This document shows positions 1 through 41,810 of a stretch of 41,810 nt of DNA, piece after piece (positions within the stretch are counted from its first letter, which is position 1; each line of letters starts with the position of its first letter). The notes under the pieces are model-generated. The model made no database searches. It was not told the DNA's origin and worked only from the letters and a program-made list of their open reading frames with translations. Made by a program: the position numbers and the translations under genes. Source of the DNA: Ignavibacteriaceae bacterium (GTDB lineage: Bacteria > Bacteroidota > Ignavibacteria > Ignavibacteriales > Ignavibacteriaceae); NCBI GenBank assembly GCA_014860115.1, contig JACZKK010000093.1, forward strand, positions 1 through 41,810, given 5' to 3'.

Positions 1-339
1 GTAGAGGGATTAGCAGCAAGAATTAAAGGACATATTGAACTAGCTCAGGAATTTGCCAATTGGATTGATGACGAAAAAGATTTTGAAAGAATGGCTCCCG
101 TTCCATTTTCAACTATTTGTTTCAGATATAATCCGGGGAATAAAACCGAGCAAGAACTGAATAAATTGAATGAAAAACTATTAGAAAAAATTAATGCTTC
201 TGGAAAAATATTTTTATCTCACACAAAGCTGAATGGTAAGTTTGTAATCCGTTTGACAATTGGCAGTATCAGGCACGAGAGAAGACATATTGAAGAGGCG
301 TGGGAATTGATAAGAGAATATCCTGGAAAATTAAAATAA
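1..339 (+). CDS. PLP-dependent decarboxylase, C-terminal part (partial)
   Basis: The frame is open from the first base of the window to a stop at 337-339, so the gene begins upstream and only about 112 C-terminal residues are visible. The tail, with an RLTIGSIRHERRHIEEAW block followed by a short helix, matches the C-terminal small domain of group II pyridoxal-phosphate decarboxylases (aromatic-L-amino-acid, tyrosine or glutamate decarboxylase type), in which a conserved arginine-rich strand closes over the active site. The catalytic lysine lies outside the window, so the substrate cannot be named. An internal ATG at position 91 is not the real start. A strong hairpin follows directly after the stop. 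Confidence 0.75.
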   Translation, partial: VEGLAARIKGHIELAQEFANWIDDEKDFERMAPVPFSTICFRYNPGNKTEQELNKLNEKLLEKINASGKIFLSHTKLNGKFVIRLTIGSIRHERRHIEEAWELIREYPGKLK

Positions 340-366
340 AAAAACCCCGGGTCATCACTCCGGGGT
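338..366 (-). terminator. Rho-independent terminator between convergent genes
   Basis: The arms ACCCCGG (344-350) and CCGGGGT (360-366) form a GC-rich 7-bp stem with a 9-nt loop. Read on the minus strand the stem is followed by eight T residues and then ATTTT, the classic layout for terminating the fasciclin gene. It may also stop plus-strand transcripts of the decarboxylase, though its 3' side there is less T-rich. Confidence 0.85.
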
Positions 367-389
367 CTCTTCATCATCCACATAGGGGG

Positions 390-893
390 CTATTTTGTAG
401 GAGGGAGTAAGACTGTGTCAATTATGTGTATAATTCCATTTGTTGCCTGCACATCTGCACCGGTAACCTGTGAATCGTTAATCATAACTTTACCATCAAC
501 TGTCTTAATCTTAATATCTGAACCGTTAAGGGTTGTTGCTTTGTCAAGCTTCACTACATCTGTTGAAGAAACATTTCCTGAAACAACGTGATACAATAAA
601 ACATTCTTTAACGCTTCTTTATCTTTTAGTAAACCTTCAAGAGCACCTTCAGGTAATTTTTTGAAAGCATCATCTGTTGGTGCAAATACTGTGAAAGGAC
701 CATCGCCCTTTAAAGCATCAACCAAACCAGCTTCAGTAAGCGCGGTAGCTAAAGTTGTAAAATTACCAGCACTAATTGCTGTCTGAACGATATCGTTTTT
801 CACTGCTTTTGATACCATCTTTGTATCATACTGTGCAAATATTGAGGTAGTAAATATTACCAAAGCGATTAATGATAATGATATATTTTTCAT
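390..893 (-). CDS. Secreted fasciclin (FAS1) domain protein
   Basis: This 167-residue protein has a signal peptide (residues 1-21, ending FAQ) and a single FAS1 domain filling the rest. The H1 motif GPFTVFAPTDDAF is at residues 65-77 and the H2 motif NGIIHIIDTVLLPP is close to the C-terminus. FAS1 domains act in adhesion or as surface or periplasmic binding modules; no enzyme activity is expected. The start is supported by GGAG seven bases upstream of the ATG. It is a single-gene unit: the divergent OsmC gene lies 244 bp away and a terminator follows its stop. Exact location (periplasm or surface) cannot be told; there is no lipobox and no type IX sorting tail. Confidence 0.93.
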   Translation of the reverse strand: MKNISLSLIALVIFTTSIFAQYDTKMVSKAVKNDIVQTAISAGNFTTLATALTEAGLVDALKGDGPFTVFAPTDDAFKKLPEGALEGLLKDKEALKNVLLYHVVSGNVSSTDVVKLDKATTLNGSDIKIKTVDGKVMINDSQVTGADVQATNGIIHIIDTVLLPPTK

Positions 894-942
894 TTTTTCT
901 CCATTTTTTTTGTTTTAGATTTTACATAAATGATAACACAAC

Positions 943-1073
943 ATCTTACAAGATAGTTCCGTTAAACATTTATATTTTGAAAGGATATTTTAATTTGACC
1001 TGAAAAAGGAAATCGTTTAAATTTAATTAGGTACTGTTACCCTAAATCTTATATTCTGACTAGTCTTGTAAGA
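943..1073. promoter_or_regulatory. Paired inverted repeats in divergent fasciclin/OsmC promoter region
   Basis: The 244-bp region between the divergent genes holds two related short inverted repeats: ATCTT-AC-AAGAT at 943-954, nearer the fasciclin gene, and TCTT-GT-AAGA at 1064-1073, nearer the OsmC gene. Each could be a half of a shared operator or an independent site for one regulator. No regulator gene is adjacent, and the arms are only 4-5 bp, so chance is possible. Confidence 0.25.
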
Positions 1074-1137
1074 ATCTAAATTTAAACAACAGCATCTTAC
1101 TTCTGTAAATTCAAACAACTATTCAAAAAAGGGAAAA

Positions 1138-1590
1138 ATGGAAACAAAAAAAGTTTACCTGAAACAAGTAAAAGGGTTAACGCTCGCAGCAAAAGGGGAG
1201 TCAAATCACTGGATTACAATGGATGGCCCCGAAAAATTGGGTGGAAGCGATGCTGGTGTAAGACCGAAAGAACTAATTTTGATGGGACTCGCCGGTTGTA
1301 CTGCGAGCGATGTTGTGAGTATTCTTCAAAAAAAGCGAGTTAAATTAACTGACTTCGAAATCAACATAACAGCGCAGCAGACTATAGAGCACCCAAAAGT
1401 TTTTGCCAGTGTAGATCTTGAATACGTGTTTTATGGTAAGGGCATTCAACCTAAAGATGTAGAAAGAGCAATCGACCTTTCAACTAATACTTATTGCGGT
1501 GTTTCTGCAATGTTAAAAAAGGCGATGACGATAAATCATACTTATCGAATTGTGGAAACTGAAGAAGAGACTGTTCTCTTAACTTCCTAG
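1138..1590 (+). CDS. OsmC/Ohr family protein
   Basis: This 150-residue protein has the length and layout of OsmC-family thiol peroxidases, which reduce organic hydroperoxides. The two conserved cysteines are present: Cys54 in the GLAGCTASDVV helix and Cys120 in the TYCGVSAML segment. The preceding PKELILMGLAG block is also typical. The family includes OsmC, Ohr and uncharacterised YhfA-like members; the sequence resembles the broad OsmC-like group more than Ohr proper, so the substrate is open. The ribosome site is weak (AAAGGGAAAA before the ATG). It is monocistronic, facing a convergent VOC gene 30 bp downstream. It is expected to be cytoplasmic. Confidence 0.93.
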   Translation: METKKVYLKQVKGLTLAAKGESNHWITMDGPEKLGGSDAGVRPKELILMGLAGCTASDVVSILQKKRVKLTDFEINITAQQTIEHPKVFASVDLEYVFYGKGIQPKDVERAIDLSTNTYCGVSAMLKKAMTINHTYRIVETEEETVLLTS

Positions 1591-1620
1591 TCCGATTCAA
1601 AATATTCTTGTAAGCTCTCT

Positions 1621-1971
1621 TTAATTTTTTTGGTATAGGCCAATACTATTGCCATCAGTGTCGGTTATTACCGCGTACCAGCCCATTGCAGGAATTGTGG
1701 TTTTACCGACTTTAATGTGACCACCAGCGGTTTTAGTTTTTTCTAAAACCTGGTCAAGCTGGTCAACTGTTACATGGAAAACAGTAGTGTTCCCTTTCGC
1801 AACTGATTCAACTTTTCTAATTCCTGCCATAATCCCCTGGTGATTGTTGTAGAGTAAATAACCATTCCCAAAAGGTTTGAAATCCCAATCAAAAACTTTT
1901 TTGAAAAATTCAGATGAGCGATTAATATCTGTTGATGGAATCTCTATATGTGAAATAAGTGGATTTGGCAT
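1621..1971 (-). CDS. VOC family (glyoxalase/bleomycin-resistance fold) protein
   Basis: This 116-residue single VOC domain begins with the HIEIPSTDINRSSEFFKKVF strand-helix and ends with the ITDTDGNSIGLYQ block that are hallmarks of this fold. VOC proteins dimerise and often bind a divalent metal through His and Glu; here a His near residue 8 is present, while the terminal metal-ligand Glu position reads Gly-Leu-Tyr, so metal binding is uncertain. Small stand-alone members act as dioxygenases, isomerases, lyases or drug-binding proteins, and the sequence does not tell which. It converges on the OsmC gene and diverges from the methyltransferase gene. Confidence 0.88.
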   Translation of the reverse strand: MPNPLISHIEIPSTDINRSSEFFKKVFDWDFKPFGNGYLLYNNHQGIMAGIRKVESVAKGNTTVFHVTVDQLDQVLEKTKTAGGHIKVGKTTIPAMGWYAVITDTDGNSIGLYQKN

Positions 1972-2066
1972 AAAACGTTCCTCAAGTTTCTTTTAGTATA
2001 TATTGAATTATTAACTTCCCTGTGCAAAAATAAAAATATATCTAAGAACCCGGAAACATTATTTTA

Positions 2067-2822
2067 ATGGAAAAAATTCTACCCAACAAAGTATTTTATG
2101 ACGAATTGGCTTCTGATTATGATAGTATGATCTCATTTGAGAAAGCAGTTGAAAACAAGGAAAAGCTGTTTAAGAATTTTGTAACTGCTGAAATGAAATC
2201 TGCTGCTGATATAGGATGCGGCAGTGGAGTAGACTCAATCGCTCTCTCGTTATTGGGATTAAAAGTAACTTCGTTCGATCCTTCCTATGAAATGATAAAA
2301 CTTGCAGAGGCAAATGCTGAAAGAATGAATATTGAAATAGATTTTCGAAATTACTTTGCTGATAATATCCCGAAAGAATTTGATGATCAATTTGATCTTG
2401 TTGTTTCGTTGGGAAATACATTTGCAAATATTCCTGAAGAAAGTTTTATCGCTTCGTTAAAAAGATGCTACGACATTCTCAAACTGAATGGTCAATTAAT
2501 AATACAGTGCTTGAACTATGAGAAAATTTTAAATGAAAACAAAAGAATAGTTAACATCACAGAATCAGCAGATAAGTTTTTTATTCGCTTTTATGATTTT
2601 ATTACCGAGCATATCGTATTTAATATTTTGATTTTCAGTAAATCAAACCCTTCTGAACAAAAACTTATTTCTACTAAAATATCTCCTTACTCGCAGGAAA
2701 ATTTTAGATCAGGGTTGGAAGAGGCGGGCTTTCATTCTGTTAAATTCTATTCTGATTTTCAATTTACGCCCTTCAACAATGATCAATCAAAAGACCTCGT
2801 TGTTCAGGCATTAAAACTCTAA
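2067..2822 (+). CDS. Class I SAM-dependent methyltransferase
   Basis: The protein has 251 residues with a Rossmann-type methyltransferase fold. Motif I is AADIGCGSGVDSIAL (residues 46-60), followed by the acidic strand KVTSFDPSYEMIKLAEANA that binds the SAM ribose, and motif IV DLVVSLGNTFANI. The C-terminal half is a beta-rich segment typical of UbiE/Tam-like small-molecule methyltransferases. The substrate cannot be deduced, and neighbours give no pathway. It is likely monocistronic: the upstream gene is divergent and 130 bp separate it from the TetR gene that follows. Confidence 0.88.
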   Translation: MEKILPNKVFYDELASDYDSMISFEKAVENKEKLFKNFVTAEMKSAADIGCGSGVDSIALSLLGLKVTSFDPSYEMIKLAEANAERMNIEIDFRNYFADNIPKEFDDQFDLVVSLGNTFANIPEESFIASLKRCYDILKLNGQLIIQCLNYEKILNENKRIVNITESADKFFIRFYDFITEHIVFNILIFSKSNPSEQKLISTKISPYSQENFRSGLEEAGFHSVKFYSDFQFTPFNNDQSKDLVVQALKL

Positions 2823-2888
2823 ATTGCTCTGTTTCTCGCTGAAAATGTGATATTTATCATAAATAATTACCGTTTGCAAGAAAGTTAT

Positions 2889-2934
2889 TGACTGAATTAT
2901 ATTTAGATTTTATTTTTGAATAAACGTTCAGTCA
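2889..2934. promoter_or_regulatory. Candidate TetR operator upstream of the TetR gene
   Basis: An 18-bp imperfect palindrome, TGAATAAACGTTCAGTCA (2917-2934), matches its own reverse complement at 14 of 18 positions and is centred on AACGTT, a common core for TetR-family sites. A third copy of the half-site, TGACTGAA (2889-2896), lies upstream and is the exact inverse of TTCAGTCA (2927-2934). The palindrome ends 17 bp before the TetR start codon, where bound repressor would block its own transcription and possibly that of the downstream operon. Confidence 0.6.
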
Positions 2935-2951
2935 TAATATTTTAATTAGAA

Positions 2952-3530
2952 ATGCCAAGAACAAAAGAGCAATTTGAAGAAATCAGAAAAAGCAGCAGAC
3001 AAAAAATTCTGGACGCAGCTTTGGAAGTCTTTGCCAAACAAGGTTATAACTCAGCAACGGTTGATGCAATTGCAAAAACAGCGAGAATTTCCAAAGGTTT
3101 GATGTACAATTATTTTAAAAGCAAAGATGAAGTTCTTAACGAATTGATGATCGGTATGATGGATGCTCTGATGTGTGAGTATATGCCCTTAAAGCCCGAT
3201 AAAAAATTTACAAAGGATGATATTATTAATTTCATTACTGTGGGAATTGACCTTGTTCTGCAAAAGCCTCATTACTGGAAACTTTACTTTAGCGTATTTG
3301 TACAGCCTGAAGTAATGGTAAAAGTTTTTGATAAAATGATGAAAATGGGTCAGCCATATTTGGTAGCAATGATCGAATATTTTAAGGAAAAAGGTGTGGA
3401 AAATCCTGAAGTTATGATGAGATATTTTTCAGCAGTGATGGATGGAATTCAGTTTCACTGCATGATAGATCCAAAATCTTTTCCAGCAGAGGATGTTAAG
3501 AAGTTATTAATTAAGCAATTTGTGCTTTGA
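2952..3530 (+). CDS. TetR/AcrR family transcriptional regulator
   Basis: This protein has 192 residues with the usual TetR architecture. An N-terminal helix-turn-helix occupies about residues 17-60 (RQKILDAALEVFAKQGYN, TVDAIAKTARISKGLMYNYF), and a helical C-terminal ligand-binding and dimerisation domain follows. It heads a block of five same-strand genes for a Lol-like transport system and is preceded by a matching palindromic operator, so autoregulation and control of that transporter are the natural reading (inference). Its ligand is unknown. TetR members next to exporters usually sense the exported or a related hydrophobic compound. Confidence 0.93.
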   Translation: MPRTKEQFEEIRKSSRQKILDAALEVFAKQGYNSATVDAIAKTARISKGLMYNYFKSKDEVLNELMIGMMDALMCEYMPLKPDKKFTKDDIINFITVGIDLVLQKPHYWKLYFSVFVQPEVMVKVFDKMMKMGQPYLVAMIEYFKEKGVENPEVMMRYFSAVMDGIQFHCMIDPKSFPAEDVKKLLIKQFVL

Positions 3531-3545
3531 TGAAAACTATTAAAC

Positions 3546-3605
3546 CACATAGAAACAGAGAGCACATTAGAAATTTCAATCCTATAAGTTCTATGTGTCT
3601 ATGTG
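3546..3605. repeat. Intergenic palindromic repeat, CACATAGA type, copy 1
   Basis: The arms CACATAGA (3546-3553) and TCTATGTG (3598-3605) are exact reverse complements separated by 44 bp, with extra CTATGTG-like words nearby. A related element occurs at 6836-6878 in the same operon. It lies between the TetR stop and the ribosome site of the next gene and could fold as an mRNA hairpin. The family looks like a dispersed intergenic repeat. Confidence 0.55.
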
Positions 3606-3624
3606 ACAAAATGAGGAGAATAAA

Positions 3625-4365
3625 ATGAAAACGTTAATAGCATTAATTACACTTTTACTTTCGTTAGCAACGATAGCGCAGGATGCGAAAGAGATAGTAC
3701 AAAAAGCTGATGAGTTGATGCGTTCGAATAGCAGCTACTCTGAATTGAAGATGACAATTCAAAAGCCGGACTGGTCTCGAACGATGGGAATGAAGGTCTG
3801 GGCATTGGAACCTGATTATGCTCTCATATATATAACCGAGCCTGCAAGAGATAAGGGAAGTGTTACCCTCAAAAGAAAAAATGAAGTCTGGAACTGGCTT
3901 CCATCTGCGCAACGTGTTATAAAAATTCCACCATCGATGATGCTTCAAAGCTGGATGGGTTCAGATTTTACAAATGATGATCTCGTACGTCAATCCTCCG
4001 TTGTGAATGATTACAATCATAAACTAATCGGTGAAGAAAAATTAGACGGTTACGATTGCTACAAAATTGAAATGATTCCAAAACCTGAAGCTGGAGTTGT
4101 CTGGGGAAAAATCATTACCTGGATTGCGAATAACAGTTATCTCCAGATAAGAGCGGATTATTATGATGAAGATGACGTTCTTATCAAATCATTCATTGGA
4201 AGCAAAGAAAAAAAAATGGGCGGCAGGAATATTCTAACTTACTGGGAAATGGTTCCTGTGGATAAGCCTGGTAATAAAACAATTATGGAATACACAACAA
4301 TTGAGTTCAACTTTAAAGTTGATGAATCATTTTTCTCTGAACAAAATATGAAACGTGTGAGATAA
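3625..4365 (+). CDS. LolA-like outer-membrane lipoprotein-sorting protein
   Basis: This 246-residue protein has a signal peptide (residues 1-19, ending IAQ), so it is periplasmic. The mature part matches the LolA-like fold family often labelled outer membrane lipoprotein-sorting protein: KADELMRSNSSYSELKMTI at the start, then RKNEVWNWLPSAQRVIKIPP and the MGSDFTNDDLV signature, then strands ending near the C-terminus. Such proteins form an open half-barrel that carries lipids or lipoproteins across the periplasm. The stop is 2 bp from the start of the first permease, so the genes are co-transcribed. The cargo is unknown. A clear AGGAG lies 6 bp before the ATG. Confidence 0.9.
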   Translation: MKTLIALITLLLSLATIAQDAKEIVQKADELMRSNSSYSELKMTIQKPDWSRTMGMKVWALEPDYALIYITEPARDKGSVTLKRKNEVWNWLPSAQRVIKIPPSMMLQSWMGSDFTNDDLVRQSSVVNDYNHKLIGEEKLDGYDCYKIEMIPKPEAGVVWGKIITWIANNSYLQIRADYYDEDDVLIKSFIGSKEKKMGGRNILTYWEMVPVDKPGNKTIMEYTTIEFNFKVDESFFSEQNMKRVR

Positions 4366-4367
4366 AA

Positions 4368-5609
4368 ATGCTAACGTACGTAACTCTTGCCTGGCGTAAT
4401 CTTTGGCGAAATAAGCGGCGTACACTTATTGCATCCGCTTCAGTTTTCTTTGCGGTGATTCTGGCTTTGCTGATGCGCTCAATGCAGACAGGTTATTATG
4501 ATTATATGATTGATTCCTCCGTGAGGATGTACACTGGTCATATACAAATTCAGGGAAAAGATTACTGGGAGAAAAGATCTCTTGAAGAAAGCATGATACT
4601 TGAAGAAGAAAAGATCAAACTAGTTGAACAAATTGAAGGCGTAGAGCTGACTGTTAAAAGACTGGAAACATTCTCACTCATTTCCTATGGATTGGTTACA
4701 AGAGTTGTTCAGATCGTCGGCATTGATCCGAATGAGGAGAACCAACTGACTTCATTAAAAGATAAAATTATAAAAGGAGTATATTTAAAGAATGATTCAC
4801 GAGGGATTATACTTGCAGAAGGTCTTGCTGAATTATTGAAAGTTGGAATTGGAGATTCAATTCTTATTTACGGGCAGGGGTTATACGGCGTTACGGCAGC
4901 AGAGCTGATTCCTGTGCAAGGTATTGCCAGATTTACGCTTCCTTCGCAGAACAAGTCCTTTGCTTACGTCAGCATTCCATATGCACAGTGGATTTATTCT
5001 GCACCTGAGAGACTAACTTCTCTCTCCATAATGATTGACAATCCAAAACAGCTTGATAGAATTCACCAGAAAATAAAATCACTTTTCGACTTGTCTGATG
5101 GAAAGGAAAATGATACTTACGATATAATGAGCTGGCGTGAGCTTTCTCCTGAACTCGTTCAGTCAATCCAGATTGATAATGCGCAGGGAATAATCATGCT
5201 TGGAATTCTCTACATCGTTATTGCATTCGGAATTTTCGGAACAATAATGATGATGACGGCTGAACGAGTAAAGGAATTCGGAATTCTGATTTCTGTCGGA
5301 ATGAAAAAATGGAAACTATATCTTGTTACAACTCTTGAAACAATGTTCATCTCATTTATTGGTGTATTAACAGGTGCCTTAGTAAGTCTGCCTCTGTTAA
5401 TTTATTTTGTCAACAATCCAATTCCTCTAACTGGAGAAATGGCTGATGCAATTCTTGCTTGGGGTTTTGAACCGATTCTTCCGTTTGCAATTTATCCCGG
5501 GATGTTTATTGCCCAGGTTTGGACGGTGCTGGCAATTGCATTAGTCTCTGGCTTGTATCCAATAAACTTTATCAGAAAAATAAAACCTGTGGAAGCAATG
5601 AGAGGTTGA
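4368..5609 (+). CDS. ABC transporter permease, FtsX/LolC-E type (first)
   Basis: This 413-residue inner-membrane protein begins with the LAWRNLWRNKRRTLI signature of FtsX/MacB-type permeases. It has one N-terminal membrane helix, a periplasmic domain of roughly 220 residues (about 45-270), then three C-terminal helices (near 275-300, 320-345 and 375-400) with the ERVKEFGILISVGMKKWKL coupling segment between them. In Lol and Mac systems these domains hand hydrophobic substrates to a periplasmic carrier rather than pumping through a channel. One base separates it from the second permease, which has the same layout, so they probably form a heterodimer. Confidence 0.93.
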   Translation: MLTYVTLAWRNLWRNKRRTLIASASVFFAVILALLMRSMQTGYYDYMIDSSVRMYTGHIQIQGKDYWEKRSLEESMILEEEKIKLVEQIEGVELTVKRLETFSLISYGLVTRVVQIVGIDPNEENQLTSLKDKIIKGVYLKNDSRGIILAEGLAELLKVGIGDSILIYGQGLYGVTAAELIPVQGIARFTLPSQNKSFAYVSIPYAQWIYSAPERLTSLSIMIDNPKQLDRIHQKIKSLFDLSDGKENDTYDIMSWRELSPELVQSIQIDNAQGIIMLGILYIVIAFGIFGTIMMMTAERVKEFGILISVGMKKWKLYLVTTLETMFISFIGVLTGALVSLPLLIYFVNNPIPLTGEMADAILAWGFEPILPFAIYPGMFIAQVWTVLAIALVSGLYPINFIRKIKPVEAMRG

Positions 5610-5610
5610 T

Positions 5611-6825
5611 ATGTTATTAAGTCTTGCCTGGAGAAATATCTGGAGAAATAAAAGACGTAGTCTCATTATCATTGCAGCAATAGCCGTCGGACTACTATGC
5701 GGTCTTTTCGCAAGTGCAGTTATGTTCGGTATGGGTGAATCGCTTATCAATTCAACTATTGACAGGGATCTTGGGCATATTCAAATTCATACAAAAGCAT
5801 TTGAGGATGATAAACTGCTAACGGACACTATACCTTCAGTGCAAAAAGTTTTATCAGATATTAAGTCTCAACCAAATTTAATTGGTGCTTCAGCCAGACT
5901 CATAATAGAAGGAATGATTTCTTCAGCAACATCATCAGGCGGTGTAAGAATAACAGGAATTATTCCTGAAGATGAAAAAAAGGTAACTTCAATACATAAT
6001 CAAATTGTTGCAGGCAGTTACTTTGAAAATGAAGACGCAAATCAAATTGTTCTTGGGCTAAAGCTTGCAGAAAATCTCGGGATAAGAGAAAGATCAAAAG
6101 TAGTTTTAAGCTTTCAGGGATTAGACGGAACTATTATTTATGGTGCATTCAGAGTGACAGGAATTTTTAGGACGGAATCTACAATGTTTGATCGCTCGAC
6201 TGTTTTTATTCAGGAGAATGATATTTTGTCTCTGCTTAGCACCGAACCAATCTATCACGAGATAGCAGTAAGATTAAATTCAGTCCAGAATGTTGATACT
6301 GTTTATGCAAATCTTAGAAAAAAATTTGACGATTTATCCATTAAAAGCTGGAAAGAACTTGCACCAGAATTAAAACTTATGGATGAAATGATCGGACTTC
6401 AGCTGAATATTTTTTTAGGCGTGATACTATTTGCTTTGTTATTCGGAATAACAAACACAATGCTAATGTCGGTTATGGAGAGAATCAGAGAGTTTGGTGT
6501 TTTGATGGCCGTAGGAATGAAAAGAAGAAAAGTATTCTCAATGATTATACTTGAAACAATTATTCTTTCTTTAGTTGGTGGAGTAGTAGGAATGATATTA
6601 GCTTCAATAACTATTGCATATTTTGGTTTTGCAGGAATAAACCTATCAGCATTTGCAGCAGGTCTATCCGAGTGGGGATTGGGGACAATACTTTACCCTG
6701 TCCTTCCAATCAGTTTTTACCTGTCAATTACAGTTATGATTTTATTGACTGCGGTTTTCTCGGCAATTTATCCTGCGATAAAAGCTATAAAGCTTAAGCC
6801 GGCAACTGCGATAAGAACTTTTTAA
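5611..6825 (+). CDS. ABC transporter permease, FtsX/LolC-E type (second)
   Basis: The protein has 404 residues and the same architecture as its upstream neighbour: an N-terminal SLAWRNIWRNKRRSLI helix, a long periplasmic domain with an ITGIIPEDEKKVTSI strand, and three C-terminal helices around the MERIREFGVLMAVGMKRRKV coupling motif. The shared N-terminal and coupling motifs show the two permeases are paralogues, as LolC and LolE are. Only 1 bp separates the genes, which favours equal production of both subunits. The substrate is unknown but is presumably the one carried by the LolA-like protein encoded first in the operon. Confidence 0.93.
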   Translation: MLLSLAWRNIWRNKRRSLIIIAAIAVGLLCGLFASAVMFGMGESLINSTIDRDLGHIQIHTKAFEDDKLLTDTIPSVQKVLSDIKSQPNLIGASARLIIEGMISSATSSGGVRITGIIPEDEKKVTSIHNQIVAGSYFENEDANQIVLGLKLAENLGIRERSKVVLSFQGLDGTIIYGAFRVTGIFRTESTMFDRSTVFIQENDILSLLSTEPIYHEIAVRLNSVQNVDTVYANLRKKFDDLSIKSWKELAPELKLMDEMIGLQLNIFLGVILFALLFGITNTMLMSVMERIREFGVLMAVGMKRRKVFSMIILETIILSLVGGVVGMILASITIAYFGFAGINLSAFAAGLSEWGLGTILYPVLPISFYLSITVMILLTAVFSAIYPAIKAIKLKPATAIRTF

Positions 6826-6835
6826 AAACAGTGAA

Positions 6836-6878
6836 TCACATAGGAACATAGAACACATAAAATTAAAAAACTATGTGA
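6836..6878. repeat. Intergenic palindromic repeat, CACATAG type, copy 2
   Basis: TCACATAG (6836-6843) and CTATGTGA (6871-6878) are exact inverted arms, followed by two more degenerate copies (TTATGTGA, CCATGTG) up to 6895. This matches the element at 3546-3605 in sequence and in position, directly ahead of a ribosome site within the same operon. Confidence 0.55.
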
Positions 6879-6914
6879 CCTTATGTGACCATGTGTTTAA
6901 AAAAGGAGAATAGT

Positions 6915-7610
6915 ATGTCTTTAATTCAAATAAATAAAGTAACAAAAATCTATGACGGAACAGCAGTTCCAGTTAAAGCACTCAACAATGTCGATTTAAA
7001 AATTGAAGCGGGAGAGTTTACTGCGATAGTTGGCCCATCCGGTTCAGGTAAAACAACTCTGCTGAATATTGTTGGAGGACTTGATATCCCGACTTCTGGG
7101 AATGTAATTATAGATAATGTTGATATTTCAACTTATAAACCTGATGAGCTGGTTAATTTCAGACTACATCATATCGGCTTTGTTTTTCAGGCATATAATT
7201 TAATTCCAGTTTTTACAGCTAAGGAAAATGTTGAGTTCATTATGCTCCTTCAGGGTTTAGTTAAAGCAGAAAGGGAAAAGCGGGCAACCGAATTGCTGAA
7301 CGCAGTAGGGTTAGGTGACAGAGTTAATAACAAGCCATCAGAACTCTCCGGCGGTCAACAACAGAGAATAGCAGTTGCTCGGGCACTTGCTTCCAAACCG
7401 TCATTTGTGCTTGCCGATGAACCAACTGCTAATCTGGATTCAGCCACAGCAGATTCTTTGCTTGACCTTATGGAAAATCTAAACAAAGAATTTAATATGA
7501 CTTTTGTTTTTTCAACACATGATCAACGCGTAATAAGTAGAGCTCACAGAATAATTACTTTGCATGACGGAGCTGTTGAGAGGGATGAATTAATAAAGCA
7601 AAATCAATAA
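6915..7610 (+). CDS. ABC transporter ATP-binding protein, LolD/MacB type
   Basis: This ATPase of 231 residues contains every motif needed for hydrolysis: Walker A GPSGSGKTTLL (from residue 40), a Q-loop in GFVFQAYNLIP, the ABC signature LSGGQQQRIAVARAL, Walker B FVLADEPTANLD and the H-loop FSTHD. It matches the LolD/MacB/FtsE branch that pairs with FtsX-type permeases. I place the start at 6915, ten codons inside the longest frame, because AAAAGGAG lies seven bases upstream and the alignment to the family begins there; the longer version would start inside the palindromic repeat. It powers the two permeases encoded just upstream. Confidence 0.95.
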   Translation: MSLIQINKVTKIYDGTAVPVKALNNVDLKIEAGEFTAIVGPSGSGKTTLLNIVGGLDIPTSGNVIIDNVDISTYKPDELVNFRLHHIGFVFQAYNLIPVFTAKENVEFIMLLQGLVKAEREKRATELLNAVGLGDRVNNKPSELSGGQQQRIAVARALASKPSFVLADEPTANLDSATADSLLDLMENLNKEFNMTFVFSTHDQRVISRAHRIITLHDGAVERDELIKQNQ

Positions 7611-7640
7611 TCAGATTGATAAAATATCAAGTTATACAAA

Positions 7641-8825
7641 ATGAGAAAACAGTTAATCATTTTATTATTTTTCATTGTACATACCGCTTCCGCTCAATTG
7701 TCATCTTTCGATTATAATGGCTATGCAAAATATCTCTTCAGCACTTCTAAAATTCCCAGGATTGATGATAGATTAAATGACAACTTAATTCACCTGAGGT
7801 TAAATACTAAATGGTATGCAACCGAAAATTTAACAGCTGCGCTCGAAATAAGATTCCGGGCCTTTTATGGCGAATCAGTTGAAAAAATTCCTTCCTACAG
7901 CGAGCTTATTCAAACTCAGCACGAATTTGCTGAACTTGACGCTGTAATCTGGGAATCGGAGACGTCAATTGGCTATCTTGAAGCAGATAGATTCTATGTT
8001 GATTATCATAAAGATAATTTTCAAATAACATTAGGCAGGCAGAGAGTTGCTTGGGGAACATGCTGGGTTTGGAATCCAACAGATTTATTCAATCCCCAGA
8101 ATGTTTTAAATTTTGATTATGAAGAACTTCCGGCTACTGATGCAGTCAGACTTCAGTATTACACTGGTCCGGTTACAAAAATTGATTTAACATATCAACC
8201 TGCAATAGACCCTGACAATCAAATTCTTGCAGGGCTATGGAGTTTTAATCAGTGGAATTATGATATCAACCTGATTGCAGGCATGCGATTTAAAAGATGG
8301 TTAAGTGGTTTGAGTTGGACCGGGGATATACTTGATGCTGGTTTTCGTGGTGAAGTTCTGGTTACTCAAGCACCAGATAAACCCGACACAAATTCTCTTT
8401 ATCAGCAAATTGGTGAATCATTGCTTTCATCATGGGATAAACCAATTGTTTCAGTTGCTTTATCTGCTGATTATACTTTCCCAAATACATTTTACATTCA
8501 CACTGAAATTTTATACAACAACAACGGAAAAACTTCTAACACTTTGCTTTTTCAGGAAGAGGCACTTTCATTGGGAATGCTTTCAGCAGCAAGATGGTCT
8601 CTGTATCAGGAGTTTTCATATGACGTCACACCCCTGCTTAGAGGAACAATTTACGGAATATTTAATCCCGATGATAAATCTTTCGTAATAGTTCCATCAA
8701 TAAACTATTCAGTAGTTACAAATCTAGATCTTTACCTAATAAGTTTATTTTTTGAGGGAGATACCCTTACACAATATGGTGAATATGGTACTGCTTTTTA
8801 TGCAAGAATAAAATTTTCTTTTTGA
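7641..8825 (+). CDS. Outer-membrane beta-barrel protein of the TetR/Lol-like operon
   Basis: The 394-residue product has a signal peptide (residues 1-19, ending SAQ). The mature sequence alternates polar and aromatic residues as in barrel strands, and ends in an aromatic C-terminus (YARIKFSF) as outer-membrane barrels do. Internal segments such as ITLGRQRVAWGTCWVWNPTDLFNP resemble DUF1302- and alginate-export-like porins, in which a strand-turn at this place lines the pore. It lies 30 bp after the ATPase gene and is the last gene of the block, which gives the system inner-membrane, periplasmic and outer-membrane parts. Family assignment beyond barrel is tentative. Confidence 0.8.
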   Translation: MRKQLIILLFFIVHTASAQLSSFDYNGYAKYLFSTSKIPRIDDRLNDNLIHLRLNTKWYATENLTAALEIRFRAFYGESVEKIPSYSELIQTQHEFAELDAVIWESETSIGYLEADRFYVDYHKDNFQITLGRQRVAWGTCWVWNPTDLFNPQNVLNFDYEELPATDAVRLQYYTGPVTKIDLTYQPAIDPDNQILAGLWSFNQWNYDINLIAGMRFKRWLSGLSWTGDILDAGFRGEVLVTQAPDKPDTNSLYQQIGESLLSSWDKPIVSVALSADYTFPNTFYIHTEILYNNNGKTSNTLLFQEEALSLGMLSAARWSLYQEFSYDVTPLLRGTIYGIFNPDDKSFVIVPSINYSVVTNLDLYLISLFFEGDTLTQYGEYGTAFYARIKFSF

Positions 8826-9015
8826 GAATTCACCTTCGTATAAAAACTCAAAAAATTCAACAACTCTTGCTTTAAACTCCTATTTTCACTAAGTTTTCAC
8901 GGGCCTAAATTAAAATGGATATTACTTTTAATTAAGTTATTATCCTGATAGTTATAGCGAGGGCAAAACTTCTTGAAACCAACAAATAAATTTTATTTAC
9001 ATAGGAGGCAAAACA

Positions 9016-9666
9016 ATGAGTAAAATAATTTCCATTCTTTTAATATCTGCGATATTTATCCTTTTTGGTTGTGGCAAAGGTGGTGATCAACCAAATGAAA
9101 AGCAAAAATCTGAAGAAAAAACTGGTATAAAGAGTCTGGATGATTTTGTTGATAAAGCAAAGGAAGTTCAGAAAAGTATGGAAGAAGGTAAGAAATATGA
9201 GGTTGTAGATTTCAGAGAGCTAAAAGCGTTATTGCCGGAAAATTTGGGTGACTTAAAAAGAACAAATACTGAGGGAGAAAAAAGCGGCGCTATGGGCTTC
9301 ACAATTTCAAAAGCTGAAGCAGATTATAACAATGAAGATTATTCTCAACGAATTGATATAGAAATTACCGATATGACTGGTGCTAGCGGATTTGCCGGTT
9401 TAGCAGCCTGGGGTTGGGCTATGGCAGATATTGATAAGGAAACCGAATCCGGTTATGAAAAAACAACTAAGTACAAAGGGCATAAAGCATTTGAAAAATA
9501 TAACAATGAGTATAAAGATGGGAGTATTGAAGTATTAGTATCAGGCAGATTCATGGTTTCTGTAAATGGCAATAATGTTCCGATGACGGCGATTATGTCC
9601 GCTATTGATCAAATAGATGTCGGCAAACTTGAAGCTATGAAAGATGCCGGTGCAATTTCTGAGTAA
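9016..9666 (+). CDS. Uncharacterised lipoprotein
   Basis: The protein has 216 residues with a lipoprotein signal: the hydrophobic segment ends in LFGC, placing the lipidated cysteine at residue 19. After a Lys/Glu-rich linker the mature domain (about 55-216) contains alternating strand and helix signatures, including FRELKALLPENLGDLKRTNTEG and a glycine/alanine-rich GASGFAGLAAWGWAMAD stretch. I do not recognise a characterised family. A full AGGAGG ribosome site lies 7 bases before the ATG. The next gene, a Yip1 membrane protein, follows after 45 bp and ends at a strong terminator, so the two may form a small envelope-related operon. Confidence 0.8.
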   Translation: MSKIISILLISAIFILFGCGKGGDQPNEKQKSEEKTGIKSLDDFVDKAKEVQKSMEEGKKYEVVDFRELKALLPENLGDLKRTNTEGEKSGAMGFTISKAEADYNNEDYSQRIDIEITDMTGASGFAGLAAWGWAMADIDKETESGYEKTTKYKGHKAFEKYNNEYKDGSIEVLVSGRFMVSVNGNNVPMTAIMSAIDQIDVGKLEAMKDAGAISE

Positions 9667-9711
9667 AGAATTATTGTCTTTCATCATCATCAACATAAAA
9701 AGGAGTAGCTT

Positions 9712-10302
9712 ATGAACCTTGTGGAACGGGCAAAAAACATCATCATAACTCCCAAAACTGAGTGGGATGCTGTATCTACTGAAGAGCCCAACATACAACA
9801 AATTCTTTTAGGTTATGTTCTTCCTCTTGCATTGATTCCAACAATTGCGGTGATTATCGGGTGGGGAGTGATTGGAATTTTTGGTTTCACTTCCTTTACT
9901 TATGGAATTGCTATGGGTTTAGTACAGTTGATAAATGCCTTCCTTTCTGTACTAGTAGCTGGTTTTGTAATTGATTTGCTGGCCCCGAGTTTTGGTTCTC
10001 AAAAGAATATGGGGAGAGCAGTTCAGTTAGTTGCGTATTCGATGACTCCAATATGGATAGCTGGTATCCTTAATATACTACCAACAATTGGCTGGCTAGC
10101 CGGGTTGATTGGTTTGTATGGATTATATCTTATGTATCTCGGTCTTGCACCACTAATGAAGACACCTGAGGATAAGAAGGTGGGTTACCTTGTTGTAAGC
10201 ATTATAATACTCATAGTTGTATACTTTGTCATTGCTGCAATATTAACCGCAATCTTAATGGCAGTTTTTGGATTGAGCATACTTTCAGCTATGTCTTACT
10301 AA
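9712..10302 (+). CDS. Yip1 family membrane protein
   Basis: This 196-residue protein has about five hydrophobic segments (near residues 35-60, 63-88, 107-125, 128-146 and 162-190). The N-terminal NLVERAKNIIITPKTEWDAV segment is the typical entry of bacterial Yip1-domain proteins, where a short amphipathic helix with a conserved PxxEW precedes the membrane part. Bacterial members have no settled function. It is preceded by AAGGAG and followed by a strong intrinsic terminator, and probably shares a transcript with the lipoprotein gene upstream. Confidence 0.87.
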   Translation: MNLVERAKNIIITPKTEWDAVSTEEPNIQQILLGYVLPLALIPTIAVIIGWGVIGIFGFTSFTYGIAMGLVQLINAFLSVLVAGFVIDLLAPSFGSQKNMGRAVQLVAYSMTPIWIAGILNILPTIGWLAGLIGLYGLYLMYLGLAPLMKTPEDKKVGYLVVSIIILIVVYFVIAAILTAILMAVFGLSILSAMSY

Positions 10303-10320
10303 AAAATATTTTTATCTTTT

Positions 10321-10353
10321 AGAGCCTGCCTGCTAATGCGGGCAGGCTTTTTC
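10321..10353 (+). terminator. Strong Rho-independent terminator
   Basis: GCCTGCCTGC and GCGGGCAGGC form a 10-bp stem (one G-U pair) with a TAAT loop, followed by five T residues and TTTCTATG-like sequence. It closes the lipoprotein/Yip1 unit and isolates it from the next operon, 39 bp downstream. Confidence 0.92.
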
Positions 10354-10391
10354 TATGAGTATTTTTATTTTTTTTAATTTAAATTGTAATT

Positions 10392-13300
10392 ATGAAATAC
10401 TTGTCGGATGAAATAAATAGTGAAATTGTATCTATTGTAGAACAGAAATTTGAAACTGTTTTAATTGACAACGTTGACAGATTCATTAATTTTTTTAATA
10501 CCCTTGCAGATATTAGAGAAGCATTCCCCGATTATGATGAGAAAATGATGATCATTAACACGGAAAATGCTAAAAAGATATGCGATAGTATTAAAATTCA
10601 AATCGATAGTCATTTTCAAAGGAATGAATCTTTAACTTTTGAAAATCTATTTCCTGATATAGAAGTTCAGCTGGATAATTTATTATCGCAACTGGAACCA
10701 TCAATTAAGGTTGAGCAGTCTGAGGAAAGATTTAAACACTTAGTCGATGATAAAAATATTATTCTATTCTTAAAAAAAATTAAAATCACCACATTCAAAT
10801 CTCAGCAATTAATTCTGAGATTAATAAATCCTCTCCTGACAAAAATCAAAAAGCAGCCTATTAAGGTTAAATATTGGGATCAGGAGATACCCTTACGGAA
10901 TGTTGGATTTTATTTTCTTCGGAATAAACTTTTTAAAAATCTTTCTTCTGTTTATCACGACATATTCAAATTGTTGAGTGAGAAATCAGTAGCATTCTGG
11001 AAATACGATGAAAGTTACGATGAAGGATATATATTGAATTTTAGTAAGGAAAGTAGTACTGAATTGGTAGTGAGTTCGGTTGAAAATCCGGAAACAATTA
11101 TATCAGACCTTGAATTATTAAAGGAAGAAATAAAAAGAAGAACATTAACGGCGATTAAAGAGTGTATTCAAGAGTTTTATAATAATATTGAAAAAGTCGG
11201 TACAATTGAAATAAGTAAATCCAGATTCGATAATAAAAAAAATGTAAAACAGCTTGATGTTGAAAAAACTGAATTTAATAAAATTATAAAAGAATGGGAG
11301 AACACTATATATGCGCTAGGTGAAGATTGGGAACTTAACTATGATCTTCATTCGGCTCGTTATTCAGCCATTGAAGTTTTTTTCAAGTTTGAAAAGTCGC
11401 TCTCTATAAAAAACAAAATACAGGTTTATCCTCAATTCAATGAAATTTCGGGCGCACTCAATTTTATTTTAGACAAGATCACTCAGCCTGCATCTAATTT
11501 GCAGGATTTGGAACGCTTAATTGCATACTCAAAGGAAAATTTACAGAAAGTTCTTCTCTCTTCTGTGATACCTAATTTAATAAATTCGATGTCCGATTTA
11601 AGATTGGCAGAAATGATCGATGAAGCAGCATTGGAGGTTAAAAATCAGATCGAATCTATTACTGAAAAACGGGTATTTGTAAAAACCAGTTCCTATGATA
11701 AAAAAATTAAATCATCCGATATATTAGAAATTTATCCGCGCGAACTCGTTTACTTTCATGCATTACCAAAATTCTTAACATCTTTAGAGAAGATTAAAGA
11801 AAATTGTATTGTCGATCTGAAAAACATTCAATCGGAACTTATTAACTTGGGTGATATGGCTGATTTTGGACTTGAATCAGCAATCACTGCTGCAAATACA
11901 GAAAACTTATCTGAATCAGATGTAAAAGAAATTGCCTTCGAAGGAATAAAGGTAAGTGTTGATAAGAAGGAGAAATTAAGGAACTCATTTGAACAAGTAT
12001 ATAATAATGTAATTGAAACTTTACGAAGCTCAATTTCAGAATACAACAAAGCGATGTTTAGTTTCACACAAAATTCAAAAATTTCCGAAATCAGGATTCA
12101 GTTAGCCAAAGCAAAAGTTAAGGTAAAAGCCAGAAAAACCAGAGACAAGTTCTTCTTATCAATAAAAAATTTCATTCCCATTATCTTTGAAAGATCTAAG
12201 AAGTACTACAAAGAAGGATCCAGGTTTTACATTAGAACACGGAAACAGTTTGGACTAACTGAGCATAAAGAGTCAATAACGTCTGAAATCTCTGATTTCT
12301 TATCTAAAGCTAATAGTTCTTTAGAAAAACTGCCATATATTTATCGTAGATTATTCCAAATAGCCCCTCTGGAAAATGACAGACTCTATGTTTCTAGAGA
12401 GGCAGAGGAAAAGCAATTGGAAATAGCTTACAAAAGCTGGTTGAATGGAGGATATTCGCCAGTAATTATTTCTGCTGAAAAGGGAGGTGGTATAACTTCT
12501 TTCTTGAATATGTTTGTTAACAGATTAGAAAATAAGCATAATGTAAAGCGGTTAAGCATTAAACCTTCAATCTCCAAAGTCCAGGATTTGCTTAAGATAT
12601 TTGAAGAAGTGTTTCAACCAGAAAAATTTTCAAGCTTCGAAGAACTGGTTAGATATTTGAACATCGATGAGAACAGACAGGTAATAGCGATTGAAAATTT
12701 ACAACATATGTATTTGAGATTTGTGAAAGGGCTTGATTGTTTAAAAATACTCACGGATATAATTTCAAAAACAAGTAAAAATATTTTCTGGATTACATCC
12801 AGCACTCTATATGCAAATGAATTTTTGAACAAGACTATCAGGCTCAATGATATTTTCGGTTATCACATCCCTCTAAAACAACTTCAAAGAAACCAGATAA
12901 TAGGTCTGATTACAAAGCGTAATTCAATCAGCGGCTATAAACTTGAATACGAACCCGATCCGAAATTGCCAAGAAAAAAAGACTTCGAAAAGCTTACTTA
13001 TGAGCAGAAACAAAATTTCTTGGAAAAAGAATTTTTTAGCTCACTTAATAAATTTGCCCAGAGCAATGTTAGTTTGGCACTGTTATTCTGGTTAAGATCT
13101 ATCAGGGAGATACAGGAAAGGAGAGTATTCATTAATGCTGATTTTGAAATTTCTAATGCTATATTGAATTCACTCTCACCGGAGAAAATATTTGTGTTGC
13201 AATCACTTGTTCTGCATGATGGTTTAAGGGTTACTGATCTGGCAAGAACAATTAATTATTCTTTAAATGAGACCAGACAACTTGCACAAATTCTTTATGA

Positions 13301-13397
13301 CGATGGAGTCCTTGTTAAGAATGATGACGTGTTTCTCATTAATCCATTACTTTACAGGCAAAGCATAACAATTTTAAAGACAAGAAATCTTTTATAA
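10392..13397 (+). CDS. Large helical protein with degenerate P-loop NTPase and C-terminal winged-helix-like domain
   Basis: This 1001-residue protein has no signal peptide. Residues 1-650 are strongly helical and Lys/Glu-rich, with coiled-coil stretches. A P-loop-like core follows at about 665-830: an FxGRE-like entry (LYVSREAEEKQLE), then SAEKGGGITSFL at 694-705, then a Walker B-like VIAIENLQ at 764-771, then FWITSSTLYANEF, a sensor-1-like strand. The Walker A lysine is replaced by Ile701 (codon ATA). The C-terminus (about 920-1001) resembles a winged helix, with DLARTINYSLNETRQLAQIL. This layout recalls STAND or ORC/ExeA-type NTPases. The MscS channel gene starts 9 bp after its stop. I do not recognise a named family. 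Confidence 0.75.
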   Translation: MKYLSDEINSEIVSIVEQKFETVLIDNVDRFINFFNTLADIREAFPDYDEKMMIINTENAKKICDSIKIQIDSHFQRNESLTFENLFPDIEVQLDNLLSQLEPSIKVEQSEERFKHLVDDKNIILFLKKIKITTFKSQQLILRLINPLLTKIKKQPIKVKYWDQEIPLRNVGFYFLRNKLFKNLSSVYHDIFKLLSEKSVAFWKYDESYDEGYILNFSKESSTELVVSSVENPETIISDLELLKEEIKRRTLTAIKECIQEFYNNIEKVGTIEISKSRFDNKKNVKQLDVEKTEFNKIIKEWENTIYALGEDWELNYDLHSARYSAIEVFFKFEKSLSIKNKIQVYPQFNEISGALNFILDKITQPASNLQDLERLIAYSKENLQKVLLSSVIPNLINSMSDLRLAEMIDEAALEVKNQIESITEKRVFVKTSSYDKKIKSSDILEIYPRELVYFHALPKFLTSLEKIKENCIVDLKNIQSELINLGDMADFGLESAITAANTENLSESDVKEIAFEGIKVSVDKKEKLRNSFEQVYNNVIETLRSSISEYNKAMFSFTQNSKISEIRIQLAKAKVKVKARKTRDKFFLSIKNFIPIIFERSKKYYKEGSRFYIRTRKQFGLTEHKESITSEISDFLSKANSSLEKLPYIYRRLFQIAPLENDRLYVSREAEEKQLEIAYKSWLNGGYSPVIISAEKGGGITSFLNMFVNRLENKHNVKRLSIKPSISKVQDLLKIFEEVFQPEKFSSFEELVRYLNIDENRQVIAIENLQHMYLRFVKGLDCLKILTDIISKTSKNIFWITSSTLYANEFLNKTIRLNDIFGYHIPLKQLQRNQIIGLITKRNSISGYKLEYEPDPKLPRKKDFEKLTYEQKQNFLEKEFFSSLNKFAQSNVSLALLFWLRSIREIQERRVFINADFEISNAILNSLSPEKIFVLQSLVLHDGLRVTDLARTINYSLNETRQLAQILYDDGVLVKNDDVFLINPLLYRQSITILKTRNLL

Positions 13398-13406
13398 TAA
13401 GTACCA

Positions 13407-14387
13407 ATGAAGAAATTATTAATCGTACATACTTTAACTCTATTTTTTATTACATCTCCCTTTCTTAGTGAAAGTAATTTTGTTTTTGCACAGCAGGATA
13501 GCAATGCTACAGGTATTGAAATCAAGAGTTCTCAGGATATTACACAGAATGATGTAAGTGAAAAAGATAAAACAAGTTTAAATATTACTGATGATGTGGG
13601 TATCAACAACATTAAAGATTTATTTAAATTTGAAAAAATTATAGCATCTCTTATAATTCTCTTAGCTGGATTTTACTTACTTAAGATCATAACAAAAATC
13701 CTTCAGTATTTTGCAGAGAGAAGTGCCAATTATAGAATATCCTATAAAGGGACTATACCAATTATAAGACTATTAGGATGGTCAATTATTGTATATATAA
13801 TTGTTGCAATAATCATACAACCGCCCTTTGGTACTTTGATAGCTGTTTCTGCATCACTTGGTATAGCCGTTGGATTGGCAGCACAGGATTTAATAAAAAA
13901 TATTTTTGGCGGTATAATGATTCTCTTCGATAGACCATTTCAGGTTGGTGATAAGATAAATGTCGGTGAAAATTATGGTGAAGTGTTAACTATAGGTTTA
14001 AGATCTACGCGAATTGTTACAGGTGACGATTCAGTAGTAAGTATTCCCAATTCTGATATAATGAACCAAGCTGTCTCTAATTCAAATTCAGGAGAACCAA
14101 ATTGCCAGGTTGTTGCAGAAATATTTTTACCGATTGATATAGATACAGTTGCTGTAAGAGATATTGCACTTGAAGCTGCAAAAGTTTCAAAATATGTTTA
14201 TCTGAATAAACCGATTAGTGTTCTTTTCTTTAATGAGGTTAAAGAAAACAGATCTTACTTAAAGATGAGACTTAAAGCTTATGTTTTGGATATAAGGTTT
14301 GAATTTGCTTTTAAGAGTGAAATGACAGAACTGATTATCAGAGAATTATTAAGTAATGGAATATTAAAAAAGGAAGATGTTTCTTAA
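13407..14387 (+). CDS. Small-conductance mechanosensitive channel, MscS family
   Basis: This 326-residue protein has a signal-like N-terminus, a polar spacer of about 55 residues, then two or three membrane helices (near 75-97, 120-140 and the pore helix 148-170). The pore-lining SASLGIAVGLAAQDLIKN helix and the FDRPFQVGDKI turn into the beta-domain are classic MscS. The beta-domain motif RSTRIVTGDDSVVSIPNS and a short alpha/beta C-terminus complete it. MscS channels release solutes under membrane tension. Its tight coupling to the large P-loop-like protein (9 bp) is unusual, since MscS genes are mostly solitary, and suggests that the upstream protein regulates or works with the channel. Confidence 0.93.
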   Translation: MKKLLIVHTLTLFFITSPFLSESNFVFAQQDSNATGIEIKSSQDITQNDVSEKDKTSLNITDDVGINNIKDLFKFEKIIASLIILLAGFYLLKIITKILQYFAERSANYRISYKGTIPIIRLLGWSIIVYIIVAIIIQPPFGTLIAVSASLGIAVGLAAQDLIKNIFGGIMILFDRPFQVGDKINVGENYGEVLTIGLRSTRIVTGDDSVVSIPNSDIMNQAVSNSNSGEPNCQVVAEIFLPIDIDTVAVRDIALEAAKVSKYVYLNKPISVLFFNEVKENRSYLKMRLKAYVLDIRFEFAFKSEMTELIIRELLSNGILKKEDVS

Positions 14388-14425
14388 TTGCTGGTGTTGA
14401 AGTAATTCGATAGATTTTCGTCAGT

Positions 14426-15661
14426 CTAATTAGTAATTAGTTTTTCCAGCTCCTGAATATCCGCAACTGAATTTATTTTCCTAAAGTAACTTAGTGCTTC
14501 AGTAAAAAATTGATTACTCTTTTCCGAATCCCGTTTTTGTTTATATAGAATTCCCAGCTCCTGAGCAGTCTCTGCCAGATTAAGCTTATTGCTCAGTTCT
14601 TTATTTAATCTATAACTCGTCAGTAGAGAATTTTCTGCAAGTTCATATTGCCTTCTGTTTCTGCTAATTATTCCCTTAACTTTATACACTTCAGCGATTG
14701 ATAATTTATCATTCACTTTATGTGCAATCTCCATTGCTTTGTTTGAAAATGCTTCTGCAAGCTCAAAATCTTTGAGATGAGCATAAACATATGCCTTGCT
14801 GATATATGTGATACCGATATTCTGTAAATAATTTGATCTTACCGATGCGTCAATACTGTAATCAAATTCGCTGATCGCTGCTGAGTATTCTTTCTTCTTG
14901 GTGTAGACCATACCAAGGTTATGTTTAACTTCAGAAATTCGCTTTAAGTCTCCAAGCTTTTCAAAATTGAGCAATGCCCTCTTCAAATAGGATATAGCCT
15001 CGTTATAATTGCTCTGCATATTATTTATGATTGCAAGATTAATTTCAATTTTGCCGACTAACGCAATATCTTTTATTCCTTCAAGTGCGATTAAAGCATT
15101 TTCGAAATGTTCTTTTGCTCTTTCAAGATTTCCCTGATCACCCTGAATTGTTCCGAAGATATTCTGGCAGTGGATGCTTCCCTTTATGTCATTTTCTTCC
15201 TGGAAAATTTTTATAGCCTTGTCAAGATTGGTAACACTCATTTCCCACTGGGCCTGCCTACTATATATTTCTCCTATTGAAAGTAAAGCATTTGCGATTA
15301 TATCAGCGGTTCCTCTTTTACCATCACATAGATTAACTATTCTCTCATAGATTTCTATTGCAATTTGATTTTCACCGGATGTTATGGTAAGCTGGCCAAG
15401 GTAGATGAAAAACTCAATTAATTTTTCCGTATGATATTTTGACTCAGCGAAAGTTATGATCTGATCCACTTGGTAGCGGGTTTGGGAACCTGAACTGATA
15501 TCAAAATTTATTTGATCATCAGATTTGGCGACTTTAATGACGGATTCAGGTTTGGCTTCCCCTATTAAAATCCTCAAGAATTCTTTCTTTTCAGCTTTGT
15601 CAAAAAAATTCTTCAGAGTTTCTTCTATTACAGGATGAATATTTTGTGTTGAGTCACTCAA
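14426..15661 (-). CDS. Tetratricopeptide-repeat protein
   Basis: The protein has 411 residues without signal peptide or membrane segment. From about residue 100 to the end it is a run of at least six TPR-like helical hairpins of roughly 40 residues (for example GQLTITSGENQIAIEIYERI, AQWEMSVTNLDKAIKIF, LERAKEHFENALIALEG, SNYNEAISYLKRALLNFEK, KEYSAAISEFDYSIDAS, RQYELAENSLLTSYRLNKE). The N-terminal 95 residues are helical and of no known type. It lacks any catalytic domain, so a protein-protein scaffold role is likely. It converges on the MscS gene with 38 bp between stops. The 259 bp upstream (15662-15920) hold no gene. Confidence 0.9.
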   Translation of the reverse strand: MSDSTQNIHPVIEETLKNFFDKAEKKEFLRILIGEAKPESVIKVAKSDDQINFDISSGSQTRYQVDQIITFAESKYHTEKLIEFFIYLGQLTITSGENQIAIEIYERIVNLCDGKRGTADIIANALLSIGEIYSRQAQWEMSVTNLDKAIKIFQEENDIKGSIHCQNIFGTIQGDQGNLERAKEHFENALIALEGIKDIALVGKIEINLAIINNMQSNYNEAISYLKRALLNFEKLGDLKRISEVKHNLGMVYTKKKEYSAAISEFDYSIDASVRSNYLQNIGITYISKAYVYAHLKDFELAEAFSNKAMEIAHKVNDKLSIAEVYKVKGIISRNRRQYELAENSLLTSYRLNKELSNKLNLAETAQELGILYKQKRDSEKSNQFFTEALSYFRKINSVADIQELEKLITN

Positions 15662-15920
15662 AAATGCTTAAATCAATTTCCTAAAGAGAACATAATTAAT
15701 TATGTATCTCTTATGGCAAGCCTTATGCCACTACTGATTTTTTTAAATATTTCAACGTATGAATTTTTAACTACTTGGTTTCGTAATAATTACATTGAGT
15801 AACAAGGAAAAATAGATGAATTGTAATTTTTTTTGCTGTTCCAAAATAGGATATGACTCAAAAGGTGAGAGAAGAAGTAGAGAGAAATAATTGTGCAGAG
15901 AATCTAGATTCTTTAGCCAG

Positions 15921-16487
15921 TTACTTGACTAATTTTGAGATTTCTTTAAACTGAGGTGTTCCGCATACATTTAACAGTTCGAATAAAATAGATTCGGTTG
16001 TGGTAATTTCTGTTCCGTGATCTCTCATTCTTTCAACTGCTGTGCGGTAATCATTTTCTTTGCGGGATGAAACAGCATCAGCTGCGAGGTTTACCTGGAT
16101 ACCGTTTTCAATTAAATCCAGAACCGTCTGCTGAACACACACGTGAGACTCAACTCCGCATACAACTATTTTGGATAAGTTTTTCTTTTTAAATTCATTG
16201 AACAACTCTCCGGCACCTGAACAGCTGAATGACATTTTATCAAATGGTTTCAAATCACCAAGCTCATTAAGAATTGATTTTGTTGTTGAACCAAGTCCTT
16301 TTGGGTATTGTTCTGTGTAGTAGATCGGCAAACCTAAAACTTTAAATCCTTTGATGAGCTTTATAGTATTATCGACAACCATCTGGTAATTATTAATGAC
16401 AGGCAGGATTCTCTCCTGAATATCTATTATCAGTAATGCTGCTGTTTCCGGTTTAAGTAATTTGCTAAATCTTTTAACTTCGCTCAT
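15921..16487 (-). CDS. Isochorismatase-family cysteine hydrolase
   Basis: This enzyme of 188 residues has the isochorismatase-like fold. The catalytic triad can be read as Asp in LLIIDIQERI (residue 22), Lys in FDKMSFSC and Cys in GVESHVCVQQTVLDL. The cis-peptide-bearing segment VVCGVESH is also present. Members hydrolyse isochorismate, nicotinamide or N-carbamoyl compounds; the YcaC-like spacing here does not decide the substrate. I start it at 16487, where TAAGGA lies six bases upstream, rather than at a longer frame (16538) that would overlap the upstream peptidase gene. It lies 14 bp after that gene, so the two are co-transcribed. A perfect 14-bp palindrome, AGAATCTAGATTCT (15899-15912), follows the stop. 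Confidence 0.9.
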   Translation of the reverse strand: MSEVKRFSKLLKPETAALLIIDIQERILPVINNYQMVVDNTIKLIKGFKVLGLPIYYTEQYPKGLGSTTKSILNELGDLKPFDKMSFSCSGAGELFNEFKKKNLSKIVVCGVESHVCVQQTVLDLIENGIQVNLAADAVSSRKENDYRTAVERMRDHGTEITTTESILFELLNVCGTPQFKEISKLVK

Positions 16488-16501
16488 TTCTGTCCTTAGA
16501 T

Positions 16502-17341
16502 TTAACCATAAATTTTTTCCATTCCATACTTGCCGCAAGCGTACATCATTAACAGGCTGGTGATATCCACCAAAGCTTTTTTATGTTCATCAATGTAAAT
16601 GATTAAATTGTAAACATCAGCAATGAACTTCATCTTATCTACAATTTTTCTTAATTCACTTGAAGAAGGAATACCATGCCAGTACACCACTTCCTCAATT
16701 ATCATCTTTTCATATCTCCTCAAAAATTCTCCAAATGAAATTGTATGAATTGATGTCGCTGTCCTTGGTTTACAAATGGAAATCAGGTCGTTGAAATAAG
16801 TATCCCAGTGCTTTGCGAGATCACTGTTTTTCTTTTGCATTACATATCTTGCTTTAGCAAGAGTGAACCTGGCTCTGGTTCTTGGTTTGAAGTTTGGAAT
16901 TAAAGCATAACCATCAAAACTTTTAAATTCATCATCAGGATCAATATATTTCCACCTGCTGATAAGCTGTTTGGCAGAGTAAATATTAATTACTTTTGGT
17001 TTTGAGCTATCTATAAAAATAAATTTTCCCTGCTGCCAGTTGATGACAGTTATCCAGTGTCCCCACTTATCTACACTTAAGATGCAGGGATATCCTCTTT
17101 TTAGATGTTGAATGAGAACCTTTATGGCATCTTCTCCGATTTCACGCCGGAAGTATTTTAAGCGGCAGTCATAATATTTAGCAGCTACTGATAATCCGAT
17201 TTCATCAGTTCCATGCCACCACGAGCTGCCTGCTTTTCTTGCAATTGATTTTTCACTTGCAAAAACTCCAAGCATCACGAGTGCATACTTTAATGCAAAA
17301 GGTCCACACTGGTATTTATTTGGTTGAGGATAGAAACTCAT
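16502..17341 (-). CDS. C39-like (papain-fold) cysteine peptidase domain protein
   Basis: The protein has 279 residues and no signal peptide. The first 160 residues form a C39-like peptidase domain: catalytic Cys12 in YQCGPFALKYALVMLG, His95 in KWGHWITVI and Asp111 in FIFIDSSKP. The second half (about 160-279) is helical and unfamiliar. Stand-alone C39-like proteins without a transporter can trim or hydrolyse peptides or isopeptide-type bonds in the cytoplasm. The divergent neighbour, 95 bp away, is an ATP-grasp ligase that would make such bonds, and an isochorismatase-like amidohydrolase follows on the same transcript, which suggests a small peptide or amide metabolism locus (inference). Confidence 0.82.
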   Translation of the reverse strand: MSFYPQPNKYQCGPFALKYALVMLGVFASEKSIARKAGSSWWHGTDEIGLSVAAKYYDCRLKYFRREIGEDAIKVLIQHLKRGYPCILSVDKWGHWITVINWQQGKFIFIDSSKPKVINIYSAKQLISRWKYIDPDDEFKSFDGYALIPNFKPRTRARFTLAKARYVMQKKNSDLAKHWDTYFNDLISICKPRTATSIHTISFGEFLRRYEKMIIEEVVYWHGIPSSSELRKIVDKMKFIADVYNLIIYIDEHKKALVDITSLLMMYACGKYGMEKIYG

Positions 17342-17436
17342 GCTAAGAAATATTTAGGGCGTAAATGTAATTAATCGGATTGAATTAGTCATCATTTAAT
17401 CTTCAATAACACAAAAAAAATCTTTAAATTTGAGAC

Positions 17437-18516
17437 ATGAGAAGACCAAAAATTAAAGTGGCGGTTGTCTATAACGAAGCTGAACCTGAAATGTATAAAA
17501 AGACCTCTGATACGGAGGTAAAGGATTTGGAATTCAAGACCTATTTTGAAGTTGATAAAACAACCCCGATGGAAGAGTATGATTATGTTGCCAAAAAGCT
17601 CATCTCTGTTGGGTTTAATGCATATACGCTCAATATTAAGGATAGTCTGGAGCTAATGCTTAGAAATTTGAAGGATGAAAAGCCGGATGTAATTTTTAAT
17701 TTTGTTGAGATTTACAAGGATAACCCAAGATTAGAGATGAATGTCGTTGGATTGTTTGAGCTAATGGAAATACCTTATACCGGTGCCCCCGCAATGGGTT
17801 TAGCCAATTGTCAGAATAAAATACTGGCTAAAAGATTACTTAGTTCAGCTGTAATCAGAATTCCACATTTTTTTATTGTCTATGCTATATCAGCCAGATA
17901 CCTCCATAAGCTTAATTATCCGCTTTTAGTTAAACCAGCCTTTGAGGACGCAAGCGTTGGGATTGAGAATGAATCAATTGTAAATAACGGCAAGCAACTC
18001 AAGAAGAGGATAGAACATGTTCTTAAACAATATAATCAGCCGGCACTTGTGGAGGAGTTCATTGAAGGCCGAGAGTTGAATGTTGCAGTTATGGGCGATA
18101 AAAGGCTGCGTGTTCTGCCAATAAGTGAAATTGATTTTTCGACGATGCCTGATCATCTTCATAACATAGTAAGCTATCAGGCAAAATGGGATCCACATCA
18201 CGAGTCTTATCATAAAACTATTCCGATTTGTCCCGCCCCGCTTCCTAAAAACATTGAAAAAAGAGCCAAGGAACTTGCATTCAAAGCTTTCAAAGTGATG
18301 GGATGCCGGGATTATGCGCGGGTTGATATGAGACTATCAAAAGAAAATAAGCTTTATGTGCTGGAAGTAAATCCAAATCCTGATATTACTGAAGGAGCCG
18401 GATTTATGAGATCTGCCCAGCATGCCGGGATGACTTATGCTCAAGCTTTGAAAAGAATAGTTAAATACGCTCTCGGTCGAAGAAATGTTAAAAAGTCAGT
18501 TACTGTTCCTGCCTGA
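17437..18516 (+). CDS. ATP-grasp ligase, D-alanine-D-alanine ligase-like
   Basis: This 359-residue protein has the ATP-grasp fold in the D-Ala-D-Ala ligase branch. An N-terminal Rossmann-like domain contains DVIFNFVEIYKDNPRLEMNV and the PYTGAPAMGLANCQNKILAK block. The nucleotide-binding lysine is in YPLLVKPAFEDASVGIE, and the adenine-side strand is PALVEEFIEGRELNVAVMG. The metal site is read from DYARVDMRL and LYVLEVNPNPDITEGAGF (Asp, Glu, Asn). Such enzymes join a carboxylate to an amine through an acyl phosphate. It is unlikely to be the housekeeping Ddl, because the omega-loop and C-terminus differ and the neighbours are not cell-wall genes. Its 3' end overlaps the convergent HAD gene by 17 bp. 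Confidence 0.88.
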   Translation: MRRPKIKVAVVYNEAEPEMYKKTSDTEVKDLEFKTYFEVDKTTPMEEYDYVAKKLISVGFNAYTLNIKDSLELMLRNLKDEKPDVIFNFVEIYKDNPRLEMNVVGLFELMEIPYTGAPAMGLANCQNKILAKRLLSSAVIRIPHFFIVYAISARYLHKLNYPLLVKPAFEDASVGIENESIVNNGKQLKKRIEHVLKQYNQPALVEEFIEGRELNVAVMGDKRLRVLPISEIDFSTMPDHLHNIVSYQAKWDPHHESYHKTIPICPAPLPKNIEKRAKELAFKAFKVMGCRDYARVDMRLSKENKLYVLEVNPNPDITEGAGFMRSAQHAGMTYAQALKRIVKYALGRRNVKKSVTVPA

Positions 18517-19267
18517 TTATTGAAATTACTTCGTTGAGCGATTGTGCTTCAAAATCCGGTTTTATATTTGTGCTTTTATCAAGTGGATATTTTGTTTTAC
18601 CTGTATAGATCAGTATACCATTTCCTCCAATATCCTGAGCAGCCTTAATATCGTTTTCAATGTCATCACCAAACATAAAAAATCCTTCGTCAATTTTAGC
18701 TTCGATGCTTTCAAGTGCAGCCTTGAAATAGTGAGGAGAAGGTTTCCCGATTAGAATTGCTTCTTTGCCGGAGGCAAATTCTATTCCAGCGATGAAAGCA
18801 CCTGCATCAATTAGTAATTCACCGTGAGGACTCCAGTATTTATTCTTGTGCATTGCAATCAAGTCTGCACCTGCAGAAACTTTTTTGAAGATGTCATTTA
18901 CTATCTGATAATTCCATTTGTCTTCAATATCTCCAATAACAATCGCTTCAGGATTTTTTTCATCAATCATTCCTTCAAAGTGATGAATCAGATAATCGCG
19001 GCAGTAAACCTGTACTCTTTTATAATTTCTTTTTACGAACGAAAACGTTGCATCGAATGAAGTAACAGCCGGGATTTTAAGTTCAATTTTGTGACCAGCG
19101 AAAAATTCTTTAACCATCTCACCGGTTCTTAGTGTAGAATTACTAAGTATACAAGCAGAGATTTTATTGTCTTCGATGAATTGGAAAAATTCCTCTACAT
19201 CTGAAGCAGGAGAATTTCCAATTTTCAGAACGCCATCAAAATCAATTAGTAAAGGTTTGTAGTTCAT
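18500..19267 (-). CDS. HAD-superfamily phosphatase, NagD/IIA-like
   Basis: This 255-residue HAD hydrolase has motif I LLIDFDGVL (nucleophile Asp9, acid/base Asp11), motif II in CILSNSTLRTGEMV, a C2-type cap in the middle and motif IV FMFGDDIENDIKAAQDIG. NagD-like enzymes dephosphorylate sugar phosphates or nucleotides. Its start lies only a few bases after the T-run of the terminator that closes the upstream gene, and the bases before the ATG read TTTTTTCTCC with no purine-rich ribosome site. It is therefore either leaderless, expressed by read-through, or started from a later codon. The stop region overlaps the convergent ATP-grasp gene by 17 bp. Confidence 0.88.
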   Translation of the reverse strand: MNYKPLLIDFDGVLKIGNSPASDVEEFFQFIEDNKISACILSNSTLRTGEMVKEFFAGHKIELKIPAVTSFDATFSFVKRNYKRVQVYCRDYLIHHFEGMIDEKNPEAIVIGDIEDKWNYQIVNDIFKKVSAGADLIAMHKNKYWSPHGELLIDAGAFIAGIEFASGKEAILIGKPSPHYFKAALESIEAKIDEGFFMFGDDIENDIKAAQDIGGNGILIYTGKTKYPLDKSTNIKPDFEAQSLNEVISIIRQEQ

Positions 19268-19271
19268 GGAG

Positions 19272-19297
19272 AAAAAAAAGGCGGCATTACCGCCGCC
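19272..19297 (-). terminator. Rho-independent terminator after the DUF6580 gene
   Basis: Read on the minus strand, GGCGGC and GCCGCC (19292-19297 and 19280-19285) form a 6-bp all-GC stem with a 6-nt loop, followed by eight T residues. The next gene starts five bases beyond the T-run. Confidence 0.85.
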
Positions 19298-19303
19298 TGA
19301 AAA

Positions 19304-19828
19304 TTATATTTTGGACTCTGCCAACTGTGGTAATTTCTGCTTGGCTAAATAATAAGCTCCGAATAAAACTCCAACGAAAAATAAATCGCTCAACAATGTT
19401 TGATGAAAGAATGGAATTGCTGTAGTATAGCAAGCAGCTAATCCCGCACCGGTTTTTTCATAATATCCAGTCGAAATCCAGATGCCAAAGTTAGTTATGA
19501 TAAAAAAGCTGACCGAAGAAATTACAGATGCAAAAAAGATATTACCCACTTTTTTCTCTTTGAGCATTATCATTCCAAGAACAACAATTAATGCAAAACT
19601 TAAATAGACGGCCCACATAGTTTCGTGAAATCCAAGAACTAAATCGGTAACGAACATTGCAGTCAGCGGAACGAGAAAAGCCGCCCATTTTTTATTGAAA
19701 TATGCTCCTCCGAATAAAGCCATCGCAGCAATTGGTGCAAAGTTCGGTGGATGTGGAAGTAATCTCACGAATGCAGCGGCGAAAATCATCAACGTAAGAA
19801 TCCAGAATTTTGGTGTTATCCTGCTCAT
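19304..19828 (-). CDS. DUF6580 membrane protein, putative substrate-binding (S-component-like) transporter
   Basis: This 174-residue protein has five predicted membrane helices. The conserved LLPHPPNFAPIAAMALFGG segment and the following FLVPLTAMFVTDLVLGF helix mark the DUF6580 family, which has the size and layout of ECF-transporter S components. It is the next gene on the strand after a BtuB-like receptor controlled by a cobalamin riboswitch, with 155 bp between, so cobalamin or a corrinoid precursor is the likely cargo (inference). No energising ATPase is encoded here. The gap upstream holds a 16-bp AT palindrome, AAAAATTCGAATTTTT (19917-19932), and degenerate CTTGCTC/CTTACTC words, but no gene. 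Confidence 0.8.
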   Translation of the reverse strand: MSRITPKFWILTLMIFAAAFVRLLPHPPNFAPIAAMALFGGAYFNKKWAAFLVPLTAMFVTDLVLGFHETMWAVYLSFALIVVLGMIMLKEKKVGNIFFASVISSVSFFIITNFGIWISTGYYEKTGAGLAACYTTAIPFFHQTLLSDLFFVGVLFGAYYLAKQKLPQLAESKI

Positions 19829-19983
19829 ATATGTTTCCTTTCTAAAATTTTTTTGAAAATAATTTCAGTTTATAATTGTTCAAAGATAAAGGTTTATGAA
19901 TTAAAAATTAAAGATTAAAAATTCGAATTTTTTTTGTTAAAATTTTTATTTACTTGCTCTTGCTCATTCTCTTACTCTTTATT

Positions 19984-21942
19984 TCACTCTACTCTTAGGC
20001 TAATCCCGCCATAAACAGAAAAACCAGCGGTTCCGTACCCGTAAATTTCCTCATATTGCTTATCCAGAAGATTTTCGATTCTGCCCTGCAATCTTAAAAA
20101 TGAAAACAGATCATAGTATGCTGCAAGATTAATAAGGAAATAATCCGGCATTACAATTCTTGGAGGAAATGTTGCAAAATCAAGGTCATCCCGTTTACCA
20201 ACATAAATAATATCTATATTGATATTGGCAATATTGTTCCAGGTATAACTCACATAAATACCTGCTTTGTTCTCCGGTCTTCGAAACAGTTTTTGATTGT
20301 AATTTGGTGTGTTTTCGCTTTTATCTCTTGTATTTAAATAAGTGTAATTGGCTTTGATAAGAAGTCCGTCCATAAAATTGGCACTAGCAAATACTTCAAC
20401 ACCATTTGTTTCGGCCTTATTAATGTTTATGGTTTTATAACTTGTATCTGAACCAAACATATCACTGAATTTATTATAAAAATAATTAACTCCTATCGAA
20501 AATTTTGCATTCCAAAAATATTGTTCTACACCGACATCCCATCCGAAACTTTTTTCGGGATTTAAATCAGGATTGCCATAATTAGGATCATTAAGATTAA
20601 AGAGTGAAGGTGCTTTAAATCCCGTTCCAATAGTTGTTTTTATTTTTGTTCTTGTTGGCCAGAAGATATATGCAGGTGCTAGCCGGTAAGTAAATGCTGA
20701 GCCGAATTGATTGTAATAATCATACCTTATTCCAATTGTTCCAAAAAAGTAATTACCAACTTTAAATTGATCCTGGGTAAAAAGTCCAATGTTATTATAA
20801 TTTTTTAATGGGATTTTGCTCGAATCAGAGGGAAAATAAACAGGGAAGCTGTAATATTCTGATGTGGTTTCTTCATATTCAAATTCAGTTCCGGCAGTAA
20901 TGAGATTATCCTCAAAGAAATAAAAATCATTCTGCCAATCTGCTTTGTATTTTTTGCCATCATAGTGACTCCAAGAGTATGTACTACTGGCAGATGAAGT
21001 GTCATATGAGTAATTCCTTATATTTCTCAATACATACGCTCCAAATTTCTGATTCCATTTTTTATCTAACAAGTTTAGATTTCCTTGTGCTCGAATGAAA
21101 TATTCTTCCTGATTGAAAGAATAAGTAGGATCATCCCAATATTCTGGTAGACCAAAAGATTGATCAAGTTGAGTTGAGGAGTAGTTATAACGTATTACCA
21201 AATCAGCATCAAATGATTCAGACAAATTATATCCCAAAATCGTATTGAAATTATCTAACTGATATCCATCTTTTTCGATGTTTCCATATTTTGTTGAAGC
21301 AGCAGAATAGCCATCACTCTTTGTTCTGCTAAATGAAGCGGAATAGTTGAATTTATCTATAGCACCAAGCGAAGTGATAGTGCCCTTATAGGTATTATAG
21401 CTGCCACCTTCAAGTCCAATATTAAAAGAAGGTTTACCTTGTCCTTTTAATGTGATAATATTTACTACCCCTGTAAGTGCATCTGAACCGTAGAGTGTGC
21501 TTTGAGGACCTCTTAATATTTCAACACGACTAGTATTATCAAGTGGTAAAGAAAAAAAGTTATAAAAGTTGGATGGATCATTCGGCATATTTACTTCTAC
21601 GCCATCAATAATTACAAGTGATTGAGATGGGCTTCCTCCTCGAATATAAATATTGGATACCGAAGCTTTGCCACCCTGCTGTGTAAAGCTGATTCCATAT
21701 TCATTTTTGATTGCATCGAAAGTATTGAAGGAATTCTTATTGACAATTTCTGCCGAGTCAATTACGGAAATGGAATTAGCAAGTTCTAGTGTGTTTGAGG
21801 GAGTTCGCGTCGCCGTAATAACAACATCATTTAACTTGTAATATCCTGCTGAATCTGTTTTTTGAATGATATCCTGCTGAGGGAAAAACATTACAGGAAA
21901 AAGCAGGACTGCAAAAAAGAAAATGTATTTGGTTTTTACCAT
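19984..21942 (-). CDS. btuB: TonB-dependent receptor, BtuB-like
   Basis: This 652-residue outer-membrane receptor has a signal peptide of about 22 residues. A TonB box-like DVVITATRTPSNTLEL (from about residue 38) follows, then a plug domain with VDGVEVNMPNDP and VEILRGPQSTLYGSDALTGV, and a 22-strand barrel ending in the FSVYGGISLRVE strand. At about 650 residues it has the size of BtuB rather than of the longer SusC-type receptors. The cobalamin riboswitch in its leader is the strongest evidence that it imports vitamin B12 or related corrinoids using energy from TonB. GGAG lies eight bases before the start codon and is involved in the riboswitch expression platform. Confidence 0.9.
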   Translation of the reverse strand: MVKTKYIFFFAVLLFPVMFFPQQDIIQKTDSAGYYKLNDVVITATRTPSNTLELANSISVIDSAEIVNKNSFNTFDAIKNEYGISFTQQGGKASVSNIYIRGGSPSQSLVIIDGVEVNMPNDPSNFYNFFSLPLDNTSRVEILRGPQSTLYGSDALTGVVNIITLKGQGKPSFNIGLEGGSYNTYKGTITSLGAIDKFNYSASFSRTKSDGYSAASTKYGNIEKDGYQLDNFNTILGYNLSESFDADLVIRYNYSSTQLDQSFGLPEYWDDPTYSFNQEEYFIRAQGNLNLLDKKWNQKFGAYVLRNIRNYSYDTSSASSTYSWSHYDGKKYKADWQNDFYFFEDNLITAGTEFEYEETTSEYYSFPVYFPSDSSKIPLKNYNNIGLFTQDQFKVGNYFFGTIGIRYDYYNQFGSAFTYRLAPAYIFWPTRTKIKTTIGTGFKAPSLFNLNDPNYGNPDLNPEKSFGWDVGVEQYFWNAKFSIGVNYFYNKFSDMFGSDTSYKTININKAETNGVEVFASANFMDGLLIKANYTYLNTRDKSENTPNYNQKLFRRPENKAGIYVSYTWNNIANINIDIIYVGKRDDLDFATFPPRIVMPDYFLINLAAYYDLFSFLRLQGRIENLLDKQYEEIYGYGTAGFSVYGGISLRVE

Positions 21943-22059
21943 AGAAGTTACTCCGCTAAAAAATGACAGGTAACTTCGCGGGTCAAAAGTTGAAAGTAAA
22001 CGATTGATAAAAAGATGATCGTTAAACTAACCTCTTCTCGCGAAGGTTGATTAAGTTAC
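21943..22059 (-). promoter_or_regulatory. Riboswitch expression platform (translation-control switch)
   Basis: On the transcript, GAAGTTAC (21977 to 21970) is an exact complement of GTAACTTC (21951 to 21944), which lies between the GGAG ribosome site and the ATG; this helix would block initiation. The same strand, as CGCGAAG (21980 to 21974), is also an exact complement of CTTCGCG (22045 to 22039) in the hairpin loop proposed as L13. AAGTTAC can further pair with GTAACTT (22059 to 22053) right after the B12 box. These pairings exclude each other, as required for a switch. Confidence 0.75.
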
Positions 22060-22084
22060 ACTTACGGCAGGTCTCCTGGCTTTT

Positions 22085-22156
22085 GTAATGTATAATTTAG
22101 AATTAAGAATGTAGAATTAACTCATTATAAATTATACATTCTGCATTATACATTAC
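22085..22156. repeat. AT-rich palindromic repeat in place of the riboswitch peripheral domain
   Basis: GTAATGTATAAT (22085-22096) and ATTATACATTAC (22145-22156) are perfect 12-bp inverted arms; an inner pair GAATGTA/TACATTC extends the hairpin after a bulge. It starts 3 bp from the B12 box and ends within 4 bp of the conserved ACTGTGA. AT-rich palindromes of this kind look like dispersed intergenic repeats, but I could not count copies. Confidence 0.7.
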
Positions 22157-22194
22157 TTCACAGTTGCGCGACAGCGCCGGAGTTGATTGAGTCT

Positions 22195-22274
22195 TGTCAT
22201 TGTGAGTCATACTGAGCCTGTCGGAGTATGATGAAGCAATCTCAAAGGATTACTTCGCTTCGCTCGTAATGACA
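22195..22274. repeat. REP-like palindromic element inserted in riboswitch loop
   Basis: This 80-bp element is bounded by TGTCATT (22195-22201) and AATGACA (22268-22274); the 12-bp ends match at 10 positions. Inside are two hairpins: TCATACT/AGTATGA (22207-22231) and GAAGCAATC/GATTACTTC, the latter followed by CGCTTCGCTCG. From memory, very similar sequences recur between genes in this lineage and others. Here the element lies between the two strands of a short conserved riboswitch stem, on a single continuous leader RNA. Confidence 0.7.
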
Positions 22275-22340
22275 GATTAAATCGCACCGGACTTCCCTAT
22301 AATTTCCCTTACTCAAAATTTGAGTGGGAACACCGTAAAC

Positions 22341-22651
22341 ATTTGAAAGAACTGCTTAAACTTAAATTGAGGATATCAATATTCAAAATCTGAAGTACTA
22401 ATTATTTTCCTGAAAATTTTTTGCATGTTTTTAATGTGAGAATTGAATAAGTTTACATTGCAATTATTATTATCAAAGGTTAGGGGATTGACAGACTTAA
22501 AGTCTGATATTTTTTTTCGCACTAAAAATGCGTTCCTAACAGAATCTTTCTATAATTTACTTGCCTGGTTCTGCTTTTCCGGAAGACTACAACTTTTTCA
22601 GAAATTTATTTCTACACCAAATAATTCAACTCATTTAAATCCGAGGTTCAT
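22341..22651. other. Intergenic region with a cloverleaf-like palindrome
   Basis: I see no convincing gene in these 311 bp; a 70-codon frame here has no ribosome site and no family match. The divergent promoters of the riboswitch and the protease must lie here. At 22479-22540 the outer arms GTTAGG and CCTAAC enclose two hairpins, CAGACTT/AAGTCTG (22492-22506) and CGCA/TGCG (22518-22532). The first is followed by eight T residues (22510-22517) and so resembles a plus-strand terminator or attenuator ahead of the protease. Confidence 0.5.
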
Positions 22652-24568
22652 ATGAAAAAATTTATTTCAGTTTTTATGCTGATGTTTTTGTTAGTATTTG
22701 TTTTTTGTACAATGGCACAAACTCCTCCAGCCACTTTTGATTTGAGGGACGTCGGAGGCGTAAACTATGTAACATCAGTCAAGTCACAGCAAGGTGGAAC
22801 TTGCTGGACTCACGGTACAATGGCTGCAATGGAAGGTAATCTTTTAATGACAGGTGCCTGGGCAAATAACGGCGAAACAGGCGAACCAAATCTTGCAGAA
22901 TATCACCTTGATTGGTGGAATGGATTTAATCAGTACTTTAACGAAGATCTCGATCCGCCTACCGGCAATGGACTTGTCGTGCATGAAGGCGGAGATTACA
23001 GAGTTTCTTCAGCTTATTTATCAAGAGGTGAAGGCGCGGTGCGAGATATTGATGGACAATCCTATAGTACACCCCCACCAAGATCAGATACGAGCTGGCA
23101 TTATTATTATCCAAGAGAAATATACTGGCTTAATACTTACTCAGATCTAAGCAACATTAATACACTCAAACAAATGATAATGGATTATGGAGTAATGGGA
23201 ACTTGTATGTGCTATGCAAGTTCATTCATTCAAAATTACATTCATTATCAGCCGCCAACCTCCACCCAGGATCCGAACCATGCAGTATCGATTATCGGAT
23301 GGGATGATAACAAAGTGACTCAGGCTCCGTTACCCGGTGCCTGGCTAGTAAAGAATAGCTGGGGTGCCGGATGGGGATTGAATGGCTATTTCTGGATTTC
23401 ATACTACGACAAGCATTGTGGAAAAAATATTGAAATGGGTGCTGTAACATTTAAAGATGTAGAGCCGCAGCAGTATGATCACATTTACTACCACGATTAT
23501 CATGGATGGAGAGCAACGAAAACAGATTGCAATGAAGGATTCAATTCATTTGTTGCAGAATCAAATGAATATCTTCAAGCTGTCAGTTTCTTCGTTGCTG
23601 CGGATAGTGTTAACTATACTTTCAAAGTATATGATACATTTCAAAGTGGACAGCTGCAAAACGAATTACTTTCACAATCAGGTTACATACAATATACTGG
23701 GTTCTATACAATTGATATTACTGAACCGCTTTTGTTAAATGCAGGAAATGATTTTTACGTTTACCTGAATCTATCCCGAGGCGGGCAGCCATTTGATAGA
23801 ACTTCAGAAGTACCGGTATTGCTTGTTGGGGATGCATATCTAACAATTGTCAACTCCACTTCAAATCCAAATGAAAGTTTTTACTGGGATGGTTCTCAAT
23901 GGCAGGACATGTATTATTATGCAGACCCTCCGTGGCCTGCAGGTTCAGCTAATTTGTGTATTAAAGCTTTGACGGTTGATGAAAGTAATATTCCTGTTGA
24001 ACTTACTTCCTTTACCGCAACTAATAAAGGTTCAAAAATTTTACTTGAATGGATCACTGCTACCGAAACAAATAATCAACAGTTTGAGATTTATCGCAGA
24101 AGCAATGATGAAGGCGAGTTTACAGACTGGATGTTAGCAGGATTTAAAGAGAGCAAAGGAACTATTACTGAACCAACATATTATGTATTTGAAGATGATA
24201 TTACAGGAATAAGTGCTTTGTCACTTGAATACAGATTGAAACAGATTGACTATAATGGAAACTTCTCATACAGTGAGATAGTGACTGTGAGCAATTTAGC
24301 ATCGAATGGATTTATTCTGGAACAGAATTATCCGAATCCGTTTAATCCATCAACAATAATAAAATATGCGCTTGCGGGTAATCAGTTTGTCTCAATTAAA
24401 GTATATGATGTGATTGGAAATGAAATTGCAGTTCTGGTTAATGAAGAAAAATCCGCAGGAAGTTATGAAGTTGTATTCAGTGCAGATCATCTATCGGCAG
24501 GAGTATATTACTATACAATGATAACTGATAATTTTGTTCAGACGAAGAAACTGATATTGTTGAAGTAA
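22652..24568 (+). CDS. Secreted papain-family (C1) peptidase with type IX sorting tail
   Basis: The protein has 638 residues. A signal peptide (ending MAQ at residue 23) precedes a C1A peptidase domain at about 27-270. The catalytic Cys51 is in [16 protein letters not shown], His210 in [14 protein letters not shown] and Asn235 in [11 protein letters not shown]. There is no long pro-domain. A middle beta-sandwich region (about 270-450) and an Fn3-like stretch with [19 protein letters not shown] follow. The C-terminal domain (about 555-638) starts at [17 protein letters not shown] and ends TKKLILLK, the type IX secretion signal, so the protease is exported and cut or anchored at the surface. 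It is followed by a perfect hairpin and a convergent cytochrome operon. Confidence 0.93.
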
Positions 24569-24583
24569 AATTAATCGTCCTTT

Positions 24584-24616
24584 AGAGATGACATCTCTTT
24601 GAGAGATGTCATCTCT
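24584..24616. terminator. Perfect 15-bp hairpin between convergent operons
   Basis: AGAGATGACATCTCT (24584-24598) and AGAGATGTCATCTCT (24602-24616) are exact reverse complements with a 3-base loop. It sits between the protease stop and the stop of the cytochrome-operon barrel gene. Neither side has a long T-run, so it may protect mRNA ends or be a dispersed repeat as much as a terminator. Each arm is itself nearly palindromic (AGAGATG-ACATCTCT). Confidence 0.65.
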
Positions 24617-24632
24617 GTTTAAATGAGAATTA

Positions 24633-26243
24633 TCAAAATCTATAAGTGAGATTAGCGAGAAATCTTCCAGAAGTTCTGGTATCTTCAAAAATGCCTTCAT
24701 AAGTGAAATTCAGAAGAACTGGTTTTAGAATGTAAGTATTCAGATTTATTGAAACCGAATTCTGTTTTAGCTCGTCAATACCCGTTCTGAATTTATAGCT
24801 AGTAAACCTGTATCCAAGCATAATATCAAATCCATAAACTATCGGTCTGTTTAAACTTGCACTCCAGATATCACCTTCTGTATAACTACTGCTTAATTTG
24901 TTGAAAGAAACTGTTGCGCTTGTTTCAATTCCGGGTATTTGTGAATAAGTGATGTAGCCGCCATAATTATTTGAAGGCTTTAAATCACCTCTTCGATAGC
25001 GATAGCCGTAATCACCGCCAAAGTATAAATTTCTTATTGGCTTTAAAGTTAATCTTGTTCTGAATCCTTGTCTGGTTTCATTTTCAATTATACTATCAAG
25101 AGTTGTTTTAAATGTTTCATAATAGATTACATTTTTTCTGGCATCATAAGACAGCATTATAGAAAACAAATCACTCGGACGGATATTGATTGATGTATAA
25201 AGACTTGTCAAAGAAAAATCAGTTTTGTTTTCACCCATTTCTTTCTTGAACAGATCAACTTCTGATGATAGGAAGATCCTTGTGTTTTGAATTGCTGAAT
25301 TGGAGTGCTGGAAGTAAAGAAATCTTCTATCAGTATTGAAATCATTTGTCTGTTCAAAGTAACCCAGAGTGTTTTGCATATCACCATTTGCAAACAAATC
25401 TGCTCTGTTCACGTAAGCTCCATATTCAAACAGCTTGGAATTTAAACCCATATTGTTGAAATCAGGTCTTGATCCAACAGCGGCACCGAACGACCATTCG
25501 TTAATTCCGGTTTCGAACTGCAATCCATCTATCGAACCGATATTAGAAATTTTATTATTGATATGTCTTCCAAGCCAGACAAGTGTTCGTTGGTTGAAAT
25601 CATATCTAATTGCAAGATCATATACTCTTACAGCTTCGGAAAGATTTGAAGAAATTCTGTCCCAGTCATCCGCACGATATGCAAAGCTTATGTATTGTGA
25701 ATAAGAAAAACCTGAGCTTCCAATTCGTCCTGCATTTAATTGGAATGTATATCTCCAGCGCTGATAATCATAGCTCGAAATATTGTTTGTAAAATTAGAA
25801 TATGATTGAACAGACAATCTTCCTGAAAGAGTTGGAATGGGTTCCAATGAAGTTTTTGTAACTACCTCATCAGTTACGATAGTCGGAATAACAACAGGCG
25901 CAATAGTAGTTATTTGAGTGGTATCCTCTTCAGCCTCACCATCATCTATGGAAACAAAAGCATACAGCACGGTATTTAGTTCTAATTTTTTATTACTAAT
26001 AGAAATTCCTGCACAGGAAGTTGAAGATTTGTGATCCACTTTTATAGTCGGTAAAAAATTATTTTTATCTTTCAGAAAAAGCGTATCGCCTGTTTCAATT
26101 CCATCTGTGTTAGTAAACTTAACATAAATATTTTGTGAGGAAATATAGCTAATCTGACCGGAGACGATGTTCTTATTCCCTGTTTGAGCAGAAATTTGAA
26201 CAGCAGTAAACAAAATAAGTATGTAAAAAATTTTACTAGTCAT
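24633..26243 (-). CDS. Outer-membrane beta-barrel protein of the multiheme cytochrome operon
   Basis: This protein of 536 residues has a signal peptide (residues 1-20, MTSKIFYI to ISAQ). A small N-terminal domain (about 25-105, SGQISYISSQNIYVKFTNT) and a Thr/Glu-rich linker precede a long run of alternating aromatic strands from about 135 to the C-terminal FLANLTYRF, a typical outer-membrane barrel end. I start it at 26243, where the signal peptide begins and 2 bp after the 40-heme cytochrome stop; a longer frame runs into that gene. In porin-cytochrome conduits such as MtrCAB, a barrel carries a multiheme protein through the outer membrane. Its place as last gene after two such cytochromes suggests that role, although no sequence similarity to MtrB is evident. 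Confidence 0.82.
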   Translation of the reverse strand: MTSKIFYILILFTAVQISAQTGNKNIVSGQISYISSQNIYVKFTNTDGIETGDTLFLKDKNNFLPTIKVDHKSSTSCAGISISNKKLELNTVLYAFVSIDDGEAEEDTTQITTIAPVVIPTIVTDEVVTKTSLEPIPTLSGRLSVQSYSNFTNNISSYDYQRWRYTFQLNAGRIGSSGFSYSQYISFAYRADDWDRISSNLSEAVRVYDLAIRYDFNQRTLVWLGRHINNKISNIGSIDGLQFETGINEWSFGAAVGSRPDFNNMGLNSKLFEYGAYVNRADLFANGDMQNTLGYFEQTNDFNTDRRFLYFQHSNSAIQNTRIFLSSEVDLFKKEMGENKTDFSLTSLYTSINIRPSDLFSIMLSYDARKNVIYYETFKTTLDSIIENETRQGFRTRLTLKPIRNLYFGGDYGYRYRRGDLKPSNNYGGYITYSQIPGIETSATVSFNKLSSSYTEGDIWSASLNRPIVYGFDIMLGYRFTSYKFRTGIDELKQNSVSINLNTYILKPVLLNFTYEGIFEDTRTSGRFLANLTYRF

Positions 26244-26245
26244 AA

Positions 26246-29236
26246 TTAATTTATTTGTTTTAACCCTTTTACTTTGGCCCCAATACTCCAATTAAAAGTA
26301 TCATGACAATCCCAGCAATTAGTTGGATCTCCCGGGTCATGCTCTTCCAGGAAATCATCCATGTGGCAGCTTAGACATTGCGGCTGATAGTTTGGTTCCG
26401 AGTGACACTGATTGCAATTGACATTATTATGATGACCAGAAATCGGGTAGAATGAATGATTGAAGTTAGCAGGAGTCCAACCATTCATAGTGTGGCAAGT
26501 TAAACAGTCAAAAGAAAAGTTAAGTACTGAATGCGGCGGATCGCTTGTTCCATTATATTCACTCTGATGGCACCCAATGCAAGTGTTTGGTGTATTGTTA
26601 TAATTACCGTCATGGCAATCAGCACAATTTGTAATATTGGCATGTGCACCGAGCAATTCAAAAAATTGATTGTGAATCGGAAATGTTGCCGGCTGCCAAT
26701 CAGGATTAGTTGTATGGCATTGAGCACAATCAGTCGGTAAAGTTAATGCTGTGTGGCTTGGATTTGTGCTTTGCTGGTAATCTGCAGTATGGCAATCGTA
26801 ACAAATAGTTGTCGTTCCAGTAAAACCTGATTCATGACAATCAGAACAGTTCACACTTATGTGCGCTCCGGTTAACGGGAAGTTAGTAAGGTTGTGGTTG
26901 AAGGTAACCTGGTTCCAGGCAACTGAATTATGACACATCTCGCAATTTGTAGGATATCCCTGTGCAACATGTTCCGGCGCAATATTATAATCATCCTGAT
27001 GGCAGGAGATGCAATCGGAATTTAAACCTGTGATTACTCCCTGATGACAATTTGAACATTGAATATTTAAGTGAGCGCCTAACAATTCGAATCCTGCTAG
27101 CGTATGATTGAACGTTGAAGGTATCCACGCAGTTGAATTATGGCATTGTTCACATTCATGAGGAATTCCAGCAGCAATATGATTTGGATTCTGAGCATTG
27201 TTGTATGGATCAGTATGACAGTCAAAGCATAAGTTTGATGTAGTTGTATAATTTCCATTGTGACAGGAAACGCAGTCGTTTGCAATTTCCAGATGTCTTC
27301 CAAGTAATTCGAAATATTGATTGTGAATAGGAAACAAAGCAGGTTTCCAACCAGGCTCTGTTGTATGGCAGGTCGTGCATTCTGTAGATAATCCTAATTG
27401 CGTATGATTTGGATTTGTTGAATTGTTGTAGTTTGTCTGATGACAGGCTATACATTCTGTTGGTGTCCCACTATATCCGCTTTGATGGCACTGCTGACAA
27501 TCCAGAGTAGTATGAGCACCTGTTAATGGGAAAATTGAATTACCATGGTTGAAGGCATTACCTTTACTTCCATCCGGATGACAAGAAAGACAAGCATTAC
27601 TTTCATATATATATCCCTGAACACTCTGGTGTTTATCATCCATCTCCAGTTGATTGTGTTCGTGGCAGCTAATGCAGGTAAATACTGAATAATTATTTGG
27701 GACTTGATGGCAATCCAGGCACTGATTCCACTCACCAGCATGCTCTCCGGTATAAATAGGAAAATACAATCCATCATGGTCAAAGGTTGCGGGAGTCCAA
27801 CCATTAGTAGTATGACAATCCTCACAAGTTGTTGGGAACGCTGCAGCTATATGATTGGGATTTTGTGAATTATTATAAGCATCAGTATGACAATCATAAC
27901 AAAGATTTGGAGTAGAAGTATAATTACCATTGTGACAGCTATTGCAATCATTTGCATTTTCCAGATGCTTTCCAAGTAATTCATAATATTGGTTATGAAC
28001 AGGGAATAGCGCTGGCTGCCAATCTGGATTTGTTGTATGACAGCTAATACAATCTGTTGATAATCCAAGCTGCGTATGATTTGGATTAGTCGAATTGTTA
28101 AAATGAATCTGATGACAGGCGACACATTCAGTTGGTGTTCCTTGATAACCACTATTGTGGCAATCCTGACAATTTGTAGTAACGTGAGCTCCAGTTAATG
28201 GGAAAATGGAATTAGCATGATTAAATGCATTACCTTTTTCGCCTGTGGGATGACAGGTTAAACAAGCTCCACTTTCATAAATGTATCCTTGAACACCCTG
28301 ATGTTCATCATCCATATCCTGCTGATTATGCTCGTGACAGCTTATACATGTAAAAACTGAATAATTGCCTGGTACTTCATGACAATCTGCACAGGCATTC
28401 CATTCACCAGCGTGCTTACCTGTATAAATAGGGAAGTAAGGTCCATCGTGATCGAAAGTTGCTGGTGACCAGCCGTTTATCGTATGACATTGGATACAAT
28501 CTGTTGGAAAGCCGATTGAAATATGATTGGGATTTGTAGTTGCATTATAGGTATCAAGATGACAGCTTACACACTCAGGTGAAAGACCTGTAAAGCTTCC
28601 TCCTTGTTCATGACAAGCAAAACAATTTGAAATTTGGTGACCACCAACCAAAGGGAAAAAATCGTGATCTACATTTAGTGCTGTCCACTCACTTGCAGTT
28701 ATCGAATGACAATTCTCACAATCTTTAGAATCATTTGGATTATGTGCGATACTGAAATCGCTCCCATGACAAGCAAAGCAATCTGTGTTCAGTGGTTCAA
28801 AATAGAGGTCAACATATCTTGAATGACACTGTTGACAATCTGCAGTCAAATGATTTCCAAGAAGAGGGAATCTTCCTTTTTGGTGAAGTCCATTTATATC
28901 TTCCACCATCCAGGATTTTGATGTATGGCATTTTGAACAATCTTTACCAACCGTTCCCTGGTGAAGATCAGTATGACAGGAAATACAGTCAGAATTAATT
29001 TTTGAAAATTCAAGATTTGTGTGACAGCTTCTACAATCTGCAGCCTTGTGCTGACCAGCCAATTCAAATTTTGTTATGCTGTGATCAAACTGAACTTTTT
29101 TAACATCAATTTTCCAGCTTGTCGGTTCATGGCAGAGTTCGCAATCGTAATCGAAATCATCACCATGTGGTGATTGTGGAAATGCAGATACTACTAGTAG
29201 CAGGGCCAAAACTATTTTTTGTGGCAAGTTGCGCAT
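26246..29236 (-). CDS. Forty-heme c-type cytochrome
   Basis: This 996-residue protein has a signal peptide of about 20 residues and, by my count, 40 CXXCH heme-attachment motifs, about one per 25 residues. Motifs repeat in a pattern of paired CXXCH sites joined by stretches such as WTPATFDHD and FPLTGAH, whose His residues are the likely distal heme ligands. Residues 235-458 and 459-682 are a gap-free tandem duplication (224 residues, nine hemes each), and a partial third copy lies near 825-920. It resembles cytochrome c7/c3-type multiheme families rather than OmcA/MtrC. Its start overlaps the 20-heme gene by 25 bp, indicating translational coupling. It should be periplasmic or surface-exposed and conduct electrons along the heme chain. 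Confidence 0.95.
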   Translation of the reverse strand: MRNLPQKIVLALLLVVSAFPQSPHGDDFDYDCELCHEPTSWKIDVKKVQFDHSITKFELAGQHKAADCRSCHTNLEFSKINSDCISCHTDLHQGTVGKDCSKCHTSKSWMVEDINGLHQKGRFPLLGNHLTADCQQCHSRYVDLYFEPLNTDCFACHGSDFSIAHNPNDSKDCENCHSITASEWTALNVDHDFFPLVGGHQISNCFACHEQGGSFTGLSPECVSCHLDTYNATTNPNHISIGFPTDCIQCHTINGWSPATFDHDGPYFPIYTGKHAGEWNACADCHEVPGNYSVFTCISCHEHNQQDMDDEHQGVQGYIYESGACLTCHPTGEKGNAFNHANSIFPLTGAHVTTNCQDCHNSGYQGTPTECVACHQIHFNNSTNPNHTQLGLSTDCISCHTTNPDWQPALFPVHNQYYELLGKHLENANDCNSCHNGNYTSTPNLCYDCHTDAYNNSQNPNHIAAAFPTTCEDCHTTNGWTPATFDHDGLYFPIYTGEHAGEWNQCLDCHQVPNNYSVFTCISCHEHNQLEMDDKHQSVQGYIYESNACLSCHPDGSKGNAFNHGNSIFPLTGAHTTLDCQQCHQSGYSGTPTECIACHQTNYNNSTNPNHTQLGLSTECTTCHTTEPGWKPALFPIHNQYFELLGRHLEIANDCVSCHNGNYTTTSNLCFDCHTDPYNNAQNPNHIAAGIPHECEQCHNSTAWIPSTFNHTLAGFELLGAHLNIQCSNCHQGVITGLNSDCISCHQDDYNIAPEHVAQGYPTNCEMCHNSVAWNQVTFNHNLTNFPLTGAHISVNCSDCHESGFTGTTTICYDCHTADYQQSTNPSHTALTLPTDCAQCHTTNPDWQPATFPIHNQFFELLGAHANITNCADCHDGNYNNTPNTCIGCHQSEYNGTSDPPHSVLNFSFDCLTCHTMNGWTPANFNHSFYPISGHHNNVNCNQCHSEPNYQPQCLSCHMDDFLEEHDPGDPTNCWDCHDTFNWSIGAKVKGLKQIN
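27191..28534 (-). repeat. Two tandem 672-bp units inside the 40-heme cytochrome gene
   Basis: Units at 27863-28534 and 27191-27862 encode residues 235-458 and 459-682. Aligned by hand they have the same length and 175 of 224 identical residues (78%). All nine CXXCH motifs and all FDH/GAH histidines are kept, while synonymous positions differ often, so the duplication is old and conserved by selection and not a recent slippage. Confidence 0.85.
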
Positions 29237-30792
29237 TTAGAGTCTTCTAATTTGAATTTGATGAAAGTAGTCCCATTATTTTCTACTTTAGGATGACATT
29301 TGGAGCAATCAATATTTTTATGAGCCCCATCTAAATTAAACTCTGTTTTGCTATGATCAAATTTTTCAGGTTTCCAATTTTCAAAACTATGACAACGGCT
29401 GCAATCTGAAATTCCTTCAACTTTGAACTGCCCAAAATGAATATCATTATGACATCCTTCACATTCTTTTTTGACTGAACTAAAAATAATTGATGAAGTT
29501 TCATTTTCTACTTTTCGATGACAGGATCCGCAATTAATTGAACTATGCTTGCCCAAAAGAGGGAATTCAGTCTTCTTATGGTCAAATGATATAGTAATCC
29601 AATTATCTGTTTGGTGACAAACTTTGCAGTCATTATTTGGTAAAAATTCAGCTTTAAGCTCATTTTCGTGAATATTTTTATGGCAGTTAATACATTCAAT
29701 TCCAATGCCTTTAAAATGCCAGTTGTTTTGTTGATAGTGACAACTTTCGCAGGGTGTAGCTAAATGAGCGCCGGTAAGCTGGAATTGCGATTTATTATGC
29801 AGATCTAATGTGTATGACGAAGGTCTGAATCCATTCTCGGAATGACAGTCAGAGCAATTCTGAGTGACATTGTTGACGACAAATTGTGCTTTGTGATAAT
29901 CTGTATGGCAGTCGGTGCAAAGAGCAAATTTCATTTTGTAACCTGATGGTGCCTTATGACAATTGTTGCAGCCCACAGATTTATGTTTACCTATCAATGG
30001 AAATTTTGTTCTGTTGTGGTCAAATGCTGAGGAATTAATTTGTTTGAAACTGGCTGTGACATGGCAGCTTGAACAGTTCTGTCCAAAACTTCCTTTATGG
30101 ATATCCTGATGACAGGAATTACAATTCTGGAATGGAATGTTTTTAAATGCCTGATACTTTTTGCCATTCTTGTTTTCGATTTTATGACATCCGAGACATT
30201 CAACTTTTAAATGGGAACCAGTTAATTTAAATGCAGCAGTTGAGTGATCAAATTTTGCTGCGGGTATAAAGGCATCATTATTATGACAATTATTACAATT
30301 ATCACCTAAAGTTTTTTGATGATAGTCTTCGTGGCAGGGAGTACAGTTACTGCTCAGACCAAGATAAGTATTTTTCCTTTTTTTAAGTTTAGCGTCAGAG
30401 ATGAAATCTGATTTGTGACATTCCTTGCACTCAGCAGTTTTGTGTTTACCTGTTAAGCTGAATCCCGCTTTATCATGATTAAATGATTCAGGATTAAAAT
30501 TCACGATCCTGAAATTTCTTCCATGATGTTCATTATGACAGATTGAACAGTTTTTATCTTTTACCTCTGTGCTTGAATGATAACCAGTACCAGCGCTCAT
30601 TCTGGTTTTTATCTCACTATGACAATCCAGGCATTTTGAATTACTTACCTGTTCCCCAAGTTCGTGGCATTTAGTACAATTACTGATTCCTTCCAGGTCG
30701 GCATGAAAGGTTGTGAGATCACCCGGAGAAATTTGAGCATATAAGTAGAAATAAGAACCGAAGAGGAAAACGTATGTAAAAACTTTTAAGAT
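29212..30792 (-). CDS. Twenty-heme c-type cytochrome with non-ATG start
   Basis: The frame is open from a stop at 30802-30804 to 29212. The first ATG is at 30600, but the 64 codons before it encode a clear signal peptide (LKVFTYVFLFGSYFYLYAQ) and two more heme motifs, CTKCH and CLDCH, so the gene starts earlier. Only ATT (30798), ATA (30795) and ATC (30792) are available; AAGGA lies six bases before the ATC, which I take as the start. The product has 526 residues and 20 CXXCH motifs, with FDHxxTxFxLxGxH spacers that supply distal histidines. The upstream oxidoreductase gene ends at 30811 and the 40-heme gene overlaps its end, placing it mid-operon as a periplasmic electron carrier. Confidence 0.88.
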   Translation of the reverse strand: MLKVFTYVFLFGSYFYLYAQISPGDLTTFHADLEGISNCTKCHELGEQVSNSKCLDCHSEIKTRMSAGTGYHSSTEVKDKNCSICHNEHHGRNFRIVNFNPESFNHDKAGFSLTGKHKTAECKECHKSDFISDAKLKKRKNTYLGLSSNCTPCHEDYHQKTLGDNCNNCHNNDAFIPAAKFDHSTAAFKLTGSHLKVECLGCHKIENKNGKKYQAFKNIPFQNCNSCHQDIHKGSFGQNCSSCHVTASFKQINSSAFDHNRTKFPLIGKHKSVGCNNCHKAPSGYKMKFALCTDCHTDYHKAQFVVNNVTQNCSDCHSENGFRPSSYTLDLHNKSQFQLTGAHLATPCESCHYQQNNWHFKGIGIECINCHKNIHENELKAEFLPNNDCKVCHQTDNWITISFDHKKTEFPLLGKHSSINCGSCHRKVENETSSIIFSSVKKECEGCHNDIHFGQFKVEGISDCSRCHSFENWKPEKFDHSKTEFNLDGAHKNIDCSKCHPKVENNGTTFIKFKLEDSKCATCHKK

Positions 30793-30810
30793 TATAATTC
30801 CTTATAATTA

Positions 30811-32142
30811 TTAATGTTTTAAGATTGCTTCGCCAAATTTCTTTGTGATTTTAATCCCCACTTCTTCTAAAAATTTAGTCGGCAGAATACCACCTGCAAA
30901 TATGTAAACCAGATCATTTTCGACCACAACAGGATCAACTTTATCAGAAACACGCAGAAGTACACTGTTATCAAGGATTTCAATCACTTCTGAATTTAGA
31001 ATAATTTTTACCTTACCAATCTTCGAATATTTATTGATGCGCTCAAGGTTCTTGGGTTTTAACCTCGAGAATGAATCACTTCTATAGGAAATTGTGACAA
31101 AATTATTTTCATCAGCGAGCAGAAGAGCACTCTCAATCGCTGAATCACCACCGCCGACCACTAATACTTTTTGGTTATGAATCAGCTCAGGTTCAAGCAG
31201 CCGGTAAGCCACTTTTTCTTTTTCTTCACCCGGAACATCAAGTTTCCTGGGAGAACCTCTTCTTCCAATTGAAAGAAGTACAGATTTTGCTGTATAATGT
31301 CCTTTGCTTGTCTTCACTATAAATATGCTTTGCTGCTTTTCGATAGTTTCAACTTTTTCTTGTTCATTGATAGTGATACTATTCTTAGACAAGACTTCAT
31401 TCCACAATTTGAGCAATTCAGATTTGGAAGTCTCCGAGAGTTTAATTTTTCCATAGAGCGGAAGATCCATTGGAGAAGTCATAACAACTTTTGCTCTTGG
31501 GAAATTGGAAACTGTCCCGCCAAGAGTATCCTGCTCAAGAGTTACGAATTTCAATTTTCGTTTGGTTGCTTCAAGCGTAGCAGAAATTCCAGCAGGTCCC
31601 GCACCAATAATTACAACGTCATAATGAGCATTTCCTCTTGCACCAATTTTTGATGCAAGATAGCTCATCGCTTGTTTACCTTGTTCGACAGCATTTTTAA
31701 TTAAGCCCATTCCTCCTAATTCACCGGCGATAAAAATTCCCGGAATTGTAGTTTCGAATTCCTCACTTATATGCGGAAGCTCAACTCCTCGTTTTTCTGT
31801 TCCTATACAAAGTGATATAGCTTGGACAGGGCAGGCGTGAAAGCACGCGCCATGTCCGACACATCTTGAAGCATTAATTGTTGTTGCTTGTCCATTTATA
31901 ATTCCTAAAATATCGTGTTCAGGACAGGCAGCAACACAGGCTGCACTTCCTATACAAATATCGGGATCAATGACAGGATGTAGTGAAACAGGCTCGTTAA
32001 AACCTAACTCTTTTGCTTTAGCAATTTTTCGTTTTGTACTCTGGGAATGCTTTTTGTTTCTTTTGATGTAGTAATAGAAGAGAAGAGCGATGAAAGCAAT
32101 TACAATTAAATATGCTGCTATGTTTTCTAAGATTACTTCCAT
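30811..32142 (-). CDS. Membrane-anchored ferredoxin-FAD/NAD(P)H oxidoreductase
   Basis: This 443-residue protein begins with a membrane helix (about 9-27) followed by a Lys/Arg-rich stretch, placing the rest in the cytoplasm. A two-cluster ferredoxin domain comes next: CIGSAACVAACPE (Cys63, 69, 73) and CVGHGACFHACPV (Cys94, 100, 104). In both, the second cysteine of the normal CxxCxxCxxxCP is replaced, by Ser66 and His97. Then a thioredoxin-reductase-like flavoprotein part follows: FAD motif VVIIGAGPAGISATLEA (from about 176) and a NAD(P)H motif VLVVGGGDSAIESALLLA. A TrxR C-terminal-like segment PGIFIAGELGGMGLIKNA precedes the FAD domain. It is the likely entry point of electrons for the cytochromes encoded next. 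Confidence 0.9.
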   Translation of the reverse strand: MEVILENIAAYLIVIAFIALLFYYYIKRNKKHSQSTKRKIAKAKELGFNEPVSLHPVIDPDICIGSAACVAACPEHDILGIINGQATTINASRCVGHGACFHACPVQAISLCIGTEKRGVELPHISEEFETTIPGIFIAGELGGMGLIKNAVEQGKQAMSYLASKIGARGNAHYDVVIIGAGPAGISATLEATKRKLKFVTLEQDTLGGTVSNFPRAKVVMTSPMDLPLYGKIKLSETSKSELLKLWNEVLSKNSITINEQEKVETIEKQQSIFIVKTSKGHYTAKSVLLSIGRRGSPRKLDVPGEEKEKVAYRLLEPELIHNQKVLVVGGGDSAIESALLLADENNFVTISYRSDSFSRLKPKNLERINKYSKIGKVKIILNSEVIEILDNSVLLRVSDKVDPVVVENDLVYIFAGGILPTKFLEEVGIKITKKFGEAILKH

Positions 32143-32173
32143 CGCTTAATTGTTATTATAAGACTGACCAAAA

Positions 32174-32677
32174 TTACTTAATTCTTAATACAACTCCAGT
32201 TGCTGCATCGATTCGTATTTCCCATTCCTGTCCGCTGCTTAAAATGAAAAATCTGTATTCCCATCTGTTGTCGCTTTCATCTTTTTCAAATTTCCATTCG
32301 CGGATTTCGCCAGGTTTTGCGTTTAAAGCGACAGTTTTTGCATCGGAATAATCAATTAAGTTCATTCCTGGCTGAACTTCATACTCAAACGAAGGTGAAG
32401 CGCCTTTTATCTCAACCATCGTACCATCATCAATGCGGTATTTTACTTTTAATTCTCCGCCTGAGGATGCAGTCATATAAACCTCCCACACTTTTATTCC
32501 ATTATGTGTGATCATTTCAGTCTTTGTTACAGTTCCCGAATTGATCAGTTTAGCTTTTTGAACCGCCTGGTTTTCAGTGATTGACGAACTGTTGGAATTG
32601 TTAACATCCTCAGAACAGGCAGCGTTGAGCATAACACTAAGAATTATGCTCATCACGAAAAAAGATCTCTTAAACAT
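32174..32677 (-). CDS. PepSY-domain lipoprotein
   Basis: This 167-residue lipoprotein has a lipobox ending LNAAC, so Cys21 is lipidated. Two PepSY-like repeats follow (about 34-95 and 105-167), each with an Ala-rich helix (ENQAVQKAKLI) and then strands EVYMTASSGGELKVKYRID and EWEIRIDAATGVVLRI. PepSY domains often accompany flavin- or heme-based electron-transfer proteins or inhibit peptidases. The next gene, the FAD/iron-sulfur oxidoreductase, begins 31 bp downstream, so this looks like the first gene of the cytochrome operon. The function within the operon is inferred only. Confidence 0.82.
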   Translation of the reverse strand: MFKRSFFVMSIILSVMLNAACSEDVNNSNSSSITENQAVQKAKLINSGTVTKTEMITHNGIKVWEVYMTASSGGELKVKYRIDDGTMVEIKGASPSFEYEVQPGMNLIDYSDAKTVALNAKPGEIREWKFEKDESDNRWEYRFFILSSGQEWEIRIDAATGVVLRIK

Positions 32678-32718
32678 TTTTTTACTCCTTAAATATTATT
32701 GATTGTTGTTAATTAAAT

Positions 32719-32749
32719 AGTATAAAGTTTTTAAATTTTGTGACATCAA
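32719..32749 (-). promoter_or_regulatory. Candidate promoter and Crp/Fnr-type half-site for the cytochrome operon
   Basis: On the minus strand, TATACT (32724 to 32719) is a good -10 box, with TTGATG (32749 to 32744) 19 bp upstream as a possible -35. An ATGTCACA half-site (32746 to 32739) overlaps the -35 and matches eight of nine bases with the right half of the perfect operator at 40936-40950. The start codon at 32677 is 42 bp below the -10. Confidence 0.4.
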
Positions 32750-32779
32750 ATCCAATTGTTTTTTGATACGATAAAGAAA

Positions 32780-32806
32780 ACCCTCTCAAACCAATTATGA
32801 GAGGGT
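32780..32806 (-). terminator. Rho-independent terminator of the giant secreted protein gene
   Basis: Read on the minus strand, ACCCTCTC (32806 to 32799) pairs with GAGAGGGT (32787 to 32780), giving an 8-bp stem followed by TTTCTTTATC. It separates the giant type IX cargo gene from the cytochrome operon that follows on the same strand. Confidence 0.8.
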
Positions 32807-32833
32807 ATTGGGGAGGGCATCATGTTATTAGGG

Positions 32834-35800
32834 CTACTTCATCAAAATCATTTTTTTAGTATCGATAAACTTTTCTGAGATTAATTGATAAAAATATACT
32901 CCGCTTGAGAGATTATTCCGCTCAAAAGTTAGAACGTAATTTCCCGCTTGCTTATTTTCATCTACAAGCACGGCGATCTCAGTTCCGAGTGCATCATAAA
33001 TTTTCAAAGTAACTTGCCCTGCTTTAGGAATTGAGTATTTGATTGTTGTAGCAGGGTTGAAAGGATTTGGATAGTTCTGTCCGAGATTATAATCAGCAGG
33101 TAAATTATTACCATCCCCATCGACTGAAACAACACCAATATTGAATTCACCAAATGCAATCGGGCTTCCTGCATATGCAGCATCAACAGCACGAAGCTGC
33201 CATTGATACTGTCCGTTGACAAGCCCGGCAAGCGACCACTCAACAACTGCACTGATATTTCCGGGTTCAGGCAGTCTTGAAAAAGTTTCTTCACCAACTC
33301 TTTGCAGAGTACTGATTGGAACATGCGTTCCATTTCTTACTACAACGAGATCATACGTAATCGCCGGACCAGGAGTATGATCATCAAAGGAAGGTAACCA
33401 GGAAAGAATTACTTCATTATTTGTCATAACAGTTGCGCTTAAACCAATCGGCATTGATGGAGCTTCATTAAGTGCAGGGACATCATTTCTATAGATGTGC
33501 ATTTGTGCTTCAACAAGTCCGTTACCACCCGGTACGAAATACTGTCCGGCAATAAAATAATCAAGATCAGCATCACCATCTAAATCGAACCATGAGAAAG
33601 TACCGCCGCGATCACCAGCTGCTCTCGGTGCCGGCAATTCATTACCTGATTCAGTGAAGACTCCATTATTGTTAGTGTATATTCTTGCCCGACCTTCAAT
33701 ATTTCCGGTACCGGGGTTATGAGTTCCTGCTAAAAGAATATCCATATCGCCATCCGAATCGTAGTCTGCCCAGGTAGCAGCGGTAAGATCAAACCAGCCT
33801 TCGCACGGAATACAGCTAATTACATCAAACGGAATAAATGTATCATTTTCATTTTTGTAAATACGTAGAGCCATTGGTGTATATGTGCTATCGATTTCTT
33901 TCAGATTTCCGACGACCAGAATATCAAGATCTCCATCGCCATCGTAATCTCCCCATTGGACTTCACCTCGCTCGACACTTAAATTTTCAAGAATATTTTC
34001 TCTCGTAAATGATCCATTGCCGTCATTTCTATAGCGATGAATGAATCCATCATCATAAAGTGGAGCAACATTTATTAAAAGTAAATCGAGATCCTGATCT
34101 CCATCGAAGTCAGCCCATGAGCTTTGAGCATGACTTGTCGGTGCAAACATTGAGTCGGTTTCAGTGAAAATCCAACTCCCATTCTGACCGGGACCATCAT
34201 TTCGCATCAGTAGAGTACGATAAGAAAAAGTGTTGTTATCAAATACTGAGGGGATTAGTAAATCCTGATCGCCATCGTTATCATAATCAGCCCAGGTAAT
34301 TGAACGAAGGTCGAACTCAGCCTGGCTGTTTTCTTCCCAATAATTTGGAAGTTCTGTATCAGTAAGAATCAAAGAACCTGAATCGTTCTTGTAAAGTATT
34401 GTTGCCCCATCTGTTCCGACAACCAGGTCCAAATCTGTATCATTATCAAAATCACCCCATGCAAGATCTGAAGCTCCTGAAGTGAGTGAACCTAATGGAA
34501 TATCAATGTATGAAAAATCCCATTTGACCGAATCTGCCGAACCATCATTACGTAAAAGAACAAGTTTATCTTCAACACTCACATTATAGACGACATAATA
34601 ACCTAATACTGCAATATCCAGATCGCCATCTAAATCATAATCGGCAGGCGCAGTCGTTATAACCCAAAAGTCTTCATCTTGCGGTGTTACGAACAGAGAA
34701 TCCAGTGGAGTTACTTCTGTAAAATCTCCAAAAGTTCCGCCAGGTCCCGGCTGAACGACAATTATTCTTCCTGCAGTACCATTATCACCATCATCATCAG
34801 TTACTGTTAAAGAAACAATGTAAGTATTAGCTGTATCAAAAGTGTGAGTTGGATTTTGTTGATTTGAAAAGCTGCCGTCACCAAAATTCCATTCCCAACT
34901 AAAGATGAATCCATCCGGATCTGTACTTGTATCTATAAAATCAACTGTGAGACCTGTCGCCACAAACTCAAATGATGCTACAGGTGGTAGATTAACAGGC
35001 GGTGGTGGCGGACCATTGAAATGTTCAATGTATCCCTGGTAACCAACAGTCCATGCATCTCCACCTTGAATACCGACAATAGAATTGAAAATACCAAAAC
35101 CTTTTGAACCAATATTCATAACTGACCAGCTTTGTCCACCGGTAGCAGAATAGAAAGCTGCATCACTATTGGTGCTTACCCAAAGTTCATTTGCACCGAG
35201 TATATGAATATCGGTAAAGTTATCGTTGGTGGATGGTGTGGGCAAAATTTCCCATGTTATCCCGCCATCATTGCTGCGATATGCCTGACCCCACCATCCT
35301 ACCGCATAACCAATACTTTCATTAAAGAAATCCATATCTTCTATTTGTACCGGCGAGTACGGTATTTCACCTTGAATCCATGTTAATCCATTATCTGTAC
35401 TGCGGTAGAAGACTTCACCGACATTTGCAGCCCAGATATTGGAACCTTCAATATCAACTGATCTGTAAGTTCCTAAAAATTCTGTAACCGGAATCCAGTT
35501 TGATCCTCCGTCCGTTGTATGATATAAAGCACCGGTCTCGAAGCTCTGACCGATGACCCATCCATCGAGCAATGAAGAAAAGTGAATGTCCTCGGCTGAT
35601 GACATACTCACCGGTTTGCCTGGAGTAGCTGACCAACTATTTCCTCCGTCAGTACTTTTGTATACTTGACCTGTTTGATCGACGACCACAACTTCATTTT
35701 GTCCGATAACCTGAACAGCTTTCAGGTTATTCTGTGTAAATCTTTCATGAATTATCCACGGTGGAAGTCCATTACTTGTAAGCAGAGTTCCATTATCGCC

Positions 35801-36997
35801 GACAGCAATAAGATTTCCACTTGGAAACCTTGCAATGTCATTAAGAGATTCCCCGGTACCGCTCGAAATCTGGAACCACGATGCACCGCTGTTAGTAGTT
35901 TTAATTAGAAATCCAGCACCATATCCGAAATAACCTGTTTGAGCATCAGCAAAATGAGGAACTGCGCTGCTTAAAAAACCTGGCTGCTGCCCTGGTGAAA
36001 TAAAACTTTGAATCCAACTCATTCCTTCATCGGTTGAATGATACATATTTCCCAAAAAATCAGATGCGACTAAATTCTGTGTATTGGCTGAAACAAATGC
36101 GTAGATTCCTTCTGGTATAATTTCCCCCAGGTCATTCCATGATTGTCCGCCATCGGAAGATCTGAAAACACGATCATCGTAATTTGGAAATGTACCGGCT
36201 CTGCCATGCGCTAGAACAATATTAGAAGAGACTACAAAAAGTTCAGACTTATCATTTGCGCTATTACCTGTAACCCAGCTCACTCCGCCATCAGTTGATC
36301 TGATAAAAGAGTTGTTTACTATTGCAACGGCAATATCGGGAGAAAGAAAAGCGATAGCATCAGCATCACCGGGTAGAACTTGTGTAAAATTGATTCCACC
36401 ATCAGTTGTTCTATATATTCCTGTCTCAGAAACTCCTAAGGCTATGTTTGTAGTTATAAAGTCAAATTGATAAATATTATTTGGTGATGCTTCCCACGAA
36501 TCTCCGCCATCTCTGCTGATTTGGATACCGAAATTACCGGTTGCCACACCAAATGCTGGTGTATAAAATTTCATAAAATAAGTTGAGCCTAGAAATGGTA
36601 TTTCCGTCCAGTTTGTTCCTCCATCGATGGTACGATAATTCTCGTTGCCGTACGCCCAACCAAATTGACTATCAAGAAAAAATAATCCGTTGAGAGGATT
36701 GCTGAGCGTAACAGGAATATTTAATTGTGTCCAATTTGTTCCGCCATTAGTCGATTCGAAAAGTGAGCCGCCGAAATCGAACGGGTCATCATCCGTAGCA
36801 ATGAAAACTCTTTGTGCAGTCGGGGCACCGATTCCTCTAATATCCAAATGGGTCGGAAGAGGACTTTGTGTATCCCATTGAGCTAATGTTGAATTCGAAA
36901 GGAAGAACAATAAAAAAGTTATAATGAATGAAAACAGATTTTTAACCACTTTAGTTTTCCTTTTTGAAAATAAGTTTATTTTGTAGTAAAAGCGCAT
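32834..36997 (-). CDS. Giant secreted chimera: Asp-box repeats, PKD, FG-GAP and type IX sorting domains
   Basis: This protein has about 1387 residues. After a signal peptide (cleaved near residue 40, TLAQ/WD) come 13 Asp-box (BNR/YCF48-like) motifs such as STDGGVSW and TTDGGSNW (about 75-630). A PKD domain with WEWNFGDGSFSNQQNPTHTF follows (about 670-748), then seven FG-GAP/VCBS-like calcium-binding repeats such as DYDGDGDLDILVVG (about 785-1170), an Fn3-like domain, and a type IX tail ([17 protein letters not shown] to TKKMILMK). It is exported and probably surface-attached. I start it at 36997, where AAAGGA is well spaced; a longer frame from 37027 has no such site. No catalytic site was recognised. 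Confidence 0.9.
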   Translation of the reverse strand: MRFYYKINLFSKRKTKVVKNLFSFIITFLLFFLSNSTLAQWDTQSPLPTHLDIRGIGAPTAQRVFIATDDDPFDFGGSLFESTNGGTNWTQLNIPVTLSNPLNGLFFLDSQFGWAYGNENYRTIDGGTNWTEIPFLGSTYFMKFYTPAFGVATGNFGIQISRDGGDSWEASPNNIYQFDFITTNIALGVSETGIYRTTDGGINFTQVLPGDADAIAFLSPDIAVAIVNNSFIRSTDGGVSWVTGNSANDKSELFVVSSNIVLAHGRAGTFPNYDDRVFRSSDGGQSWNDLGEIIPEGIYAFVSANTQNLVASDFLGNMYHSTDEGMSWIQSFISPGQQPGFLSSAVPHFADAQTGYFGYGAGFLIKTTNSGASWFQISSGTGESLNDIARFPSGNLIAVGDNGTLLTSNGLPPWIIHERFTQNNLKAVQVIGQNEVVVVDQTGQVYKSTDGGNSWSATPGKPVSMSSAEDIHFSSLLDGWVIGQSFETGALYHTTDGGSNWIPVTEFLGTYRSVDIEGSNIWAANVGEVFYRSTDNGLTWIQGEIPYSPVQIEDMDFFNESIGYAVGWWGQAYRSNDGGITWEILPTPSTNDNFTDIHILGANELWVSTNSDAAFYSATGGQSWSVMNIGSKGFGIFNSIVGIQGGDAWTVGYQGYIEHFNGPPPPPVNLPPVASFEFVATGLTVDFIDTSTDPDGFIFSWEWNFGDGSFSNQQNPTHTFDTANTYIVSLTVTDDDGDNGTAGRIIVVQPGPGGTFGDFTEVTPLDSLFVTPQDEDFWVITTAPADYDLDGDLDIAVLGYYVVYNVSVEDKLVLLRNDGSADSVKWDFSYIDIPLGSLTSGASDLAWGDFDNDTDLDLVVGTDGATILYKNDSGSLILTDTELPNYWEENSQAEFDLRSITWADYDNDGDQDLLIPSVFDNNTFSYRTLLMRNDGPGQNGSWIFTETDSMFAPTSHAQSSWADFDGDQDLDLLLINVAPLYDDGFIHRYRNDGNGSFTRENILENLSVERGEVQWGDYDGDGDLDILVVGNLKEIDSTYTPMALRIYKNENDTFIPFDVISCIPCEGWFDLTAATWADYDSDGDMDILLAGTHNPGTGNIEGRARIYTNNNGVFTESGNELPAPRAAGDRGGTFSWFDLDGDADLDYFIAGQYFVPGGNGLVEAQMHIYRNDVPALNEAPSMPIGLSATVMTNNEVILSWLPSFDDHTPGPAITYDLVVVRNGTHVPISTLQRVGEETFSRLPEPGNISAVVEWSLAGLVNGQYQWQLRAVDAAYAGSPIAFGEFNIGVVSVDGDGNNLPADYNLGQNYPNPFNPATTIKYSIPKAGQVTLKIYDALGTEIAVLVDENKQAGNYVLTFERNNLSSGVYFYQLISEKFIDTKKMILMK

Positions 36998-37183
36998 ACA
37001 GGTTCCTTTTAATTGATATTCATTCATAATAGTTACTTCACAATTAAAACAGTGACATTATAATAAGAAAAATTTATTCATTCAGATACTTGTCTGGCAA
37101 AAAAAAGCGATAAAAAGTTGCAAAATCTACAATTAGATGGGATACCCGCGAGATTTACTTTTGAATGATGCACTAAATAAATA

Positions 37184-37212
37184 ACCCTCCGAGTTTACGA
37201 AACTCAGAGGGT
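37184..37212 (-). terminator. Rho-independent terminator, second secreted protein gene
   Basis: ACCCTC-c-GAGTTT (37184-37196) and AAACTC-a-GAGGGT (37200-37212) form a 13-bp stem with one mismatch and a 3-base loop, followed on the minus strand by TATTTATTTAG. It closes the gene at 37228-38712. Confidence 0.85.
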
Positions 37213-37227
37213 CGGTCAGCAATCGCA

Positions 37228-38712
37228 TTATTTAGTTAATATCATTTTTCTAGTAGTTCTATAATTCTCAGTAGCGAGAGTATAAAAATAAACACCGGAA
37301 CTTAGATTACCGGCCTTAAAATCAACCTCATATACTCCTGGTGATAACTTTTCGTTTACGATAGTCGCTACTTCTTTTCCAATAACACTAAATATTTTTA
37401 GAGTGACGATCTCCTCTGATAAAATACTAAACTTTATTTTGGTATTCGGATTAAAAGGATTTGGATAATTTTGTTCTAATGTGTAACCTTCTGAAACTAT
37501 TCCTTCTTCAATAACCAGAGATACAATTGTCTGATTAATTCTAGCTGTATTACCACCTACAACATAAACATCATTATCACTACCAAGAGTAATATCATTG
37601 GCGTAACTCCCTGGTAATGTTACAGTCCATGCAGAGGTGCCATTTCTATTTACTTTACAAACCGCCATTTCAGTTAATGTTCCAGCGGCGAGATAAATAT
37701 TATCTTGCTGATCCATGATTAATCTGGCATGCAACATAAGAGCGAATGTGCTATCTGCATCCGGATTTGCCCAAACAATGTTACCATCACCATCAACTTT
37801 GATGAATGATGAACCAAATGAATTTGGGTTAGGGAAACCACAAACTACTGGTTGATTATCGCTTCCTACCTCTACTCTGAATCCTGCGAGATTATAAAAA
37901 TTTGACCAGATCAAACTTCCGGTTGGTGAGACCTTTTTTAATTCTGTTCCTCCATTCATAACATATTCTCCATGAACAAGGTAAGTGTGTCCGAAATCAT
38001 CTCCTTCACAATCACCTATTGTAAGACTCGAAACACCAGGGTAACTCCAGATATGATTTCCATTCAAATCGATTTTTGCGTAACCGTTTATACTTCCGAA
38101 GATAGCTCTGCCGGTAATTACGATAGCATTATCGGGAGTGAATTTGAAATTAATTGGTGCACCAATTCCGTTTGCGTCATAGTATGTCCATATAGTTGAA
38201 CCATCTGGTGCGAACTTTTTTACCTTTGTAACATAACCAGGAATTCCACTTCCCATTCCTAATACATAAATGTTATTACTATTATCGACCAAACACTTCT
38301 TTGTATATGATCCATCAAATGAAGTCTCGTATACATTTCTCCAAATTAAATTTCCAGCAGAATCAAATTTCATAAGTATACTTGCAGCCTCTACAGGATT
38401 CGAGTAACCCGACATTAATGTTCCCGAAACCAGAATGTTTCCTAGATTATCGGTTGCGACCCAGGTAGCTTTTTCCCACTTTGAATTATCAGTTTGATCA
38501 AATTTCTCCTGCCAAATAAATACTCCATCTGAGTTTCGCTTTGTAAGAAAAATATCTCCAGCAGGATTATATTCGTAATAAACCGTGTAAACATTGTCAG
38601 AGCCATCTACAGCAATAGAAATACCTTCCGTGTCCTGCAGCCACTGGATACTAACCTGTCCATAAGAAATTACGGTTATAAAAACTAATGTCATACTTAA
38701 AACTTTTTTCAT
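37228..38712 (-). CDS. Secreted beta-propeller protein with type IX sorting domain
   Basis: This 494-residue protein has a signal peptide (residues 1-19, ending SYGQ). The body (about 20-405) is a series of strand repeats such as DSAGNLIWRNVY, DLNGNHIWSYPG, SPTGSLIWSNFY and DGDGNIVWANPD. This is the SBBP/delta-60-like pattern of a beta-propeller, with a recurring Gly-Asn/Ser-x-Ile-Trp core. The tail (about 410-494) is a type IX sorting domain from [17 protein letters not shown] to TRKMILTK. Such proteins are surface or extracellular and may bind polymers or proteins; no catalytic residues stand out. It is the middle of three adjacent type IX cargo genes, each with its own leader. Confidence 0.9.
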   Translation of the reverse strand: MKKVLSMTLVFITVISYGQVSIQWLQDTEGISIAVDGSDNVYTVYYEYNPAGDIFLTKRNSDGVFIWQEKFDQTDNSKWEKATWVATDNLGNILVSGTLMSGYSNPVEAASILMKFDSAGNLIWRNVYETSFDGSYTKKCLVDNSNNIYVLGMGSGIPGYVTKVKKFAPDGSTIWTYYDANGIGAPINFKFTPDNAIVITGRAIFGSINGYAKIDLNGNHIWSYPGVSSLTIGDCEGDDFGHTYLVHGEYVMNGGTELKKVSPTGSLIWSNFYNLAGFRVEVGSDNQPVVCGFPNPNSFGSSFIKVDGDGNIVWANPDADSTFALMLHARLIMDQQDNIYLAAGTLTEMAVCKVNRNGTSAWTVTLPGSYANDITLGSDNDVYVVGGNTARINQTIVSLVIEEGIVSEGYTLEQNYPNPFNPNTKIKFSILSEEIVTLKIFSVIGKEVATIVNEKLSPGVYEVDFKAGNLSSGVYFYTLATENYRTTRKMILTK

Positions 38713-38809
38713 ATTACTTGTGACCCTTATTTATAGAATAACTTATTGTTTTGTTTATTAATAATTTATAATTCATTTTGCTACGAAGAATTAACTCATT
38801 AGAATTATT

Positions 38810-40036
38810 CTATTTAATTAGTATCATCTTTTTTACTTCACGGAAATTATCAGTTTCCATTGAGTAGAAGTAGGCACCGCTTGAGAGATCTGCTGCATTG
38901 AAATCAACCTCATAAGTTCCCGGTTGTTTTACTTCATTTAATAGCGTAGCTACTTCAGAACCAACCGTGTTATAAACTTTAATGATCGTATTACTCCGTT
39001 CTGGTACTGAGAATTTGATTTTAGTTAAAGGGTTAAATGGATTTGGATAATTTTGTTCAAGAACCAGGGTGTTTGGCGCTACACTATTTTCATTTTCAAC
39101 ATTAGTCGGCGGCGAATAGTTGGTAACAATTACCCCAAGGTTTCCAACCGCCCAGGCGTTTGCGCCATCAACTGAATGGATTGAATTTAAATCCTGTCCA
39201 GTCTGTGATTGTAGTACAATCCAATTCAAACCAGCATTGGTTGTTGAGTATAAAGTCCCAGCACCACCAACGACCCATCCTTCATTTTGATTCACGAAGT
39301 GAAGTCCATTCAATCCAACCTGTATTCCTGTAGAACGAGAAGTCCAGTTAGCTCCACCGTTACTTGTATACATAAAGAATGAATTACTTCCGCCCGCAAA
39401 TCCAATTGACCCATCAATGAACTGAATATCTTTTATGTCATCGGTTGCAGGATTGCTCATCGAAGTGAAAGATGTTCCACCGTTACTTGAAAATAACATT
39501 AATCCATTTCTTGCTCCAACCCAAACACTTTGGTCAACAGCAGCCACACATAGAAGTCTTTCGGATGTACCTGAATTCAGAGTAGTCCAGGTGTTTCCGT
39601 TATCCGTCGATTTAACTGCCGCTCCATCATCACCCACAGCGAAAAATGTGGAGCCACCGGCAAAACCGGCTCCTCTCAATTGTAATGATGTACTGCTGTT
39701 TTTTGAAATCCAGTTTGTTCCGCCATTGGTGGTCGTAAAAACTGTCCCGTTATCTCCAACTACTATTCCAGTACTTGCATCTTTAAACACAATTTGGTGA
39801 AGATCAGAACCAGTCAAGGTAACAAGTGACCATGTATTACCTGCATCAATCGTGTGAAGTATTGCACCTGCATCTCCACAAGCCCAGCCTTCAGTTACAC
39901 TAATCATTTGAATTCCTTTGAGTTGAACACTGGTATTTGAATTTTGGATTTGCCAGCTTTGAGCGATTGAAAATGATGTGATCATCGTAAAAAAAATAAT
40001 CACAGCTGAGATTCTGGTGAAGTTAAAGTTTTTCAT
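38810..40036 (-). CDS. Secreted YCF48/Asp-box repeat protein with type IX sorting domain
   Basis: The protein has 408 residues with a signal peptide (ending SIAQ near residue 26). The body holds six Asp-box-type motifs (TIDAGNTW, TTNGGTNW, STDNGNTW, SSNGGTSF, TSNGGANW, TTNAGLNW), each following a GWACGDAG- or FAVGDDG-like strand, the YCF48-type propeller pattern. A type IX sorting tail runs from [17 protein letters not shown] to VKKMILIK. I start it at 40036 because a full GGAGGA site lies 4-9 bases upstream; four further codons precede it in the open frame. The body resembles the N-terminal half of the giant protein encoded further along. Confidence 0.9.
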   Translation of the reverse strand: MKNFNFTRISAVIIFFTMITSFSIAQSWQIQNSNTSVQLKGIQMISVTEGWACGDAGAILHTIDAGNTWSLVTLTGSDLHQIVFKDASTGIVVGDNGTVFTTTNGGTNWISKNSSTSLQLRGAGFAGGSTFFAVGDDGAAVKSTDNGNTWTTLNSGTSERLLCVAAVDQSVWVGARNGLMLFSSNGGTSFTSMSNPATDDIKDIQFIDGSIGFAGGSNSFFMYTSNGGANWTSRSTGIQVGLNGLHFVNQNEGWVVGGAGTLYSTTNAGLNWIVLQSQTGQDLNSIHSVDGANAWAVGNLGVIVTNYSPPTNVENENSVAPNTLVLEQNYPNPFNPLTKIKFSVPERSNTIIKVYNTVGSEVATLLNEVKQPGTYEVDFNAADLSSGAYFYSMETDNFREVKKMILIK

Positions 40037-40069
40037 TTTTTCCTCCATGGATTTGTTTATGATATGTTA

Positions 40070-40492
40070 TTAATTATTTAAAGCTCCGTTGTCAATCCAC
40101 TTTGCAATTGAATCAATTGTTGCGGCTGAAAGCGGATCTCTGTTTAAGGGCATTCGTGGTGATACTTCACCTTTTAACATTTTAATGAGAAGACTGTTTG
40201 CACTATTATTTGGCTGAACTCTGCTGAATTGTGGGAAGAGAAAACTCTGAACATTTACAAGATTGGCAAACGAGTTTCCATCAGTTAATAATAAATTTGC
40301 TTGATTGTTTGTCCCACCGTGGCATCCTGAGAGCGCACAACTGGTATTAAACACTTTGCTCTGGATATCACTTAATTTGCTTAATGGAGCAGAGGTAGTT
40401 GGTGTCGGTTCTGTAGTACTTTCCTCAGAGCAACCCAAAAGCAGAATTGTGGTGAGTGCAAACGATACGAGTAAAATTTTGATTTTTTTCAT
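40070..40492 (-). CDS. Monoheme c-type cytochrome-like lipoprotein with CX4CH motif
   Basis: The protein has 140 residues. A lipobox ends LLLGC (Cys21), so it is membrane-anchored. The heme-attachment site is CALSGCHGG (Cys52, Cys57, His58), with four instead of two residues between the cysteines. Met114 in SPRMPLNRDP is a plausible sixth ligand, and the C-terminal DSIAKWIDNGA helix is typical of small class I cytochromes. CX4CH sites occur in some real cytochromes, but whether heme is bound here needs testing. I start it at 40492, where GAAGGGAAAA precedes the ATG; the longer frame to 40552 would lengthen the signal. The next gene on the strand is a type IX cargo protein, 33 bp away. Confidence 0.78.
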   Translation of the reverse strand: MKKIKILLVSFALTTILLLGCSEESTTEPTPTTSAPLSKLSDIQSKVFNTSCALSGCHGGTNNQANLLLTDGNSFANLVNVQSFLFPQFSRVQPNNSANSLLIKMLKGEVSPRMPLNRDPLSAATIDSIAKWIDNGALNN

Positions 40493-40564
40493 TGTTTTCC
40501 CTTCTAGTGTCATAACACATAAATAGTAGTTAATTTTAATTAATAGTGACATGAGTTGATATAT

Positions 40565-40608
40565 TTAAAAAACGAAGAGGGAATAATTCAAATTAAAACC
40601 ATTCCCTC
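40565..40608 (-). terminator. Rho-independent terminator of the DUF2892 gene
   Basis: On the minus strand, GAGGGAAT (40608 to 40601) pairs with ATTCCCTC (40584 to 40577) to give an 8-bp stem with a 16-nt loop, followed by TTCGTTTTTT. It lies between the DUF2892 gene and the cytochrome lipoprotein gene. Confidence 0.75.
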
Positions 40609-40651
40609 AATTAATATCAATAGACCTGATCAAAGCTTCTAGAAAAGCGAA

Positions 40652-40864
40652 TTAGTTCTTCAGGCTTATTTTTTCGACTTTTACGCTTTTATCTGTTGAA
40701 ACACCGATTAGATTGTAAGCAGGGCACCAGCCAATGAATGCCGTAAATAACGGAACTATTCCAACTAAACCCCACCAGCTCTGGCTGTAGATACCAAAAG
40801 CAATTATCGCTACACCAAAAATTATCCTGATGACCTTATCTGCGCTTCCAACGTTCTTTTTCAT
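40652..40864 (-). CDS. DUF2892 (YgaP-like transmembrane) protein
   Basis: This 70-residue protein has two membrane helices (about 14-28 and 30-46). The N-terminal KNVGSADKVIRIIFGVAIIA and the FIGWCPAYNLIGVST segment with its conserved Cys are typical of DUF2892, the membrane half of YgaP-like rhodaneses. In this family the gene often lies with sulfur- or redox-responsive regulators. Here the Crp/Fnr gene is immediately upstream, and a perfect Crp/Fnr-type palindrome lies 72-86 bp before its start codon. Its own job is unknown. AAAGGAG is present ahead of the ATG. Confidence 0.9.
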   Translation of the reverse strand: MKKNVGSADKVIRIIFGVAIIAFGIYSQSWWGLVGIVPLFTAFIGWCPAYNLIGVSTDKSVKVEKISLKN

Positions 40865-40935
40865 TTTAGTTCTCCTTTAGTTTTATTTGATAATTTATTG
40901 TTGGAACAAAACTAATGAGCTAAAGATGAGAAGTA

Positions 40936-40950
40936 TGTGACAATGTCACA
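40936..40950. promoter_or_regulatory. Perfect Crp/Fnr-type operator
   Basis: TGTGAC-AAT-GTCACA is a perfect inverted repeat with a 3-bp centre, the form of a Crp/Fnr-family site. It lies 72-86 bp upstream of the DUF2892 start and 7 bp downstream of the Crp/Fnr gene stop. It is the most likely target for the regulator encoded next to it. Confidence 0.75.
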
Positions 40951-40956
40951 GATAAG

Positions 40957-41643
40957 TTATTTTTTTTGAAGCGCTTTTAATTTAACAATATCAAGAACCT
41001 TTATTGATCCACGCGAAATTTGAATAACTCCTCTTGCTTCAAAATCTTTAAGTATTCTGCTTACGACTTCTCGGGAAGTACCGATATCTCTTGCAAGCTC
41101 ATTGTGAGTTAATTCTAAAAGTTTTCCTTTTTCACTTAATAAAAAAGTAAGCTTTTCAGCTATTCTTGTATCAACACTCTTGAATGCTATCTCTTCAACG
41201 GTTGTTATGACGTCAGCGAGCCTTTCTGATACAAGATTAAAAACATATTCCTGCCATACCGGATATTTACTTACCCACTCTTTAAACAAATTTGCCGGTA
41301 AGCTTAAAACTTCTGAATCCAACTCCGTTACTGCAATTGCAGGAAAAGATTTTTGGGATAGTATACACGATGCGGTGAGAATACATGAACCGCCTTCATT
41401 TATTCTATAGAGAGTAATTTCTCTTCCGGATGATCCAACTTTATAGACTCTTATAACTCCCTTCAGCAAAAATGAAAAATAATTACACGCATCTCCTTCC
41501 ACCGAAATTATTTTATTTGGCGGGATCTTTTGAAGAAGCGAAGCAGAAAAAAAATCATCAATCTCTTTAAATGATTTTTTTGTCAGGAACGGTAAAAGTT
41601 CCAGAAATTTATCTTTAATTAAAATTTTTCTAACGTCTTCCAT
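40957..41643 (-). CDS. Crp/Fnr family transcriptional regulator
   Basis: This 228-residue regulator has an N-terminal cyclic-nucleotide-binding-like beta-roll (about 30-120, with KIISVEGDACNYFSFLLKG and GREITLYRINEGGSCIL), a long dimerisation helix and a C-terminal winged helix. In the latter, LTHNELARDIGTSREVVSRILKDFEARG (about 177-204) contains the recognition helix. It lacks the N-terminal Cys cluster of oxygen-sensing Fnr; there are Cys residues near 53 and in SCILTASCIL, which could matter for redox sensing but do not form a known cluster pattern. It fits the broad redox/nitrosative-stress subset of the family. A palindrome of the expected type lies just downstream, before the DUF2892 gene. 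Confidence 0.94.
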   Translation of the reverse strand: MEDVRKILIKDKFLELLPFLTKKSFKEIDDFFSASLLQKIPPNKIISVEGDACNYFSFLLKGVIRVYKVGSSGREITLYRINEGGSCILTASCILSQKSFPAIAVTELDSEVLSLPANLFKEWVSKYPVWQEYVFNLVSERLADVITTVEEIAFKSVDTRIAEKLTFLLSEKGKLLELTHNELARDIGTSREVVSRILKDFEARGVIQISRGSIKVLDIVKLKALQKK

Positions 41644-41644
41644 T

Positions 41645-41810
41645 TTAGTTCTTAATAAAATATGGCTCGATGTGAACTAGTACATCACTTATGTTGGAAT
41701 ATTCTTTCATCAATTCATCTTTTACTTTGTGAGCTATTTCGTGTCCTTTATGAACAGGAAGATTAGCATCAACGAGAACGTGAATATCAACAAAATAATC
41801 GAATCCCATT
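41645..41810 (-). CDS. Cation diffusion facilitator family transporter, C-terminal part (partial)
   Basis: The minus-strand frame is open from the window edge to a stop at 41645-41647, giving about 54 residues. The sequence DIHVLVDANLPVHKGHEIAH followed by KVKDELMKEYSNISDVLVHIEP is the cytoplasmic C-terminal ferredoxin-like domain of CDF transporters, which export Zn, Fe, Mn or similar ions by proton exchange. The His residues here belong to the regulatory metal site. Only 1 bp separates its stop from the Crp/Fnr start codon, so the two genes are translationally linked. Confidence 0.88.
   Translation of the reverse strand, partial: MGFDYFVDIHVLVDANLPVHKGHEIAHKVKDELMKEYSNISDVLVHIEPYFIKN

Follow-up and report, generated by a model that had tools for sequence, protein, structure and literature searches.

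A putative PCC3-type electron conduit of Ignavibacteria and its conserved NAD(P)H/FAD/iron-sulfur flavoprotein

The stretch of Ignavibacteriaceae DNA analysed here (41,810 nucleotides, hereafter the window) carries a gene set whose membership in the PCC3-type porin-cytochrome conduits, in a host of the Ignavibacteria/Bacteroidota, is well supported by sequence comparisons. It is probable, in our view, that this conduit is fed by an NAD(P)H flavoprotein through a di-haem b protein of the inner membrane, with electrons flowing outward. The earlier note on this DNA had proposed a distinct electron conduit supplied by an NAD(P)H/FAD/FeS protein. The type of system is supported by the present analysis, but the system is not distinct, since it belongs to the published PCC3.

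Five genes follow one another on the minus strand. They encode a PepSY lipoprotein (32174-32677; Pfam PepSY, lipobox LNAAC), a 443-residue FAD/NAD(P)H/iron-sulfur protein (30811-32142; Pfam Pyr_redox_3 and 4Fe-4S), two multihaem cytochromes (MHCs) with Pfam Cytochrome_C7/c3 matches, called A (29212-30792; the periplasmic-type PCC3 MHC) and B (26246-29236; the variable second MHC), and an outer-membrane beta-barrel (24633-26243, with an ATG start), recognised from an AlphaFold2 model and from homology to PCC3 porins. The coordinates confirm the spacing given in the earlier note, with gaps of 31 bp (PepSY/flavoprotein), 18 bp (flavoprotein/cytochrome A), -25 bp (A/B) and 2 bp (B/barrel); its figure of about 60 CXXCH motifs in the two cytochromes also agrees with the count, which is exactly 20 in A and 40 in B. 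A terminator-like hairpin (CCCTCTCA...TTGAGAGGG TTTTCTTT), read by eye on the minus strand at about 32805-32773 and not listed there by the automatic scan, sets the PepSY-led unit apart from the upstream gene; by terminating that gene, it would place the beginning of the unit at the PepSY gene. Among 20 loci, the PepSY gene clearly precedes that of the flavoprotein only in the window's genus (G002), with a weak partial match in G003. The PepSY lipoprotein was therefore rejected as a core part: it is a genus-level addition ahead of the flavoprotein gene. Thus, of the five-gene unit first proposed, the flavoprotein, the two cytochromes and the barrel are conserved together and the lipoprotein lies outside the conserved set. 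Elsewhere in the window, a cobalamin riboswitch (Rfam RF00174, 58.8 bits; 22049-22352, minus strand) is found upstream of a gene for a TonB-dependent receptor (19984-21942).

Of the 59 genomes searched, 28, among them that of the window, have an orthologue of the flavoprotein with 60-85% identity; the 29th match in this search is a partial paralogue (41%). In 18 of the 20 loci read at length, the flavoprotein gene is followed, in the same order and on the same strand, by those of a 20-haem cytochrome, of one or more variable cytochromes and of the barrel, so that the genes are indeed syntenic in relatives. In these 18 loci, 20 haems are counted in the first cytochrome, read as 5+15 in one locus with a broken frame. 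Elsewhere in the family and the order, the genes found ahead of the flavoprotein are dapF-like, ABM-like, or encode a membrane protein of about 290 residues and a TPR protein of about 205 residues. The core gene set is also conserved across classes, in a rearranged order.

The membrane protein, normally encoded just upstream of the flavoprotein, has five hydrophobic segments, two WX3HX13H motifs and an SGXXG motif. In the published text on PCC3, two WX3HX13H plus SGXXG are the signature of the inner-membrane protein, which has about 300 residues and five transmembrane helices and is argued to bind two b haems (PMC5566968). It is because the membrane protein has this signature that the locus is assigned to the PCC3 type. 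One orthologue (locus L053) reads W91x3H95x13H109, W260x3H264x13H278 and S131G132xxG135, and the residues invariant across 12 divergent members include H95, H109, H261, H264 and H278. In 65 membrane proteins from public-genome loci, both WX3HX13H motifs are exactly kept in 57 and SGXXG in 64. The protein has no Pfam match, and thus no match to FRD. In the window's own genome, an orthologue (60%) is encoded at C47:72193-73062, directly followed by the TPR gene (C47:73070-73693), whose product weakly resembles TPR proteins of cytochrome maturation. Over 141 bases (41670-41810), the end of the window overlaps exactly with the end of this contig, being identical to the start of its reverse complement. 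In a sibling genome (G002), the two parts lie joined in this manner on a single contig, where a block of some 14 kb separates the TPR gene from the PepSY/flavoprotein genes. The membrane protein and TPR genes thus sit about 17-18 kb upstream of the flavoprotein gene, on the same strand and beyond the window's end, and the operon is split in the window's genus by an inserted block. The suspicion, voiced in the earlier note, that the membrane step may need another protein was well founded: a PCC3 di-haem b-type candidate lies about 17 kb upstream. A distinct new conduit devoid of a membrane electron carrier was rejected on this ground.

Co-occurrence within the class was studied by searching one set of 294 genomes with a profile for each protein separately. 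With E-value limits (1e-25 or lower for the membrane protein, 1e-100 or lower for the flavoprotein) set after the hit lists were known, so as to separate full orthologues from matches that are partial or paralogous, the membrane protein is found in 73 genomes, the flavoprotein in 74, both in 72 and neither in 219. The two proteins therefore occur together in 72 of the 75 class genomes having at least one of them (Fisher p = 3e-65 over the 294 genomes, a value that makes no correction for shared descent). One contig carries both in 67 of these 72 genomes, and they lie within 12 kb of each other in 66. The single genome with the membrane protein only (G017) has a remnant with stops. At this locus (L090:8017-9151), the stop-interrupted membrane-protein remnant is immediately followed by a C-terminal remnant of the barrel, and the flavoprotein and cytochromes are gone, as if the middle of the operon had been naturally deleted. 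As for the two genomes with the flavoprotein only, G333 is 71% complete and G414 keeps a fragment. When 198 genomes of the phylum were drawn, some of them already among the 294, both proteins were found in 18 and the same single remnant recurred; this count, too, makes no correction for shared descent. As judged from these gene contents, the flavoprotein is a near-obligate partner of PCC3 in the class. It should be noted that two loci, L034 (G026) and L035 (G009), carry the membrane protein, the TPR protein and the flavoprotein with neither cytochromes nor barrel adjacent, which counts against the preferred reading.

When public genomes at large were scanned with the flavoprotein alignment, at least 547 relatives came up, also outside the phylum. 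Among the 80 best are Bacteroidota, Gallionella, Thiobacillus, Thiodiazotropha, Alphaproteobacteria, Deltaproteobacteria, Nitrospirae, Nitrospinales, Gemmatimonadota, Acidobacteria, Zixibacteria and Myxococcales. The PCC3 membrane protein is encoded in 66 of the 77 open-frame loci from these 80, mostly within 300 bp; since the loci were found through the flavoprotein, this count shows its neighbours and not how frequently PCC3 lacks it. Several of the 11 loci without the membrane protein are short contigs. The usual proteobacterial layout is porin, extracellular MHC, periplasmic MHC and membrane protein, with the flavoprotein gene adjoining. There, this gene is usually divergently transcribed and does not belong to the operon, which also counts against the preferred reading. 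Haem numbers in these proteobacterial loci (21/24 plus 10-75) agree with those given for Gallionellaceae PCC3 in the published text (PMC10734462).

The sequence of the flavoprotein suggests how it could serve such a conduit. An N-terminal membrane helix (residues ~8-22) is followed by nine K/R within 21 residues, and by the positive-inside rule the remainder is placed in the cytoplasm. Two iron-sulfur motifs come next, C63xxSxxC69xxxC73P and C94xxHxxC100xxxC104P. Most members have CxxSxxCxxxCP as the first motif, and the distant Bacteroidota classes have CxxCxxCxxxCP; the second motif reads CxxHxxCxxxCP and contains an invariant His97. The protein has seven cysteines, all within or adjoining the Fe-S region, and the Fe-S ligands are conserved. 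The flavin part has the fold of the YpdA, thioredoxin reductase (TrxR) and TrxR-type ferredoxin-NADP reductase family, with structure matches at Z 18-23 (YpdA, 23). Two arginines, R354 and R360, are invariant, as in NADPH-type TrxR. The flavoprotein differs from this family by the lack of redox-active cysteines, by the N-terminal membrane helix and ferredoxin domain, and by an apparent permutation. Indeed, most structure matches end about 45-60 residues short of the ends of the matched chains, and a PGIFIAGELGG... segment resembling the missing end precedes the GAGPAG motif in 155 of 155 open frames; searched alone, this segment weakly matches the C-terminal FAD motif of TrxR and lipoamide dehydrogenase (E 0.1-1). 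These features are suggestive of a circularly permuted TrxR-like fold, where the C-terminal FAD motif would have moved ahead of GxGxxG. Against the YpdA model TIGR04018, the flavoprotein scores 162 bits, below the cut-off of 339.9. A role as a thiol reductase is disfavoured, as the flavin part contains no cysteine and CXXC is absent, leaving no thiol chemistry of the classic CXXC kind. Several class genomes encode proteins of 830-855 residues (for instance L091:7489-10005 in G048) that join a paralogue of the flavoprotein domain to a NapH/NosR-like membrane ferredoxin domain; they may form a further NAD(P)H-linked electron system of the membrane.

The barrel has no Pfam family match. In the AlphaFold2 model, calculated from a 22-row alignment, a small N-terminal beta domain comes first, and 22 strands (counted by hand from the DSSP line) follow from residue 138 on; the mean pLDDT is 84 and confidence is high over most of the strands. 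A profile comparison with 14 proteobacterial PCC3 porins aligned the whole barrel (hhalign probability 97.5, E 7e-12), and controls with reversed and column-shuffled profiles stayed under 1%. Only generic barrels (MOMP, usher, Occ, AlgE), with low TM-scores, came out of the fold search against the PDB, which thus points to no specific relative; the best 50 matches listed include no MtrB structure, which is not evidence of absence. The proteobacterial PCC3 porin holds a TPR-like segment, instead of which the Bacteroidota operon has the separate TPR gene. In Bacteroidia, a gene for a lipoprotein-like product of about 270 residues with no Pfam match (L113:17138-17926 and equivalents) is often found 3' of the barrel.

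The motif counts of the two cytochromes are far above those expected from composition shuffles (means 0.23 and 0.55, maxima 2 and 4, for 20 and 40 observed), and correspond to 26.3 and 24.9 residues per haem, respectively. In the 20-haem protein, the first four haems are spaced by 15/16, 25-32 and 39-44 residues. This signature is found in 84 of 93 MHCs with 18, 20, 21, 23, 24 or 27 haems, versus 3 of 92 other MHCs, and these first three spacings are common to proteins from Bacteroidota to Gallionella, including the 21/24-haem proteobacterial ones. The haem number of the first cytochrome moves in threes, from 20 to 23 and from 21 to 24 to 27, apparently by insertion of a three-haem unit. That of the second ranges from 10 to 75 in relatives, and from 19 to 58 among the loci read at length. 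An internal repeat of 224 residues in the 40-haem protein is consistent with growth by duplication. These haem numbers fit a ruler-like periplasmic wire for the first cytochrome and an unconstrained, presumably outer one for the second. No ATG, GTG or TTG is found ahead of the signal peptide of cytochrome A, which likely starts at an ATC (or ATA) at 30792 behind AAGGA; a canonical start is also absent at this gene in 6 of 85 relatives. An AUU start, conserved and behind a strong Shine-Dalgarno sequence, was considered for the 20-haem gene and is not claimed, because in several relatives the Shine-Dalgarno-like sequence lies within the flavoprotein's own codons.

In the published texts, PCC3 comprises a porin, two MHCs and a membrane protein (PMC5566968; PMC8788666; PMC10734462; PMC12442390), and the present loci share with it the porin, the long periplasmic-type MHC, the variable second MHC and the membrane protein of about 290 residues (PMC5566968; PMC10734462). 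The periplasmic-type MHC has 20/23 haems here and 21/24/27 there. He et al. (2017; PMC5566968) describe a periplasmic MHC of about 21 haems and an extracellular one with a median of 34; the second MHC here has 40, and 10-75 in relatives. Gene clustering is termed "largely conserved" in that work, which is not absolute; the four PCC3 genes are clustered in most relatives and the window's genus has the membrane protein split off. As compared with PCC3 as published, the hosts are Ignavibacteria/Bacteroidota instead of Proteobacteria, the porin is smaller (22 strands and ~540 residues, versus ~750 with an internal TPR-like segment), the TPR gene is separate, and the membrane protein is displaced by about 17 kb in the window's genus. 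Above all, a conserved NAD(P)H/FAD/FeS partner is present here and absent from the components listed in those papers. The passages on PCC3 consulted in open-access papers make no mention of such a partner. Relative to these passages the partner is new, and its priority is not certain.

MtrCAB and MtoAB likewise combine a barrel and multihaem cytochromes to cross the outer membrane. The present gene set differs by the lack of CymA, and an MtrB-type conduit was rejected, as the whole genome contains no match to the MtrB/PioB family (PF11854). Cytochrome A, with its 20 haems, scores 33.7 bits against the decahaem MtrA/DmsE-type model TIGR03508 (cut-off 192.2). At the inner membrane, a likeness can be drawn to NADPH oxidases and ferric reductases (NOX, FRE), whose membrane protein is likewise of the di-haem b kind, has HX13H pairs and is fed, as we infer for PCC3, from cytoplasmic NAD(P)H and FAD. 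In contrast to NOX and FRE, there are two separate proteins, extra Fe-S clusters, a flavin fold of TrxR type and not of FNR type, no FRD Pfam match, and a multihaem wire to which electrons would be passed. No fusion of the membrane protein to the flavoprotein occurs among the loci examined, which counts against the preferred reading.

The following mechanism can be proposed. At the inner membrane, the membrane-anchored, cytoplasm-facing NAD(P)H:FAD:[Fe-S] oxidoreductase would pair, presumably as a complex, with the five-helix di-haem b protein. Electrons would go from NAD(P)H to FAD, then to the two putative Fe-S clusters, and cross the membrane by way of the two b haems. The 20-haem periplasmic cytochrome would receive them and conduct them across the 22-strand barrel toward the long variable cytochrome, which may lie outside, and finally to an extracellular acceptor. 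The inner end would thus be a split input resembling that of an NADPH oxidase. By analogy with NOX and FRE, electrons that leave NAD(P)H at the negative face of the membrane would be driven outward by the redox span and the membrane potential alike, both of which would oppose inward flow to NAD(P)+. We are not aware that the function of a PCC3 has been probed by experiment, and the published texts treat it as untested. A broader generalisation, that PCC3 is a split NADPH-oxidase-like machine of general design in many phyla, discharging NAD(P)H outside without the quinone pool, is tentative, and we would sooner doubt than adopt it; it is contrary to the prevailing reading, that of Fe(II) oxidation.

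In that published proposal, electrons flow inward and meet a quinone at the inner membrane (PMC5566968); the flavoprotein would then be the acceptor side or an accessory. Electrons from an extracellular donor would pass through the cytochromes and the di-haem b protein into the quinone pool, and the flavoprotein might drain or poise the b haems. This is the published model in Fe(II) oxidisers (PMC5566968), many loci among the best 80 come from lithotrophs such as Gallionella and Thiobacillus, the di-haem b protein is akin to quinone-reactive cytochromes b, and the membrane component of one copy is reported to have risen with iron-oxidising activity (PMC12442390). However, PCC3 genes are described as down-regulated on Fe(II) in Sideroxydans ES-1 (PMC8788666). 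From thermodynamic reasoning, it is uphill to reduce NAD(P)+ with electrons that come from Fe(II) and cross the membrane to its negative side, and an optional accessory need not be near-obligate, as the flavoprotein is. Moreover, many Bacteroidota carriers of PCC3 are, to our knowledge, not known lithotrophs. On balance, we consider inward or quinone-linked operation unlikely.

The flavoprotein could instead act in assembly or protection of the conduit, for instance by reducing b haems or Fe-S sites during maturation, and not as a steady supply. The weak similarity of the companion TPR protein to cytochrome-maturation proteins and the proximity of the flavin domain to the YpdA disulfide reductase family speak for such a role, but it is made improbable by the flavin domain having no cysteine for classic CXXC thiol chemistry, and by the conservation of both Fe-S motifs and the membrane helix, as expected for a relay to a membrane partner. 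Finally, that the genes are mere neighbours, with cytochromes storing electrons or binding metal and an unrelated porin, is hardly credible, since order and co-occurrence hold across classes and phyla and the barrel is homologous to PCC3 porins.

PCC3 are among the largest predicted extracellular electron conduits, widespread and little studied. In the published texts they have four components, and their inner and outer ends are assumed to meet a quinone and mostly Fe(II), respectively. The present analysis extends them to Ignavibacteria and other Bacteroidota, including the isolates Emticicia aquatica, Yeosuana marina and Arenibacter sp., and the displaced di-haem b protein offers an answer to the membrane step missing from the five-gene set. 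A near-obligate NAD(P)H/FAD/Fe-S partner across phyla would give PCC3 a concrete electron source, and predicts that electrons flow outward.
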